The notes under the pieces are model-generated. The model saw only the letters and a program-made list of their open reading frames with translations. It did no database searches and was not told where the DNA came from. The translations under genes were made by a program, and so were the position numbers. Source: Promethearchaeia archaeon (GTDB taxonomy: Archaea; Asgardarchaeota; Lokiarchaeia; Sigyniarchaeales; SOKP01). From it: 64,000 nt of DNA. This document shows positions 1-64,000 of the stretch, in pieces. Each line of letters opens with the position of its first letter. Position 1 is the stretch's first letter. The DNA lies in contig JAHQWH010000002.1 in assembly GCA_029856105.1 (NCBI GenBank), positions 1-64,000 on the forward strand, written 5' to 3'.

Positions 1-1187
1 GAGAATTATCTAATCGATTGGGGGTTACTGAATCCAGTATAGAAGAAAATCTAGCTCAATTAATTGGGAGGGGCGAGATTGATGGTTACATTGACATGCA
101 CAAGAGAATTTTTATGGCTTATAGCGTTCCACGAACAGAAGCAGGATCAACTCGTACAAAACAGAAAAAGCCCCAATCAGTTGCTGAGGGTAAAATTGAG
201 GTTGTAAGGGATTACGATTTTGAAGGTGGACAGTTACATTTCAAAGTAGCCGTTAGGAATAAGAGCAGTATGGCAATAAATAATGTTAAAGTTCTATTGG
301 ATGCACCCTCAAGTTATAAGATAAAACAGTCATTAATCAACATTCCAGTAATCGAGTCCAAGAACTCTAGGGGAGTAGATTTTTATCTTGAACCAAAACA
401 ATGCGGGACATCTTCGATCGGGGGTGATGTTATCTATAAGGACGCCCAAGGCACCAAGCACACTCTATATATTAAAAAAAGAGATGTAGAAATCAAATGT
501 CCTTTGGTTTGCACTTCTATGAGTACAATAGAAGATTGTCAAGTCGCTATACAAACGCTTGGAAATGACGCACGAGCGTTTTTAATCGCCGATTTAGACC
601 CACGATTAGCTTTTAGAGGTGCCATTAGAACCCTGAAAAACTTTGATACGAGCGCTGTTACTTCCCATGAAGGTTCAGATGCTAAAGGAAATTACGAAGG
701 AGAAGCGTGGTTTTGTTCGGAAGCAAAAACTACTGGAGGGAGAATTATAACGAGAATTTACGTTTCCGAGACGAGTCAATCGTTAGAAGTGAGAGTCTGG
801 TGTGGAAACCCAGGACAACTTACAGGATTTTTAGCAAAAATTATCGAAATTCTCTTTGAGGAAATTAATATTATTCGGAAGATTAAGTCTGAAGAAAGGG
901 AGAAAACCATTGATGTTATGGCAATCACTCAAAACTTAGCGGAAGTCAGCGATTATTGTATGCTTAGATGGAAAGCACAGAATATAAGAAATAAACTACA
1001 CGATACTTTTATTCGATTGCGTAAAGTAATAGGAGAAAAAGAAGCGATTTTAGGTAGAATTGAATTTTGGCTGACGCAGTTGAATAAGTACGGCAAAGAC
1101 GATAAAATTAGCGATGAGGACGCCGATAAACTTGTGAACGATGTAGAAAAATTCAAAAATGTCATTGCTCGAGCCATAAAATTGTGA
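1..1187 (+). CDS. Winged-helix protein with appendage-like tail (5' end missing)
   Basis: The reading frame is open to the left edge, so the start lies outside the window; the TTG at 18 is only the first possible start inside it. The first ~40 residues look like a winged helix (LSNRLGVTESSIEENL, then a GYID turn as in PCI-type winged helices). A basic linker follows. Residues ~59-165 (counted from 18) look like an Ig-like beta-sandwich (VAVRNKSSMAINNVKVLL), ~160-285 like a mixed alpha/beta module, and the last ~100 are helical. A beta-sandwich followed by a platform-like module is the layout of adaptin and gamma-COP appendages. That comparison rests on predicted fold order only; no clear sequence match was recognised. 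No transmembrane segment or signal peptide is seen. Confidence 0.6.
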   Translation, partial: ELSNRLGVTESSIEENLAQLIGRGEIDGYIDMHKRIFMAYSVPRTEAGSTRTKQKKPQSVAEGKIEVVRDYDFEGGQLHFKVAVRNKSSMAINNVKVLLDAPSSYKIKQSLINIPVIESKNSRGVDFYLEPKQCGTSSIGGDVIYKDAQGTKHTLYIKKRDVEIKCPLVCTSMSTIEDCQVAIQTLGNDARAFLIADLDPRLAFRGAIRTLKNFDTSAVTSHEGSDAKGNYEGEAWFCSEAKTTGGRIITRIYVSETSQSLEVRVWCGNPGQLTGFLAKIIEILFEEINIIRKIKSEEREKTIDVMAITQNLAEVSDYCMLRWKAQNIRNKLHDTFIRLRKVIGEKEAILGRIEFWLTQLNKYGKDDKISDEDADKLVNDVEKFKNVIARAIKL

Positions 1188-1202
1188 TTATTTTTTTCTA
1201 AA

Positions 1203-1218
1203 AACATTTATAAGTGTT
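1203..1218 (+). promoter_or_regulatory. Near-perfect 16-bp palindrome over a TATA box (candidate operator)
   Basis: AACATTTATAAGTGTT reads the same on both strands except for one symmetric pair (positions 5 and 12). Its centre, TTTATAAG, is a good archaeal TATA box about 60 bp before the ribbon-helix-helix gene. A dimeric RHH protein bound here would block TBP, so autorepression is a natural guess. Confidence 0.5.
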
Positions 1219-1274
1219 ATGGCGAATTTATATTATTAAGATAGAAGAAAAGAGAAAATAATAAGTGGAAAAAT

Positions 1275-1700
1275 ATGCCAATAATTTCATTCTCAATTAA
1301 TGAGAGCCTGAAGCAATTTATTAATAAACTAGTATCCAAAAATCAATACGAAAACAAATCTAAATTAATAAGAGATGCCTTATTAAGGCTAATGTCAGAT
1401 ATTGAGTTCTCAAATTTAGAGTCGCACGGAGATTCTTACGGAGAAACAATTCCAATTACTAAAAAAATTGTTGGAAATATGATAGTTGTAACTCCTCACG
1501 ATCCAAATATTCAGAGAAAATTAAATAAGATAGAGAGTAAATATAACGAACAAATAGTAAATAAGAATCAACACTTTCAAGGAGAAAATCTAATAATTTT
1601 TATGATTTTTGAAGGAACTGTACAAGATTTTCAAAATATTGTAGTTGATGTAAATGGAATTAAAGAAATTAAGAATTTCCGTTATTTGATTATAAATTAG
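1275..1700 (+). CDS. NikR-like ribbon-helix-helix transcription regulator without the nickel ligands
   Basis: The N-terminal ~45 residues fit a ribbon-helix-helix DNA-binding domain (ISFSINESLKQFINKLV, then YENKSKLIRDALLRLM). The rest matches the ACT-like regulatory domain of NikR in length and layout (141 residues in total; EGTVQDFQNIVVDVNGIKEIKNF matches the NikR C-terminal pattern). The His/His/His/Cys nickel site of NikR is not present: the segment where NikR has its H-x-H and Cys reads NKNQHFQGENLIIFMIF. It may therefore sense another ligand or none. The gene stands alone, with a palindrome over its TATA box and the Fe-S protein gene 185 bp downstream. Confidence 0.8.
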   Translation: MPIISFSINESLKQFINKLVSKNQYENKSKLIRDALLRLMSDIEFSNLESHGDSYGETIPITKKIVGNMIVVTPHDPNIQRKLNKIESKYNEQIVNKNQHFQGENLIIFMIFEGTVQDFQNIVVDVNGIKEIKNFRYLIIN

Positions 1701-1885
1701 ACTAAAATAAATCATTTATTATTATTCTCCTTTTCAATATTACTTTCTCCTATTTTTACAATTACACTACAACATTCCTCTAACTTTATTTAAAACTTAT
1801 CAAGGTGTAGGCGTAACTTTAATAAATATATCTAATTTAATTCAGTAATTTTATGTTTTATTTTAGTAGAATTTAAAAGAGAAAA

Positions 1886-3004
1886 ATGATTGAAAAAGAA
1901 GATAATATATATCGAAAGCTGCAACAGCAATTAGATACATTACCAATAGGCTTTCCTGCGACTAAATCAGGCGTAGAAATTCGATTGTTAAAATTTTTCT
2001 TTAATCTTGAAGAAGCAGAAATAGCAATTAACATGCGATTTATCCCCGAACCTGTGAAAAAGATTTATCGCAGGGTTAAAAAAAAAGTAAAATCCATAGA
2101 GGAACTTGAGCTCATCTTAGACAGAATGTATCACAAGGGTGCTATTAATTTAAAGAGGGTGATGGATGAAAATGGAGAAGAGATACGATATCATCTCGCC
2201 TTTTTAGCAGTAGGTATGTATGAATATCAAGTAAAGTCGATTACAAAAGAGTTTTATGAAGACATCGAGCAATACTTTGAAGAGGAATACCGAGATGAAA
2301 TCGTAAGCACTAAAATCAACCAATTACGAACAATTCCAGTTGAAGAAAGCATCACGCCAGAACATAATATTGCCACATACGACGAACTAAGAACAATAAT
2401 TGAAAGTGCTGAGAAAATTTCCATAATGTATTGCATATGCCAAAAAGGGAAAGATCTAATCGGCGAGTCGTGTACACAGACAAATATGCGCGAGCACTGT
2501 TTCGTACTAAATAATTCTGCTCAACATGTTGTAGACATAGATAACGGAAGATTTATAACAAAGGATGAAGCTTTAAATATACTTAAAAAAGCACAAGAAG
2601 AAGGTTTAATTCTTCAACCTGGAAACGCTCAAGATCCCAATTTCATTTGTTGTTGTTGTGGATGTTGTTGCGATCTTATAACAAATTTAAAGAAACTTGA
2701 GCGTCCTTGGGAAATGTTTTATTCTAATTATTACGCTAATGTTGATTCGAACTCTTGTATCGGCTGTGAAACATGTTTAAATCGATGTCAGATGGATGTT
2801 ATTTCTATGGTTGAGAGTATAGCCGTTGTTGAGCAAAAATTATGTATCGGGTGTGGTAATTGCGTAACAACTTGTCCAGAACAAGCAATAACGCTCAAAA
2901 AGAAAGATAAGGAGATGCTACCACCCAAAACTACAACAGATTTATACTTAAAAATGATGGTCAAAAAAGCAGAATTAAGGCGCGCTGAAAAAGGCACAAC
3001 ATAA
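1886..3004 (+). CDS. Winged-helix, cysteine-rich 4Fe-4S ferredoxin-type protein (paralogue 1)
   Basis: 372 residues. The N-terminal ~110 residues look like a winged-helix module. The middle has scattered cysteines (CICQKGKDLIGESC, then REHC) and a striking CCCCGCCC run near residue 255. The C-terminal part holds two standard 4Fe-4S ferredoxin motifs (CIGCETCLNRC and CIGCGNCVTTCPE). No membrane segment is present, so it should be cytosolic. A second protein of the same length and architecture lies at 40004-41122. The function is not known to me; a redox-sensing or electron-transfer role is plausible from the clusters. It is followed after 25 bp by the parvulin gene, and the two may be cotranscribed. 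Confidence 0.75.
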   Translation: MIEKEDNIYRKLQQQLDTLPIGFPATKSGVEIRLLKFFFNLEEAEIAINMRFIPEPVKKIYRRVKKKVKSIEELELILDRMYHKGAINLKRVMDENGEEIRYHLAFLAVGMYEYQVKSITKEFYEDIEQYFEEEYRDEIVSTKINQLRTIPVEESITPEHNIATYDELRTIIESAEKISIMYCICQKGKDLIGESCTQTNMREHCFVLNNSAQHVVDIDNGRFITKDEALNILKKAQEEGLILQPGNAQDPNFICCCCGCCCDLITNLKKLERPWEMFYSNYYANVDSNSCIGCETCLNRCQMDVISMVESIAVVEQKLCIGCGNCVTTCPEQAITLKKKDKEMLPPKTTTDLYLKMMVKKAELRRAEKGTT

Positions 3005-3029
3005 AATATTTGATAGAGGTGAAAAAATA

Positions 3030-3395
3030 ATGGGAAAGGGTGGTAAGTATGGAAAGGGATATCAAAAAAAAGATCAAAGTTCGAAAGGTTCAGGAAAAGG
3101 TGCTGGAGGAGCACCCATTCGCGGAGGAAAAATCAAGGCAAGTCATATTTTGGTTGACAAATTTAGTAGAGCCCAAGAATTACGCGAAGACATACAAGCA
3201 GGAGAGAAATTTGAAAGTCTGGCGCAAAAATTTTCTATTTGTCCAAGTAAAAAAAAGAGTGGCAATCTAGGAGATTTCTCTAAGGGTGATATGGTCCCAG
3301 AGTTCTGGAACACGTGTACGAAGCTAAAAATTGGCGAAATTTCTCAGCCAGTTAAAACTAAATATGGATATCATATAATAAAAAGATCGGGTTAA
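3030..3395 (+). CDS. Parvulin-type peptidyl-prolyl isomerase, Par14-like
   Basis: Residues ~36-121 are a complete parvulin domain: KASHILV at the start, GNLGDFSKGDMVPEF in the middle and VKTKYGYHIIK at the end. Parvulins catalyse cis-trans isomerisation of prolyl bonds in proteins. The first ~35 residues are Gly/Lys/Ser-rich and basic (MGKGGKYGKGYQKKDQSSKG), as in eukaryotic Par14 (PIN4), where such a tail aids nucleic-acid and ribosome association. There is no signal peptide, so it is cytosolic, unlike bacterial PrsA and SurA. The start is supported by GAGGTG at 3017-3022. Confidence 0.88.
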   Translation: MGKGGKYGKGYQKKDQSSKGSGKGAGGAPIRGGKIKASHILVDKFSRAQELREDIQAGEKFESLAQKFSICPSKKKSGNLGDFSKGDMVPEFWNTCTKLKIGEISQPVKTKYGYHIIKRSG

Positions 3396-3402
3396 AAAAG
3401 AA
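3394..3402 (-). terminator. Oligo-T terminator of tRNA-Gln
   Basis: Just past the 3' end of the tRNA, the minus strand reads TTCTTTTTT. Archaeal RNA polymerase terminates at such T-tracts. It overlaps the stop codon of the convergent parvulin gene. Confidence 0.5.
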
Positions 3403-3406
3403 TAAA

Positions 3407-3508
3407 TAGCCCAGCACGGAATTCCGATACACGAGAACTTCGTTAATTTTTCGAACCGTGGTCGCAGGGTTCAGGGCCCCAAATGCTTGACCTCTACACC
3501 ACTGGGCT
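3407..3508 (-). tRNA. tRNA-Gln (CUG) with a 29-nt intron in the T-loop
   Basis: Acceptor arms AGCCCAG and CTGGGCT pair over 7 bp, with A73 at 3407 and no encoded CCA. The D-stem is GTGT/GCAT, the anticodon stem TGGGG/CCCTG (two G-U pairs), and the loop CCCTGAA, giving anticodon CUG. The T-stem CACGG/CCGTG is split by 36 nt instead of 7. Removing 3421-3449 restores the standard T-loop TTCGAAT. The junction forms a proper bulge-helix-bulge: outer T-stem, 3-nt bulge ATT, 4-bp helix TTCG/CGGA, 3-nt bulge AAA, with both cuts after the second bulge base. This places the intron at 59/60. Position 33 is C instead of the near-universal U. A first base of A fits archaeal tRNA-Gln. Confidence 0.88.
3421..3449 (-). 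other. Archaeal tRNA intron (T-loop, 59/60)
   Basis: 29-nt intron inside tRNA-Gln. Its ends lie in the two 3-nt bulges of a bulge-helix-bulge, the substrate of the archaeal splicing endonuclease. Inside, ACGA pairs with TCGT around a short loop. Confidence 0.8.
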
Positions 3509-3530
3509 TTAATAAAATAAAGGTTTGATT

Positions 3531-3543
3531 AATTATAATATAT
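3531..3543 (-). promoter_or_regulatory. TATA-box region for tRNA-Gln
   Basis: The minus strand reads ATATATTATAATT, about 23-35 bp before the tRNA 5' end, the usual distance for an archaeal TATA box. Confidence 0.45.
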
Positions 3544-3581
3544 TTTCTGTAAAAAATATTATTATTCTGAATAAAGATAGA

Positions 3582-3590
3582 TTTAAATAA
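3582..3590 (+). promoter_or_regulatory. TATA box for the candidate ncRNA
   Basis: TTTAAATAA lies 22-30 bp before the start of the long inverted repeat at 3612, so a transcript would begin close to the first base of the outer helix. Confidence 0.45.
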
Positions 3591-3611
3591 GATTATAGAT
3601 GTGTAATTTAT

Positions 3612-3755
3612 TGGATTACACAGTCTTTATTGGAGGATGCTAAAAAAAACTTGTTTTTCTTAATACTCTTCTAACTGAGGGTATTAAACCCCGTGACTGA
3701 AAAAAACAAAACCCGTATAAACTTAAAAAAAAATTGCTCCTCCATGTGTAATCCA
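3612..3755 (+). ncRNA. Candidate structured non-coding RNA
   Basis: No reading frame covers this stretch. TGGATTACACA (3612-3622) pairs perfectly with TGTGTAATCCA (3745-3755), 11 bp. After an 8-nt bulge on one side only, TGGAGGA (3631-3637) pairs with TCCTCCA (3738-3744). Inside, TTAATACTC pairs with GGGTATTAA as a hairpin (one G-U pair), with a weak T-rich/A-rich helix around it. A TATA box sits at the right distance upstream. A further TGTGTAAT copy at 3600-3607 forms a second palindrome with 3615-3622. I do not recognise the RNA: it lacks RNase P, SRP, 5S and box H/ACA or C/D hallmarks. A small transposon-like inverted-repeat element is the alternative. Confidence 0.5.
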
Positions 3756-3838
3756 CTTAATGTGATATCTTGGTAATTTTTGTAAGGTTAAATTAAGAAT
3801 TAGGGATTAGTTGAAACTTCTTAATAGTTAAGCAATTA

Positions 3839-5050
3839 TTAATGCTTAAGATTGTATTTTCTAAAAATCTCGTTGAAATACTTATCGCTCATTCCGGAAA
3901 TATAATCTCGCACGACTAAAGTTAACTTATTTTGATCTTTAAGAGGTTTAAAGTAAGTAGAATAGTTTTTGTCATCGATATATTCTATGTGATCTTTAAA
4001 AATTGGGGCGTCGAAGTTATCTTCCTCCAAATCCTTCAAAGATTTTTCAAATATTAATTCAAACTGATAAGTTAAGTTTTCTATGTAAGATATTTTTGAG
4101 CTTTCACTTTTGTAAAGATCTCTTCGACTGTATATTTGTTCATAATTAAATTCCTTCAATCTTTTTAGCGCTTCAAAAATCTCCTCACTATAACCAATTA
4201 TATCACTATCAAGGCTATTATTTAAGAGGTCCATAATAAGAGTTTTCATTATTTTTCGGTTAGTATCGCCAAGTACATTTGTACAACTTCTAGGTAAGTC
4301 AGACCTTTTAATGAATTTAATTAAAATCGCATCTTCGATATCTCTTCCGATGTATGCTATGGTGTCTGCTATCCGAACTCCTACTCCCTCATAAGACATT
4401 GGGATTCTTTTTATCTTATTTTCGTGAAATGCGTCGTTATATTCATTTAAATGGTCTTCCCAAGATTTTCCATTCACTTCAATTGGTTTTAACCCTTGCT
4501 CGTAAACTTCACCATCGTGACAAAGAATTCCGTCTAATACTTGTAGCGTTAAATTTAATCCTTTCGCAGGTTTATTTGGAAACCTTTTTTCTAAGTAAGA
4601 CAACCAACGGCAGCCTTGAGCATTATGATTAAATGTACCCATTTTATACTTTTTACTTATGTCATTAAGTATTTTTTCGCCCAGATGCCCCCTTGGACTA
4701 TGGCCTATGTCGTGTGCTAAACTTATAGCTTCCATTAAATCAGTATTTAGTTTTAATATTCGCCCGATTTGACAAGCAATTCTTGAGACTAATAAAACAT
4801 GTAAAGAGCGATGGGTGATATTTGCGTTGTTAACACCAAAAAAGACTTGTGTTTTGTCAATATAACGCGCATATGCTTTGCTATGAACAATGCGGTCAAC
4901 ATCTCTGAAAAAAGCAGGTCTAATATCGATTTTAGACTCAACATCTTCTTCGTACAATCTTACTGCTTGAGAATCGGATATGGCCTTAAATCCAATATCA
5001 GAATCTCTACGCATATGTAACCGGTATATTTTCAGGTTTTTAGGATCCAT
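3839..5050 (-). CDS. dgt: HD-domain dNTP triphosphohydrolase (dGTPase-like)
   Basis: 403 residues. The HD-domain metal motifs of dGTPases are present in order: HRSLH (~residue 80), HDIGH (~113) followed by SPRGHLGE, and FNHNAQG. The GLNLTLQVLDGILCHDGE stretch is also typical of the dGTPase family. The enzyme removes triphosphate from deoxynucleotides in the cytosol and so tunes dNTP pools. The start MDPKNLKIYRLHMRRDSD is a clear ATG. It is convergent with the candidate RNA, and its neighbours share no obvious pathway with it. Substrate preference cannot be read from the sequence. Confidence 0.85.
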   Translation of the reverse strand: MDPKNLKIYRLHMRRDSDIGFKAISDSQAVRLYEEDVESKIDIRPAFFRDVDRIVHSKAYARYIDKTQVFFGVNNANITHRSLHVLLVSRIACQIGRILKLNTDLMEAISLAHDIGHSPRGHLGEKILNDISKKYKMGTFNHNAQGCRWLSYLEKRFPNKPAKGLNLTLQVLDGILCHDGEVYEQGLKPIEVNGKSWEDHLNEYNDAFHENKIKRIPMSYEGVGVRIADTIAYIGRDIEDAILIKFIKRSDLPRSCTNVLGDTNRKIMKTLIMDLLNNSLDSDIIGYSEEIFEALKRLKEFNYEQIYSRRDLYKSESSKISYIENLTYQFELIFEKSLKDLEEDNFDAPIFKDHIEYIDDKNYSTYFKPLKDQNKLTLVVRDYISGMSDKYFNEIFRKYNLKH

Positions 5051-5095
5051 TATTGCTTATTATAGATCTTTTATTCAGAATTTTATCAAATTACC

Positions 5096-6046
5096 CTACA
5101 CATTTCCAAATTTTATTAGTATCGCATCATGAGGACACTTCTCTTTACACTCCAAACAAAAATTACACTCACCTTTACCCGTGAAAAATTCAAACGGCTC
5201 ATCTAAGATTCTAATCTGTTTTGGACAAATGTCTTCACAGATTCCACATTCAGATCTACCTACACATTTAACAGGATTTCTGGATAATTTTAAAAAAGAA
5301 TATTCGGTTACGGCTGAAGAAACTGCAGCAAAAGGGCAAATGTACCTACAGTATATTCGCGGATACCACACCGAAAGAACAAGGATTAAAGTGTAGAAAC
5401 CTATTATAATGTATCCTCCGGGTTCTAAAGCATCGAATTTTACCGGTATAAAGACATTCAGTATTATGTCTGGAAGAAACACAAAAATAAATTCAGACAA
5501 AGAAAAAAATCCTATTGGTCGTTGAGCAAAAACACCTATCTGGGTTTTAAAATCAAGATAAAATAGAACATTCGTATTTTTTGTAATTCCTAATGGGAAT
5601 ATGATTAATGTGATAATAACTATAAAAACATATTTTATGTTGAGAAGATTCTTATGTGTTTCAAGTTTTATTTTCTTTTTTTTAGTAGGTATCGCGGCAC
5701 ACACATCTTGGATCGCCCCAATCGGACATATCCATCCACAAAAAAACCGATTTGAAAATAATAATATTATAATTAACACTGCAATAAGAAAAAATGGGAA
5801 TATGCCTTCTGCCATGGAGAAGAAGATATATTCTAATATTCCTGCTCCATTAGAAAGAGGATTTCTTGGCGAGTTTAAAACAGGTAGAACCTTCATAATT
5901 CCTTCTAGACTTAATAGGTTAATAGGTAAAATTACCTCAATAATTACGTAATTTATCATTAAAAACGCAAAAATCTGAATTATTCTTCTAGTGATTGTAA
6001 TTAAGTTTGTTCTAATCTTTAACCTTTTAAATCTCAAAGATATCAC
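5096..6046 (-). CDS. NapH/YccM-type membrane ferredoxin
   Basis: 316 residues with about five transmembrane helices, two cytosolic-side CxxxCP motifs (CGWICPIGA and CRYICPFAA), then two 4Fe-4S clusters at the C-terminus (CGICEDICP and CNFCLECKEKCP). This is the layout of NapH, CcoG and YccM polyferredoxins, which move electrons between the quinone/membrane side and soluble acceptors. No partner reductase is adjacent, so its electron acceptor is unknown. It lies 45 bp before the dGTPase gene on the same strand. Confidence 0.8.
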   Translation of the reverse strand: MISLRFKRLKIRTNLITITRRIIQIFAFLMINYVIIEVILPINLLSLEGIMKVLPVLNSPRNPLSNGAGILEYIFFSMAEGIFPFFLIAVLIIILLFSNRFFCGWICPIGAIQDVCAAIPTKKKKIKLETHKNLLNIKYVFIVIITLIIFPLGITKNTNVLFYLDFKTQIGVFAQRPIGFFSLSEFIFVFLPDIILNVFIPVKFDALEPGGYIIIGFYTLILVLSVWYPRIYCRYICPFAAVSSAVTEYSFLKLSRNPVKCVGRSECGICEDICPKQIRILDEPFEFFTGKGECNFCLECKEKCPHDAILIKFGNV

Positions 6047-6159
6047 TTGCTAAATTTTAAATTAATAAATAATTGCTGGTTAAAAAAATTTCTTCTAAAA
6101 AGGTATGTATGTTTTAGAATTGAAAAAAGAGAAATAAAAAAAATTAAAAAGTAATTTTT

Positions 6160-6594
6160 TTATGCTTTTTTAATTTTACTAAAGGACTTTTTATAGTCTT
6201 CTGGATCTCCACCCGCTACAAGGTAATCCATATAAACTTTTAAACTTTTTAAAAATAAATCTCCAGCCATTTCCATAATCATTCTTTGGTCTTCTAAATC
6301 AAATTCAGACCAAAGCGTCACTTCAGTTACAGCCCCTTTCGGTTCGAAAATGTAACCAATTTTTTTCATAGGGCTTCCCTCTTGGATTGATGTCATCTTC
6401 TCGTTAGGTATGTTCTCAATTTCTGTGTTTGTTACATCCCCTACATTAGTTTTTAAAAAATACTTTTTGGCTTCGAGTTGTTCAATTTCAGTTACAACGA
6501 TATTCCATCTTGGTAAACCCATGTAATCGTTTAATATCTCATAAACTTTTTCTACGGAAGCTTGAATTTCCATTTTTTTTTCTACTATTGGCAA
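6160..6594 (-). CDS. SRPBCC (START-like) family protein
   Basis: 144 residues with the polyketide-cyclase/START-like pattern: an opening strand (EKKMEIQASVEKVYEILNDY), the LPRWNIVVTEIEQL segment and a long C-terminal helix. Such proteins bind hydrophobic ligands in a deep pocket. The ligand cannot be deduced, and the neighbours give no clear hint. Confidence 0.75.
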   Translation of the reverse strand: MPIVEKKMEIQASVEKVYEILNDYMGLPRWNIVVTEIEQLEAKKYFLKTNVGDVTNTEIENIPNEKMTSIQEGSPMKKIGYIFEPKGAVTEVTLWSEFDLEDQRMIMEMAGDLFLKSLKVYMDYLVAGGDPEDYKKSFSKIKKA

Positions 6595-6719
6595 AAAATC
6601 AACTCCTTTAAAATTAATAATCTTTAGTTAATTATAAATTATAAATTTTTAAAAATTACAGTAAAACATTTAGCTTTAATTCAAACCATTTAAGATAATA
6701 GAATAGGGAAGTGAATGGA

Positions 6720-8630
6720 TTACTTGAGCGAAATAGACTCTCTGTTTCTCGGAGCTTTAGTGGCTTTTCTTAGTTTTTTATGTATCATCGTCGATAAGCT
6801 TACACATTTGCTTTCTTCGCCGTGGTTGATTATAACTAATTTTGGTCTGGGTTGAATTCTACGCAAGAATTGTGAGATTTGACTACGCGACGAATGACCG
6901 CTGAATCCCTCTAAAGTAAAGATATTTATGTTTAATCTTATAAGCTGTGTCCTTCCTTTCTCATTGGTGTATTGAATCTCGCGAAAACCACGCTGAACTC
7001 TGCTTCCCAAAGTTCCATTTACTTGGTAGGATACGAATATAAGAGAATTTTTTTTATCTTCGGCTAACCTTCTTAAATATTGAACTGAGGGTCCTCCGAT
7101 TAACATACCGCTCGTAGCTAAGATAATGCAAGGTCCACCCATAATAATATCGTTCCTTTCTTCTTGACTAGAGACAGTCGTGAAAAAGTCGCTTAAAAAC
7201 GGGTTTTTGCCTTGATGTAATATTTTTTCTCTTAAGTCAGAGCTAAGAAAATCGGGGTTTGCTGTATGTATAGCTGTTGCTTCTGAGATTAACCCGTCCA
7301 AAAAGATTGGGACGTGATCAATAATACCCTTTGAAATAAACTCTTCTAACACTATTATTAGCTCTTGAGCTCGTCCTACTGCTAATACAGGAATAAGAAT
7401 TTTGCCCCCTCTTTTGATCGTCGAATTTAATATTTGCCTAAGGTCTCTTTCAGAATCTTGTCTACTTGGGATTCGATCTTGAGGACCTCCATATGTTGAT
7501 TCAATAAGTAGGGCTTCAACTCTCGGAAATTTTACAGCCGCTTGTTCTAGAAGTCTAGTTTTTTGATATTTAAAATCTCCTGTGTAAATAAAATTGAATC
7601 CGCCCTTTCCGAAGTGTAAATGAACTATTGAAGAGCCTAATATGTGACCAGAATTGTGAAGTGTTAGCTTAATATCGGGAGCAATATCTGTAACTTTCCC
7701 CCATGAGAGAGGTATCGTATGGAGTACAGCGCTTTTTACATCCCTTTTCGAATAAGGGCCAGGTGTACCCTCTTTTTCGCAAATCTGAACGAAATCTAAT
7801 TGTAACATGGTAGAAAGGTTTCTTGTAGGGAGCGTACAATATACGGGACCTTTATACCCATACTTAAATAAAAAGGGTACCATTCCACAATGATCTAAGT
7901 GAGCATGAGAGACTATTACGGCGTCTAAATCCCTTATTGAAAACTCGGGAATATCAAAATTTGGAAATGGATCTTTTTTATTGCCGACATTTAACCCTAC
8001 ATCGAGAAGAATGTTACTATCTCTTGTTTGCATTAAGATACACGATCTACCGACTTCTCTAAAACCACCTAAGGAAATTAGGCGAATATTTAAATCTTTA
8101 AAAACGGTAGGGCGGTGAATTCTCTTTCCAATATTCAAGAGTATGTCTTTTTGGTTTTGTCTTTCTTTGCTCAACATCCCTCTAATTAATTCAATGGTTC
8201 TCGAGGCCAACGGTGGCGTTCTTATTGTTTTAGGTTGCCAAAAAGTGTTCATCCGTATTTCCTTTAAATTCACACCTTTTTTTCCAATAACTAACCCTGG
8301 TTTTACCGATTCTATAATAACTTCTCCACGAGTGTGATCAAATTCAATATTGGAGATTCCAGCGCCTTCAACTATTAGATTTCTTATGTAATCTTCTGTT
8401 TCAGATGGATCCTTGCGCTTCTCGGGGTTCCAGCGAAAAACCACTCTTTTACGCATAGTTTTTGCTAATTCTTTTAAAATGTCTGAACTTTCAATAAGAT
8501 CCAAATTTTCATTTTCAGAATAAACAGCTATTTCAGGACCCTCAAATTCTATTTTTTTAACCTTAATCTCGGGAGGGAGATGTGAAATGATTTGATCCTT
8601 AATTCTTTGTAGTTCTCCTTCGAAACTCAT
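6720..8630 (-). CDS. Transcription termination factor / beta-CASP ribonuclease FttA (aCPSF1)
   Basis: 636 residues, the usual length for this archaeal family. Two KH-type modules occupy ~1-170, with GxxG seen as VIGKKG near 114. The metallo-beta-lactamase core follows with the SHAHLDHCG metal motif at 241-249 and later GHILGS and GDFKY; the beta-CASP domain lies in the second half, ending with GHSSRSQI and NHGEESK. FttA is the archaeal homologue of CPSF73: it cuts nascent RNA downstream of genes at U-rich sites and terminates transcription. The start MSFEGELQRIKDQI is a clear ATG. All catalytic motifs appear intact. Confidence 0.95.
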   Translation of the reverse strand: MSFEGELQRIKDQIISHLPPEIKVKKIEFEGPEIAVYSENENLDLIESSDILKELAKTMRKRVVFRWNPEKRKDPSETEDYIRNLIVEGAGISNIEFDHTRGEVIIESVKPGLVIGKKGVNLKEIRMNTFWQPKTIRTPPLASRTIELIRGMLSKERQNQKDILLNIGKRIHRPTVFKDLNIRLISLGGFREVGRSCILMQTRDSNILLDVGLNVGNKKDPFPNFDIPEFSIRDLDAVIVSHAHLDHCGMVPFLFKYGYKGPVYCTLPTRNLSTMLQLDFVQICEKEGTPGPYSKRDVKSAVLHTIPLSWGKVTDIAPDIKLTLHNSGHILGSSIVHLHFGKGGFNFIYTGDFKYQKTRLLEQAAVKFPRVEALLIESTYGGPQDRIPSRQDSERDLRQILNSTIKRGGKILIPVLAVGRAQELIIVLEEFISKGIIDHVPIFLDGLISEATAIHTANPDFLSSDLREKILHQGKNPFLSDFFTTVSSQEERNDIIMGGPCIILATSGMLIGGPSVQYLRRLAEDKKNSLIFVSYQVNGTLGSRVQRGFREIQYTNEKGRTQLIRLNINIFTLEGFSGHSSRSQISQFLRRIQPRPKLVIINHGEESKCVSLSTMIHKKLRKATKAPRNRESISLK

Positions 8631-9047
8631 ATATCCTCAATCTTTTAATATATTTCTTATTTAGTTTTAAAAATGTAAAAGTTATTGATTCTCTTATTAT
8701 TTAGAATAATCCTTTCTTTAAATTGAAATATTTTTATAACCTATTTATAATCTCCTTTAAAAATATATGTACAGTTAATTTGGTTTTTTAAACGATGTTT
8801 ATAAACAAATAGAACAATTCTTAGATATTAATACTAATACCAGAGATTATATTTAGCAACGAATTAATTCTAATTTCTAATTAATATATGAGTTAATAGA
8901 ATAAAAATATTGTCATTATGGATTTTATCCAAAAATAGCACTAATGGATTAATGATATGCTGCAAATGTCATCCCTCACCTAAAGGAGGGGTGTTTTCTT
9001 TTGATTCAATGATAAACTTTTTTTAAAAGAGAAAATTAGAACGAACT
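8631..9047. other. Gene-free divergent promoter region between FttA and purN
   Basis: 417 bp, very AT-rich, without a convincing reading frame. It should hold the divergent promoters of FttA and purN. TTTTTTTAAAAG at 9012-9023 lies ~25-35 bp before the purN ATG and would give a nearly leaderless mRNA. A GC-rich hairpin (listed separately) is the only other clear structure. Confidence 0.5.
8972..9003 (+). terminator. GC-rich hairpin followed by a T-rich tract
   Basis: CCCTC (8973-8977) pairs with GAGGG (8986-8990) around CACCTAAAG-type loop bases, followed by GTGTTTTCTTTT. In this AT-rich region it stands out. It could end a short upstream transcript or act as an attenuator ahead of purN. No gene on the plus strand leads into it. 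Confidence 0.35.
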
Positions 9048-9683
9048 ATGTCAAAAGTAAAAATAGGTGCGATCGCCTCTGGTTCTGGGAGTAATTTCGA
9101 AGCTATAATTAAAGCATGCGAGGAAGGCATTTTAAAACATAAGGCGGGCGTAAAAGTACTTATTTGTAACAAAGCTGAAGCATTTTGCATGGAACGAGCG
9201 AAAAACCATAACATTCCGTATGAATTAATTGAATCTAATAAGTTTCTTCATCTCCCCAGAGAAGAATTCGATAAAAAGATGATAGATGCACTAAAAAAAT
9301 ACGATTGTGAATTAGTTGTTTTAGTCGGTTATATGAGATTAGTAAGTCAAAGTTTTATTGATGCTTTCAATGGGAATGTTATGAACATACATCCTGCCCT
9401 TTTGCCTTCTTTCAAAGGTATGCACGCTCACAAAGATGTTTTAGAATATGGCGTAAAGGTTTCTGGTACTACAGTTCATTTTGTGGATCCCCAATCGGAT
9501 CATGGACCTATCATCCTCCAAAAATGCGTTCCTGTGTACGATACCGACACAGAAAAAACTTTAGGACCAAGAGTTTTAGAATGGGAACACAAAATCTTTC
9601 CTAAAGCGATAGAATTATATTGCGATAAACGGTTGCATGTCGATGGAAGAATTGTAAGAATCGATGGTGATGTTGTCTTATAA
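9048..9683 (+). CDS. purN: Phosphoribosylglycinamide formyltransferase
   Basis: 211 residues, typical for PurN. It transfers a formyl group from 10-formyl-tetrahydrofolate (or an analogue) to GAR in step three of purine synthesis. IASGSGSNFEAII forms the phosphate-binding start. NIHPALLPSFKG holds the catalytic Asn and His, and the HFVDPQSDHGPIILQ segment supplies the catalytic Asp region. No other purine gene is adjacent, so it is probably transcribed alone. Confidence 0.93.
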   Translation: MSKVKIGAIASGSGSNFEAIIKACEEGILKHKAGVKVLICNKAEAFCMERAKNHNIPYELIESNKFLHLPREEFDKKMIDALKKYDCELVVLVGYMRLVSQSFIDAFNGNVMNIHPALLPSFKGMHAHKDVLEYGVKVSGTTVHFVDPQSDHGPIILQKCVPVYDTDTEKTLGPRVLEWEHKIFPKAIELYCDKRLHVDGRIVRIDGDVVL

Positions 9684-9701
9684 TTGTAATTACTTAAATA
9701 T

Positions 9702-9804
9702 GCGGGAAATGATTTCGTTGAAAACTCTGACCCAACTGAAAGTTTTGGTATTTTCCATAACTTAATGAAGAAGATCTTGAGTAATGAGATTATTCATTTC
9801 CCGC
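9702..9804 (+). ncRNA. Candidate structured RNA with three-way junction
   Basis: GCGGGAAATGA (9702-9712) pairs perfectly with TCATTTCCCGC (9794-9804), an 11-bp closing helix in an otherwise AT-rich gap. Inside, AAAACT (9721-9726) pairs with AGTTTT (9740-9745), and ACTTAA (about 9759-9764) with TTGAGT (about 9778-9783). This gives a three-way junction of about 100 nt. T-rich CCTTTTAC follows the closing helix. It sits 18 bp after purN and 92 bp before the EF-2 paralogue, so it could be a processed 3' UTR, a leader element of the next gene or an independent RNA. I do not recognise the family. Confidence 0.45.
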
Positions 9805-9896
9805 TCCTTTTACATTTAAATAAACCTAAAATTTTAATCAAATCAATCATGGATTAATAATATATTATTAAAAATTAACAAGAGAACAAAGTAAGG

Positions 9897-12086
9897 ATGC
9901 CTCGTCGGAAGGAGATTTCTGAGATTCTAAATATGATGGAAAAAACTCAAAATATTAGAAATATTGGGTTTGTGGGCCATATAGACCATGGTAAAACAAC
10001 GCTAAGCGATTCTTTATTGAGTGAAGCGGGTTTACTTTCACCTGATCTAGCAGGGGAAGCACGTGCCTTAGATTATTTAGAAGAAGAACAAAGACGTGGA
10101 ATCACCATGAAATCTACTAATATTTCATTATACTATGAAAAATCTCTTAAAGACCACGACCCCTTTCTAATAAATCTTGTTGATACACCCGGCCACTTAG
10201 ATTTTAGCGGTAAAGTAACTCGTGCTTTAAGGTTAATAGATGGAGTCGTTGTAGTTGTCGATGCTGTTGAGGAAATAATAACTCAATCTGAAACGGTTAT
10301 TAAACAAGCCCTACAGGAAGGTGTGAAACCTGTACTTTATATTAATAAAGTAGATCGCCTCATTCGAGAGTTAAAGCTAACAGATGAACAAATAAGAAAA
10401 AAATATACAAGAATTATTAAAGATTTTAATACTCTTATTAAAAGATACGCAGATAAACCCTTCAAAAAAGAGTGGCAAGTATCTCCTGCCGATGGGAACG
10501 TTGCATTCGGCTCAGCGCTCCACAAATGGGGTTTTACATTAAACATTTTAGAAAATAACGAGTTAAAGTTTTTGGATATTAGATCGCGGTATCAAAAAGA
10601 AACATACACTAAAGAAACATACGCTGATTTAGCTGTTTATTTTCCAATACACAACGCAATACTAGAAATGGTTGTCGATCACCTCCCTAATCCGATTGAA
10701 GCTCAGAAATACAGAATAGGCAAGATTTGGGGTGGAGATTTGACATCTGAAGTTGGAAAAGCTATGACTAATTGCGATCCAAATGGACCTTTAATAATAT
10801 GTTTGAGTAAAGTGCAAGCAGATAAGCACAATTTGGTCGCAACTGGAAGAATATTTTCTGGAAATTGTTTCAATAAAGAGGAAGTATTTTTATTAAAAGA
10901 AAATGCTTTCGAGACAATTCGAAAAACCGCAATTTTCATGGGTCAAAGAAGAGAACAAGTTGAAGAAATACCTGTTGGAAACATTGTTGCTATAGAAGGT
11001 TTAAAACAAGTAAAAAGTGGCGAGACTTTAATTAATAAGAATTATATTGATAAAATGGTTCCATTTGAAAATGTAAAATATGTTTCTACTCCCGTCGTAA
11101 CAGTATCAATCGAACCAGAATATTTAAGAGATTTAGATAAAATGAAAGAGCTCATCGAAAACATACTAATCGAAGATCCTAATTTGTTATTTGAAATAAA
11201 TGAGGAAAACGGCGAATTCCTCCTCTCAGGTATGGGACCTTTACATCTTGAAATTACCGCAAATGAAATTGAAAAACGAGGTGTTGAGATTTCAACATCA
11301 GAACCAAGAGCGGTCTTTAAAGAATCTTGCAAATACGGTTCTTCTACTATCTCTGTAGAATCACCAAACCACCAAAGTTCGCTAAAAATTAGATTAGAAC
11401 TATTAAATGATAAAACAAGCAGGTTTTTCCAGACTCATGATTTTAAGTCTATAAAACCAGTAGCAAGATTGAAAGAATTGTTAGAAGAATTTACAGATTT
11501 AACAACGGAAGAAATCCAAGACTTTTGGACATATTACGATACTAATAATGTTTTAATTTATAATTTAAAAGATGATTTAAACCAATTCTTGAAAGATACA
11601 ATTTTAGAAATTGTTGATAAAATTCAATTAAATGGTCCACTATGTGGCGAAAAATTAACAAATCTAAAAGTTATAATTGAAGAACTCGTCGTAAATAAGC
11701 TTGACGAAGAAGATGCATTTACAGAATTATCCGCAATGTTTTACGATGCCATTAAAAAGGCTTTAAACGAATCTGAACTCATCCTACTTGAACCAATTTA
11801 CCATACAATTATTCAATTGCCCCCAGATTACATAAAAAATTCACTTTCTTTGCTTTCTAAGTATTCTGCAAAAATAAAAAATATCAACCAAGAAAAAGAT
11901 TATCAAGCAATCATAGAACTACTCTTACCAGTAAGAAATTCTATTAAATTCGCTGAGGATATTCGATCTATAACGTCTGGAAAAGCGTTCTGGCAAAATG
12001 AATTTTACGCCTTCATGGAAGTCCCTAATCATGAAGCCAAAAGATTAATTAGTGATTTAAGATTTATTAAAGGGCTTTCTTGGTAG
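9897..12086 (+). CDS. Elongation factor 2 paralogue lacking the diphthamide loop
   Basis: 729 residues, EF-2 length. The G-domain motifs are complete: GHIDHGKT (~26-33), RGITM, DTPGH, NKVD and FGSALHKWGF. Domains II, III and V align well (GPLHLEI, LLEPIYH, FAEDIRSITSGKAFW, ending RFIKGLSW). Domain IV is unusual: where EF-2 has DAxHRGPAQ, the loop carrying the diphthamide histidine, this protein reads DAFTELSAMFYDAI (from ~606), so the modified His is absent. EF-2 drives tRNA/mRNA translocation on the ribosome. From family knowledge, some Asgard and korarchaeal genomes carry such EF-2 paralogues. It may be a second EF-2 or the only one; the window cannot tell. No frameshift is seen. Confidence 0.9.
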   Translation: MPRRKEISEILNMMEKTQNIRNIGFVGHIDHGKTTLSDSLLSEAGLLSPDLAGEARALDYLEEEQRRGITMKSTNISLYYEKSLKDHDPFLINLVDTPGHLDFSGKVTRALRLIDGVVVVVDAVEEIITQSETVIKQALQEGVKPVLYINKVDRLIRELKLTDEQIRKKYTRIIKDFNTLIKRYADKPFKKEWQVSPADGNVAFGSALHKWGFTLNILENNELKFLDIRSRYQKETYTKETYADLAVYFPIHNAILEMVVDHLPNPIEAQKYRIGKIWGGDLTSEVGKAMTNCDPNGPLIICLSKVQADKHNLVATGRIFSGNCFNKEEVFLLKENAFETIRKTAIFMGQRREQVEEIPVGNIVAIEGLKQVKSGETLINKNYIDKMVPFENVKYVSTPVVTVSIEPEYLRDLDKMKELIENILIEDPNLLFEINEENGEFLLSGMGPLHLEITANEIEKRGVEISTSEPRAVFKESCKYGSSTISVESPNHQSSLKIRLELLNDKTSRFFQTHDFKSIKPVARLKELLEEFTDLTTEEIQDFWTYYDTNNVLIYNLKDDLNQFLKDTILEIVDKIQLNGPLCGEKLTNLKVIIEELVVNKLDEEDAFTELSAMFYDAIKKALNESELILLEPIYHTIIQLPPDYIKNSLSLLSKYSAKIKNINQEKDYQAIIELLLPVRNSIKFAEDIRSITSGKAFWQNEFYAFMEVPNHEAKRLISDLRFIKGLSW

Positions 12087-12100
12087 AGATAAAGATTAAA

Positions 12101-12171
12101 TGCGCCTGCCGGGAATTGAACCCGGGACGCTGACTTGGGAAGCCAGCATATTACCACTATACTACAAGCGC
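12101..12171 (-). tRNA. tRNA-Gly (CCC)
   Basis: A complete cloverleaf without intron: acceptor GCGCTTG/CAGGCGC with A73, D-stem GTAT/ATAT, anticodon arm CTGGC-TTCCCAA-GTCAG giving anticodon CCC with U33, T-arm CCGGG-TTCAATT-CCCGG. No CCA is encoded. It is convergent with the EF-2 paralogue, 14 bp past its stop codon. Confidence 0.95.
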
Positions 12172-12190
12172 AAAAATATAGAAAATTAAT

Positions 12191-12198
12191 AATATAAA
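12191..12198 (-). promoter_or_regulatory. TATA box for tRNA-Gly
   Basis: The minus strand reads TTTATATT 20-27 bp before the tRNA 5' end, the expected place for an archaeal TATA box. Confidence 0.5.
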
Positions 12199-12272
12199 TG
12201 AGATTTTATAAATAAATTTTTTTACAAGTTGTGGTTTATTAATAATTAAATTTCAAATTAGGTAGTAGTACC

Positions 12273-12947
12273 ATGAATATTGAGAATTTAACTTTTCAAA
12301 AAAAAATTGCGATTAACAACAACGATTCGCTACTCATAATTGATATGCAGTATGATTTTATGCCAGGGGGTGCTTTACCTGTCGAAGAAGGCGATCAGAT
12401 TATAGATGACATTAATTTAGTCGCTGAAATTTTTAAGAGTAGCAATGGGATAGTTGTATTAACACAAGATTGGCATCCAAAAAATCATAAGTCATTTGCA
12501 AGCAGCTATCCGGGTAAAAATCCTGGAGATGAGTTTCAATCAGAAGGAATTGGTCCAATTATTTGGCCAGATCATTGCGTTCAAAATACTTATGGATCAA
12601 AATTTCATGAGGATTTGAAAAAAGAATATGCTCATGCTATAATTCGAAAGGGTTATCATCCTAAAATTGATAGTTATTCGGGTTTTATTGAGAACGATAA
12701 GAAATCTGAAACAGGATTAGCAGGATTTCTTAATTCCCTTAAAATCAAAAGAATCTTTATTTGTGGATTAGCGTTAGACTATTGTTGCTATTTTACTGCG
12801 ATTGATGGTATCGATTTTGGTTTTGAGGTTTATTTTTTAGTAAATTTAACCAAAGGTATAGATTTACCTCCAGGAAACATCTCTAACTCTTTAGAGGATA
12901 TGAAAAATAAAGGAATTAAATTTACTATTAAGGACAATTTTGTATGA
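12273..12947 (+). CDS. pncA: Nicotinamidase (isochorismatase family)
   Basis: 224 residues. The Asp-Lys-Cys catalytic triad is visible: IIDMQYDF (Asp), IIRKGYHP (Lys) and GLALDYCCYFTA (Cys). The metal-site segment QDWHPKNHKSF is typical of PncA. The enzyme hydrolyses nicotinamide to nicotinate for NAD salvage. It appears to be a single-gene unit behind its own AT-rich promoter. Confidence 0.9.
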   Translation: MNIENLTFQKKIAINNNDSLLIIDMQYDFMPGGALPVEEGDQIIDDINLVAEIFKSSNGIVVLTQDWHPKNHKSFASSYPGKNPGDEFQSEGIGPIIWPDHCVQNTYGSKFHEDLKKEYAHAIIRKGYHPKIDSYSGFIENDKKSETGLAGFLNSLKIKRIFICGLALDYCCYFTAIDGIDFGFEVYFLVNLTKGIDLPPGNISNSLEDMKNKGIKFTIKDNFV

Positions 12948-13064
12948 GGTGTGAAATTGGGATGTCTTCTTTAAATTACTTTAGCTTTTTAAAAGTTTTA
13001 AAATTCCCTATCATTCTAAAAATTAATAATTAAAACAAGGTAATTTATTATATCTAAAAAGTAC

Positions 13065-13541
13065 ATGTCAAATCAATTTCCATATACCAAAATATTAGTA
13101 GCTTGTAGTGTTAACGTTGCAAGAAGTCCCATGACTCAAGGTTTTCTCAAAGACTTTTTTATATGTAACAATATGAATGTTGAAGTCTATTCTGGTGGAA
13201 TTTCTTCAAATGCTCGAGATGGAATGCTTATTTCTCTTGACGCGAAATTAGTGATGAAAGAAATTGGTATAGATTTACCGGAAGATTCCCTCTCAATTGA
13301 TTTAAAGAAACGCCCTGAATTAATAGAAAAAGCAAATCTTATTCTCACTCTGACTGATAAACATAAAAAAGAAATTATTGAGTTTATTAATTTAAATAAT
13401 AAAAAGATTTACACATTAAGAGAATTTGCTGGTGAAAATGGTGATATTGAAGATCCTTCGATGAAAGGAGTTGAAGGATTTCGTAAAGCTCGAGACGAGA
13501 TTAAAAGATGCTTAGATAAAGGTTTAAAAATAAATATGTGA
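13065..13541 (+). CDS. Low-molecular-weight protein tyrosine phosphatase family
   Basis: 158 residues. The signature P-loop Cx5R-S is present near the N-terminus as ACSVNVARSPM, and the catalytic aspartate is in DPSMKG. The family includes tyrosine phosphatases and arsenate reductases that use the same chemistry; the sequence does not separate them. The stop codon overlaps the GTG at 13538 and the uppP ATG is 5 bp on, so the two genes are almost certainly cotranscribed. That pairing suggests a role near isoprenoid-linked envelope metabolism, which is inference. Confidence 0.85.
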   Translation: MSNQFPYTKILVACSVNVARSPMTQGFLKDFFICNNMNVEVYSGGISSNARDGMLISLDAKLVMKEIGIDLPEDSLSIDLKKRPELIEKANLILTLTDKHKKEIIEFINLNNKKIYTLREFAGENGDIEDPSMKGVEGFRKARDEIKRCLDKGLKINM

Positions 13542-13546
13542 GAATC

Positions 13547-14392
13547 ATGATTGAATATATAATTATTGCGATTTTACAAGGCTTGTTTGAGTGGTTGCCC
13601 ATATCTTCTTCAGGACAGGTTATGATTGTTGCAGTTAATTTTTTTGGTATCCCTCCAGAAGAAGCATATAGTCTTTCAATTTGGTTACATCTTGGAACGA
13701 TGTTCGCAGTTCTATTAAAATTCAAGAAGGATTATATTAGAATTGTAAAGAGTTTTTTACCTATGAAATTTAATGTAATAGAAACTGATATAAAGAAGAG
13801 AAATTGGCTAATAGTGGGAACAATTGGAACGGCTATTACTGCCTTACCACTATACTTTATCTTTAAATTTATAATTGTTGGAGAATTTACGGCAATTCAC
13901 GGAGATTTGCTCACGCTTATTATTGCTGGTATGCTTATCATAACTGGAATAATTCTATTATTAATAAAAAAGAAATTTGGAGTAAAAACAATCGAAAGCG
14001 TTGAAAAACAAAATGTAATAAAAGATAGTTTTATTATTGGATTAATTCAGGGTGTTGCAGTATTACCTGGAATTTCTCGATCTGCCATCACAGTATCTAC
14101 AACCCTTATTGAAAATTATGAACAAGATAGTGCATTAAGATTAAGTTTTTTAATGTCCGTTCCCGTTGTAATCGCTTCAATCGCAGTTGATATTATCTTC
14201 GGAGAGGGCTCAGTGTTTAGAATTTTAGATCCGATTACTATTATCATAATTACATTATCTAGTTTTATTGTAGGATATGCGTCTATCGAAATCCTGTTAA
14301 AAATAGCTAAAAGGATTCAGTTCGGATATTTCTGCTTACTTTACGGAATAATAGCATATGCTATCATCCTACCCTTTTTCATTATCCATTAA
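13547..14392 (+). CDS. uppP: Undecaprenyl/polyprenyl-diphosphate phosphatase
   Basis: About 281 residues with seven or eight transmembrane helices. The two BacA/UppP active-site regions are seen: LQGLFEWLPISSSGQ near the N-terminus and IQGVAVLPGISRSAITVS near residue 170. The enzyme recycles a polyprenyl-diphosphate lipid carrier used in glycan export; in archaea the lipid would be a dolichol-type one. I chose the ATG at 13547 over the GTG at 13538 that overlaps the preceding stop. The 3' end overlaps the convergent kinase-like gene by 24 bp. Confidence 0.88.
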   Translation: MIEYIIIAILQGLFEWLPISSSGQVMIVAVNFFGIPPEEAYSLSIWLHLGTMFAVLLKFKKDYIRIVKSFLPMKFNVIETDIKKRNWLIVGTIGTAITALPLYFIFKFIIVGEFTAIHGDLLTLIIAGMLIITGIILLLIKKKFGVKTIESVEKQNVIKDSFIIGLIQGVAVLPGISRSAITVSTTLIENYEQDSALRLSFLMSVPVVIASIAVDIIFGEGSVFRILDPITIIIITLSSFIVGYASIEILLKIAKRIQFGYFCLLYGIIAYAIILPFFIIH

Positions 14393-15280
14393 ATCATTGA
14401 TATAATTAATGATAAAATCTGCCAGAATTCTCTCAATACCTTTAATTCCTCTAAATCCCGGAAAATCGTTAAGATCTATGAAATAATACTTATTGCTATT
14501 GATAGGCTGAACCAAGTCGAACCCAAATATTTTTAAATTCATTTCTTTTGAAAGTGTTTGGGCTAGATTATGAATTTCTTTAGTTATTTTAAATTCTTTT
14601 CTTTCGATTATGTCAACATCGATATTATCGGGCTTATTTTTCAAATATATATAAATCGGATTTTCTCTTATAATTCCAAACGTTTTGTCTCCTATTACGT
14701 AAATCTTTCTTTCAAAACCATCACACTCAATAAATTTTTGAATGTAGATGTCGTAGTATAATAAATGCTTATACCTTTCGCAAAATATATCTACTTCTTC
14801 TATTTTTCGAACTAAGAAATTGAATCTATTGTATTTATCATGCTGATAATGACTTTTAAGCACAATAGGTAATTTTGGAGTTGCCCATTTCTTAAATTTT
14901 TTAATATCTGCAATATTATTATTCCAAGAGCTTGGTAGAACGAAATTCTTCCTAATTTGAGGGTTATTTTTAAAAACTCTTCTTAAAGCATAATCAAGAG
15001 CGATCTTGTTTTTACAAGTTAAAACAGCATCAACACTATGGAAAGTTGGAATTTTATTAATCTTAGCATAATGAAGTAGATCGATTGAACAATCGTTCCT
15101 TACTTTAACAATAATTAAATCTGCTTCTTTAATCGCTTTAGGCATTCTAGAAAGGTTAAAAAAGTTTTTTGTGGGATCATGACAGTATAAATTGACATCT
15201 GAAACAGTTTTAAGCTTATTTATAACTCTTTTAATAATCTCATGATCTTCCCTAAAAGAAAAAACTACATTTTTAACCAT
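14369..15280 (-). CDS. ITPK-like ATP-grasp kinase (copy A)
   Basis: 303 residues with an ATP-grasp fold. The C-terminal motifs match inositol 1,3,4-trisphosphate 5/6-kinases better than RimK ligases: RKIYVIGDKTFGIIREN corresponds to the ITPK YKVFVVG strand, and IFGFDLV followed by FIDLNDFPGFRGI corresponds to LFGIDII and DINAFPGYEG. The N-terminal half also fits ITPK (EADLIIVKV, then a short segment before NKIAL). ITPKs phosphorylate inositol phosphates with ATP. Three more relatives lie within 11 kb, with myo-inositol-phosphate synthase among them. The substrate is inferred. The gene is convergent with uppP. Confidence 0.72.
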   Translation of the reverse strand: MVKNVVFSFREDHEIIKRVINKLKTVSDVNLYCHDPTKNFFNLSRMPKAIKEADLIIVKVRNDCSIDLLHYAKINKIPTFHSVDAVLTCKNKIALDYALRRVFKNNPQIRKNFVLPSSWNNNIADIKKFKKWATPKLPIVLKSHYQHDKYNRFNFLVRKIEEVDIFCERYKHLLYYDIYIQKFIECDGFERKIYVIGDKTFGIIRENPIYIYLKNKPDNIDVDIIERKEFKITKEIHNLAQTLSKEMNLKIFGFDLVQPINSNKYYFIDLNDFPGFRGIKGIERILADFIINYINDLMDNEKG

Positions 15281-15430
15281 AATTAAGGAAAAGAAAGTGA
15301 GATATATTCTTAAATTTTCCTTCTTAGGTATTTTTTGGAATTTAGAAAAATTTCATATTGCTATACTTCAGCCATTATACTTTTAAATGATGAATACAAA
15401 ATCTAATTAATATTTTTAGGAGATATTAAG

Positions 15431-16747
15431 ATGAAAGAAAAGGCTTTTTCAAAATTTTTACGAAATCAAGTATTGATAATTGGAGCGCTTTTTGCCGGTG
15501 ATCAAATATTTGGTTTCTTTGAACAGAATTATCTGAACACATATTTAGACCAAGTTTTGGGATTGACTCCATTATTCATTTCACTAATGGTAAGCTTATC
15601 TGCAGTAATGGGGCTAATTATGAATATTACATGGGGAATAATTAGCGATAATACACGAAGCAAATACGGCAGAAGACGTCCATTTTTACTATTTGGGATT
15701 ATAGCGGGAATTTCGATGATTATATTTGCATTTTCAATTGATATTGCTGGAGGAAACATCATGACGGCCTATATAATTTGCATTATTCTAGATGTAGTAA
15801 TAATTGGTATTTCTTCTAATGCTTATTATGTTTGTGAAAGATCATTAATTCCTGACACTGTCGATTTAGAAAAAAGGGGAAGAGCAAATGGGATAATAAA
15901 TAATATTGGTTACATTGGATTATTAATAGCAATCGCTGCATTTTTGGTATCAGATCTAATTTTTGGTCAAGAGACTCCTGAAGGAACAGTTATTGGCCAA
16001 ATGGGACACATTTTTGCACTCAGCATTGGAGGATTGAGTTTCTTAATTACAGGATTAATAGGTTTCTTCTTTATAAAAGAAAAACCTATCTCAGAATTAC
16101 CACCTAAGAAAAAATTTTTAGTAGAGTTAAAAGAAATAATAAATATTGAGCAATTTAAAGCTAATAAAGATTTTTTCAAAATTGTGTTAGCATTAACAAT
16201 ATTTAGAACTGGTATCTCCACAGTAATGCCCTTTTTATTTATTTGGATATTCGCTTTAGGATTATCTACTGTTGAATTGCTTGTTGCTGTTTTAGTGGGA
16301 TTTGTAATTTTATTTCTAATAACATCGTTGCTAGGGTATTTAGCAGATAAACATGGTAGAAGGAAATTTATACCCATTTCAATTGTAATAGTATCAATTG
16401 GTATTATTTTTGCTCCATTAGTGAAGATAGGGAACACAACAAATTATCCTTTGGTAGTATTTATTCTACCATTCATGCTTGTAGCAGTTTTAGGTTTGGC
16501 TACGCCGATGAATGCTTGGAGTCAGGATTTAATACCTGAAGACAAGAGGGGTAAATATTTTGGGTTTTTAAATATAATATTTACTATTTCTCAAATAATA
16601 GGATCTATTATTGGCGGATTGGTAGCAACTTATTTTTTAATTGGTGGATTAGTACCTGAATCCTTTGTTTTTGTGTTCGCACCAATTTTCTTTCTTGGAT
16701 CAATTCCCCTATTTCTAAGAGTAAAAGAAACTTTAGTAAGAGAATAA
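15431..16747 (+). CDS. GPH/SLC45-type MFS sugar transporter
   Basis: 438 residues, about 12 transmembrane helices. The loop after helix 2 carries DNTRSKYGRRRPFLL, the signature of the glycoside-pentoside-hexuronide and sucrose-type branch of MFS. A second MFS loop (DKHGRRKFIP) follows helix 8. It should import a sugar or glycoside with a cation. It is divergent from kinase A and convergent with the dehydrogenase next door. GGAGA at 15419-15423 supports the ATG. Confidence 0.82.
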   Translation: MKEKAFSKFLRNQVLIIGALFAGDQIFGFFEQNYLNTYLDQVLGLTPLFISLMVSLSAVMGLIMNITWGIISDNTRSKYGRRRPFLLFGIIAGISMIIFAFSIDIAGGNIMTAYIICIILDVVIIGISSNAYYVCERSLIPDTVDLEKRGRANGIINNIGYIGLLIAIAAFLVSDLIFGQETPEGTVIGQMGHIFALSIGGLSFLITGLIGFFFIKEKPISELPPKKKFLVELKEIINIEQFKANKDFFKIVLALTIFRTGISTVMPFLFIWIFALGLSTVELLVAVLVGFVILFLITSLLGYLADKHGRRKFIPISIVIVSIGIIFAPLVKIGNTTNYPLVVFILPFMLVAVLGLATPMNAWSQDLIPEDKRGKYFGFLNIIFTISQIIGSIIGGLVATYFLIGGLVPESFVFVFAPIFFLGSIPLFLRVKETLVRE

Positions 16748-16763
16748 ATAACTTAAGTTTTAC

Positions 16764-16773
16764 TTTTTTTTTT
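16764..16773 (+). terminator. Oligo-T terminator
   Basis: A run of ten T begins 17 bp after the stop codon of the GPH-type transporter, a typical archaeal termination signal. Confidence 0.55.
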
Positions 16774-16804
16774 AATTTTTTGACTTTGAAATTTATAAGA
16801 GATA

Positions 16805-17818
16805 CTATCTTCTTTGAGGTTCAACAATAATTTTTATCCACTTTTCACGATCGTAATACTCGAACGCATCTACAGCTTCTTCTAGTGTTATTCTTTTAGT
16901 AACTAATTTATCTAAATCTAAGGATTTAGTCGCAATTAAATCTAAAGCTTCCTTCCAATAATCCTTATCTGATTTTGAATTTACCATCGCTTCGGGATAG
17001 ACTAATTCTACGCCTTTTTTTCTACAGCTTACATATGGAATATATTGCATTTTTTGAGCTCCAAATACAATAACTCGAAAACCAGGTTTCACTAAGTCTA
17101 TAGCATCAAGAAGAATGTCGTTATATCCAACCATTTCAAATACAGCGTCGGCTTCACCAAAATCCTTTTTAATCCCATCAACGACGGTTTCCTTTCCATG
17201 AGTAGATCTCGAATATTCGCTTGGACTAAAAACTTTTGCCCCCCAATGCTTCGCTAACTCTCTTCTATGGTGATAAGGTTCTGAAGTTGCAACTTCAATT
17301 CCATTTTTTAATAATATTTGAGTAAGAATTAACCCAATAGGGCCCAAACCTAATACAATCGCTTTTTTCTCACCTTCGATTCTTTCGAATTCTGCCCTCT
17401 CGTAACAATTGATCGCACAACCAACAGCATCTGCAAAAGAAATTTCATCCATTGAAAGATCATTTCTAACGATTGGAAGTGCTCCATAAACCTCATCCTT
17501 GCCATGTCCAATGACATTTACATGAGTAGAATACTCTGCATATCCTTGCCCCATACGGGCTAAATGATCACCAATAAAAATTCCTTCAATATCTTTTCCA
17601 ACCTCAACAGCGATGGCGCCAGTTTCATGCCCGTGTCCACCAGGCTCATGAGCTGTAATCCAATGACCTCCTTCAAATATCCCAACATCGCTGCCACAGA
17701 TTCCAACAGTAATTATTTGTGCTAAAATTTCCTTATGTCCAGGTTTAGGTATTTCAATGTCTATTAATTTAACAACCCATGGTTCCGGAAATAATAAAGC
17801 ACGCATCTTATTCTCCAT
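16805..17818 (-). CDS. Zinc-type medium-chain dehydrogenase (sugar/polyol type)
   Basis: 337 residues. The catalytic zinc ligands are visible: GICGSD (Cys) and HEPGGHGHE (His-Glu). The Rossmann motif is GLGPIGLI near residue 155. The four-cysteine structural-zinc loop usual in this superfamily is missing. Relatives oxidise sugars, polyols such as sorbitol or inositol, or threonine with NAD(P). It lies 45 bp downstream of the glycosidase gene on the same strand and is probably cotranscribed, which favours a sugar substrate. Confidence 0.8.
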   Translation of the reverse strand: MENKMRALLFPEPWVVKLIDIEIPKPGHKEILAQIITVGICGSDVGIFEGGHWITAHEPGGHGHETGAIAVEVGKDIEGIFIGDHLARMGQGYAEYSTHVNVIGHGKDEVYGALPIVRNDLSMDEISFADAVGCAINCYERAEFERIEGEKKAIVLGLGPIGLILTQILLKNGIEVATSEPYHHRRELAKHWGAKVFSPSEYSRSTHGKETVVDGIKKDFGEADAVFEMVGYNDILLDAIDLVKPGFRVIVFGAQKMQYIPYVSCRKKGVELVYPEAMVNSKSDKDYWKEALDLIATKSLDLDKLVTKRITLEEAVDAFEYYDREKWIKIIVEPQRR

Positions 17819-17863
17819 TTTAATTTCACGATTATTTTTTAATATTAGTTTAGATCTTTATAT

Positions 17864-20689
17864 CTATCTTCCTTTAATTCCATCAAATAAAAGCCTTAAT
17901 ATGATTCCAAGAGGAACTCCCAATCCTTTAGAAGAACTCGCTTTAGAAATGGATGGATCATAATTTTTATTCACTTTTTTTACCCAATCAATGTATGACA
18001 TATTCATTACTTCTTTTAATTCAAAATCTTGTTTTATCCTTTCTGCGTGATTAGCATATTTTTTAAGGTTATTATTAACTTTAAGGTCTCCATTTTTTTG
18101 CATTAATATCAATGGTTTAAACGAAAAATGATCAGCAAATGATTGTATTACCTTAGGAGGAGAATCACCAATATAAGGTGATAATAATAAATTAAATGAG
18201 ATTGTTTTACCACTAAAAGTGGGGGCTGTAGATTCATTTGTTCCTATTAAATTTGCAGTAATTCTTTGAGCATGACCATTCCCTTCTGTCCAATAATGAA
18301 AAACCTCACCATAATATGTACCAAAAGGATTTATTCTGATCTGTTGTCCTTTCATTTTAATGTCACCAAATCCTTTATCCATAAGTTTTAATGGAGAGAA
18401 TGCGAAGTTTGCTGCTTCTAAAGAATCGAAACCAATAAGAAGGCCTTTTTCTTGATTAGATAAAGCCATCCATCCATCTGATATATTAGCAACTAAACAA
18501 TCAATATCTGCATTTTTAGGATCTACTTCTTTCATATCAAGGTTAAAGTAATCTATATTACCCAGAAAATTCTTTTTCCAAATTCTTAGTGTTTTATTTG
18601 TTCCTAGAATATTGGATCTTATTTCACATGGCATAACCTCTTTCCATTTCTTATTGTACTTTTCTTCAACGAAATAAGATGTTCCATCACTTTTTCCTAT
18701 GTTCGTAGTTTCGCCTTTAATTTCAGGAACATGCATTAGTACATCTACAAATAAGTATGGCAGCTCTGAATATAATTTAATGGTCTTTTCAGAATAGACT
18801 CGATAATTTTTTTCAATTTCAAATTCGCTTTTAATTTTAATGGAAGCAGAAAAACCGTCACTTCCATCTCTTTGAATAATGATCTCATCTGTATCTGAAT
18901 TATATATTTTCCCTTTGTTTGATTTATCAAAATTAACTGATGACTCTAAAAATTTTGGGCAACCAAACTCAACATTATTGAATTTAAAGGAATTTATTTT
19001 ACCATTATTGTTAAACTCCAGAGTAATATATTTATTTTTCATGATAGTTTTGGTTGCTATCAATTTTTGATTGTTGATTTGAGGTTTGGATTCTGAAAAA
19101 TTTATTGAAAAAATAGCAGTTTTCATATCATTTTGAGAGAAAGCTGAATTTGGTATAATTGCTTCTAATTTTAGACCAGATTCGTTATTATAAACGGAAA
19201 AGGATTTTAAGAATTCTTTTGAGTCTAGATTTAACAATTTTATAATTTTTCCTTGTTTTATTAACTGATCGTTAAAATTTGATGGTAGCTCTAATTGAAT
19301 CAATATTGAGCTATTCAGGGGAATTTTCTCTTTTTCTGAAGTTCCTCTATTTGTTATTGGGGTAATTGAAATAATAGATTTAAATTCACTGTAATCATTA
19401 GTAATTGTTTTTACCATTTCTCGCGTTGCCAAATTTACAGCTTTTTCTGATGCAATAAAAGACTTTAGTACATAACTCATAGCGGTTTTACGTCTATCTG
19501 AATGAAGAAATGGCATTGCCATACCAAAATTAGTTGTTGAGGCAAAAAGAATTTTATTTTTTAGGTATGAGTCAGCAGAATCGTTAGTGTTCCTTAAAAA
19601 ATTATTAATTTCAGATTTAGAATTCTTAACTAAGCCTTCAGAGATTAAGGTATCTGATATACATTTTAACCACCTAGCACTTTGCCCTATAGTCCAGAAT
19701 TTTGTATTATTAAATTTTTGAGCCCAATTATAATATCCATTAAACATCCCATCAGCAACATCTTCTCTTAATAAAGTTTCACCTTGTACTTTCAATTTTG
19801 GTATAATTTCTAAAAGGTTAGTAAATTCAGCATAATCGTATTGGTCTACTGCTTCAGCAAACTCCATTAAACCTCTTGAGTTTGGCATCCAGTTTAGAAA
19901 TTTAGGTAATTTTAAACCAATCCAATTTTCATAATCCATATCAAAATTTAGGAATATAAGAGCATGCCCACTTATTACTCCGCTCTTTTGTTTTTGTCTA
20001 ATGATTTCAAACCATCTCTTTATCGAACAATAGTCAAGAATGTCACCAAATCCATACATTGGTATCATTAAGCAAGAAGCATCTGTAATAGTTGAGTTAA
20101 ATTTAACTACACCATATCTCTGATTCCAGTCTAATCGGGGATTAATGAAAGGTCGTGCTACATCAAATCCATACATAGAGTAATAAATACATATCCCCTC
20201 TACACCCAATTTATTATACAATTCTATCATACCTTGTGTAAACATCGTCTCTTGTGTGCGGGCATATGGAGCTACCCTTCCTGGAAATAATTGATTTAGA
20301 CCGATACCCATTGAATTTTCTAAGAACCATTTATGCTGTTGGATAAATTCTTCCGTATCTAAAATTGGTTGAGCGACGTTACCCCAAGAACCAATTAGAA
20401 CTTCATCTTTTCCCTTTTTACACCTTTCAATAACTCTATCAAGTACATCTTGTTGAAATTCTTTTTGTAATTGTATAGACCAAAATGTATCACCATAATC
20501 CCAAGTAATTCGCGTATTTCCAAATTTAAAACCTACATCTTCAATTCTATCTAATTCATCAAGAATGCCTCTCATCATTTTGAGATCTTTACCAAAACCG
20601 GCGTCCCCTCTTGAATCTCCTCTATAGGAATGATAATAATTAATATGAGGTGATAAAACTAAATAGATTTTTTTTTGTTCGATATTCAA
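17864..20689 (-). CDS. Large glycosidase, GH38/GH57-like (tentative alpha-mannosidase)
   Basis: 941 residues, without signal peptide. The N-terminal ~350 residues look like the seven-stranded barrel of GH38/GH57 enzymes (opening LVLSPHINYYHSYRGD, then FWSIQLQKEFQQDVLDRVIERC and IGSWGNVAQPILDTEEF). The middle is helical and the last ~450 residues form beta-rich domains, like the C-terminal part of alpha-mannosidases. The standard GH38 HxD/DxFGH motifs are not obvious, so the exact family and catalytic residues are uncertain. Context (dehydrogenase in the same unit, sugar transporter nearby) supports carbohydrate degradation in the cytosol. Confidence 0.6.
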   Translation of the reverse strand: MNIEQKKIYLVLSPHINYYHSYRGDSRGDAGFGKDLKMMRGILDELDRIEDVGFKFGNTRITWDYGDTFWSIQLQKEFQQDVLDRVIERCKKGKDEVLIGSWGNVAQPILDTEEFIQQHKWFLENSMGIGLNQLFPGRVAPYARTQETMFTQGMIELYNKLGVEGICIYYSMYGFDVARPFINPRLDWNQRYGVVKFNSTITDASCLMIPMYGFGDILDYCSIKRWFEIIRQKQKSGVISGHALIFLNFDMDYENWIGLKLPKFLNWMPNSRGLMEFAEAVDQYDYAEFTNLLEIIPKLKVQGETLLREDVADGMFNGYYNWAQKFNNTKFWTIGQSARWLKCISDTLISEGLVKNSKSEINNFLRNTNDSADSYLKNKILFASTTNFGMAMPFLHSDRRKTAMSYVLKSFIASEKAVNLATREMVKTITNDYSEFKSIISITPITNRGTSEKEKIPLNSSILIQLELPSNFNDQLIKQGKIIKLLNLDSKEFLKSFSVYNNESGLKLEAIIPNSAFSQNDMKTAIFSINFSESKPQINNQKLIATKTIMKNKYITLEFNNNGKINSFKFNNVEFGCPKFLESSVNFDKSNKGKIYNSDTDEIIIQRDGSDGFSASIKIKSEFEIEKNYRVYSEKTIKLYSELPYLFVDVLMHVPEIKGETTNIGKSDGTSYFVEEKYNKKWKEVMPCEIRSNILGTNKTLRIWKKNFLGNIDYFNLDMKEVDPKNADIDCLVANISDGWMALSNQEKGLLIGFDSLEAANFAFSPLKLMDKGFGDIKMKGQQIRINPFGTYYGEVFHYWTEGNGHAQRITANLIGTNESTAPTFSGKTISFNLLLSPYIGDSPPKVIQSFADHFSFKPLILMQKNGDLKVNNNLKKYANHAERIKQDFELKEVMNMSYIDWVKKVNKNYDPSISKASSSKGLGVPLGIILRLLFDGIKGR

Positions 20690-20864
20690 AATTATTTAAC
20701 TCTTTGTTATGGTTTAAGACTGAATAAATCTATATTAAAGAATTTAATAATATTATCAAAATTTTCAAATCATTCACTATTTTACCCTTTAACACATCAA
20801 TCATAGAAGATGGTCATATCCTTAATAATTTGGCTTGGAAATAATTCTCAAAAATTTTAAAATG

Positions 20865-20874
20865 TTTTAAATAG
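20865..20874 (+). promoter_or_regulatory. TATA box for myo-inositol-phosphate synthase
   Basis: TTTTAAATAG is centred about 29 bp before the ATG at 20899, so transcription would begin at or just before the start codon (leaderless mRNA). Confidence 0.5.
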
Positions 20875-20898
20875 TATTATTTAATTATAGAAAATATC

Positions 20899-21990
20899 AT
20901 GACAAACAAAATTAATGTATGCATAATTGGCTGTGGTGATGTTTGTTCTGCTTTAGTACAAGGAGTACAAAATTACAAGAAAAATCCAGATAATATCATA
21001 GGGTTATTACCTGAGATTACTCAATATAGCGTTAATGACATAAACTTTGTACTAGGGATCGATGTTAATTCAAATAAGGTAGGAAAGGACCTAAGTGAAG
21101 CTATTTTTATTGAACCAAATTGCAACATCAGATTATTTGAACCCGGATTTTTAGATGCTCCTGTAATAAAAGGACCTGTTATGGATGGATTAAATAGTAA
21201 CATAAAAAAGTTCATTCCCATAGATGATAATCAACTTGATCCAGATGTTTCAAAAGCGATAAAAAATAAAGATATTGATGTTGCAGTAATTTTACTTCCT
21301 ACTGGAAGTCACAACGCAGTGAGGTTTTATGCCATGGCCGCTCTTGACGCAGGTGCATGTGTTGTTAATGGAATGCCGTCATATGTAGCTAAGGACCCTG
21401 AGATCGTAAAAAAAGCCGAAGAACTAAATCTTTCATTAATTGGTGACGATATAAAATCTCAGATAGGCGCTACTATTATTCATCGCTCATTAGCAAATCT
21501 CTTTCCTATGAGAGGAGCAATTCTCGATCGCACGATTCAATTAGATTGGGGAGGGTCATCAGATTTTTGTAATTTATTAACTCCAAGAGCTAATGGGAAG
21601 TTAGTTTATGAAGAAGGGAAACGACAAGCTAAAACTGAAGCAGTTGTAGCAAATCTTCCAAATAAAGACACTATAGAATGTCAAATCTCAGCTGTAGACT
21701 ATATTCCTTTCTTAAAGAATCAAAAGGAAGCTTATATGAGATTAGAAGGTCGTATTTTTGGAGGTGCTCCAGTTAGGGTTGACATTACGATGTTTGTAGA
21801 AGATGGAAATAATTCAGCGGGTGTAATAGCAGATTGTATCAGAGTTTCAAAAATCGCTAAAGATCGCAAAATTGGAGGTGTTCTACACTCAGCTTGCTCT
21901 TTCTTTAATAAACATCCCCCAGAACAATTAGATGATTACATAGCAAAAAGTCACCTTTTAGAGTTTATAGAAAACAAAAGGGAAAGGTAA
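20899..21990 (+). CDS. ino1: myo-Inositol-1-phosphate synthase
   Basis: 363 residues, like the short bacterial and archaeal enzymes. The NAD-binding start is IIGCGDVCSALVQG. The family's best-conserved region is intact: LLPTGSHNAVRFYAMAAL, then GDDIKSQIGATIIHRSLANL with the catalytic lysine, LDWGGSSDFCNLL, and YMRLEGRIFGGAPVRVD. The enzyme turns glucose 6-phosphate into inositol 1-phosphate (1L-myo-inositol 1-phosphate, also called Ins3P), the first step to inositol lipids, soluble inositol phosphates and compatible solutes. It sits among four ITPK-like genes and an SP-type transporter, which suggests a soluble inositol-phosphate pathway. No inositol monophosphatase or CDP-alcohol transferase lies in the window. 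Confidence 0.93.
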   Translation: MTNKINVCIIGCGDVCSALVQGVQNYKKNPDNIIGLLPEITQYSVNDINFVLGIDVNSNKVGKDLSEAIFIEPNCNIRLFEPGFLDAPVIKGPVMDGLNSNIKKFIPIDDNQLDPDVSKAIKNKDIDVAVILLPTGSHNAVRFYAMAALDAGACVVNGMPSYVAKDPEIVKKAEELNLSLIGDDIKSQIGATIIHRSLANLFPMRGAILDRTIQLDWGGSSDFCNLLTPRANGKLVYEEGKRQAKTEAVVANLPNKDTIECQISAVDYIPFLKNQKEAYMRLEGRIFGGAPVRVDITMFVEDGNNSAGVIADCIRVSKIAKDRKIGGVLHSACSFFNKHPPEQLDDYIAKSHLLEFIENKRER

Positions 21991-22020
21991 ACTCAAGGAA
22001 CTTTTTCTTCACTTACATAT

Positions 22021-22932
22021 TTAACTTTTCGCTTTGATAAATGAATTTTGATAAGTTTCTCTCATATTTATCAAGTTATAAATGTGATCTGAAACCAGAC
22101 TCACTCCTTCGGGTATACTCCTAAAACTTGGGAAGTCGTTTATGTCTACAATGTAAGGGCCTTTTTCAGTCATAATGTAATCTAATCCAAAAATAGACAT
22201 TCCAAACTTTCGTCCTAATCTTATAATCCTTCTTTTAAATTGCTCGTCGACAGGAACTCTAATATGGATTAATTCTAACGGAGATAAATTTTTGTTTTTT
22301 TGTAAGCGATTATGCGAAGTAATTGAAACAACCCAATTACCAATAACATATACCTTATAGATAATTTCGTGCTCACCTAAATATTCTTGTAAAAATAACT
22401 CACTTTCGTCATAGGTTTGTGTCAATTCAACTAAATCATTCGAGTTCTTAACAATTCCAATAATTCTATCGTTTTTAGGTAACTCCGGTATGTTATGTGA
22501 GTTCAACTTAACGATAATATTAGTACCTTTCTGGCACGCTTTCCAAGCGTCTTGTTTGGTATTATAAGTGAGTGGTATTTGGATTTTCTTACAACTACTC
22601 TTGATTAATTCAAAAGTGTTTGTTCTACTCTCACAAATTTGGACAGAATTTAACGAATTTAGAATTGGAATATTTGGAGAAACATTTCTAACAACTTTGT
22701 AGATACTTTCGTTAGATTTTTGGGTAGTAAGCTTAACAATCACAAAGGAAATAGGGTATTTTTTCAATCTTTTTTCCAAATATTTTTCATTAAAATTTTC
22801 ATGTCCATTTTTCATTAAATTGACTACGTAAATATTGTAATTCTTTAATAGGAATTTCTTGATATGTTCTAAAACCTCAAGATCCCTATTACAAATGGCT
22901 CCTACATATTTCCTTTTTATATTACTCGCCAT
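22021..22932 (-). CDS. ITPK-like ATP-grasp kinase (copy B)
   Basis: 303 residues, the same length as copy A. This is the clearest ITPK-like copy: FLQEYLGEHEIIYKVYVIG matches the ITPK stretch ending YKVFVVG, MSIFGLDYI matches SLFGIDII, and VDINDFPSFRSI matches the metal-binding DINAFPGYEG. The nucleotide-binding lysine region reads IIVKLNSH. The N-terminal half resembles ITPK (FVIVKLTTQ, ILNSLNSVQICESRTNTFELI). It is convergent with ino1, with 30 bp between the genes. Activity on an inositol phosphate is inference from motifs and context. Confidence 0.75.
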   Translation of the reverse strand: MASNIKRKYVGAICNRDLEVLEHIKKFLLKNYNIYVVNLMKNGHENFNEKYLEKRLKKYPISFVIVKLTTQKSNESIYKVVRNVSPNIPILNSLNSVQICESRTNTFELIKSSCKKIQIPLTYNTKQDAWKACQKGTNIIVKLNSHNIPELPKNDRIIGIVKNSNDLVELTQTYDESELFLQEYLGEHEIIYKVYVIGNWVVSITSHNRLQKNKNLSPLELIHIRVPVDEQFKRRIIRLGRKFGMSIFGLDYIMTEKGPYIVDINDFPSFRSIPEGVSLVSDHIYNLINMRETYQNSFIKAKS

Positions 22933-23143
22933 TTAAAAAACTCTATTAATTTGATTTTTTAAAAGCAAACCATAGTATATAAATGTATTGTTTGAGCGTA
23001 TTTTCAGTCATTAAGTAATTTAATTGAAATTATATTTTTTTTTTAACTTAGAAAAGCTTAAAAGAATATAGCTCAAAATTAATTTATACAATATTCTTAA
23101 AAAATTTTATAATATTTGATAATAATAGAGATGAAATAATAAA

Positions 23144-24403
23144 ATGTCAAAATTGGATGCCTTAGCTAAAGATAAGGATGAAAAAGCAGAGAAATTATCT
23201 CAAAGATCAAAAGGATACATGCTCTATCTTGTAGTATTTATGGGATTAGTAGGTTTAATGGATAATTTTCTATCTCAAATTGAATCGGTCGCAGTACCTT
23301 ATTTACTTGCAGATTTTGGTATAACCCCAGAAACCTTTGCTTTTTGGCAAGGAATCTACGGAATTATCTCATTTGCTGTATTTTTTATTGCTTGGATTTC
23401 AGACGCTTTCGGTAGAAAAAAGGGAATTCTTTTGTTAGTTCTTGTATTGGGTGTTCCTGCACTTTTTATTGGAATAACGGCCTTTACATTTCACTTATTT
23501 ATGATATTATACGCAATTATCATAACAGCGACACTTTCGAATATGTGGGAACTGCCTATTGTCGAGGAATCACAACCAAAGAAACGTGGGCTTTATGGAG
23601 GGCTTACTTTTCTTATCGGTTTAATTCCGGTATTTGCATTTGTGGGAGTGCCTATTGCTGAGGCTTTTGGATGGCGATGGACTTACGGTGTAATGTTTTT
23701 TTTAATGCTTTTAGTTATAATACTATGGTTCTTTATGAAAGAACCTCAGAGATGGCTTGAGGCTCATGAAGAGAGGGGACATGAATATCTAAAAATAAAG
23801 ACCGCATTTAAATCGTTAAAAAGAAAAGATTTAAAATATATCTTAATTGCTTCGTTAGTTTATGGTGTGTGGACTGTCTCATTTAAGATGGGGACAACAT
23901 GGGGAGGTCATTACTATATGGATGTCATTGGATTAACTCCTGGAGGATATAGATCAATATTGACGATTGGCGGATTACTTACAATGGTCGGTGCATTATT
24001 AGGGGGGATATTAATGGATAAATTAGGAAGAAACATAACACTATTAGTTGGATGTGGGGGATCTATTATTGGTTTTGTATTTTTAGGAATTTCCACATTA
24101 CCAATCTTCTTTTGGATGGTATATTTATTTATGCCTATGATTTTAGCGTATATTATGGTATATTTCAGTGAAATCTTCCCTACTCATATTAGGAGCACTT
24201 GTACAGGTATTACTGCTACAGCAGCACGTCTTTCGTATGTTCTAGGTCCTTTACTTGCTTCTACCTTATTAATCGCATTCCCAGATATGGGTGGATTTTG
24301 GATTGTAGCTGGATTCCTCATGATCATACCAATATTTTCCCTATTCGTAAAACCATATGAAACTAAAGGTAAAACTCTGGAAGAAATTCAAGAAGAAAGA
24401 TAA
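23144..24403 (+). CDS. SP-family MFS transporter (sugar/inositol type)
   Basis: 419 residues, about 12 transmembrane helices. The sugar-porter hallmarks are present: DAFGRKKG after helix 2, DKLGRN after helix 8, EIFPTHIRSTCTGI, and a C-terminal PYETKGKTLEEI close to the PETKG motif. This family includes hexose and myo-inositol importers. It is divergent from kinase B and lies 154 bp before kinase C on the same strand, so an inositol-type substrate is a reasonable guess. Confidence 0.82.
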   Translation: MSKLDALAKDKDEKAEKLSQRSKGYMLYLVVFMGLVGLMDNFLSQIESVAVPYLLADFGITPETFAFWQGIYGIISFAVFFIAWISDAFGRKKGILLLVLVLGVPALFIGITAFTFHLFMILYAIIITATLSNMWELPIVEESQPKKRGLYGGLTFLIGLIPVFAFVGVPIAEAFGWRWTYGVMFFLMLLVIILWFFMKEPQRWLEAHEERGHEYLKIKTAFKSLKRKDLKYILIASLVYGVWTVSFKMGTTWGGHYYMDVIGLTPGGYRSILTIGGLLTMVGALLGGILMDKLGRNITLLVGCGGSIIGFVFLGISTLPIFFWMVYLFMPMILAYIMVYFSEIFPTHIRSTCTGITATAARLSYVLGPLLASTLLIAFPDMGGFWIVAGFLMIIPIFSLFVKPYETKGKTLEEIQEER

Positions 24404-24411
24404 ATTATTAA

Positions 24412-24425
24412 TTTTTTTTTTTTTT
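24412..24425 (+). terminator. Oligo-T terminator
   Basis: Fourteen consecutive T start 8 bp after the transporter stop codon. This separates the transporter from the following kinase pair. Confidence 0.6.
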
Positions 24426-24557
24426 CATTAATGAAGATTTAGATTATAATAATAAATTCAAGAAAAATTCAAAATAGTATAAAAGTATGAATATTATTAG
24501 TTCATTAGCAAAGAATCTTTTTAGAATTTAAAGTAATTGAATTAAAAGGTTAAATTT

Positions 24558-25376
24558 TTGATAAAAATTGGTATTATTATCGATAAGTACCATTTGCAGA
24601 AAAAAGCCTTAAAACTTATTGATTATCTATCCACAGTAGCAAAAATTTCTCTATATCTTGAAGAAGATTATCTAATAGATTATTCCAAATTTGATTTTAA
24701 TGAGGATATCTTTTTTGTCAAAGCTAAAGGTGATTTAATCTTAAATCTAATAAAGTTGATTGAAAGAGAAACAGATATTCCTGTAATTAATTCATCAAGA
24801 GGAATATGGTTAGCAATTAATAGATTTTTAAATAGTACTTTGCTAAGACAATCAGGGATACGAGTCCCTAATTTTACTCTAAACGCTAAAGGATTAATTC
24901 CACCTTTTAATGATTATATTATAAAAAATATCATAGATCAAAAGAACTATGCTTTTAGCCCCAAAATTCAAAGAATGAATGGATACTTAACTATTTCCGA
25001 TCAAAGGGCATTAGACGAAGTAAACGGAGAGAAAGCAAAATATACCTATCTCTACTACCAAGAATTTATTAAAAGTAAATGGGAATATAAAGTATATTGC
25101 ATTGGTGATGACCTGTTTTATTACAAACAAATCCCTATTTTAATTGATCCAGATAAGATGAAATCTAGAAGAAAGATCAAGGAAATACCAGAACTGAGAG
25201 AGATGGCCTTCAAGGCAATAAAAGCTGTGGGTTTAAAAATTGCATCGATGGATTTTCTTCAATCTGAAAGTGGAGATTTCTATCTTACTGATATCAATTC
25301 GTCGCCCAATTTTAATTACATAAAAAATGGGCCAAAAATTATTGGCGATTATTTAATTAAACAAGCTAAAAATTAA
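24558..25376 (+). CDS. ITPK-like ATP-grasp kinase (copy C)
   Basis: 272 residues from a TTG start (MIKIGIIIDKYHLQ). It keeps the YYQEFIKSKWEYKVYCIG strand and the C-terminal IASMDFLQ and TDINSSPNFNYI metal-binding segment, so it belongs with copies A and B but is more diverged (PGF replaced by PNF). The N-terminal domain is shorter. Copy D follows within a few bases, so the two are cotranscribed and may act together. Confidence 0.65.
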   Translation: MIKIGIIIDKYHLQKKALKLIDYLSTVAKISLYLEEDYLIDYSKFDFNEDIFFVKAKGDLILNLIKLIERETDIPVINSSRGIWLAINRFLNSTLLRQSGIRVPNFTLNAKGLIPPFNDYIIKNIIDQKNYAFSPKIQRMNGYLTISDQRALDEVNGEKAKYTYLYYQEFIKSKWEYKVYCIGDDLFYYKQIPILIDPDKMKSRRKIKEIPELREMAFKAIKAVGLKIASMDFLQSESGDFYLTDINSSPNFNYIKNGPKIIGDYLIKQAKN

Positions 25377-25390
25377 GTTTGACAAATGAA

Positions 25391-26182
25391 ATGAAAATTG
25401 GAATACTATCAAAAAGAACAGGAAACTTCACTGGTAAAATCAAGCTTTACTTAGAAAAGAAAGGACATTCAGTGAATATTTATACTGCTAGCAATCTATG
25501 CGTTAATGATGCTCTCTTAATAAACGATTTTTACATATTAAAATCTAAACATCTATTTTATCTCTATGCAGGTTATTTTTTAGAAGCTAATAATGTTCCC
25601 GTTATCCCAAGTACAGATATTAGTTATCGACATAAAAATCGAATTGAATCTTACTTTTCTATTAAAAATACTAATCTCTTACTTCCAAATGTTTTTATGG
25701 GAACTATTGATACTTTAAAAAGTCAATTAAAAAAAATTGATTTACCGCTTATTTCAAAACCAATTTTAGGCTCTGGAAGTAAGGGGGTTAAAGTTATTAA
25801 TTCTTTTCAAGATTTTAATACTATTACCGAAGAGAGTTTTTATTTAGAAAAATTTATTGAAGGCATTCACTACTTAGCATACTTTATAGATGAAGAGATC
25901 TGTATCTGTGAAAAAAAACCTTTAGCAAACGAACACGACAAAGTAAAAATAATTGTTTCCGATGGTGAGATAGAAGAATATATAATTAAATGGAAGAATA
26001 ACTATAATCTCTTATTTGGCCACCTAGATCTTGTAAGAGATAACAACACTGATAAATTATTCGTGGTAGATGCGGGAACCTTTCCTGAATTTTCAAATTG
26101 GAAGCATAATAGTGATCCCGTTTCGAAAGTATGTAACTTAATTTTGGATAGATATCAACAAATATTAAACAAAACGGAGTAA
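25391..26182 (+). CDS. ITPK-like ATP-grasp protein (copy D, most diverged)
   Basis: About 263 residues. I chose the ATG at 25391 (MKIGILSKR, like copy C) over a TTG at 25379. The ATP-grasp core is visible as LISKPILGSGSKGVKVI and FYLEKFIEGIHYLAYFI. The final metal motif reads DAGTFPEFSNW: the usual Asn of D-x-N is replaced by Gly, so catalysis may be altered. It lies 14 bp after copy C and 38 bp before the HAD gene. A regulatory or non-catalytic role is possible. Confidence 0.6.
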   Translation: MKIGILSKRTGNFTGKIKLYLEKKGHSVNIYTASNLCVNDALLINDFYILKSKHLFYLYAGYFLEANNVPVIPSTDISYRHKNRIESYFSIKNTNLLLPNVFMGTIDTLKSQLKKIDLPLISKPILGSGSKGVKVINSFQDFNTITEESFYLEKFIEGIHYLAYFIDEEICICEKKPLANEHDKVKIIVSDGEIEEYIIKWKNNYNLLFGHLDLVRDNNTDKLFVVDAGTFPEFSNWKHNSDPVSKVCNLILDRYQQILNKTE

Positions 26183-26220
26183 AAGTTTACAAAAAGAGGT
26201 ATAGAATTTTTACATTAAAT

Positions 26221-27234
26221 ATGAATTCGCCCAATAACTTTCCTAGTTCAGACGAAAATGAATACGCGACATCTTCAATATTCAAAAAACAAAAGGTTAA
26301 ACTATATGAGATTAAGCACTTTCTTTTTGATTTTGGAGGAGTATTAATAGAAAAGTCATTTGTATTAGATAATTTATTTGATTTTATTGAGCATGATCTA
26401 AATATTAAAATTCCATCAAAAGAAATTGATCCATATCTCAAAAAATTAAGACGAAGGTTATCGTCTGGAAGGATTTCTGCTAGAACATTTTTAGAATCGA
26501 TATTTGAGACTTATTATGTACCTTTCCAAAAAAAAAATGAAGCGTTACCGCCAAAAAAAGTTAATATCGAGTATTACTTGGAGCTTTGGTTTAACCTTTA
26601 TTCTCAAGTTACTCACATATCGTCTGATATGGCAGAGATTATCGATCTTTTACATTTAGCGGGGTATACTGTAAGTCTTTTGTCAAATACTTATGACATT
26701 CATGCGAAATCAAATGAATTAAGGGGTTTTTACGATAATTTTGATAACGTGTTTTTATCGAACGAAATTGGATTAATTAAACCCGATATGGATAAATACA
26801 TATATGTATTAAAAAAATTAGGTTCCAAACCAAAAAGATGTATTTTTGTTGATGATAAAATAAGTAATCTTATTCCTGCACATGAATTAGGAATAATCGT
26901 TATAAAATTCGAATCTTTCGAGAAGTTTAAACAGCAATTAAACGATATAGGCATAATAGAAATAAGCCCAAATTTAAGGAAAGAAATCAAGAAAAAGTAT
27001 GAATCATATAAAAAAAAGAAAAAGGAATATAACAAAATAAAAAGGGAATACAAGAAGGCTAAAAAAAAGTATCTAAATAAAAGATATAGAAAGAAAAAAT
27101 CATTAAAGAGAAGGCTTGATTTTCAAAAAAAGCGAGCAGAATACCAAAAGAAAAAGATTGAATATCAAAATGAAAGGGATAAGAAAAAGGAAGAACTAAT
27201 ATCAAAAGTTAAATTAAATTTTTATAGTAATTAA
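26221..27234 (+). CDS. HAD-family phosphatase with a long basic C-terminal tail
   Basis: 337 residues. Residues ~30-240 are a HAD hydrolase of the YihX-like group: LFDFGGVLI (motif I), SLLSNTYD (motif II), and IKPDMDKYIY with IFVDDKISNL (motifs III and IV). Residues ~245-330 are an extreme Lys/Arg/Tyr-rich helix with repeated KKKxEYxK-type units, likely a charged coiled coil able to bind nucleic acid, polyphosphate or acidic membranes. It lies 38 bp after kinase D, so a phosphatase acting on the kinase products is plausible. The track of basic residues is unusual for this family. Confidence 0.78.
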   Translation: MNSPNNFPSSDENEYATSSIFKKQKVKLYEIKHFLFDFGGVLIEKSFVLDNLFDFIEHDLNIKIPSKEIDPYLKKLRRRLSSGRISARTFLESIFETYYVPFQKKNEALPPKKVNIEYYLELWFNLYSQVTHISSDMAEIIDLLHLAGYTVSLLSNTYDIHAKSNELRGFYDNFDNVFLSNEIGLIKPDMDKYIYVLKKLGSKPKRCIFVDDKISNLIPAHELGIIVIKFESFEKFKQQLNDIGIIEISPNLRKEIKKKYESYKKKKKEYNKIKREYKKAKKKYLNKRYRKKKSLKRRLDFQKKRAEYQKKKIEYQNERDKKKEELISKVKLNFYSN

Positions 27235-27237
27235 CCA

Positions 27238-28368
27238 TTATTTATTTTCTTCTGTTTCGGTATCGCTTTCTTTATTGTAAGCTTCTAGCTTTTCCATAAC
27301 GGATTCTGCGGGTGATGCCGCAGGAATTGGTATTTTTTCGTAAATTTCAATAAATTTTACATCATTTATATCTTCGCTCATATGAGTCTGAAGGTCCATG
27401 GCAAACCCAAATTTAAAGTAAGTGAGATTTTGGAACAGAAACATTTTAGGAACTGTAATTTCTAGAGTCTTATCCTCCGCATGGTTTATGATAAATTCAG
27501 CAGCACTCTCTTTAGGAATCCCCTTTGTAATCATGAAATATTCAATTTTTTCGTTAAAATCTTCTATTTTATCGATAATCTCTAGGTTGTAGTCGATTGG
27601 TTGACCCGCTAAAGGATGGTTATAGTCGATAATGACTTTTCCTTGCATAATATTAGAAACTACGCCTCTTTGGCCTTTTTTATTGGTAAAATCTTGACCA
27701 AATTCGGGGTTCTTGCCTTCATTTAATTTTCTAAACTTAGCGATACCAATTCTTTCGATTTTTTGAGGGTCTCTTTTACCAAATGCTTTAGTTGGGGGTA
27801 TTCTTACAGATTTCTTTTCAAAGTAATTCATTTCTTTAATTGTTTCAGTTAATCCCTCGTTTAAGAATCCTGGCTTTCCAACAATAATGAATTCTGGAGT
27901 GTAATGACCTTGTTTAGCCTTTTCTTCATCGTAAATTCCCGATTTTCTTGCGTCCTCCTCGGTAGAAACTCTAAAAACTTTTCCTTTTTGGGTTCTTGCT
28001 GTCATTTTTAAGAGTACAAAATCACCCTCTTCAACTTTTTTTCCTTGTAATTTGTTTTTCTTTTCTTCTAATTTCTTAGCTTCTTCTTGAATTCTTTTTT
28101 CTTCCTTTGCATCTGTTTCCACTTCTGCGGATACTTTATCGTTTTCTACTGTACTACCCTCTGATGTAGCCTTATTTGAGCCACCTAACAAATCTTTTGC
28201 ATTGCTTACGAATTTTTCAGCAGTAGCCTTTCCAATACCTTTAAGTTGTGTTAACTCATCCACATTCGCATCTGCTAATTTCTCAACTGTGTCAATCCCA
28301 GCTTCTATTAGAACTTCTTGCTTTTTGCCAACACCTTTCACATCTTCTAAATTCATTCCTAAAACCAT
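27238..28368 (-). CDS. SlyD-like FKBP prolyl isomerase fused to a helix-hairpin-helix domain
   Basis: 376 residues. Residues 1-62 form a pair of helix-hairpin-helix units (VKGVGKKQEVLIEAGI and LKGIGKATAEKFV), a DNA-binding type domain. A charged coiled linker follows (~63-110). Residues ~110-275 are an archaeal long-type FKBP/SlyD domain with an IF insert (RIPPTKAFGKRDPQKIERI and DYNHPLAGQPIDYNLEI). The last ~100 residues form a further domain as in archaeal FKBP26. The isomerase half should fold proteins; the HhH half suggests tethering to DNA. Its 3' end faces the HAD gene 3 bp away. Confidence 0.85.
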   Translation of the reverse strand: MVLGMNLEDVKGVGKKQEVLIEAGIDTVEKLADANVDELTQLKGIGKATAEKFVSNAKDLLGGSNKATSEGSTVENDKVSAEVETDAKEEKRIQEEAKKLEEKKNKLQGKKVEEGDFVLLKMTARTQKGKVFRVSTEEDARKSGIYDEEKAKQGHYTPEFIIVGKPGFLNEGLTETIKEMNYFEKKSVRIPPTKAFGKRDPQKIERIGIAKFRKLNEGKNPEFGQDFTNKKGQRGVVSNIMQGKVIIDYNHPLAGQPIDYNLEIIDKIEDFNEKIEYFMITKGIPKESAAEFIINHAEDKTLEITVPKMFLFQNLTYFKFGFAMDLQTHMSEDINDVKFIEIYEKIPIPAASPAESVMEKLEAYNKESDTETEENK

Positions 28369-28437
28369 TAAATAATGTTAGTTAAGTTATACCAGTTAGA
28401 TATTAAAATTTTTCATTACTTATTACTTTTTCCAAAC

Positions 28438-29550
28438 TTAAGATACTGGCTCATACAAAATTCCTAAGTCGTCAGCATAATTCTTAACAGCGTGCATTTC
28501 TTCTATTGAAGGTCTTCTGTTTATTTCTTTATATTTATGAGCCAAATATTCTGGGTGATATTGACCCATCAAATTTACAACACAATTCGGAATCTCTTTT
28601 GCCATATAATCTAATATTGGCTTAGAACAGCATTCCACATGATTAGGCATAACCAAATGTCGAATTATTATTTCCCCGCTTCCAAAATCGTGAATTCTTT
28701 TAAGATTACGAGTTATGACATCGTAATAACCTTTTATTCCGGAGTATTTTTCTCCACATTCGTTGTTGCCGTATTTAAAATCAGGTAACCAAAAATCTAT
28801 AAAATCTATAATGAGAGACAATGATTTGTTAGTAAGATAAAAGTTTGAATTCCAGAGTTGCGTAATGTTTGAAATTTGATGGTGAAAACTACCTACAATA
28901 GTATGAAGGTTCGGGATAGGATCACCTCCTACATAATTGATATTAATAGCACCTTTCCCAACTAATTTTTCTGCAAGAGCAGCTAATTGTAAAACATCAA
29001 CTTTTTGAGCTATGTCTTCAATATTTCTTCGACCTTTCCAAGCTTGAGAAATGTCGTAATTCTGACAAAAGACGCAACCAAAATTACAACCTTGGAAAAA
29101 GATAGTACCGCTTGGTATCAGCGGAGCTTCTTCGCCCATATGTAAAAAAGCAGAGGAAACAAACGAATCTTTCGATATCAGACAAAATCCTTTTTCACCA
29201 TCTATACGGTTAACCTTACATTGCCTTTCGCAAAAAATGCAGCTCTCAAGATATTTATTTGCTAATTCTTCAGCTAGAGTAATATAATTTTTTGAAGCTA
29301 TGCTACGATTTTTAAGATCTTCAGTTGGATTTTTCAACAACTCATTAAATTCTACAGATTTTTTCTTTAACAAATTCTCTAAATGTTCTATAGTATCTTT
29401 TGTATCGTATTCACATTTTATACTTTTTGCGATAATATACCTAGCAACGTCCTTATTGTCAATGATCCCTCGATACCTAGGAAATCTTTTGAGCAGTTCT
29501 TCGTTTTTCCACACCGAAATTGAGTCTGGTCGAAGAATTCTAAAAACCAT
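28438..29550 (-). CDS. Radical SAM protein, PflX/COG1313-like
   Basis: 370 residues. The radical SAM cluster motif is CNFGCVFCQN (CxxxCxxC). Before it, CIFCERQCKVNR and GFCLIS form the extra cysteine region typical of the PFL-activating-enzyme-like COG1313 family. The remaining TIM-barrel pattern (INYVGGDPIPNL, WLPDFKYGN, RHLVMPNH) is intact. The glycyl-radical or other substrate is unknown. There is no obvious partner enzyme beside it. Confidence 0.85.
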   Translation of the reverse strand: MVFRILRPDSISVWKNEELLKRFPRYRGIIDNKDVARYIIAKSIKCEYDTKDTIEHLENLLKKKSVEFNELLKNPTEDLKNRSIASKNYITLAEELANKYLESCIFCERQCKVNRIDGEKGFCLISKDSFVSSAFLHMGEEAPLIPSGTIFFQGCNFGCVFCQNYDISQAWKGRRNIEDIAQKVDVLQLAALAEKLVGKGAININYVGGDPIPNLHTIVGSFHHQISNITQLWNSNFYLTNKSLSLIIDFIDFWLPDFKYGNNECGEKYSGIKGYYDVITRNLKRIHDFGSGEIIIRHLVMPNHVECCSKPILDYMAKEIPNCVVNLMGQYHPEYLAHKYKEINRRPSIEEMHAVKNYADDLGILYEPVS

Positions 29551-29643
29551 AATTAATATATTAGAAACATTTTTTAATATGATTTTCGCTAAATTTATTT
29601 TTAAATGTAAGAATGAGAAATGGACGAGGATAGAGTTAAAGAA

Positions 29644-30372
29644 TTAGGTTTCAAATGCTAACCATTTGATGATGTTTGAAAGAAATTTAATATTATCACC
29701 AGCATCTAATCCAAAATCATCTTCAATAAGCCAATCTGATGAACCTATAGTTACACATCTCCCGCTAAAAAACTCAGATACACTACAAATAGGCACTATG
29801 CCAACTGCTTCTATGTCGTCGTCAACTGTATATTTAAATTCTGCTTTTTCGGAAGTAACGATTATGTCCTCAACATCCTCTTCCGTTAGTGTAAAAAAAG
29901 TACAGTTTGGTAGGACTACTTCAGTAATTCCTTCAGTTATCGGATGGTTAAATAAGAGGTTTATTAGTACGTTTTGTTTGTTGACTAAAAAATGTGAATG
30001 TGATTCTTGAATTACGCCGTTCCAAAATCGTCGTACTCCCGTCATTTTATACAACACCCGAATAGAACCTTGCTTCATAGGAATGTCTTTATCGCCCCCG
30101 CTTCCGCTAGTTAAGAAAAGGCCTCCTCCATCCCCAACATAACGCTTAATTGCTAATAGTTCGTCCTTAGTAAATTTATCTGCCTTTCCGTCTTTAGTAT
30201 GCTGAATATTTCCCATAAATAGAATATCATAATCTTCAAGTGTATCAAAATCTATAGGTCCTTCATTTTTGTCAATATAATCCACTTCTAATTCGTCTTC
30301 GCTCAATGAAAAATCGGGAAATTCCTCTATCTTTTCTTTGTGAGATAAATCAACTATTATACTAAATGGCAT
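29644..30372 (-). CDS. GIFT-domain (IFT52-like, GATase-like) protein
   Basis: 242 residues. The fold order suits the glutamine-amidotransferase-like GIFT domain known from IFT52 and ABC-associated proteins: YDILFMGNI, then FTKDELLAIKRYVGDGGGLFLT, then GRCVTIGSSDWLIEDD and a final helix FLSNIIKWL. The same sequence of segments is seen in the N-terminal half of eukaryotic IFT52. No catalytic cysteine is apparent at the nucleophile elbow, so it is probably a binding protein. It is located between the radical SAM gene and psmB on the same strand. Confidence 0.6.
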   Translation of the reverse strand: MPFSIIVDLSHKEKIEEFPDFSLSEDELEVDYIDKNEGPIDFDTLEDYDILFMGNIQHTKDGKADKFTKDELLAIKRYVGDGGGLFLTSGSGGDKDIPMKQGSIRVLYKMTGVRRFWNGVIQESHSHFLVNKQNVLINLLFNHPITEGITEVVLPNCTFFTLTEEDVEDIIVTSEKAEFKYTVDDDIEAVGIVPICSVSEFFSGRCVTIGSSDWLIEDDFGLDAGDNIKFLSNIIKWLAFET

Positions 30373-30583
30373 CTTAATGCTACTCCACGATCTAATTTGC
30401 GTTAATTTTTGATAAAGTGTATTTGTTTATCCTTGTTTATCCTAAGTTGTTAAAAGTGTTAATTCTTCTAACTAAAATAATATAATTTTTATTTTTAAAG
30501 ATATGGTATTATTATTAAAGGTTTCTAAAAAAAAGGGGCTATTTAAACTTTATCCTTGTGTAATGTTTAAATATCTAAAGGCG

Positions 30584-30618
30584 AAAAGATAAAAGATAAA
30601 AGATAGAAAAGATAAAAA
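30584..30618 (-). terminator. T-rich repeated terminator downstream of psmB
   Basis: On the minus strand, units of the form TTTTATC follow one another (with one TTTTCTATC variant) 12 bp after the psmB stop codon. Repeated U-tracts of this sort suit archaeal termination and FttA-dependent cleavage. It is a short tandem repeat, not a CRISPR array. Confidence 0.5.
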
Positions 30619-30630
30619 TAGGCTTATTGC

Positions 30631-31326
30631 TTATCCCTTTATGGAAATGAAGTCTCTTTTTGCTTCTCCTTCTTTTTTGATGATGGCAATATCAATCCCA
30701 TTTCCGGATGCCATATCTCTTATGATACTAGAGGAGATTGCTTTAATTAAAATTTGCTTTCCTTCTTTAATTGTTAAATCGTCTTTATATTTAGCCTCGA
30801 GAACGCCGTACGAAAAATTTTGACCGCTCCCCACTGCGCAAAACTTCTCGGGCAAAATTGACCCATACGCACCAATATCCAAAAGAGTAGGACCTTCTTC
30901 TTCGGTTACTCCCCCAAGTATGAGTCCAACTTGAAAAGGATACATTTTATTCTGGTACAAAATGTTGGCCAACAATTTCCCAGCGCTTTTAACTTTAATT
31001 GATTTTTCTCTTTTTAATTGATATAACGAAGTTTCAGCCCGCATAACATCTATGAGATATTGTGCGTCTGCTACGCCTCCAGCAATAGTCATATACAAGT
31101 GGTCTTGAATCATATGCAATTTCTCAGCAGTTTTACTAGCAACAAAATAACCCATTGACGCTCTTTTATCTGTTCCTAAGATAACTGCGTCTTTAACAAC
31201 TAAACCGACTGTAGTAGTCCCAGTTTTGAAGGTTTGGGTTTTAAAATTTTGAGAATTACTAGCAATAATATCAGAATCTCTTGAAAAAACCGACTTAGAT
31301 GGAATAATTAAATCTTCTTTTCTCAT
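30631..31326 (-). CDS. psmB: Proteasome subunit beta
   Basis: 231 residues. The self-processing site is TGTTTVGL, placing the catalytic threonine at residue 37; the partner residues Asp53 (TDKRAS) and Lys69 (KTAEKLH) are present, as is the GSGQNFSYG loop. The subunit forms the proteolytic inner rings of the 20S proteasome. The propeptide of 36 residues is much longer than the few residues usual in model archaea. No alpha subunit or ATPase is in the window. Confidence 0.93.
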   Translation of the reverse strand: MRKEDLIIPSKSVFSRDSDIIASNSQNFKTQTFKTGTTTVGLVVKDAVILGTDKRASMGYFVASKTAEKLHMIQDHLYMTIAGGVADAQYLIDVMRAETSLYQLKREKSIKVKSAGKLLANILYQNKMYPFQVGLILGGVTEEEGPTLLDIGAYGSILPEKFCAVGSGQNFSYGVLEAKYKDDLTIKEGKQILIKAISSSIIRDMASGNGIDIAIIKKEGEAKRDFISIKG

Positions 31327-31431
31327 AATTTCTTTAAAGGTCTCTTGTTTTAATAATTTTTTTTAATTTTTTATAAATCGCTGTACCCTAAAACTGATTA
31401 TAAATAAGATCGGTTAAAATTTAGATCTCTT

Positions 31432-31854
31432 TTATTCAATTTTTCTTGAAATTCTTGAGAGGGGGTGCCCTTTTGCCTTGAGTTCAAGCTCACTGAACCA
31501 CCCAAAAGGAGGCCTAAGCACATTGAATCCATTCTCAACTAGTTTTCTCTCAAGATTCTTTAACGCTTTCAGGCCAAATTCAGGATTACTTAATTCGCCA
31601 AACAGATGGGCGAAGGAAAGTAGAATTATGTTCGACACTTTGAGTTGAGTGGCAATTTTTTCGATTTCTTTTATAGCGTTAGGAATGAATTCTGTACTAC
31701 CCTCATCTCGCTTTTCTACGCTTATGTATAATGCAATTACATTTTCAAATCCATTTTCTCTATTTTCTTCTGTCAATTCTTCAAATATTTTTGAACGGCT
31801 TCTTTTTGTCGCCTTATATCTAAAGTAATCGCAATGAAAAGAAAGAAATCTCAT
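31432..31854 (-). CDS. Free-standing archaeal ThrRS editing domain
   Basis: 140 residues, matching the N-terminal editing domain of archaeal threonyl-tRNA synthetase from end to end: MRFLSFHCDYFRYKATKR at the start, ALYISVEKRD, LLSFAHLFGELSNPE and the end RPPFGWFSELELKAKGHPL. This domain removes serine wrongly attached to tRNA-Thr. Here it is a separate protein with its own stop codon and no synthetase attached. The main ThrRS is elsewhere. Archaea with split ThrRS are known, where the domain works in trans. Confidence 0.88.
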   Translation of the reverse strand: MRFLSFHCDYFRYKATKRSRSKIFEELTEENRENGFENVIALYISVEKRDEGSTEFIPNAIKEIEKIATQLKVSNIILLSFAHLFGELSNPEFGLKALKNLERKLVENGFNVLRPPFGWFSELELKAKGHPLSRISRKIE

Positions 31855-31928
31855 AATTTTAATAATATTTTAATATTTTAATGTCTATTTTTTTTTTAAG
31901 TCAGAAATTAACATTCTTAACTAGGAAC

Positions 31929-32264
31929 TCATAAATGCTCAATAGAATCAATTTCCCAGAGAAATTTTTTAAGATCAATCTTGTAGCTATCTCTAAACAC
32001 AACACCTTCTTTTTCTAACAAATGTTTTTGATAATTTCGATCATCAAAAGATTTCATGGATATTTTTCCTTGTGAATTTATAACTCGATGCCAAGGTAGT
32101 TTGTATTTCTTTGTTGAGGAATGTAATAGCCACGAAACTTGTCTTGCAGCTTGCGGGTTACCAGCTAATTTTGCGATTCTTCCATAAGTTAGGACCTTCC
32201 CGCTAGGTATATTCTTAATTATTTTGATAACATCTTGAGTGAAATCACTTGTAATACAAATCAC
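31929..32264 (-). CDS. Alkyltransferase-like protein (ATL)
   Basis: 111 residues, only the DNA-binding half of O6-alkylguanine alkyltransferase. The active-site motif reads PWHRVI instead of PCHRV: the acceptor cysteine is replaced by tryptophan, the defining change of ATL proteins. These bind alkylated guanine and flip it to recruit nucleotide excision repair instead of repairing it. The recorded start is GTG at 32264, with AGGTG overlapping it. The helix-turn-helix (TYGRIAKLAGNPQAARQV) is intact. Confidence 0.88.
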   Translation of the reverse strand: MICITSDFTQDVIKIIKNIPSGKVLTYGRIAKLAGNPQAARQVSWLLHSSTKKYKLPWHRVINSQGKISMKSFDDRNYQKHLLEKEGVVFRDSYKIDLKKFLWEIDSIEHL

Positions 32265-32441
32265 CTTTATTTATTTAGAATAAACTTTTAACAACCTTAG
32301 CCATTTTTCTCAAACTTAGACATGTTACAAAATTAATTAATTTAAGAATAATTATTAATTCTTGATTAAATATCGTTCTATAAATTAGATTTACATCATA
32401 AACAATAATTTATAACTAAAAAACATTCATAGTGACTCTGA

Positions 32442-35579
<3,138 letters not shown>

Positions 35580-35598
35580 AAAGAGTAGTAATTTAATT

Positions 35599-36735
35599 TT
35601 ACTCTGAAAATTTTTTAATTTTTATAGGTTTTCCTCCAGAACGAGCCGACTTAGACGCAGCAATTCCCGATAAACAGAAATTAGCAGCTGTTTTTGCGTG
35701 GATGATCGGTTTTACTTTATTATTGATGGCTTGTAACCAATCCTCCATAATACGAACTGAAGAACCGTAATGTAAACCTTCAACTGGAGGTATTACTGTT
35801 GATAACTCGTTATTATCAATAATTTTTGATTTTCCTTTTCGATGACGACTCTTACTAATTCTATGTCCATCAGTTAGAAATAAACGCCCTGGTTTCCCTA
35901 TTTGATAACATTCATATGTCCCTAAACGCCCCGTAACTTGAATAATAAGGCGGGAAGGTTCTCTGGCAAAAATATAGGCGTTAGCGCATTTTGCAATTGC
36001 TCCAGTTTCTGTTTTAAATAAACCTACTTGAAACGCTTTAGCGGGATGGCAGATTGGATTTGCTTGGTAACCTCCAATATCATTTGCGTAGCTTACAACT
36101 TCAACGAATGGCACAGGTTTTTTAATTCCACCTAACGCAACTTGAGTAGAACCAATCGTGTGGGCATACATTAAAGGATCAAATAACTGGTACCAAGAAT
36201 CTATGCGGGGCGTGTCAACATCGCCAAAATTCCCTTCTCTCCACCTATATGTTACATCGTGCAAATATTCAGATTCCGAATAAACGATTGGACCAATCTT
36301 GCCAGAAGATGCAAGGTGTCCCGCAAATAAAACTTCTGAGTAAAAACAGTAATTTTCTCCAAGTTGATAAACTTTTCCTGAATTCTCTTCAGCATTTATA
36401 ATTTTTTTAATATCTTTTTCATTAATTGCCATAGGTACTTCAGAAAATACATGTAACCCCGCTTCTAGTGCCGCAACAGCTTGGTCTGCGTGATATTGAG
36501 GGGGACTACTAATTATAATGGCATCAAGTTCACCTGTATCTAAAAGATCTTCAAAAGATTTAGCTACTTTTATATCTTTAATTTTATTAAGCATCTGATT
36601 CGCATTAGGATCTGGATCGAACCCAACTATCCATCTTGTACGCCCTATTAACCTTGGATGATTTTTTAGCTCTGATATGTGACCTAATGCATTGAGACCA
36701 TAACCTACTAAGCCATACCGTAATGCTTCTACCAT
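35599..36735 (-). CDS. Gfo/Idh/MocA-family oxidoreductase
   Basis: 378 residues. The Rossmann start is YGLVGYGLNALGHI. The nicotinamide-site lysine motif EKP is replaced by SEVPMAIN, which is seen in some family branches and may mean altered chemistry. The C-terminal substrate domain follows. Members oxidise or isomerise sugars, amino sugars and inositols. It lies 20 bp after lacZ in the convergent direction and is divergent from the GH4 remnant, so it fits the carbohydrate context. Confidence 0.82.
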   Translation of the reverse strand: MVEALRYGLVGYGLNALGHISELKNHPRLIGRTRWIVGFDPDPNANQMLNKIKDIKVAKSFEDLLDTGELDAIIISSPPQYHADQAVAALEAGLHVFSEVPMAINEKDIKKIINAEENSGKVYQLGENYCFYSEVLFAGHLASSGKIGPIVYSESEYLHDVTYRWREGNFGDVDTPRIDSWYQLFDPLMYAHTIGSTQVALGGIKKPVPFVEVVSYANDIGGYQANPICHPAKAFQVGLFKTETGAIAKCANAYIFAREPSRLIIQVTGRLGTYECYQIGKPGRLFLTDGHRISKSRHRKGKSKIIDNNELSTVIPPVEGLHYGSSVRIMEDWLQAINNKVKPIIHAKTAANFCLSGIAASKSARSGGKPIKIKKFSE

Positions 36736-36812
36736 ATTCTATTATATTATAAGGTAAGTGACATTTATCTAATTTGCGATATTTTCCTATCAAAATTAAT
36801 GTTGGTTGAATC

Positions 36813-37202
36813 ATGGAAAAAAGAATAGTATTAATTGGAGCCGGGATCGCTTCATTTGGCCCTGCTACATTGATGGATCTTAATCTTAGTTCAGTTTTAT
36901 CTGGATCAACTGTTGTTCTTCATGATATTGACGAAGAAAAGCTATAAATGGTTTATCAAATTGTTGTAAAAGACAATAAAAAGCTTGGTAATAAGTTCAA
37001 TATCGAGCAAACAACAATTAGATCGAAGGCATTAAAAGATGCGGATTTTGTTATTTCTTCCATTGAAAAAGGAGATCGGTTCGAATTGCGTTGGCAAGAC
37101 AATACAATACCAAGAAAACATGGTTCTACGGAAAGGATGGCTGAGAATGGAGGTCCTGGTGGGTTTTTTCATAGCGTACGACAATTTTTTTTAAAAAATT
37201 AG
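36813..37202 (+). pseudogene. GH4-family glycosidase remnant with in-frame stop
   Basis: The first 45 codons (KRIVLIGAGIASFGPATL, GSTVVLHDIDEEKL) match the NAD-binding start of GH4 glycosidases such as alpha-galactosidase. A TAA at 36945-36947 interrupts the frame, which then continues in the same phase with LKDADFVISSIEKGDRFEL and MAENGGPGGFFHSVRQ, all GH4 landmarks. After ~130 codons it ends, whereas GH4 enzymes have about 450 residues. The gene is therefore broken both by a nonsense codon and by loss of its 3' two-thirds. Confidence 0.82.
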
Positions 37203-37259
37203 GTAAAAATAATCTTCTATAAACATTAGAACTTAATCAATAGGATTTGAAAATTAAAC

Positions 37260-38152
37260 ATGAAAAATCTTACACTTGTTGAAAATCTTGGGTTTGAAGC
37301 TTTAGATAAAGTTGTTATTTCCATATTGACGATATAGGTTTCTCTCATGCCTCAAATTTAGCTTCATTTAAATGTTTAGACTTAGGAGTAGCGAGCTGTG
37401 GCTCTATTATTACTCCTGCACCTTGGTTTTTAGAAGCCGCATCTATTTGTAAAAATAATCCGAAATATGATGTTGGTGTGCATTTAACTCTTACATGTGA
37501 ATACGAATTATATCGTTGGCGGGCATTGAGTAGCGTTGATCCTAAAACTGGCTTATTGGATTCAGAAAGATCGCTCTGGTGTACATCGGAGGACGCAATT
37601 GCAAATGTATCTGTTACAGCAGCAGAAATTGAAATGCGTTCACAAATTCAAATGGCTCTAGATAATGGTATTGATGTTACCCACATAGATTCGCATATGG
37701 GCACTGTTTTGAATCCCAAATTCCTTACATCTTATTTAGAGCTAGCTCAAGAATTCAATATTGTTGCTTTTTTACCAAAATTAAATAGAGAAGAATTAAC
37801 CGCCTTGGGATTAGGAGAGCATGCCGATGTTTACCTAAAAATGTTTGCAAATTTAGAAGAAAAAGGCACTCCTCTTATAAACCATGTTATTCTTGACACA
37901 ATGGGGGCGCATCCTAACAAACTAGAATATTATTGCAATAGGTTTGCAGAAATTAAACCCGGTCTAACGCATTTCTTATTTCACCCCGCTAAAGTGAGCC
38001 CTGAATTGAAAGCTATAACCCCGGATTCAGCAAGTTGGCGAGATTTAGATTTTGGAGCATTCACTAATCCGCACATTAAAGAGTGTGTTGAGAAGTACGA
38101 TTTAAAAATAATTGGATATAAAGAAATTCGTGATTATATTAGAAATCAATAA
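37260..38152 (+). pseudogene. YdjC/ChbG-like carbohydrate deacetylase, frameshifted near the N-terminus
   Basis: The ATG at 37260 gives MKNLTLVENLGFEALDKVVIS, then runs into a stop. From about 37316 another frame continues the family sequence: HIDDIGFSHASN, then PWFLEAA, DVGVHLTLT, THIDSHMG and the rest to 38152. A single extra C in TTTCCAT would restore one frame of about 297 codons. The metal-binding Asp and His motifs are intact after the shift. YdjC proteins deacetylate chito-oligosaccharides or similar sugars, which suits the adjacent GH20 gene. A base-calling error is as likely as a true mutation. Confidence 0.8.
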
Positions 38153-38156
38153 TTAT

Positions 38157-39785
38157 TCAATTCTTATATAAAGATCTTCTTTTTGGTTCTTTTAGTATGC
38201 TAAAAAATCCAAATATCTTTTTGAATAAGTGGGGTTCGTATTCGTCTTTCTGGGCATAGCAAACTCCGAACATATCTAACCGTTTAAGAATAATTTCAAG
38301 GCATTTTTTAAAATTTTCGAAGTTTTTTTGTTCTCTCAATGTCCAACCGGTTTCCGCTAATGCTATTAGGCGAGGAAAGGTTTGCCAATCTAACTCATTT
38401 ACATTTCTAACCCATTCTGTCCACATAGGGGCTTCTATTCCTAAGATATTGCAATAGTATTCCTTTATTAATTTTTTAGGAATAGGTTCGTATCGATAGG
38501 CTTTTCTTAGAGAAGTAAAAGAATAGGAATAATCAAGGTAAGTGTAGCCAAATTTCGACATTACAATATTTCCCCCTCTTTTTAGGTGTTTCATAACTTT
38601 TTTTTTACCAAAAATCCAATATTGTCCAATAACATCTTCAGTTAACTTATCGCTTAGAATTTGATTCCATCCCATTACCCTACAATCGCGAGAGGTTAGA
38701 AATGTTATTATCCTATTTGTAAAATAAATTTGGAGCTCCTTTTCATCATTAAGGCCCTCTGATTTTATTCTCTTTTGACATTCAAGACATTCTTTCCATC
38801 TTTTTTTAAGGACTTCATCGCCTCCAATATGAATAATATATGAGGGAAATAATTGAATTATCTCATCTAACACATTTTGTATAAATTCAAATACTACATC
38901 TTTACCAATACAAAAAACATCCTTTTTAATTCCAAATTTAATTGGTACTTCAAATGGGCCTCCAGTGCAACTTAATTCAGGATAAGCTGCTAATACCGCT
39001 TTCAAATGACCAGGCATATCTATCTCTGGAATTATTTTAATAAAAAGTTTATCTGCATAAGCAACTATCTCTTGTACATCTTTTTGGGTGTAAAATCCTT
39101 CGTGAGGGGTGTTATCTGTTTTTCTACTTATAAAACCTCCAATTTGGGTTTCCTTCCTTTTTGAGCCAATTTCTATTAGGAGGGGATAATTCTTAATTTC
39201 AATTCTCCAACCTTGATCATCTGTAAGATGCCAATGAAAAACATTCATCTTAAAGAATGCCATCATATCTAGGATGCGTTTAACAACTTCTTTACCAAGG
39301 AAATGTCTACTTTCGTCAAGCATGTATCCTCGCCAAGAGAATCGAGGGTAATCTTTAATTACTACAGAAGGAACAGACCATTCAATATGACTCTTATTAG
39401 TAATGCTTTCTATTTCAACTGGAAGTAATTGACGAAGAGTTTGAATACCATAAAAAACACCAGCAGGACTGGGAGCAGATATTATGATGCGTTCTTGATT
39501 GATGTCGAGAAAATACCCTTCTTCACCCAAATTATTAAATTCTTTATCGATTTTTAAAACGATTGTATTATATTTATTTATTTCAGATTTAGAATTCACT
39601 ATTAACAAATCAAAACCGGTCGCTGGTTTTAATAAACGCTTAAAAAATTTAGCAACTTCAATTAATTTCGGATCGGATTCTATAATAGTTTTGTTTGTTA
39701 TAATGAACTTTCCTTTTCCTAGAACCATACTTACAGGTTTAGGTATGATACAAATTTTATTTCTTAACATTAATTCTTTTTCCAT
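38157..39785 (-). CDS. Beta-N-acetylhexosaminidase, GH20
   Basis: 542 residues. A GH20 N-terminal domain (~1-150) is followed by the TIM barrel starting FSWRGYMLDESRHFL, with FHWHLTDDQGWRIEI, PEIDMPGHLKAVL and the catalytic Asp-Glu pair in HIGGDEV (~321). GH20 enzymes remove terminal GlcNAc or GalNAc by substrate-assisted catalysis. It has no signal peptide, so it works on imported oligosaccharides. It is convergent with the YdjC-like gene 4 bp away, and together they suit amino-sugar glycan use. Confidence 0.93.
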   Translation of the reverse strand: MEKELMLRNKICIIPKPVSMVLGKGKFIITNKTIIESDPKLIEVAKFFKRLLKPATGFDLLIVNSKSEINKYNTIVLKIDKEFNNLGEEGYFLDINQERIIISAPSPAGVFYGIQTLRQLLPVEIESITNKSHIEWSVPSVVIKDYPRFSWRGYMLDESRHFLGKEVVKRILDMMAFFKMNVFHWHLTDDQGWRIEIKNYPLLIEIGSKRKETQIGGFISRKTDNTPHEGFYTQKDVQEIVAYADKLFIKIIPEIDMPGHLKAVLAAYPELSCTGGPFEVPIKFGIKKDVFCIGKDVVFEFIQNVLDEIIQLFPSYIIHIGGDEVLKKRWKECLECQKRIKSEGLNDEKELQIYFTNRIITFLTSRDCRVMGWNQILSDKLTEDVIGQYWIFGKKKVMKHLKRGGNIVMSKFGYTYLDYSYSFTSLRKAYRYEPIPKKLIKEYYCNILGIEAPMWTEWVRNVNELDWQTFPRLIALAETGWTLREQKNFENFKKCLEIILKRLDMFGVCYAQKDEYEPHLFKKIFGFFSILKEPKRRSLYKN

Positions 39786-40003
39786 GGATATTAATTAGGT
39801 AAAACTGCTATTAAATGTTAAATAAAGTTTAAATTTTAATAAGAGTTATTCATTTTAATATAAATCTAAAGAGATCACTTTAATTGAGATTTGCGAATTA
39901 CAAATCAGTTAAAAAACATTAAGTGCCAGATCTAAAAATAACCCCTATGCTGAATCTTATCTCACTTCTTTAAGAATTAGATTAAATTGGAAGTTTATCA
40001 TTA

Positions 40004-41122
40004 ATGATAACTGAAAAAGAATTAAATCCTTACGATAAAATCTTGAATAACATGCGAGAGTACCCAAACGATATACCCCTAGTCGATGGGGAGATTTCAG
40101 AGGCTTTTAGAGAGTTTATTAAATTATTGTTCACTCCAAACGAAGCTGAAGTAGCTCAATATTTAACAAATAAACCACAATCGCTTAATAGAATTGCAAG
40201 GAAAATAGGTAAAACTAAGGAAGAAACCAAGAGAATTTTAGAAGACATGACTGAAAACGGCATAATTCAAGATATTGGTGGCTTTTCTTATTTCTTAGCG
40301 ATGGCACATCTTTTGAACATGGGCTTTAAAAACTCACAAACCTTTAAAAGACTTGGAAAAAAAGGTGCGGAACTATATCAACAGTTTTTTATTAAGGAGA
40401 AGTTTTATAAACGGTACGAGTCTTCTGATGAGGGGACTCCCTTAACAAGGATAGTTCCCATAAATACAGCAATAGATCATAAATCAGCAATTTCAAATGC
40501 TGAAGAAATACACGGAATAATAGATACGTGCATCGGACCAATAGTAATTACTGATTGTCCATGCCGTAATAGAACAGAAACTCTAGGAATAAGAGAATGT
40601 AAAGATAAATTTCCAATTTCAGAATCTTGTTTTCAGGTGGGTTTGTTTGGTCAATATTTCTTGCGAAGAGGGGAAGGAAGAGAATTATCTCGTGGAGAAG
40701 CGCATGAACTAATAAATAAACTAGCAAAAAAAGGATTAGTATTTACAGTTGCTAATTCTAAGAGTCCAGTTCATCAAGTAATTTGTAGTTGTTGTGCATG
40801 TTGTTGTGCCATGTTAAGAGGATTAACGCGTTTCGAGGATAAAAATGAAAATTGTGTAGCAAAATCAAATTATGTATCTAAAGTTAACTTTGATTTATGT
40901 GAAGGATGTGCACTGTGTGCAGAAAGATGTCCATTTAAAGCGATTAAAATCACCGATGAAAAAGCTATTGTTGATCCTAAAAAATGTTATGGTTGCGGAA
41001 TTTGTGCGGTAACTTGCCCTGTAGAAGCAATCAAACTTAATCGAATAGAACAATCTTACATTTACTCTGATACTGCCAAATTATTTGAAAAAATCTATCA
41101 AGAGAATCGAAGAAAAGAATAA
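40004..41122 (+). CDS. Winged-helix, cysteine-rich 4Fe-4S ferredoxin-type protein (paralogue 2)
   Basis: 372 residues, the same length and order as the protein at 1886-3004: winged-helix N-terminus (LNRIARKIGKTKEETKRILE), cysteine region (CPCRNRTETLG then CKDKFPISESC), the run CSCCACCC, and two 4Fe-4S motifs (CEGCALCAERCPF and CYGCGICAVTCPV). It is cytosolic. The function is unknown to me. Its neighbours (DUF169 and a QueG-like Fe-S protein, both convergent) point to anaerobic redox chemistry. Confidence 0.75.
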   Translation: MITEKELNPYDKILNNMREYPNDIPLVDGEISEAFREFIKLLFTPNEAEVAQYLTNKPQSLNRIARKIGKTKEETKRILEDMTENGIIQDIGGFSYFLAMAHLLNMGFKNSQTFKRLGKKGAELYQQFFIKEKFYKRYESSDEGTPLTRIVPINTAIDHKSAISNAEEIHGIIDTCIGPIVITDCPCRNRTETLGIRECKDKFPISESCFQVGLFGQYFLRRGEGRELSRGEAHELINKLAKKGLVFTVANSKSPVHQVICSCCACCCAMLRGLTRFEDKNENCVAKSNYVSKVNFDLCEGCALCAERCPFKAIKITDEKAIVDPKKCYGCGICAVTCPVEAIKLNRIEQSYIYSDTAKLFEKIYQENRRKE

Positions 41123-41142
41123 GCTCATAAAAATCCTCTAGA

Positions 41143-41997
41143 TTATTGTATGGATTTCTCTTCATTTAATTTCTTATCTATTAATTCACGCATGTACACG
41201 AATCCAGGAGTTATCTTTTCGCTTAACTCAAGGGGAATTAACTGTCTTAACGGAAATTTTAAACCTTGATTTTTTCCGGATTTAAATAAATTATCATGTA
41301 GATAAAATACATAATTCGCTGGCATGCCGATTGCCAGTTCATGATCTTGAATACCCGCAAAAGACCTATCACCCGCACCAGGGAGGACTATTTGAGTTTT
41401 GTTTAGTATGAACGGTATGAACCCTCCCTTTCCACATGATTCCCCGAATCCCTCAAAAGAAGAGTTAATTACATATTTTTTCTTATGTTCAAAAGTTAAC
41501 GCATGTATAATGTAAGTTAGTTGTGTTCCATTTGCATATATTAATATCGTATCTGGAACGATTGCAGTTTCAGTTAAAGGTGAACAGACTAGTCCACGAT
41601 ATCCTAAAGCCATTGCATTCTTAAAATTTTTATCATATATCCGTTCTGCTCTCCGTGTTTCAGATTGGACATCTTTGTGCCACCCTTGACGTACCTGGCT
41701 TTCAATAAACTCCTCTTTAGAGATATTGACCCATCCATGGCCTACAGTTGCGGGAGTGCAGAAATTATCTGCTGCGGTGATACATAACTTTTCTCCAAAA
41801 CGACGAGCTTGCGTAAAAGCTTGACAAATTGACATCTTTTTTCCAGAAGCTATCGGTCTTCTATATCCCTCAGGAATTTCTGTATTAATATCTTTTATAT
41901 ACTTTATTGCAACTGGATACGTAGCAAGATGTAGCTTGTGGAATATATCTTCCCCTACTTTTTGATAATCTTCTATACTTCTTACCATTTTTTTCAC
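41143..41997 (-). CDS. DUF169-family protein
   Basis: 284 residues matching DUF169 along its length: YPVAIKYIKD near the start, KKMSICQAFTQAR, then EAGSCG-like FGESCGKGGF and the final LPGAGDRSFAGIQDHEL stretch. Several conserved cysteines could bind a metal or cluster. The biochemical role is unknown; DUF169 genes often sit beside Fe-S proteins. It lies 14 bp after the QueG-like gene, likely one operon. Confidence 0.78.
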   Translation of the reverse strand: MKKMVRSIEDYQKVGEDIFHKLHLATYPVAIKYIKDINTEIPEGYRRPIASGKKMSICQAFTQARRFGEKLCITAADNFCTPATVGHGWVNISKEEFIESQVRQGWHKDVQSETRRAERIYDKNFKNAMALGYRGLVCSPLTETAIVPDTILIYANGTQLTYIIHALTFEHKKKYVINSSFEGFGESCGKGGFIPFILNKTQIVLPGAGDRSFAGIQDHELAIGMPANYVFYLHDNLFKSGKNQGLKFPLRQLIPLELSEKITPGFVYMRELIDKKLNEEKSIQ

Positions 41998-42011
41998 TTT
42001 ATTTTATTTTT

Positions 42012-43157
42012 TTATTTATTTATTTTTTCTGCGATACAACCAGAACTAACGATTTTATTATAGCTTTCTTTCTTATCTTTCATAGTTGCACCACAAACAA
42101 GTTGACAAAAACCGCAGCTTGGTCTAAAATCTTCTGCATGTTTATTATTACGTCCTATAAAGCTATTCTCAACTAATCTATATACATTTTCAGCTTCCAA
42201 CCCCCCTTTCTCAACTCCTTTAGCAAACATATTTTGAACGCACTCTATAACAGTATCATCAAGAGGGAGTTTCTCTATGTCATCAAAACGAAAAGGTGAC
42301 CATGTTGACCAATCTTTGAATTTATTCTGCCCCGCCATACCACTACATATCGCAATACAATAGGCGTAATTATTTCTTTTAGCGATGGTTTCTTCGATTC
42401 CAGCAATAACTATAGTTTGCTCTTCGTCTTTTGCAAAAAGCCCTCCCTGGCACGATTTTTCACATAATTTACACATGACGCAAGGATTTTTTTCTAGCGG
42501 TTTATCAGGTTTTAGTTTGATGTCCGTGATAATTGAATTTAACAAGATTCTTGCACCAAATTTTTCAGTTATTAGGTTTCCGCTCCATCCAATTCTTCCC
42601 AATCCGGCTGCCTCAGCAACGCATCTATGAGATAACGAAGGCATTAAATTCATGGGAGTTTTTCTTAAACCGGGGATTAGCGCATTTTTTAAAAACTTTA
42701 ACGATTTTTCTTCTTGTTTGTTTAGCTCAATGTTCTCGTCCTTTTGTTTATTTATTAAATCAATTAACGTTCTTAAAGAAGATACGATAGTTGTTTTACT
42801 TTTCTTATTGACGTTTCTATAATCGTAATTGCAGTCACAGTTTACGGCTTTAAAACCTTTCTCTTCAAGGAATATTTTTATTATCTCAGCAATCCTTTTT
42901 AGGTTTTTAGTTGTAACACCTTCTTCAAGACATAATGCCATTTGGTCTTCTTTCGAAAGATATTTTTCAACTACTTCGTCGTTAAAATTTATTGCGATAC
43001 TGATTACTGAATTGGCACCAGGCAATAAAAAGTTGGGATTTGAAAACTCCTTATCGCTTATACTTTCTGCAGAACAAATGCCTACTAAGGCGGCACCTTC
43101 ACTTAATGCTAATTTTTTAAGTTGCTCTTCAATAGAAGAATTTCCTGTTTCGATCAT
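42012..43157 (-). CDS. QueG-like (COG1600) iron-sulfur protein
   Basis: 381 residues. The central region resembles epoxyqueuosine reductase (AEAAGLGRIGWSGNLITEKFGARILL followed by CVMCKLCEKSCQGG). It has only one clear CxxCxxC...C cluster in that region; further cysteines appear as CIAICSG and CGFCQLVCG near the C-terminus. Family members bind cobalamin and Fe-S clusters for reduction chemistry. It is longer than true QueG at the N-terminal side, so it is probably a relative and not the tRNA enzyme. Cotranscribed with the DUF169 gene. Confidence 0.72.
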   Translation of the reverse strand: MIETGNSSIEEQLKKLALSEGAALVGICSAESISDKEFSNPNFLLPGANSVISIAINFNDEVVEKYLSKEDQMALCLEEGVTTKNLKRIAEIIKIFLEEKGFKAVNCDCNYDYRNVNKKSKTTIVSSLRTLIDLINKQKDENIELNKQEEKSLKFLKNALIPGLRKTPMNLMPSLSHRCVAEAAGLGRIGWSGNLITEKFGARILLNSIITDIKLKPDKPLEKNPCVMCKLCEKSCQGGLFAKDEEQTIVIAGIEETIAKRNNYAYCIAICSGMAGQNKFKDWSTWSPFRFDDIEKLPLDDTVIECVQNMFAKGVEKGGLEAENVYRLVENSFIGRNNKHAEDFRPSCGFCQLVCGATMKDKKESYNKIVSSGCIAEKINK

Positions 43158-43198
43158 TGTTAACCATTGTGTATTTTCTTTATTTATTTATTTTTTAA

Positions 43199-44737
43199 TT
43201 AAGACAAAGCTTCTCTTTTAGGATAACGACTTTGTGCTTTAAGATTTTCAAATAATAACTGTTCGATTAATTGATAACGTAAATCTTTATATTTTTCGTC
43301 ATACCATAAATTGGTTAATTCCCACGGATCGTTTTTTCGATCGTATAAATCTCCGTATCCCGGGACGCTTTCGTCAATCGATAATTTATAATCATCAGTG
43401 ACGAGATGCCTTACTCTTATCTTTATATTAAAATTATCTAATTCTTCGTCATGTTCGATGAAACAACACTCCCTCACTTTAGCGTTAGGGGCTCTTAGGA
43501 CGGGAGTAATATCTACACCTAACATGTCTGGCGGGTGCTTTTTTTTATTGATTTTCAAAAGGGTCAAAATTGTTTTAGAAATATCAAGCGAACTCACGAG
43601 AGAATCAGATACACCCGTTTCTGTAACGCCTGGCACTTTCCAAATCATGGGAACATTTAATGGGCCCTTGCAAGGAGAAGGACCTTTTAAAATTAACCCG
43701 TGCTCCCCCATATTTTCCCCATGATCTGCCGTATAAATAACAATCGTGTTATCTGCCAGCCCTAACTTTTCTAGCATGTTTAAGATTTGACCGATTCCGT
43801 CATCAATCATGGCAATAGAACCATAAGTTCCAGCTGTGAATTTTCTAACTTCTTCTTCATCTGCAATTTTTAATATCATTGCTCGGAAAAACGGGATATT
43901 TAACCGCGGTCCTAACGATGGATGGTTCTTTAAATTCTCCAAATTGTTAAAATTTCCAGGAAGTTCAATATCTTCGGGTTTGTAAAGGTCTTTATACTTA
44001 CCTGGAGGGCAGACAGGGTGGTGTGGGTCAGGATAAGAAACATTTAAGAAAAACGGCTTTTCACCATAATCTCCGTTCGCATACCTCTCAAGAAAGGCAA
44101 TGGATCTTTCTGTAATGTAAGATGTAGGATAATACTTTTCAGGTATGTCTGTATCGTACATAGGTTTAGTATACATTCTCGTTTTAGATTTCTTTCTTAT
44201 TGCTTCAATACATTCAGGTGCGTTTTCCTCCAACCAATCGAAATAATGTCCAGTGCACACATCTCCATGACCAATTACCAATTCTACTTCTTGAAACCCA
44301 TAATAAGGTATTGGAAGTTCCTTTTTCATTTTCGCGCGACCTTCGTCAGTACGCATCCAATGACTTGCGCTTTCAAAAGATTTAGCACCTTTAACTAGGT
44401 TTTTGAGCATAAATTGCAAATGAATCTTTCCTATTTGGACGGTATGATAACCGCTATTTAATAATGTTTCGGTAAAAGTAGGGACATTCATTGGCAAATT
44501 AATTCCAGCAGTACGAGCACCATGCATGTTGGGATATAATCCCGTAAATATACTAGATCTATTCGGCATGCAGATAGGATTCGCAACAAACGCAGAAGTA
44601 AATCGAACGCCCTTATTTGCTAACTTATCAAGGTTAGGGGTTTTTAATATAGGATTTCCAGCACAACTCATGTGATCTGCCCTATGCTGATCACAAATGA
44701 TAAATAAGACATTCATTCTTTCATTCATAACAATCAA
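43199..44737 (-). CDS. Type I sulfatase (formylglycine-dependent)
   Basis: 512 residues. The sulfatase signature C-x-P-x-R is NPICMPNRSSIFTG with the modifiable cysteine at residue 56; LFIICDQHRADHMSCAG supplies the first metal ligands and YTADHGENMGEHG the second set. The cysteine needs conversion to formylglycine by an activating enzyme that is not in this window. It has no signal peptide, so it would desulfate imported glycans. Several Met codons are possible starts (1, 4, 8). A 41-bp gap separates it from the QueG-like gene downstream. Confidence 0.9.
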   Translation of the reverse strand: MIVMNERMNVLFIICDQHRADHMSCAGNPILKTPNLDKLANKGVRFTSAFVANPICMPNRSSIFTGLYPNMHGARTAGINLPMNVPTFTETLLNSGYHTVQIGKIHLQFMLKNLVKGAKSFESASHWMRTDEGRAKMKKELPIPYYGFQEVELVIGHGDVCTGHYFDWLEENAPECIEAIRKKSKTRMYTKPMYDTDIPEKYYPTSYITERSIAFLERYANGDYGEKPFFLNVSYPDPHHPVCPPGKYKDLYKPEDIELPGNFNNLENLKNHPSLGPRLNIPFFRAMILKIADEEEVRKFTAGTYGSIAMIDDGIGQILNMLEKLGLADNTIVIYTADHGENMGEHGLILKGPSPCKGPLNVPMIWKVPGVTETGVSDSLVSSLDISKTILTLLKINKKKHPPDMLGVDITPVLRAPNAKVRECCFIEHDEELDNFNIKIRVRHLVTDDYKLSIDESVPGYGDLYDRKNDPWELTNLWYDEKYKDLRYQLIEQLLFENLKAQSRYPKREALS

Positions 44738-45151
44738 ATAACAGAAGTAATATACAATTTAAAAAACTAATTAGGGTGATATTTTCATTACGGCATCGTC
44801 TGATAAATATTCGCTTTTTTCCTTACATTCTTCTTGTAATTTTTATAGAACAAATGTTTATGTTTAGGATTCATTTTATCGAATTCTTAAAAAGATATTG
44901 TATGGTTCAAGTATTTATACTTTTTTTCTTTATGTCGTCTTTTTAATTTTTAATGGAACACATATGAGAGTAATGCCTTCAAATGAACCTCATGCACTCA
45001 AGACCATTGAGAAGTTTAAAATAATGCTCAACATGATAAAATCTGATTAAATGTTAAAATAATTATTCTTTATTTTTATAATTGTCAACTTTACATAGGA
45101 AATACTATTTACTTAGTCATTATATATGAAAATTTACTATGTGATTGATTT
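44738..45151. other. Gene-free region
   Basis: 414 bp of AT-rich sequence between the sulfatase and the SDR gene. Only short frames occur, of which the 28-codon frame at 44964-45050 is the longest from an ATG; none has a recognisable relative. It presumably contains the two divergent promoters. No clear repeat or RNA structure was seen. Confidence 0.5.
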
Positions 45152-45988
45152 ATGAGAATGAAAAATGAAATAGCAATTATAACTGGTTCCACTAGTGGTA
45201 TAGGGAAAAAGTTAGCAGAATTATTTCTCAAGGAAGGTGCCAAAGTTGCTATTTGCTCAAGAAGTGAGGATAAAGTTAACAAAACTTTAGCTGAATTTAA
45301 AGAAAAATTTGGAAATAACGTTATTGGTGCTGTGTGCGATGTTTCAGACCCTATAGCAGTTAAAAATATTGTTGATAAAACGATTGAAGCATTTGGTGGA
45401 GTTCGCATCTTAGTAGCGTGTGCGGGACTCAATCTTACTTACGGACCTTTTGAATATCTTTCTTTAGAAAGAGTTAATCAAGATGCTAATAAAGTAATCG
45501 GTGCTAACTTGATTGGAACTATTAATTCAATCTCTGCGGTAATCCCCCAAATGAAAAAACAAGGATATGGAAGGATTATCTCATTAGGAGGAGGGGGCGC
45601 AGATCGCCCATTAGAACACATGACGATATATTCCGCTTCAAAAGGAGGTGTGATCGCATTTTCAAAATGCCTTGCAGAAGAATTTAAGCAAAATCCATAT
45701 GATGTTAAAATAAACATTTTCATGCCTGGTATGATAAATACAAATTTAATGAGAAATTCGCAAGTAATTAAAGAATGGAAAGATGAAGATGAATTTCAAA
45801 AAGAATTAGACTTAATTATGAAACATGTGGCAACTGACATAGAAGAGAGTTGTAGCAATGTCATCCCTTTTGTTTTACACAGTTGTAAATCTAATGGAAA
45901 AGTATTCAGAGGATTTTCGATAATTAAACTTATAAAAGGGTTTCGCAAGGTTGCTAAAGTCAGGAAAAAGATGGAAAAATCTCAATAA
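45152..45988 (+). CDS. Short-chain dehydrogenase/reductase
   Basis: 278 residues. The SDR cofactor motif TGSTSGIGKKLAELF and the active-site YSASK are both present, with NNVIGAVCDVSD and the CAG motif between. It should reduce or oxidise a carbonyl or alcohol with NAD(P)H. The substrate is unknown. The surrounding glycan genes make a sugar-derived substrate possible, but the SDR family is too broad to say. Confidence 0.85.
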   Translation: MRMKNEIAIITGSTSGIGKKLAELFLKEGAKVAICSRSEDKVNKTLAEFKEKFGNNVIGAVCDVSDPIAVKNIVDKTIEAFGGVRILVACAGLNLTYGPFEYLSLERVNQDANKVIGANLIGTINSISAVIPQMKKQGYGRIISLGGGGADRPLEHMTIYSASKGGVIAFSKCLAEEFKQNPYDVKINIFMPGMINTNLMRNSQVIKEWKDEDEFQKELDLIMKHVATDIEESCSNVIPFVLHSCKSNGKVFRGFSIIKLIKGFRKVAKVRKKMEKSQ

Positions 45989-46016
45989 TTTTATGAGAGA
46001 GCAAAATTTCGCTAAC

Positions 46017-46775
46017 TTAGCTTGTCTTTTTGAAAGCTAAAATCCCTCCAAATTGATTAAAACGATCCACTGCAGGATTTTCTATTGATATTGTCTTTGT
46101 TATAATTCCCTTATTTTTCGCGATTTGTATGAGGCGATGGATACGATTCTTATTTTTTTGGTTGTTAATGAAATCTTCCGTTACGATTAAGAAATCTAGC
46201 TTTTCTGCTGCGGACTTGTCTTTTTTGCCCCTTCCATAAATGAGAGCTTCAATATCTACCAAACTATACAACAGTAATCTGTTAGGATCACCGATGTTGA
46301 TTATTTTTTCTAGCTGTTTAGCTAATAGATTTATTTCGTCAGATGTAGTTTCGTGAATAATATGTAGTGATTTCTCCTGAGAAATTAAAAATTTAGCACT
46401 TTCTATATTATTAGCATTTCCAACAATCTCACCAAAACTTACTCGATTATATCCCTTAGTGCGAACTAACCACTGATGATGTTTATTAATATGATTTAAA
46501 AAGATGGTTGAATAATCCTTTTTCTGTGGGCTTGCTAATAAAATGCTCTTTAATCCATCTCTAATAACAAGTCGAATGAGATTTACTAATTCTTCAAGTA
46601 CATGATATATTTGCTTATCATCCAAGTATTTCCATTTGCGAGTTAATTTGATAGTTTTATAAACTCTTAAAGAATGACTATACGCTTTCCAAGTATGAAT
46701 TTCTTTTTCGTCAAAACCAATTAATAGTGCCACTAAAAATCCACGTTTTGGTCTTTTTTTCATTTTTTTTTCCAT
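46017..46775 (-). CDS. VLRF1/eRF1-family-like protein
   Basis: 252 residues. The first half (GFLVALLIGFDEKEIHTWKA, then a Vms1-like release-factor pattern) resembles the catalytic domain of VLRF1/Vms1-type peptidyl-tRNA hydrolases. The second half matches the L7Ae-like third domain of eRF1 and Pelota (KLDFLIVTEDF, GIITKTISI, and RFNQFGGILAFKK close to the eRF1 ending FGGIGAILRY). The usual GGQ is absent; the equivalent loop may be RTKGYNRVSFG. Such proteins release nascent chains from stalled 60S-type subunits. The assignment is from pattern, not alignment. Confidence 0.6.
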   Translation of the reverse strand: MEKKMKKRPKRGFLVALLIGFDEKEIHTWKAYSHSLRVYKTIKLTRKWKYLDDKQIYHVLEELVNLIRLVIRDGLKSILLASPQKKDYSTIFLNHINKHHQWLVRTKGYNRVSFGEIVGNANNIESAKFLISQEKSLHIIHETTSDEINLLAKQLEKIINIGDPNRLLLYSLVDIEALIYGRGKKDKSAAEKLDFLIVTEDFINNQKNKNRIHRLIQIAKNKGIITKTISIENPAVDRFNQFGGILAFKKTS

Positions 46776-46993
46776 TTCATGATTAATTCAACTAATATCA
46801 TTTTAGTTAGTGGTTCTTCTTGTTTAAAATTATGAGATTGAAATTAAGACATTTTTATTAAATCCTAAAAAATGTGATCATTTAAACTTCTACTTTAAGA
46901 TTATTTGGAATTATCTCGCTCTTTTTAAAATGATTTAAATTATATCTCGTTTTATTGAGATTAAGTCTAAACCAAATCCAGTTAGAATATATA

Positions 46994-47509
46994 ATGACTT
47001 TATTTGATAAACTTGATAAACTTGAGTTAAAAGAACTTCTTGTTAAATGTTGGATGACTCATGATGGCGCGTGGTTTTATAACACGGTAAAAGAATATGG
47101 AATCGATGCAGCAAACAAGCTAAATAAAGGAGCTATTAGAAATTTATCTGTCTTGGAAATGAAAAGAATTCGGAAAGCGTTGGGAATGGAAAATGTTAAG
47201 ATCACTACTTTCGAGCAACTTAAAAAATTCATTGATGATGGTTTTAGCATTTTAAAAGGAGGCTTCATGAAGTTTCAATATACTTTCCCCGAAACTAACC
47301 GAATGCATTGGGAAATGGATAAATGTTTCGCGTTTGAAGGTATGAAAATGATCGGAATAAAGCAAGGTTATGAATGTGGCGTCATCTATCGTGTTTGCTG
47401 TTGGTTAGATGCATTAGAAATTAAATATGAATTAAAACCTAAGATTAATGAATGTTCATTATACTCCCAAGAAAAATGTGTTGGAGATATCATAGTTATA
47501 TTAGATTAA
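46994..47509 (+). CDS. DUF6125-like protein
   Basis: 171 residues from the ATG at 46994; an upstream TTG at 46955 adds 13 residues but fits poorly. CWMTHDGAWFYN near the start and the C-terminal WEMDKCFAFEGMKMIG and YECGVIYRVCCWL segments are typical of this family of small proteins with conserved Cys and His residues. Some members are annotated as hydrolases of thiazoline-type compounds; I cannot confirm it here. Confidence 0.65.
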   Translation: MTLFDKLDKLELKELLVKCWMTHDGAWFYNTVKEYGIDAANKLNKGAIRNLSVLEMKRIRKALGMENVKITTFEQLKKFIDDGFSILKGGFMKFQYTFPETNRMHWEMDKCFAFEGMKMIGIKQGYECGVIYRVCCWLDALEIKYELKPKINECSLYSQEKCVGDIIVILD

Positions 47510-47647
47510 AAAATACACTTAGATTTATTTACTCTCTTGAGATATATTTTCTCTTGTTTCTCTTATAGAAAATTAAAAAAAGAAAGGTTGAAATGCTGAT
47601 TTATTTTTCATAATAAATTTAATAAATAAAAAAAATATAAAAAAATC

Positions 47648-48553
47648 TTAATTTACTCCTAAAGGATCATCTAACTGGCCCCTAATATTGAATTTTTCTG
47701 CCCATTTTAGCGTAAATCTTTTTCTTCTTTCATATGTTAAATCCTGAATTATATTGACTGGGATCATGAAAAGAGTAATTACGAATGGAATTATTGGCCA
47801 TACCATGACATTTATGATATAAATAGCTAAACTTAACCCTTCAAGCATAGAGAAAAAAGATATTATCAGTTTAACCAGACTAATTATAACCGAAATACCA
47901 GCATACCCTTTCAGATAGTATAAATAGAAACCACCCATTGACTTGAGTTCGGTAGGAAAGGAACCACGAAGTACTTTTTTCTGGTTCTTATTAGTGTATT
48001 CAATTCCCGAATCAAGTAAAAAATAAGTTGCTGAAAACACACCAATTCCTATTCCAGATGCAATTGGAAAAAGAAATAATAATGTAAGAATTTGAAGTAG
48101 AGCGTTTTCAGCAAGCATAAAAGTATCCGCAAAAATAAACTCTTGAATAATGATCTCATCACTGAGAAGAATCCCGATATTAAATGCTAATAATGCAGGA
48201 AATAAGGAACTTAGAAAAGCACCCTTAAACTCTTTAGGTCTACGCATTTCCTTAATACCATATACTAGATTTCGACCTAAAATCTTTTTATGGATAAACA
48301 TGAATAGAGGTGTGAAAAGATAACCCCCTATAATAAATCCTATAATACATGCGATTGGAATCGATAAAAATATTATTGCTGTATCAATAGCAAGGTTATT
48401 GGTTAATACATCATATACTTCCAATGTTCCCAAAAGGCCTGCATTAATGACTAACATCGTGCAAAATAAAACTATAAAAATAATCCAGATTATCAGCCAT
48501 TTCTTATATCTTAATAATGAACTAAAAAATTTACTCTCCATTAATACACTCAT
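47648..48553 (-). CDS. Membrane protein of unknown function
   Basis: About 301 residues from the second methionine cluster (MSVLMESKFFSSLL); the annotated frame can extend 19 residues further to 48610. Six or so hydrophobic helices are visible (WLIIWIIFIVLFCTMLVI, IIFLSIPIACIIGFIIGGYL, ILTLLFLFPIASGIGIGVF and others). No family was recognised and no signature motif seen. It lies 139 bp downstream of the flavoprotein gene on the same strand. Confidence 0.6.
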   Translation of the reverse strand: MSVLMESKFFSSLLRYKKWLIIWIIFIVLFCTMLVINAGLLGTLEVYDVLTNNLAIDTAIIFLSIPIACIIGFIIGGYLFTPLFMFIHKKILGRNLVYGIKEMRRPKEFKGAFLSSLFPALLAFNIGILLSDEIIIQEFIFADTFMLAENALLQILTLLFLFPIASGIGIGVFSATYFLLDSGIEYTNKNQKKVLRGSFPTELKSMGGFYLYYLKGYAGISVIISLVKLIISFFSMLEGLSLAIYIINVMVWPIIPFVITLFMIPVNIIQDLTYERRKRFTLKWAEKFNIRGQLDDPLGVN

Positions 48554-48692
48554 CCTGTAATATAGTATAGGGAGAAATATTCGGGAATATATATATATGT
48601 TATATGGCATTCATTTGAAAAAATTATATTCTCTTAGATAAAATAAAAAATAATTGAATATATTGTTGAAATTTACTACAAATAGCATCGAT

Positions 48693-49907
48693 CTAAGCTT
48701 GTTTTAGAAGTGAAGAGATGTAATCCCATTTTTTGTTAATCTTATCGGAAGTTCTTAATCGATTAAATATTTTATATTCGAAAGCCCCAATAAGATTATA
48801 CATAGATTTCACTTGTTTATATACTTCAAATTCTTCAAAGCTGTTTTTGTAATAATCTATATTTTCAGAGCTCCATACAATTTCCTCCTCTTTCATTTTC
48901 TTTGTTAAATTTTCAACCCAGAAGTCTGACATCGCCATTGAATAGTACAACCCTGAAGATCCAAACGGATTAATAAATCCTGCACTATCTCCAATAAGAA
49001 CAACACCGGGACATGGAATCAAATTTTCGACCATTTTAGCGTTTGATATATATGTTAATTCCTCGTAATCAATTTTAGCCTCCTTAAAAAACTCACTAAA
49101 TCCTGGAAAATCTTTCTTCAAATTTTCCCAAACCATCAAGATTTCGTCATGATCAGGTATTTTAACGGTTTTCATTTGAGGTACTTGTGCCATTCGCAAC
49201 ATTAAACCCACTTCTGCTCTTTTATTCTCTAATGGAAATACATACGCAATACTTTGAGGAAAGTTAGGGGCGTAATCCAAATCACCGTTCCCTATGAAAA
49301 AGAATTGTAAATCTGGAGTTTCGCTAATATCTATGTTAGCTTTGCTAATTAAGCATTTCATTATGGGACAATTTATCTCTTCGTCGTAAGGAACTCCATA
49401 ATGGCTTCCAATAACGCCAGAATATCCACTGCAATCTAAAATTGCGTTTCCATATACTTCATTAAGATCTCCATTCTTATCTTTAAATTTTACACCAATA
49501 ATAAAACCCTTTTTCTCAATCGGTTTTGTAACCTCAGCGTTTAAAAGGATGTCAACTCCTAACTCGCTTGCAATTTCTACAAATCTATCGATAAATTTTC
49601 TCCATTCGAAAAAATAATGGTCGTATTCGCGGTAGGTCGTTGTTGTTTGTAAATTTCCAGGAGAATGCCAAACTCTTCCTCCGTTGGATTTAATTCCTAT
49701 AGAAGGTAAGAAGTTCTTTCCTAGAATAATATCAACAATAGGATAGTGGCCCATTCCTTCACCACGAGGTTTTGGTCCAGCGAGTTCACCTTTTTCTAAA
49801 ATAACAGCTTTAAATCCTTTCCTTGCTGCCACGATGCCCGCAGTTAATCCAGCTGGTCCAGCTCCAACGATTACAAAATCGTAATTCTTTGAATTTTTTA
49901 TACTCAT
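48693..49907 (-). CDS. Geranylgeranyl-reductase-family flavoprotein (1)
   Basis: 404 residues. The FAD-binding GxGxxG is DFVIVGAGPAGLTAGIVAARKG, and the second FAD motif is VVLIGDSAGFINPFGSSGL. The family includes geranylgeranyl and digeranylgeranyl-glycerophospholipid reductases, which saturate archaeal lipid chains, and FixC. The CxxC-type or PCGG motif of GGR is replaced by GPKPRGEGMG, so its substrate may differ. It is divergent from the second family member at 50054. Confidence 0.8.
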   Translation of the reverse strand: MSIKNSKNYDFVIVGAGPAGLTAGIVAARKGFKAVILEKGELAGPKPRGEGMGHYPIVDIILGKNFLPSIGIKSNGGRVWHSPGNLQTTTTYREYDHYFFEWRKFIDRFVEIASELGVDILLNAEVTKPIEKKGFIIGVKFKDKNGDLNEVYGNAILDCSGYSGVIGSHYGVPYDEEINCPIMKCLISKANIDISETPDLQFFFIGNGDLDYAPNFPQSIAYVFPLENKRAEVGLMLRMAQVPQMKTVKIPDHDEILMVWENLKKDFPGFSEFFKEAKIDYEELTYISNAKMVENLIPCPGVVLIGDSAGFINPFGSSGLYYSMAMSDFWVENLTKKMKEEEIVWSSENIDYYKNSFEEFEVYKQVKSMYNLIGAFEYKIFNRLRTSDKINKKWDYISSLLKQA

Positions 49908-50053
49908 AATTTAAAAATATGAATAGAATAAATTAATCATTTTTGATGCAGATGCAAAGAACGATAAACAAATAGAAATTTCTTTTTATGAGGAAAATAT
50001 AATTTTTAATACTTTAACCATTAATGTATATATTTATAATAAAAAAACTGATA

Positions 50054-51232
50054 ATGAAAATGTTTGACGTTGTTATATCGGGGGCGGGACCCGCCGGCTC
50101 TAAATCTGCTCAAATATTAGCTGAAGGTGGGTTTGAGGTCGCTTTAATCGAAAAAGATATTAACTGGCGAAAACCTTGCGGTGGTGCTGTTAGCTCAAGA
50201 ATCTTTAAATATTACCCTCAACTGCGAAAGTTAAATTATCCACCTAATACTGGAGTAACTATATATTCTGGGGATTATCGTAAGATTAAATACTCGTGGA
50301 AAAATATTAGAGATTATTCGATAAATGTAGATCGCTTAGAATTTGATAATTTTGTAAGGAATATCGCTATAGAAGCTGGAGCTCAATTGTTTAACAAAAA
50401 TATATCTTACGACTTTGTAACTAAAAATAGTCGCAGAGTTGGGATCAAAACAAAAACCCCCTCGGGGACAAAGGAATATCTTGGAAAAATTTTAATTATA
50501 GCGGACGGTATGAGCTCTAAATTAGCGCCCAAATCGGGTTTGAAAGGAAAGTGGAAAATTGACGAAATAGGACTATGCAAGTGTGCTATAATGGAAGGGG
50601 AAAATTTATTAGATAAGGATTCAATTTCCTTATTTTTTAGAGCGTATAAAGGCTATGGCTGGATATTCCCTATAGATGACAAACGCTTTAACATTGGATG
50701 TGGCACGTGGTTAGACGAAAATTTGAATTCTAATCTAAATCAAATATATACGGAATTTTTAAACGACCCTCACATTAAGAAGTTTTTTCCTAAATCACAT
50801 TATAAAGAGATATGGAATGGTGCTTATCCAATTCCCGCATTAGGCGTGAAAGAGAAAAGTTTATACGGAGATAATATTATGATTATTGGAGATGCAGCAG
50901 GTTTTGTTTCTCCTATAAGCGGCGAAGGGATTCATCCTAGCATAGTATCTGGAAAATGTGCTGCTGAAACCGCTATTGAAGCCTTGAAGAACGACGATAT
51001 ATCTAAACAAAGCTTGAAAAAGTACAAACAACATCCTAACATTAAAAAAATAATTAGAAATTTTAAAATGAAAGTTTCTATGGTTGAATTTCTTTTCGAA
51101 AATAAAGGTCAGAATCTTTCAAAAATGTTTGAACTAGCAGACACAGACGATAAAATAAGAGAAGAAGTCATTAATATGTTCTTATTTTCCATACCACCAT
51201 CTAAAGAATTGCTTTTAAAAATCCAATCTTAA
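50054..51232 (+). CDS. Geranylgeranyl-reductase-family flavoprotein (2)
   Basis: About 392 residues from MKMFDVVISGAGPAG (the frame also has an ATG at 50024). This copy has the standard GGR features: the GxGxxG FAD motif, WRKPCGGAVSSR with the conserved PCGG, and IMIIGDAAGFVSPISGEGI. It likely saturates isoprenoid chains of archaeal membrane lipids at the membrane face. The two flavoprotein genes share one divergent promoter region of about 150 bp. Confidence 0.85.
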   Translation: MKMFDVVISGAGPAGSKSAQILAEGGFEVALIEKDINWRKPCGGAVSSRIFKYYPQLRKLNYPPNTGVTIYSGDYRKIKYSWKNIRDYSINVDRLEFDNFVRNIAIEAGAQLFNKNISYDFVTKNSRRVGIKTKTPSGTKEYLGKILIIADGMSSKLAPKSGLKGKWKIDEIGLCKCAIMEGENLLDKDSISLFFRAYKGYGWIFPIDDKRFNIGCGTWLDENLNSNLNQIYTEFLNDPHIKKFFPKSHYKEIWNGAYPIPALGVKEKSLYGDNIMIIGDAAGFVSPISGEGIHPSIVSGKCAAETAIEALKNDDISKQSLKKYKQHPNIKKIIRNFKMKVSMVEFLFENKGQNLSKMFELADTDDKIREEVINMFLFSIPPSKELLLKIQS

Positions 51233-51367
51233 TTTTATAGCATTTGTTACTTCGCAATTTTTTCTTAGATTTTTTTTGAAAAAGAATTTATTAATGATGG
51301 AGAATAGTTATATATACATTTTTGGCAATAATTCAAAAATGTGAAATCTATTTAGAGGTGAAATTAA

Positions 51368-51688
51368 ATGGTAATAGTTATTATGAAATTAATTCAAAGA
51401 GTAGCAAATGGTAAATGGGATGATTTAGAAGAGATTGATAAAAAATGCACTGAACTTGAGGAAAAATTAGGTTATCCTCCAAAAAAGCGATACCGTAGTC
51501 TATTCGGGGCTTACGATAATAACGTAATTATTATTGAAAGAGAGTGGCAAAGCTTATCAAAAATGGAAAAAGTTATGACTAAAGGTTTCTTAGACCCTGA
51601 ATTAACAAAATTATATGAAAAAGTAGATTCAATTATTGAATGGACAAAAACAGAATTGTATGTGCCTCATCCACCATTTCCTGAATAA
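51368..51688 (+). CDS. Small dimeric alpha-beta barrel-like protein
   Basis: 106 residues with a strand-helix-helix pattern resembling NIPSNAP/DABB folds (IMKLIQRVANGKWDDLEEIDKKCTELEEKLG, then ECRSLFG-like KRYRSLFGAYDNNVIIIEREW). GAGGTGA 7-13 bp before the ATG supports the start. The function is unknown. Confidence 0.6.
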   Translation: MVIVIMKLIQRVANGKWDDLEEIDKKCTELEEKLGYPPKKRYRSLFGAYDNNVIIIEREWQSLSKMEKVMTKGFLDPELTKLYEKVDSIIEWTKTELYVPHPPFPE

Positions 51689-51718
51689 AGAATATTTCTA
51701 GAACTTCAATTCTCCTTC

Positions 51719-51730
51719 TTTTTTTTTTTT
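51719..51730 (+). terminator. Oligo-T terminator
   Basis: Twelve T in a row lie 31 bp after the preceding stop codon, in a pyrimidine-rich stretch. Confidence 0.55.
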
Positions 51731-51786
51731 ATATTGCGATGAAATAATGTTTAAAGGGTTTATTATCTTTATCCAATTAAAGAACT

Positions 51787-52401
51787 ATGGAAAAACTAAA
51801 GATAAATATCCTTAAAATATTGAATTTTATACCACGTCCGTTTTACGGACTGTTATCAGCAATAGTAGGTATAGCTGGAGATATCATAGCTATATCGCTT
51901 TCTCCTTATTTTAATTTAAGCTACATGATAAGTGATTTAGGAACGGGTCCTGGCGCAATATATTTCAACATCGGGGCCTTTTTATCTGGTATTTTTGCAT
52001 TATTGACGTATTTACACATAGTAGAAATTCTTGAGAAGGAAAAGATCAACCATCCAAAAGTACTCAGAATCGGAAAAGTGTTTGCGATTAATTCGTGCGT
52101 TTTTTTTGCTTTAATCGGTGTTATTCCTTCGGTTAGAAGTAATATAATACTTTTTGCTATTCACGGAGCGGTTGCTTTAATTAGTTTACTAAGTGGAGTT
52201 ATTTATTTAAGCGCTTTTAGCTATCTTTTCTTTAAAAGTGAGAAGTTTTCAGGGTTTGTTGGGTATCTACCTTTAATAGCAGTAAGCTGTATTCTCCCAT
52301 TTTTGTTCTCATGGCATCCAATAACAGAGTGGATTTTGACGTTTGGCATTACATTCTGGATTGTTGCTATTTCAATTTACATGCTTTATCAAAAAATGTA
52401 A
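51787..52401 (+). CDS. DUF998-like membrane protein
   Basis: 204 residues with about six transmembrane helices. Typical family landmarks are YFNLSYMISDLGTGPGAIYFNIG in the first loop and the helices that follow it. The family function is unknown. It is a separate unit from the DMT gene downstream (77 bp away). Confidence 0.7.
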   Translation: MEKLKINILKILNFIPRPFYGLLSAIVGIAGDIIAISLSPYFNLSYMISDLGTGPGAIYFNIGAFLSGIFALLTYLHIVEILEKEKINHPKVLRIGKVFAINSCVFFALIGVIPSVRSNIILFAIHGAVALISLLSGVIYLSAFSYLFFKSEKFSGFVGYLPLIAVSCILPFLFSWHPITEWILTFGITFWIVAISIYMLYQKM

Positions 52402-52478
52402 TTCTTTTTCTCAAGACTACTTTTTCTCTTTTTAATTTTTAAAATAGTATTAAAACGATATTTAATAATTTTAAGTTA

Positions 52479-53414
52479 ATGCCCGAATTAATTGGATACA
52501 TTTTAACGCTCGATGCGTTATTGACTTGGGGAATTGCATCTTTAGTATATAAATATGGATTAGGAAAAACAAAGCCGAAAGCGACTTTATTTTTCAGAAT
52601 TTTAATTGTTACACTTGGTACGTTTATTTTCGCGCTAATTTTTGGAGATTTCTCCTTTTTTGCATCGTTTACATCGCAAGAACTTGTTGGTTTTTTAATT
52701 GTAAGTATATTATCAGGTGTTTCCGTGACAATCGGAGATTTATTCTACTTTAAAGCGCTCAAAAAGATTGATGCTTCGCGAGCTTATCCACTAACACAAC
52801 TATCTTTAGTCTTCGTATATCCTTTAGCTTTCATATTCTTCGGTGAGCAAGTTACGGTGTCAATTCTTATTGGAGGGGCTTTTATTCTATTAAGCGTCTT
52901 CATTTTAACCACCAAAGACAAACCTAACAGAGACATAAGTAATAGCGATGTTATTCAAAAAGCCAATAAAAATTTAATCGTTGGAGTTTTATTGTCAATT
53001 GGAACCGCCCTTTTATGGGCAATATCTTATGTTTCATTTAATCAAGCACGAATTATTTCAAATGAGGTATTTGCCTCAAATTTCCTAAGAATAGCACTTG
53101 CTTCAATATTTGTTGCGACTTTAGGATTTTTTAAGCGCGATTATTATGAGGCCTTCAAGAAAGAAAATAGACCGATTTTGAGATATTATCTTTACATCGG
53201 AATCGCAGGTGCTTTATCATTAGGTTTAGCAGATTCATTTTTTATAATGGCAGCAGAAGTTAACGGGCTAATATTGACCGCAACAATTACTGCAAATACG
53301 CCGATGGTCCAACAAATCTTATCAATTCTAATTTTAAAAGAGAAATTCCGAAAACGATTTCTAATTGCAGTTTTATTATTGATTTTAGGTAATTACATAA
53401 TTTTATTTTTTTAA
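52479..53414 (+). CDS. EamA-family (DMT) transporter
   Basis: 311 residues with ten predicted helices in two EamA repeats; each repeat ends in the typical segment (GEQVTVSILIGGAFILLSVF and LKEKFRKRFLIAVLLLILG). DMT proteins export or exchange metabolites; the substrate is unknown. It is 22 bp upstream of the metallo-hydrolase gene, so probably one operon. Confidence 0.85.
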   Translation: MPELIGYILTLDALLTWGIASLVYKYGLGKTKPKATLFFRILIVTLGTFIFALIFGDFSFFASFTSQELVGFLIVSILSGVSVTIGDLFYFKALKKIDASRAYPLTQLSLVFVYPLAFIFFGEQVTVSILIGGAFILLSVFILTTKDKPNRDISNSDVIQKANKNLIVGVLLSIGTALLWAISYVSFNQARIISNEVFASNFLRIALASIFVATLGFFKRDYYEAFKKENRPILRYYLYIGIAGALSLGLADSFFIMAAEVNGLILTATITANTPMVQQILSILILKEKFRKRFLIAVLLLILGNYIILFF

Positions 53415-53436
53415 CAACATATTAGTTCTTGATATT

Positions 53437-54459
53437 ATGATTCAAGTAGAAATTATTTTATTAACCAACAATATTGTTTTACCTTTTCAGCAACTCAAAC
53501 AAGATTATCAATTGGATTTTATCGAACTAAATAAATTATTTGCTACTAAATCTTTAGCGGAACACGGGTTAGGATTTTTGATAAATGTTTACGAAGTTCA
53601 AGATTCTAATAATTTTACTAACTTAAAATTATTAAAAAAAATAATTTTTGATACTGGGGGACCAAACTTAACCTTTATACACAATTCAGATTTAAGGGGG
53701 TACCAATTTTACAATACTGATATTTTAATATTATCACATTGGCATTATGATCATAGTGGTGGATTACTAAAAATATTAGAAAGAATAGAAAAAGAAGTAC
53801 CCGTTATTTGCCATGAGAGTGCTACTTTCGAAAGGTTTTTCAGACGAGAGAGGAATTTAAAAATTGAAGATTTAGAAGGAAAGTCAAGAGAAGAAATTCT
53901 ACCTTTACTCTCGTCTTCAAAGATTGTCAATCAAGAACCCATAGATTTAAAAAAAATAAAGACTCTAAATGGACAGGTCCAGTTCACGAGAGATATTTAC
54001 GAAATCCTAAATCTTGATGGACTCAAAATTACCGTAAGCGGAGAGATTCCAAGAATTCATATTGAAGAAGATTTCAATAACTTCTTTTCACTTCAAGAAA
54101 ACATTCTTAGGATTGATAATATTTTAGATGATAAATTTATGATGATTGAGTTTGATGAAAACATCGTCTTATTAAATGGTTGTTGTCATTCAGGCTTAAT
54201 GAATACTTTAGATTATATAAAAAATTATTCAGATAAACCTATCAGTCATATAATAGGTGGATTTCACATGGCAAGGGCATCTGAAAAAAGGATAAGAGCT
54301 ACGATAGACTACTTAAACACATTGGATCTATTTAATAATACATTGTATCTATTTCCCATTCATTGCAGCGGTGAAAGATTTATTAAAATGGTTAATGATA
54401 TTAGTAGTAGTGGAATTAAGGCGTTTAACACAAGTGTAGGGACAACCTTCAATTTTTAA
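53437..54459 (+). CDS. Metallo-beta-lactamase-fold hydrolase, COG1237 (MptE-like)
   Basis: 340 residues. The metal motif is ILSHWHYDHSGGLLKIL (HxHxDH), followed by PVICHE and later CCHSGLMNT and GGFHM, the pattern of COG1237. Members annotated in methanopterin-like synthesis convert dihydropterin and ribofuranosyl-aminobenzene precursors. The exact substrate here is not certain. It is the second gene after the DMT transporter. Confidence 0.78.
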   Translation: MIQVEIILLTNNIVLPFQQLKQDYQLDFIELNKLFATKSLAEHGLGFLINVYEVQDSNNFTNLKLLKKIIFDTGGPNLTFIHNSDLRGYQFYNTDILILSHWHYDHSGGLLKILERIEKEVPVICHESATFERFFRRERNLKIEDLEGKSREEILPLLSSSKIVNQEPIDLKKIKTLNGQVQFTRDIYEILNLDGLKITVSGEIPRIHIEEDFNNFFSLQENILRIDNILDDKFMMIEFDENIVLLNGCCHSGLMNTLDYIKNYSDKPISHIIGGFHMARASEKRIRATIDYLNTLDLFNNTLYLFPIHCSGERFIKMVNDISSSGIKAFNTSVGTTFNF

Positions 54460-54595
54460 TAAGAGTATATTTCTAAATTACTTCACAGATTTGTAAATTT
54501 GAAATAGAAAATTAACGCTTTTCTTAAAATCCACAAAATTAAAAAGTTATTTAATATTTTCTCAAATTATATAAATTCTACTAATATTCTATACA

Positions 54596-55129
54596 ATGAT
54601 TAAGTTAAAAGAAGGCATAACAATTAATCCACGATCGATTGCTTTTGTTGCAGTTATGAGCGTTTATATCATATTAGCATTTTTTGATTTTTTAAATCTT
54701 GTGTCAATGATAGGAATTTTTGTTTTTTTATCATTTTTCAGTTCTTCACTAGTAACAATAATTTATTATACCTTTTTAAGAAGCATTGGTATTGCAGAAA
54801 AAGTTGTAAATACTTTTTATTCAATTGTCGTAATTATGTTTTCTCTAAATTCAATACCTCATATAATGGAAAGTTCTATTTGTAATCTAGAAGTAATAGG
54901 TGATTTAGTAGCACTTACTTTATTAATTATAGGCTGTCCATATATCGTGTTTGCATTGATTAATACCGGTTTTCCAATTTGGTATCGTAAGTTCAATATT
55001 TTCGTTGGTAGTATTACATTACTCATTTCATTAATTTCTCTCGCTGCTCCTATATTCGGATATGTGTCTCTTGCTATTTTATTATGTTTAATTAATATAA
55101 TGAATAAAGTCTTAGAAGGAACCTTTTAA
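54596..55129 (+). CDS. Membrane protein of unknown function
   Basis: 177 residues with about five hydrophobic helices (IAFVAVMSVYIILAFFDFL, LVALTLLIIGCPYIVFALI, LLISLISLAAPIFGYVSLA). No family recognised. It starts at a clear ATG and is followed after 129 bp by another multi-pass protein of similar size. Confidence 0.55.
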   Translation: MIKLKEGITINPRSIAFVAVMSVYIILAFFDFLNLVSMIGIFVFLSFFSSSLVTIIYYTFLRSIGIAEKVVNTFYSIVVIMFSLNSIPHIMESSICNLEVIGDLVALTLLIIGCPYIVFALINTGFPIWYRKFNIFVGSITLLISLISLAAPIFGYVSLAILLCLINIMNKVLEGTF

Positions 55130-55258
55130 TTAAATTAGATATTTTGATTAAGCGTTATCGATAAGATTTTTAATCTTTTTCAAAGAATCAGTAATTAAAC
55201 AATAAAAGTTATAAAGTTAGGTATCAAAATAAATCATAAAAACACGGATGATGGTATT

Positions 55259-55903
55259 ATGAGTATTCGGTCTTTAATGAATAAAGAGAAATTAATAGTT
55301 GACGATATTATCTCTGTTGTCCTGATAGGATTATTTGGATTTTTAGTTATGTTTTTTGTATTAATTGCAATTATGGCAATTACAGTATATCCTATGTCTA
55401 CATTGTTATTATATGGAATATATAAAATACATAAAGATATAATTAATAAGGAATTGAATGCTACACGTAAGGTAGTAGGTTTACTATTAGGAATAGGGTA
55501 TATTTCTTTTGCGATACTTATTTTAAGCATAATTTTTTCACAACCTCATATACCTGTGAGTTTTATTATTTATTTCTTAGCTATGCCAATATTTCTTATA
55601 GGCCTTGCGGGATTTTTAAAAGGGTTTATTATTACAGTATATTCTCCTCTTTTTCGAAGATTAAACATGCTAATGGGAGCAAGTACCATTATATTGACTA
55701 TTATATCTATTACATTTGCTGAATCAGGTTTTATATATTTTCTTTTTTCTTTTTTAATAGTGCTAATTCTTAATGGTATTTTAAGATCGGCATTATATCT
55801 GAGCGAATTTGGATTAACCCTAAACAGAATTAGAAATTTAAAACTTGTCTTTCTTATTATGAATTCCATTGATATGAAAAATCCAGAGATTAATCAATTT
55901 TAA
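55259..55903 (+). CDS. Membrane protein of unknown function
   Basis: 214 residues with about six hydrophobic helices (IISVVLIGLFGFLVMFFVL, LLLGIGYISFAILILSIIF, FIYFLFSFLIVLILNGIL). No recognisable domain. It may be related in role to the preceding membrane protein, but no sequence similarity was apparent by eye. Confidence 0.55.
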   Translation: MSIRSLMNKEKLIVDDIISVVLIGLFGFLVMFFVLIAIMAITVYPMSTLLLYGIYKIHKDIINKELNATRKVVGLLLGIGYISFAILILSIIFSQPHIPVSFIIYFLAMPIFLIGLAGFLKGFIITVYSPLFRRLNMLMGASTIILTIISITFAESGFIYFLFSFLIVLILNGILRSALYLSEFGLTLNRIRNLKLVFLIMNSIDMKNPEINQF

Positions 55904-56039
55904 TATTATCATAATATATGTTAAATTTTAATGCTTATACTGAATGATTTAGTAATAAAAAATATTAAATCATAATCTTTCATTAATATTTATTATAAAA
56001 ATTTAATATTATCAATAATTCAAGATTTTTGATTTAAAT

Positions 56040-57161
56040 ATGTCTGAAATCCACTTTAATAAAGAAAAAGGTTCTCAAATAAAATTATTCACACCTGGAC
56101 CCGTTTACATTCCAGAAAGAATATTAACTGAAATGTCAAAGCCCAACGACACGCATAGGTCTAATCCTTATGCAGAAATGCATCAACTTGTAGAAGAAGG
56201 GCTTAAAAAGCTTTTATACACCTCCAATAATTGCTTGATCTCTACATCGAGCGCCACTGGACTAATGGAAGCTTGTGTAAGAAATTTAGTTAAAAAAGAC
56301 GAGAAGGCTCTATTTTTTTCGATTGGAGCATTTGGAGATCGTTGGTACAAAATTGGAGTTACTAATGGGAAGGTCTCAGTAAAAGAGGGCGTTGAATGGG
56401 GTAAACCAATAACACCCGAATTTGCCCAAGAAGCATTGAATAAAGATAAATATGCTGTAGTTTTTATCCAATCAAATGAAACTTCCACAGGAGTTTATAA
56501 CCCAATTAATGAAGTAATTCCTGTTATTAAAGATTTTGGCGCTTTAGTGTGCGTTGACGCAACATCATCAATGGCGGGAATTAAAGTTGAGGTTGATAAA
56601 TTAGGGATCGATGTGTGTTTAGCCTCAGTTCAAAAGTGTTTTACATTACCGCCAGGGCTGGCAGTATGTTCAATATCCGAAGCAGCAATCGAAAAGACTT
56701 CTCAGGTTAAAAACAGAGGGCTTTACTTTGACTTTCTTGATTTAGTCAAAAGATCTGAAAAACATCAAACGCCAGCAACGCCACCAATACCGCAAATTAG
56801 AGCTTTAGCGGCTCAGTTGGATTATATCCTGAATCACGAGGGATTAGAAAAAAGGTTTGAAAGACATGAACGATTAGGGAAACGAACGAGAATGTGGGCA
56901 CGAGATATTAATTTTGAGATGTTTCCAGAGAAAGGATACGAATCAAATACAGTTTCTACTATGGATAATTCGTTGAATATCGACATTGGGAAGATGGTGG
57001 GCCTACTACTTGAAAAAGGATATCGTATTGTTAACGGCTATGGAGATTTGAAAAATAAGACCTTCCGGATTGGCCATATGGGTGAAGTGACAGTAAAAGA
57101 TCTCGAAAATATGTTAAAGATCTTGACAGATATCGTTTCTGATTTAAGATTGAACCAGTGA
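56040..57161 (+). CDS. Class V aminotransferase (serine/alanine-glyoxylate type)
   Basis: 373 residues. The opening FTPGPVYIPERIL and the PLP lysine in ASVQKCFTLPPG are standard for the SerC/AGT branch of class V aminotransferases. THRSNPYAEMHQLVEEGL binds substrate phosphate or carboxylate in relatives. Together with serA 436 bp downstream it probably makes phosphoserine from 3-phosphohydroxypyruvate. A serine-glyoxylate role cannot be excluded from the sequence. Confidence 0.85.
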   Translation: MSEIHFNKEKGSQIKLFTPGPVYIPERILTEMSKPNDTHRSNPYAEMHQLVEEGLKKLLYTSNNCLISTSSATGLMEACVRNLVKKDEKALFFSIGAFGDRWYKIGVTNGKVSVKEGVEWGKPITPEFAQEALNKDKYAVVFIQSNETSTGVYNPINEVIPVIKDFGALVCVDATSSMAGIKVEVDKLGIDVCLASVQKCFTLPPGLAVCSISEAAIEKTSQVKNRGLYFDFLDLVKRSEKHQTPATPPIPQIRALAAQLDYILNHEGLEKRFERHERLGKRTRMWARDINFEMFPEKGYESNTVSTMDNSLNIDIGKMVGLLLEKGYRIVNGYGDLKNKTFRIGHMGEVTVKDLENMLKILTDIVSDLRLNQ

Positions 57162-57203
57162 AATTATTAAATCTAATCTTTTATTTTCTTTTATTGAATT
57201 CTA

Positions 57204-57470
57204 ATGGATAAAGAAAAGAGCGAGAGCAAAAGTAAAAGAGGAAAGAACAAAAAAATGGAAAGCAAAAAAGAATTTAAAACTCTTATCTTTGAAATAGTAA
57301 TTATTGAAGTTATATTGATTCCTTTTTTCATTATATTCTTGTTACTTTGGTTGTCAAGTATGTTGTTTCTTTTCTTTTTTATTTCTTTAGGAACTTTGAT
57401 ACTTTTCAGTGTATTAGGCATACTTCTGATTACGAATAAGATTTCGATTATTAAGTCAAAATCGAGATAG
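57204..57470 (+). CDS. Small two-helix membrane protein
   Basis: 88 residues: a very lysine/serine-rich N-terminus (about 25 residues) followed by two hydrophobic helices. It lies between the aminotransferase and serA on the same strand. It has no known family; the frame may be real, since it fills the gap and starts with ATG. Confidence 0.45.
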   Translation: MDKEKSESKSKRGKNKKMESKKEFKTLIFEIVIIEVILIPFFIIFLLLWLSSMLFLFFFISLGTLILFSVLGILLITNKISIIKSKSR

Positions 57471-57596
57471 AATATCGAACGGTACAATAAATTACGATAT
57501 TTATAGGGATATAATTAGATCAAGCAAAAATTCTTTTAAACATTAGTTTACTAAAAATATTATCCATTTATTTAAAATTATTAAAAATTGATGTTT

Positions 57597-58529
57597 ATGA
57601 AAATTTTAATTAGCGACAAACTTCAAGAAGAAGGAGTGAAAATTTTTCAAGAAAACGGTTTTGAAGTAGTGAAAAACTTTAAAATAACTAACGATGAACT
57701 AAAAGAAGAGATTGGAAATTACGACGGAATCGTTATACGTTCTCGAACCAAACTAACAGCAGAGGTATTAGAAAGAGCGAAAAGCCTTAAGGTTATTGGA
57801 AGGGCTGGAGTAGGCTTGGATAACGTCGATAAGAAAAAAGCAGCGGAGTTAAACATTGAAGTATTAAACACACCAGAAGCGCCATCAGTTTCAGTAGCAG
57901 AATTGGCCCTTGGATTAATGTTTACGTTAGCTAGACATATCTCAAACGCGGATCGAACGATGCATTGTGGAGAATGGAATAAAAGCCAGTATTTGGGCTA
58001 CACTTTGAAAGGTAAGAAATTAGGTTTAATCGGATTTGGAAACATAGCTAAACAACTAGCGAAGAAAGCCTTGGCGTTAGAAATGGAAGTTGGCGTTTAT
58101 TCTAGATTTAGTAAAGGTCCTAAAGCAATAGAAGAAGCCAAAAACATAGGATGCAAATTATATTCTTCTATTGGCGAATTACTCCAAGATGCTCAAATTA
58201 TATCTTTACATCTCCCTGCTACACCTCAAACAGAAAATACTATCAATGAAACAAACCTTAAATTAATGAAAAAAAACTCTATCGTAATTAATACCGCTAG
58301 AGGAAGTCTCATTGACGAAAAAGCTTTATTAAAAGCCTTAGCAAACGAAGAGATTGGTGGAGCTGCGTTAGATGTTTACAGGAAAGAACCGTTGAAAGAT
58401 ATGGAGTTATGTAATTTCAAAGGGAATTTAATTCTTACGCCTCATATAGGAGCTCAGACCATAGAAACACAAGTACACGCAGCTACTAAAATCGCCGAAA
58501 AAATGTCAGATTTCTTAAAAAAATTATGA
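57597..58529 (+). CDS. serA: D-3-phosphoglycerate dehydrogenase
   Basis: About 310 residues from MKILISDKLQEEG; the TTG at 57588 and ATG at 57591 add two or three residues. Family motifs are complete: VIGRAGVGLDNVDKKKA, the NAD motif GLIGFGNIAKQLAKKA, NTARGSLIDEKAL (catalytic Arg) and LTPHIGAQT (catalytic His). The regulatory ACT domain of longer SerA proteins is absent. It catalyses the first step of serine synthesis and pairs with the aminotransferase upstream. Confidence 0.93.
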   Translation: MKILISDKLQEEGVKIFQENGFEVVKNFKITNDELKEEIGNYDGIVIRSRTKLTAEVLERAKSLKVIGRAGVGLDNVDKKKAAELNIEVLNTPEAPSVSVAELALGLMFTLARHISNADRTMHCGEWNKSQYLGYTLKGKKLGLIGFGNIAKQLAKKALALEMEVGVYSRFSKGPKAIEEAKNIGCKLYSSIGELLQDAQIISLHLPATPQTENTINETNLKLMKKNSIVINTARGSLIDEKALLKALANEEIGGAALDVYRKEPLKDMELCNFKGNLILTPHIGAQTIETQVHAATKIAEKMSDFLKKL

Positions 58530-58585
58530 AATAATCAGATTTAGATGTTTCTAAATTAATTAAAAAACAATTTTTTTCGAATGAT

Positions 58586-60634
58586 TTAAATTTTGGAAAT
58601 TTTCACGACTGTAGAAAAGTATGCTCCTGAATTTTCTGATTCTTCAGGTTTATCTGGAGTAAAGATATTAACGTTCTCATATTCATTATTAACAAAAGGC
58701 GCCCCAGAATAAATTAAAGCTGTGCCCGATTTTAAAGCGATATTTTGATCTAAGATATATCTCGCTTTAGCAAACTTGTTAGAAACTAGTACTTCTTGTG
58801 GCGGCTTTATTCCGAGTGATTCAATATCAATAGGATTTAAGAATATTTTACTAAAGATTTTCCTGTAGTCTTCATGAATTTCACCGAATTGGGAGTGTAT
58901 AAAATATTTATGAGATGGCGAGAGTAAATAAAATTCATTCTTACCTCGCCGTAGCAAAACATCTAATTCTTGGTCAAATAAACTAATATGGGAGTTGTGG
59001 ATTTGAATTTTACCATTAGAGGTTGGAAAGTTTAAATCGTTAAAAGGGATATCATTAGTTCCGAACGGAATGTGGTACCCATTGTCTCTTAGATTTTGTT
59101 GAATCTCCTCTGGTAGTAATCTAACACATTGTTCAACTATTTCTTCTTGACTTTCTTGAAGAAAATTATCATCAGTCCATCCAATTCTTTTAGCTAATAA
59201 TTGAAAAAACTCATAATTCGATAAACAATCTGAATATGGACAAGGACCGCCTTGAATTATAGATATACCGGGAATAAAATAAGGCGTGATTAAATCATCA
59301 CATTCTAGGTCAAATTTTGCGGGGATAACAATATCTGCAAACTTGATCGTCTCGTTTAAAAACATGTCTAATACTACTATATACAAATCGTCCCGGGATA
59401 ATGATTTTCTAAGAACGTTCTGGTTAGGGAGAGAACTAGCTGGATTAAAATTATAGACAAATAACATTTTGAAATTATTTGAGCTTAAGGAAGTTCCGAG
59501 ATTTACAAGCGGAATAGTATCGTATGGTACATATGTTTTTGGTATAGTAATATAATCAATAAGTGGTTTCAGAAATTCTTTATTAAAGTCACTCTGAGAA
59601 AATAAAAAGCCTGTTCCTGGTTTGCCAAAATTCCCAAGTAGGATTTGAATTAGAGCTATTGTATTTAGAAGTTTTCCACCATAAAAATACTTCTGGGGGC
59701 CAAATCCTACGATAAAAAGAGTTTTATGGTTATATTTAAGGAGTAGGGTTATGAATTCTTGCAGAGTTTTACGATCTAAACCTGTTTGACGATATATTTT
59801 ATTTTCATCAATTTTTTCAACTTCTGTAAAAAGGTTCTTGTAGTTGTCAACATGTTGATCGATAAAATCTTTATCGTATTTTTCAGATGTTATAATTTTA
59901 TTCGAAATTAATTTGACTATAAGATGATCGGTACCAGGGAAAGGTTGTACAAACATATTAGCATCTTTTACTAATTGAGTCTTAATCGGATTCACTACAA
60001 CAACAACTGAGCCATTTTTAATTGCTTTTTTAACCAAGAAATAGGCGTGATTATTTCGATCGGATAGATTACTTCCCCACACGACAATTAAGCGATTATT
60101 GGGATTAACTATTTGGAACGTATTCGTAGTAGAATATGTACCAAACAATTCTTCTAAAGCCGTACATCCTGCTTCGTTACATATGCCTTTATTTGTAATT
60201 GTAGCACCAAGATTACCGAGGAATCTAATAGGGGCGTATTTTGAGATTAAACCGTTGTTCCCTGCATAGTAAGCCGCAACGATAGATGAAGGGTTAAATT
60301 CATTCTTGACTTGTAGTAATTTTTCAGCAATAAGTTTTAATGCATTTTTAAGAGTAGTCGATTTAAAGGAATTACTACCTTTAGGACCCGTCCGAATTAA
60401 TGCGGTTTTTATTCTTTGAGGATGGTATAGTAACTTTTCTCTCTGATTTAATTTCGCACAAAAGAATCCATTGGTGAAAGGGTGGTCTTTTAAAGGTTTT
60501 GCAAATAAGAGTTTCCTCTCAGGAGCTTGGTCGTTCCATTCTCCCATAAATACACATGAACCGTAGCAATCTTTGGAGCAAGTTCCATATCTTTTTGTAT
60601 GCTCTATCTTTTTACCCAATCTTCTAAACTCCAA
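58586..60634 (-). CDS. Molybdopterin-dependent oxidoreductase
   Basis: 682 residues. The N-terminal 4Fe-4S site has Cys19, 23, 27 and 59 (GTCSKDCYGSC and FFCAK). The molybdopterin region includes NEAGCTALEELFG, VVWGSNLSDRNNHAYFLVK, FPGTDHL and PNQNVLRKSL. The last ~110 residues form the dinucleotide-binding domain. It belongs to the DMSO-reductase/formate-dehydrogenase superfamily; the substrate is unknown. It has no twin-arginine signal, so it is cytosolic. A 15-bp gap links it to the upstream DUF1015 gene. Confidence 0.85.
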   Translation of the reverse strand: MEFRRLGKKIEHTKRYGTCSKDCYGSCVFMGEWNDQAPERKLLFAKPLKDHPFTNGFFCAKLNQREKLLYHPQRIKTALIRTGPKGSNSFKSTTLKNALKLIAEKLLQVKNEFNPSSIVAAYYAGNNGLISKYAPIRFLGNLGATITNKGICNEAGCTALEELFGTYSTTNTFQIVNPNNRLIVVWGSNLSDRNNHAYFLVKKAIKNGSVVVVVNPIKTQLVKDANMFVQPFPGTDHLIVKLISNKIITSEKYDKDFIDQHVDNYKNLFTEVEKIDENKIYRQTGLDRKTLQEFITLLLKYNHKTLFIVGFGPQKYFYGGKLLNTIALIQILLGNFGKPGTGFLFSQSDFNKEFLKPLIDYITIPKTYVPYDTIPLVNLGTSLSSNNFKMLFVYNFNPASSLPNQNVLRKSLSRDDLYIVVLDMFLNETIKFADIVIPAKFDLECDDLITPYFIPGISIIQGGPCPYSDCLSNYEFFQLLAKRIGWTDDNFLQESQEEIVEQCVRLLPEEIQQNLRDNGYHIPFGTNDIPFNDLNFPTSNGKIQIHNSHISLFDQELDVLLRRGKNEFYLLSPSHKYFIHSQFGEIHEDYRKIFSKIFLNPIDIESLGIKPPQEVLVSNKFAKARYILDQNIALKSGTALIYSGAPFVNNEYENVNIFTPDKPEESENSGAYFSTVVKISKI

Positions 60635-60649
60635 ATTTAAATGATACTT

Positions 60650-61852
60650 CTATTTTTCAGCCAAATCGTGAAGAACTAACCCAGACAGAAGCTTAGGATC
60701 AAACCACGTAGATTTCGGTGGCATCACACCCCCTGCATCAGAAATAGCCTCCAAATCCCTTATGTCTACGGGATATAGGTTGAAAAATACATCATTTCCT
60801 TTTTCTGACACGTATTTTTCCATGTTGTTTGGATCTTGAATACCTCCTACAAAAAAGATGTTTTCGTCGGCGCGAATGTCGTAAATTCCTAGAATAGGGC
60901 CTAAAACTTTATCTTGAAGTATAGCAACGTCTAAGCTATCTCGTTTTGAGCTAAACCTTTTTTCTTTTACTATTAAATTGTACCATTTTCCTTTGATACA
61001 CATGGCGAGTTGATGTTTTTTTTTCGGATTAAAGGCTTTTTTAACTTGTTTGACCTTATAAATTTCTTCCATTTTTTTTAAAAAATCGTCTACATTATCT
61101 GACAGCCTTTTTATGACCCGATTGTAAGGCAAGATCAAAATCTGGTCGTCTGAAGCAACATAAGACAATAAATATTGCCACGAAGCATTGGATTTATCAG
61201 CTTCAGCGGCTTTTCTCAACTGAGTTTTTCTGTATTCAGCAGCGCTCGCTGCGCGGTGATGTCCATCTGCTATGTAGACTTTTTTATCTTTAAAGAGATT
61301 TGATAATTGATTAATAATATTTGGGTCTGTATCTTGCCAGATTAAGTGGCGATAACCGTATTTTTCAAAGTCAAATTTGGGTTTTTTTTGTTTGATTTGC
61401 TCTATTAATTTATTTATCTCACGATCGGCTCGAAAAACTGACCAAACGAGACCAGCTGCGACATTAGTCGCTACAATATGTTTAGTTCGGTCTAAAAGAG
61501 GTTTTTCGCGAGTATGTTCGTGCTTTACTATATTGCCATCTTCGTAATCTTGAAGTGCGATTCCCATAATTAACCCTTGTTGGCTAAATTGAGAGGACTC
61601 TTGGCGATAAACATATATGCTTGGAGTTTCCTCGTGTAAAATAAGGTTAGTAGTTTTAAATTTTTCATAAGCCATCGAAGCATTGTTATAAATTTCCTCG
61701 CCTTCACCATCGGGTAGTATAAGTTGAATTAACGAATTGGGGTTCTTTTTCAATTGATATTCTTCTTCTTTTCCAATAACATCGTACGGATTCGTACTAA
61801 ATTCGCTTGGGTTAATTGGATTATAGGGTCGTAGAGCTGAGATTCTAACCAT
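60650..61852 (-). CDS. DUF1015-family protein
   Basis: 400 residues. The family hallmark IADGHHRAASAAEYRK appears near residue 195, along with LRPYNPINPSEFSTNPYDVI at the start and the MPPKSTWFDPKLLSGL end. The role is not firmly known to me; the family is often found beside serA in other genomes. Here serA is two genes away on the opposite strand. It probably forms an operon with the molybdopterin enzyme. Confidence 0.85.
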   Translation of the reverse strand: MVRISALRPYNPINPSEFSTNPYDVIGKEEEYQLKKNPNSLIQLILPDGEGEEIYNNASMAYEKFKTTNLILHEETPSIYVYRQESSQFSQQGLIMGIALQDYEDGNIVKHEHTREKPLLDRTKHIVATNVAAGLVWSVFRADREINKLIEQIKQKKPKFDFEKYGYRHLIWQDTDPNIINQLSNLFKDKKVYIADGHHRAASAAEYRKTQLRKAAEADKSNASWQYLLSYVASDDQILILPYNRVIKRLSDNVDDFLKKMEEIYKVKQVKKAFNPKKKHQLAMCIKGKWYNLIVKEKRFSSKRDSLDVAILQDKVLGPILGIYDIRADENIFFVGGIQDPNNMEKYVSEKGNDVFFNLYPVDIRDLEAISDAGGVMPPKSTWFDPKLLSGLVLHDLAEK

Positions 61853-61906
61853 AATATGATTTAAAAGTAATTAAATTTTAAATTAGTTTCCATTATTTTA
61901 TAGAGA

Positions 61907-62484
61907 TTAAATCATAAAACCTTCAATTCGAAGTAAACTTCTTTTAAGATTAATTTGCCAATCTTCATCCATTTTTCCCATGAAACCTCCTATTTTTCCA
62001 TCCTTTTTTATAACTCGATGACATGGAATAATCAGAGGCAGCGGGTTATTTCTTAGAACGCTTCCTACGGCTCTATACGCTTTTGAATTTACCTTTTTTG
62101 CTAGATCAGAGTAAGTGGTCGATTCACCGGGTCTAATTTTTATAAGAGAGTTTATTACTTTTTGGGAAAAATCCGTTTTAAACTTATTTTTAAGATCTAA
62201 CAAGACATTAATACTTTTCATCTCCTCGAATAAATCTATTTTGGTACCCGTTAGATAATCGTTAATCGCATTTTCCAACTGAAGCAGTATACTACGTTCT
62301 TTAGCATCTTTATGATTAGATATTTCAAATTTGTTTATTTTAATATACTCCAATATATCCGATTCGCTTTTAAAAAAGTTGATCTCAGTTAAGTTGATTT
62401 TTTTCTGGTTCTTTAGATAATCATAAGATACGATTATAAACGGTTCAATAATATTCGGTTTAAAATAAAATACAGAAATTTCAA
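61907..62484 (-). CDS. ogt: O6-alkylguanine-DNA alkyltransferase (5' end possibly frameshifted)
   Basis: The C-terminal half is a complete active alkyltransferase: RPGESTTYSDLAKKV (helix-turn-helix), PLIIPCHRVI with the acceptor cysteine, then GGFMG. It repairs O6-alkylguanine by taking the alkyl group onto itself. Starting at the TTG at 62353 gives only 148 residues and loses most of the N-terminal domain. The frame stays open upstream to 62485 and codes for a fitting N-terminal sequence (VFYFKPNIIEP), but has no start codon there. GGAGGT followed by TTG at 62484 lies in the neighbouring frame; one extra T in AAATTTC would join them. Confidence 0.75.
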
Positions 62485-62677
62485 CTTACCTCCACATCTT
62501 TAAATATCACAATTTCAGTACTAGGCACAATATATATATCAATTCGATAAATATATAAATTGAATCTATTATCTCAATATTAATATTATTGGTCTTAATA
62601 GATAAATAATAAATATAGTTTATAATTATCAAAAAAATTAAACTATACTTACAATTAAAGAATCGAGTAAATAAAAT

Positions 62678-63709
62678 ATGCCTAAAGATTTAAAAAACGT
62701 ATTAGATAATATCGAATCGAGCGAAAAAGAAAGCGCTATTCTCCTATCTAAAATGGATAGGTTAAAAGAAATGATAGAAAAACAGAAGACGGTTCTGACA
62801 GAGCATGAAACTATTATTGCAGAACAAAAAATAAAAATAGCAAGAATGTATGACATTCCTGAAGATGTCTTAGAACTAAAAGAATTAGTTGGAACTCAAA
62901 GAGCAATGCTAAATCAAAGAGAAAGAGAGATTGAACTCGCAAAAGGTGAAGTTCTGGCTATTCAAAAAGAGTTTGAATTTGCAAAGAAACAAAACATTCC
63001 CACTCAACGAAAATTAGATGAAGGTTTTGAATTAATCGGAAATTTAAAAACAGAAATAGCGGAAAAAAAATCAGAACTTTTATTGAAAGAAGAAACGATT
63101 AAATCTTTAGAAATTAAAACACAAGAAATTCGAGCTTTCGCTGATAAATTACAAGACGAGCAAGTTAGATTGTTGACTGATATGGATCAAAAGTGGAAAA
63201 AAGAACTCGAGAAATTAAGGTTGGAACATATAGAAGAGAAAAAGGATTTAGTTGGAAAAATTTCCGATTTAGATACTTTTTTACTTGATTCTAAACTGAC
63301 ATCTACTGAAGCTTCCTCAGAAGCTAAAGACTTAAAATCGCGGTTTCAAGAGATTCGCGACAGCCAGGAAAATATGATTAATAAATTAGAGGAGGCACTA
63401 GATAAAAAACGTGAAGCAGATGAAGAGGTCAGAAAACTTAATAAAGAAATGGAAGAACTTAGAATTTTCAAACAAAATAACGTTAAAAAGATTACCTATT
63501 TCGATAAATTAACCGAATTAATGGAACGTGAAGCACAGTTTAAAGCATTCTTAATAGTAGAACAAGTAGGTTCAATGACATTAGAGGATTTAAGAAATGC
63601 CTTAGGATCTCCCATCGTATTAGTAAAAAAATTGGTACAAAATTTACAGGAAATCGATCTATTCGAAATTAACGAGGCTGGTAAGATTTCTGTTAAAAAA
63701 ATAGAATAA
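62678..63709 (+). CDS. Coiled-coil protein with C-terminal winged helix
   Basis: 343 residues. About residues 1-285 are a long charged coiled coil rich in Glu, Lys and Leu heptads, with a short break near 58 (YDIPEDV). The final ~55 residues look like a winged helix (FLIVEQVGSMTLEDLRNALGSPIVLVKKLVQNLQEI). It could dimerise and bind DNA or act as a structural adaptor. No known family was recognised. The start ATG is clear, and an A/T-rich promoter lies upstream. Confidence 0.65.
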   Translation: MPKDLKNVLDNIESSEKESAILLSKMDRLKEMIEKQKTVLTEHETIIAEQKIKIARMYDIPEDVLELKELVGTQRAMLNQREREIELAKGEVLAIQKEFEFAKKQNIPTQRKLDEGFELIGNLKTEIAEKKSELLLKEETIKSLEIKTQEIRAFADKLQDEQVRLLTDMDQKWKKELEKLRLEHIEEKKDLVGKISDLDTFLLDSKLTSTEASSEAKDLKSRFQEIRDSQENMINKLEEALDKKREADEEVRKLNKEMEELRIFKQNNVKKITYFDKLTELMEREAQFKAFLIVEQVGSMTLEDLRNALGSPIVLVKKLVQNLQEIDLFEINEAGKISVKKIE

Positions 63710-63820
63710 CCCTAATTTATCAGAATTTTATCCTTATTTTTTATAAAATATTGAATTTAGATTTAACAAACCTTTATTAGAAGTATAGTTAGTTGGTTTT
63801 TAAAAATTATAATTTGAGAT

Positions 63821-64000
63821 TCAAATCCTTGCTAAATCTTTATATAAATCAGGTAAACGTTTCATAAAATTTCCATCTTGTACCTGATCGAGTATTTCTG
63901 CTGCTATCGTTTTTAAAATTTCTCGATATTTATTAGGTTTCTCATCTCTACGCAATAACAACGCAACTACGTAATTCTCCACGCTAATGTAGTCATCCCC
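63821..64000 (-). CDS. C-terminal part of an unknown protein (runs off the window)
   Basis: The minus-strand frame is open from the right edge to a TGA at 63821-63823, giving 59 residues that end in ...KRLPDLYKDLARI. The segment looks like ordinary helical protein (ENYVVALLLRRDEKPNKYRE). Too little is visible for a family assignment. It is convergent with the coiled-coil winged-helix gene. Confidence 0.6.
   Translation of the reverse strand, partial: GDDYISVENYVVALLLRRDEKPNKYREILKTIAAEILDQVQDGNFMKRLPDLYKDLARI

Follow-up and report, generated by a model that had tools for sequence, protein, structure and literature searches.

A conserved Lokiarchaeal gene block that joins an inositol-3-phosphate synthase to predicted ITPK-group ATP-grasp kinases

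Inositol-phosphate signalling is usually counted as a eukaryotic trait. The inositol-3-phosphate synthase Ino1 makes Ins(3)P out of glucose-6-phosphate, and the known inositol-trisphosphate 5/6-kinases (ITPKs) act on soluble inositol phosphates. Ins(3)P is reported to be a substrate of both HsITPK1 and AtITPK1 (PMC7356102). Within the Lokiarchaea, which are archaea related to eukaryotic cells, ITPK was reported by Desfougeres et al. in 2019 (PNAS), as described in papers citing that work (PMC7356102, PMC8024741, PMC7695695). The same kind of account attributes to Lokiarchaeum four homologues with an ATP-grasp domain and residues of the InsP site, and a soluble route that starts from Ins(3)P (PMC7356102, PMC8024741, PMC12077091); the 2019 proposal that inositol-phosphate signalling predates eukaryotes rests on those homologues. 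Thus, the core idea of an archaeal ITPK, which the original prediction on the present DNA had treated as new, is substantially known. Going by the papers that could be read, what is new here is a conserved Ino1-linked cluster, a split between two types among its four ATP-grasp genes (A and B against C and D), and a narrow distribution among Asgard archaea.

The locus lies in the window, that is, the whole stretch of 64,000 nucleotides that was analysed, and its features are collected in Table 1. The four ATP-grasp genes predicted from their end motifs are real open reading frames between 14369 and 26182. They carry the motifs quoted for them (RKIYVIG, IFGFD and DLNDFPGFRG in A; YKVYVIG, IFGLD and DINDFPSFRS in B; YKVYCIG and DINSSPNF in C; DAGTFPEF in D) and are homologous to one another by hhalign (A-B 3e-20, A-C 1e-15, A-D 9e-8, C-D 1e-8, B-C 5e-5), with A the most central of the four in the profile-profile comparison. 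The core of the block reads A(-), Ino1(+), B(-), C(+), D(+). Each of the four genes has orthologues in 25 to 40 related genomes, where the neighbourhood comparison found order and orientation unchanged, and the block is kept together in about 40 species, all from one Lokiarchaeal family. Omega values of 0.05-0.42 across the orthologues of A to D indicate purifying selection and, taken with the conserved order and orientation, argue that the grouping of these genes is not due to chance.

Table 1. Positions of the core genes, the likely promoter and the variable neighbours in the window.
Feature	Coordinates	Strand	Basis or remark
Gene A, predicted ITPK-group ATP-grasp kinase	14369..15280	-	Pfam, PDB profile, alignments, tree
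Variable insert, A to Ino1 (MFS transporter, Zn-dependent dehydrogenase, 941-aa protein of unknown family)	15431..20689	.	Neighbourhood comparison
Likely archaeal promoter of Ino1, BRE/TATA-type	20859..20873	+	AAAATGTTTTAAATA; AAAATGATTTAAATA in relatives
Ino1, inositol-3-phosphate synthase, cluster-specific type	20899..21990	+	Pfam, TIGR03450, identity, co-occurrence
Gene B, second predicted ITPK-group ATP-grasp kinase	22021..22932	-	Pfam, PDB profile, alignments, tree
Second MFS transporter, between B and C	23144..24403	+	Not seen at that place in most relatives
Gene C, divergent ATP-grasp paralogue	24558..25376	+	Pfam, PDB profile, alignments
Gene D, divergent ATP-grasp paralogue, GSGS loop	25379..26182	+	Pfam, PDB profile, omega
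HAD-type hydrolase, optional partner downstream of C-D	26221..27234	+	Pfam Hydrolase 3e-15

Ino1 and B are convergent and mostly 11-70 nt apart in relatives. C and D are nearly contiguous, ranging among relatives from a 4-nt overlap to a 23-nt gap (in the window, the listed start gives 2 nt), and about 120-440 nt separate B from C in most relatives. The genes inserted between A and Ino1 are present in some genomes only and missing in many relatives; a GH38-like identity of the 941-aa protein found no support in Pfam or PDB sequence searches. The HAD hydrolase follows D in many genomes and is absent from several that bear the cluster. A gene for UppP (BacA) adjoins A. A low-molecular-weight phosphatase, UppP and pncA were considered as parts of the system and rejected, since they remain beside A in genomes that lack Ino1, B, C and D.

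Genes A and B fall within the ITPK group by profile. Indeed, Pfam Ins134_P3_kin (PF05770, cut-off 23) takes in A at 2e-12 (47.4 bits) and B at 3e-8 (34 bits), with matches that lie mostly within the last two motif blocks and with very low identity to eukaryotic ITPKs. It also matches every orthologue tested, 37 of 37 for A and 28 of 28 for B, at E-values up to 0.01 over the two sets. Pfam RimK gives A 24.6 bits, above its own cut-off of 21 and below the ITPK score, and B 15 bits. In the PDB profile search, ITPK was reached at 1.7e-11 versus 1.9e-3 for RimK with A, and at 4.5e-7 versus 0.047 with B, which corresponds to about 8 and 5 orders of magnitude, respectively. A control protein of the same order, itself a genuine RimK homologue, scored 155 bits for RimK versus 19 for ITPK. 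The InsP-contact residues listed for human ITPK1 are K59, H167, K199 and R212 (PMC12077091). The counterparts of K59, K199 and R212 in A (K59, K192 and R205) are invariant in 37 orthologues, while the H167 position is taken by an invariant R152 with a His nearby; homologues in a second family carry His. In B, K67 and K193 (human K59 and K199) are invariant, and so are H146 and R156 near the human H162/H167 positions. Both contact lysines thus have counterparts in A and B and the arginine has one in A, but H167 is not strictly kept and the R212 position is lost in B.

When the A to D types are aligned with ITPK from human and potato and with 11 Asgard proteins of the RimK type, the two families separate at three places. 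At the human K199 position, A, B and C have an invariant Lys, which A-, B- and C-like proteins from two further families share, and every one of the 11 RimK-type proteins has Arg. As its first metal residue, the end motif has Asp in ITPK and in A to D and Glu in 11 of 11 RimK-type proteins, and the Gly-rich loop is found in the RimK-type proteins and D and is absent from A, B and C. In a tree in which the human and plant ITPK sequences are partial, these sequences share one clade with A, B and their A-like and B-like counterparts from two further families (95/94); the RimK-type proteins are separate (99/98), and C and D lie outside the ITPK clade. Within that clade, the eukaryotic ITPKs cluster by themselves and the branching order is not settled. 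A tree joining ITPK to the RimK-type proteins was not rejected by the AU test (p 0.24). The grouping of A and B with eukaryotic ITPKs is, on sequence grounds, supported, not proved.

The other two genes give a different picture. Gene C matches Pfam RimK at 1e-4 (22.3 bits, above the cut-off of 21), and Ins134_P3_kin is found, weakly, in just 3 of 26 C members. ATP-grasp_3 matches 25 of 25 D members and ITPK 5 of 25, so that neither gene is assigned to the ITPK family. The best PDB profile match is ArgX for both (5e-4 with C, 2.2e-6 with D), with ITPK at 0.095 and 0.084, respectively. C keeps an ITPK-type Lys (K178) and the DxN residues (D245, N247). D has neither the K199-type Lys nor the metal-binding Asn, the loss of which had been noted correctly; G233 stands at that position. 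Decay of D into a pseudogene was rejected, as omega is 0.18-0.42 and the motifs are conserved across genera. Judged from their sequences, C and D are ATP-grasp paralogues outside the ITPK clade whose best matches are RimK/ArgX-type. The original prediction of four ITPK relatives thus holds for A and B, for which Pfam, PDB profiles and tree agree and ITPK scores well ahead of RimK, and fails for C and D, for which RimK/ArgX-type profiles lead.

These matches raise the possibility that A to D are all RimK/ArgX/LysX-like carboxylate-amine ligases, joining for example amino acids onto a peptide, a cofactor or an inositol-containing compound, and that their ITPK likeness reflects shared ATP-grasp ancestry. 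The NCBIfam RimK subfamily model TIGR00768 does match A over its full length, ArgX tops the PDB matches of the C and D profiles, and the AU test leaves room for a joint ITPK and RimK group. In addition, a fold model of A (shallow alignment, pTM 0.71) was matched by Foldseek about equally to ITPK, ArgX and PPIP5K, with RimK also level with ITPK, so that the fold speaks for neither family; the alignments with ITPKs have 12-16% identity. However, the TIGR00768 match of A reaches 48 bits against a cut-off of 143.4, C scores at most 49 bits, D 30, and B is not matched at all. Together with the R, E-x-N and Gly-rich loop expected of RimK/LysX/ArgX proteins, these scores leave A to D outside that family, D having the loop and none of the remaining RimK-type features. 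The K, the D and the missing loop of A and B, their Pfam and PDB profile scores and the close linkage to Ino1 all weigh against ligases, which makes this explanation rather unlikely for the set as a whole.

The inositol synthase described beside the kinases was confirmed as a member of the Ino1/MIPS family by Pfam Inos-1-P_synth (PF01658; 3e-20, 72.7 bits versus a cut-off of 27) and TIGR03450 (6e-89). It is of a particular type, at least 76% identical among cluster-bearing genomes, whereas ordinary Asgard Ino1 proteins share about 38-46% identity with it. In the family's 65 genomes, the cluster type of Ino1 occurs together with B in 43 of 44 cases (P 4e-16), with C in 42 (P 3e-12) and with D in 40 (P 2e-9), by Fisher tests that ignore genome kinship; the counts come from match tables in which contig ends truncate some matches and account for several exceptions. 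A is more loosely tied: 12 genomes have it but lack cluster Ino1, B, C and D. Conserved gene order and co-occurrence thus make the link of the kinases to inositol stronger than had been claimed. Moreover, several genomes carry an ordinary Ino1 besides the cluster copy, suggesting that the latter is dedicated. Upstream of Ino1, AAAATGTTTTAAATA is likely its promoter; the motif lies 28-97 nt (mostly 39-40) 5' of the gene in 27 of 34 orthologues. A search upstream of A, B and C did not find it, and shared regulation through this motif was rejected, as it is confined to Ino1.

Homology, gene order, co-occurrence and residue conservation point to A-Ino1-B-C-D as a Lokiarchaeal soluble inositol-phosphate pathway, a reading to which we assign a probability of roughly 0.55 and in which substrates, products and step order are all inferred. 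Ino1 would convert glucose-6-phosphate to Ins(3)P, and A and B, as ITPK-group ATP-grasp kinases, would use ATP to phosphorylate further hydroxyls of the inositol ring. Substrate phosphates may be held in A by the residues equivalent to human K59, K199 and R212, and in B by the K59 and K199 counterparts with the invariant Arg/His set, while Mg-ATP would be held by the DxN motif and an upstream Asp. C and D, apparently co-transcribed, may work on the resulting product as additional kinases or as ligases, or D may have a regulatory role. An IPK-family kinase was not found in 63 related genomes, so the ATP-grasp enzymes would have to carry out the steps; the SPX profile was silent in the 63 genomes, as was its control. 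A more ambitious version, which we consider doubtful, is a full soluble inositol-polyphosphate pathway that consists solely of ATP-grasp paralogues and a dedicated Ino1. Its C/D steps, perhaps ligation or pyrophosphorylation, would lack a eukaryotic counterpart, and it would have originated within Lokiarchaeia and not in the last ancestor shared by Asgard archaea and eukaryotes.

A and B could also be ITPK-group small-molecule kinases for a lipid headgroup or another inositol derivative, such as a polar lipid or precursors of archaetidylinositol; Ino1 would then feed mainly membrane lipid synthesis. In many genomes of the window's genus, cluster Ino1 is the sole Ino1 found and must therefore serve any inositol lipids too; the genome has four genes of the CDP-alcohol phosphatidyltransferase family, and the proximity of UppP to A fits the same idea. 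On balance this is improbable, as known ITPKs use soluble substrates, an ordinary Ino1 accompanies the cluster copy in several genomes, and UppP and its neighbours stay with A where the rest of the core is absent. The soluble pathway is preferred, and its conserved block gives the Lokiarchaeal kinases their own inositol-phosphate synthase, a likely source of substrate, with the exact genes named.

The distribution of these genes bears on their age. Among 228 Asgard genomes, Ins134_P3_kin was detected in 54 genomes of one Lokiarchaeal family, with two weak matches in another, and in none of the other genomes at the sensitivity used. An A-like gene occupies the same FKBP-PsmB locus in a second family of the order (two cases), and in a third family B-like and C-like genes of 33-37% identity adjoin each other, which argues for an old history within the order and against recent import. 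By these comparisons A is old within the order, and B and C probably are as well. No relative of A was found on the viral contigs searched. A recent acquisition of A to D from eukaryotes, leaving them without a settled role, is very improbable, for despite the restriction to essentially one family these neighbours in other families, the separate clade of eukaryotic ITPKs and purifying selection speak against it. The narrow range, within one Lokiarchaeal order, weakens the simple story in which eukaryotic ITPK was inherited from a common Asgard ancestor.

Compared with known systems, A and B are closest to ITPK1 (PF05770; human, plant and Entamoeba enzymes), with which they share K(V/I)(F/Y)V(I/V)G, FGxD and DxNxFP, the Lys at K199, the Asp at the first metal site and their Pfam and PDB matches; they differ in very low whole-length identity and a partly kept inositol-binding set, and C and D fail the comparison. 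The Lokiarchaeum homologues of 2019, known by description in citing papers, come from the same archaeal group, are also four in number and prompted the same idea of a soluble route, whereas by the present tests, among genes A to D, just A and B are ITPK-group. ArgX, LysX and RimK ligases (TIGR00768, PF08443) share the fold and ATP-grasp core and are the top solved-structure match of C and D; RimK-type proteins differ from A, B and C by an R at K199, an E at the metal site, a Gly-rich loop, which D alone of genes A to D possesses, and usually a W(K/R)(T/S)N motif. The kinase domain of PPIP5K/Vip1/Asp1 is likewise an ATP-grasp inositol-phosphate kinase, with a weak profile match (0.0016) and a Foldseek match to A, but its sequence match is weaker than that of ITPK and A and B have no phosphatase domain. 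Finally, the synthase of the block is a clear member of the Ino1/ISYNA1/MIPS family (PF01658), yet of a distinct, cluster-linked type.

Upstream of the inositol-3-phosphate synthase gene of the cluster (Ino1), the AAAATGATTTAAATA element is present in 27 of 34 orthologues, mostly at a distance of 39-40 nt, and, unlike the element itself, the intergenic region around it is mostly without conservation. The element looks like a BRE/TATA promoter under unusual constraint.

Features of the gene block and its surroundings (window positions unless a locus is given)
Feature	Position	Strand	Remark
AAAATGATTTAAATA element	20859-20873	+	very strong conservation upstream of Ino1
941-aa protein	17864-20689	-	start codon TTG
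Helix-hairpin-helix/FKBP26-like peptidyl-prolyl isomerase fusion	27238-28368	-	helix-hairpin-helix domain N-terminal
Protein with an IFT52 GIFT domain match	29644-30372	-	PF23355 match, 5e-7
B-like gene abutting a C-like gene	L096:9703-11347		genome G066, third family

The ITPK-group kinase gene A also occurs alone (G024, G025, G028, G033, G036, G041, G043, G045, G047 and G049; loci L067-L073, L102 and L103), with the cluster Ino1, B, C and D all missing from these genomes. The fusion gene adjoins the cluster throughout the family, a conserved position, and the FKBP gene adjoins A in several of the genomes where A persists alone. In the third family, Ino1 and D are absent from the 20-kb stretch around the B-like/C-like pair, which is perhaps a smaller, older form of the block.

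Within the insert between A and Ino1, the 941-aa protein (identity roughly 56-93%) is adjoined by the Zn-dependent dehydrogenase in some relatives too; searches of Pfam (E up to 1) and the PDB returned zero matches for it. The protein with the GIFT match has a second, ThuA-like match, the IFT52 GIFT domain being otherwise typical of intraflagellar transport in eukaryotes.
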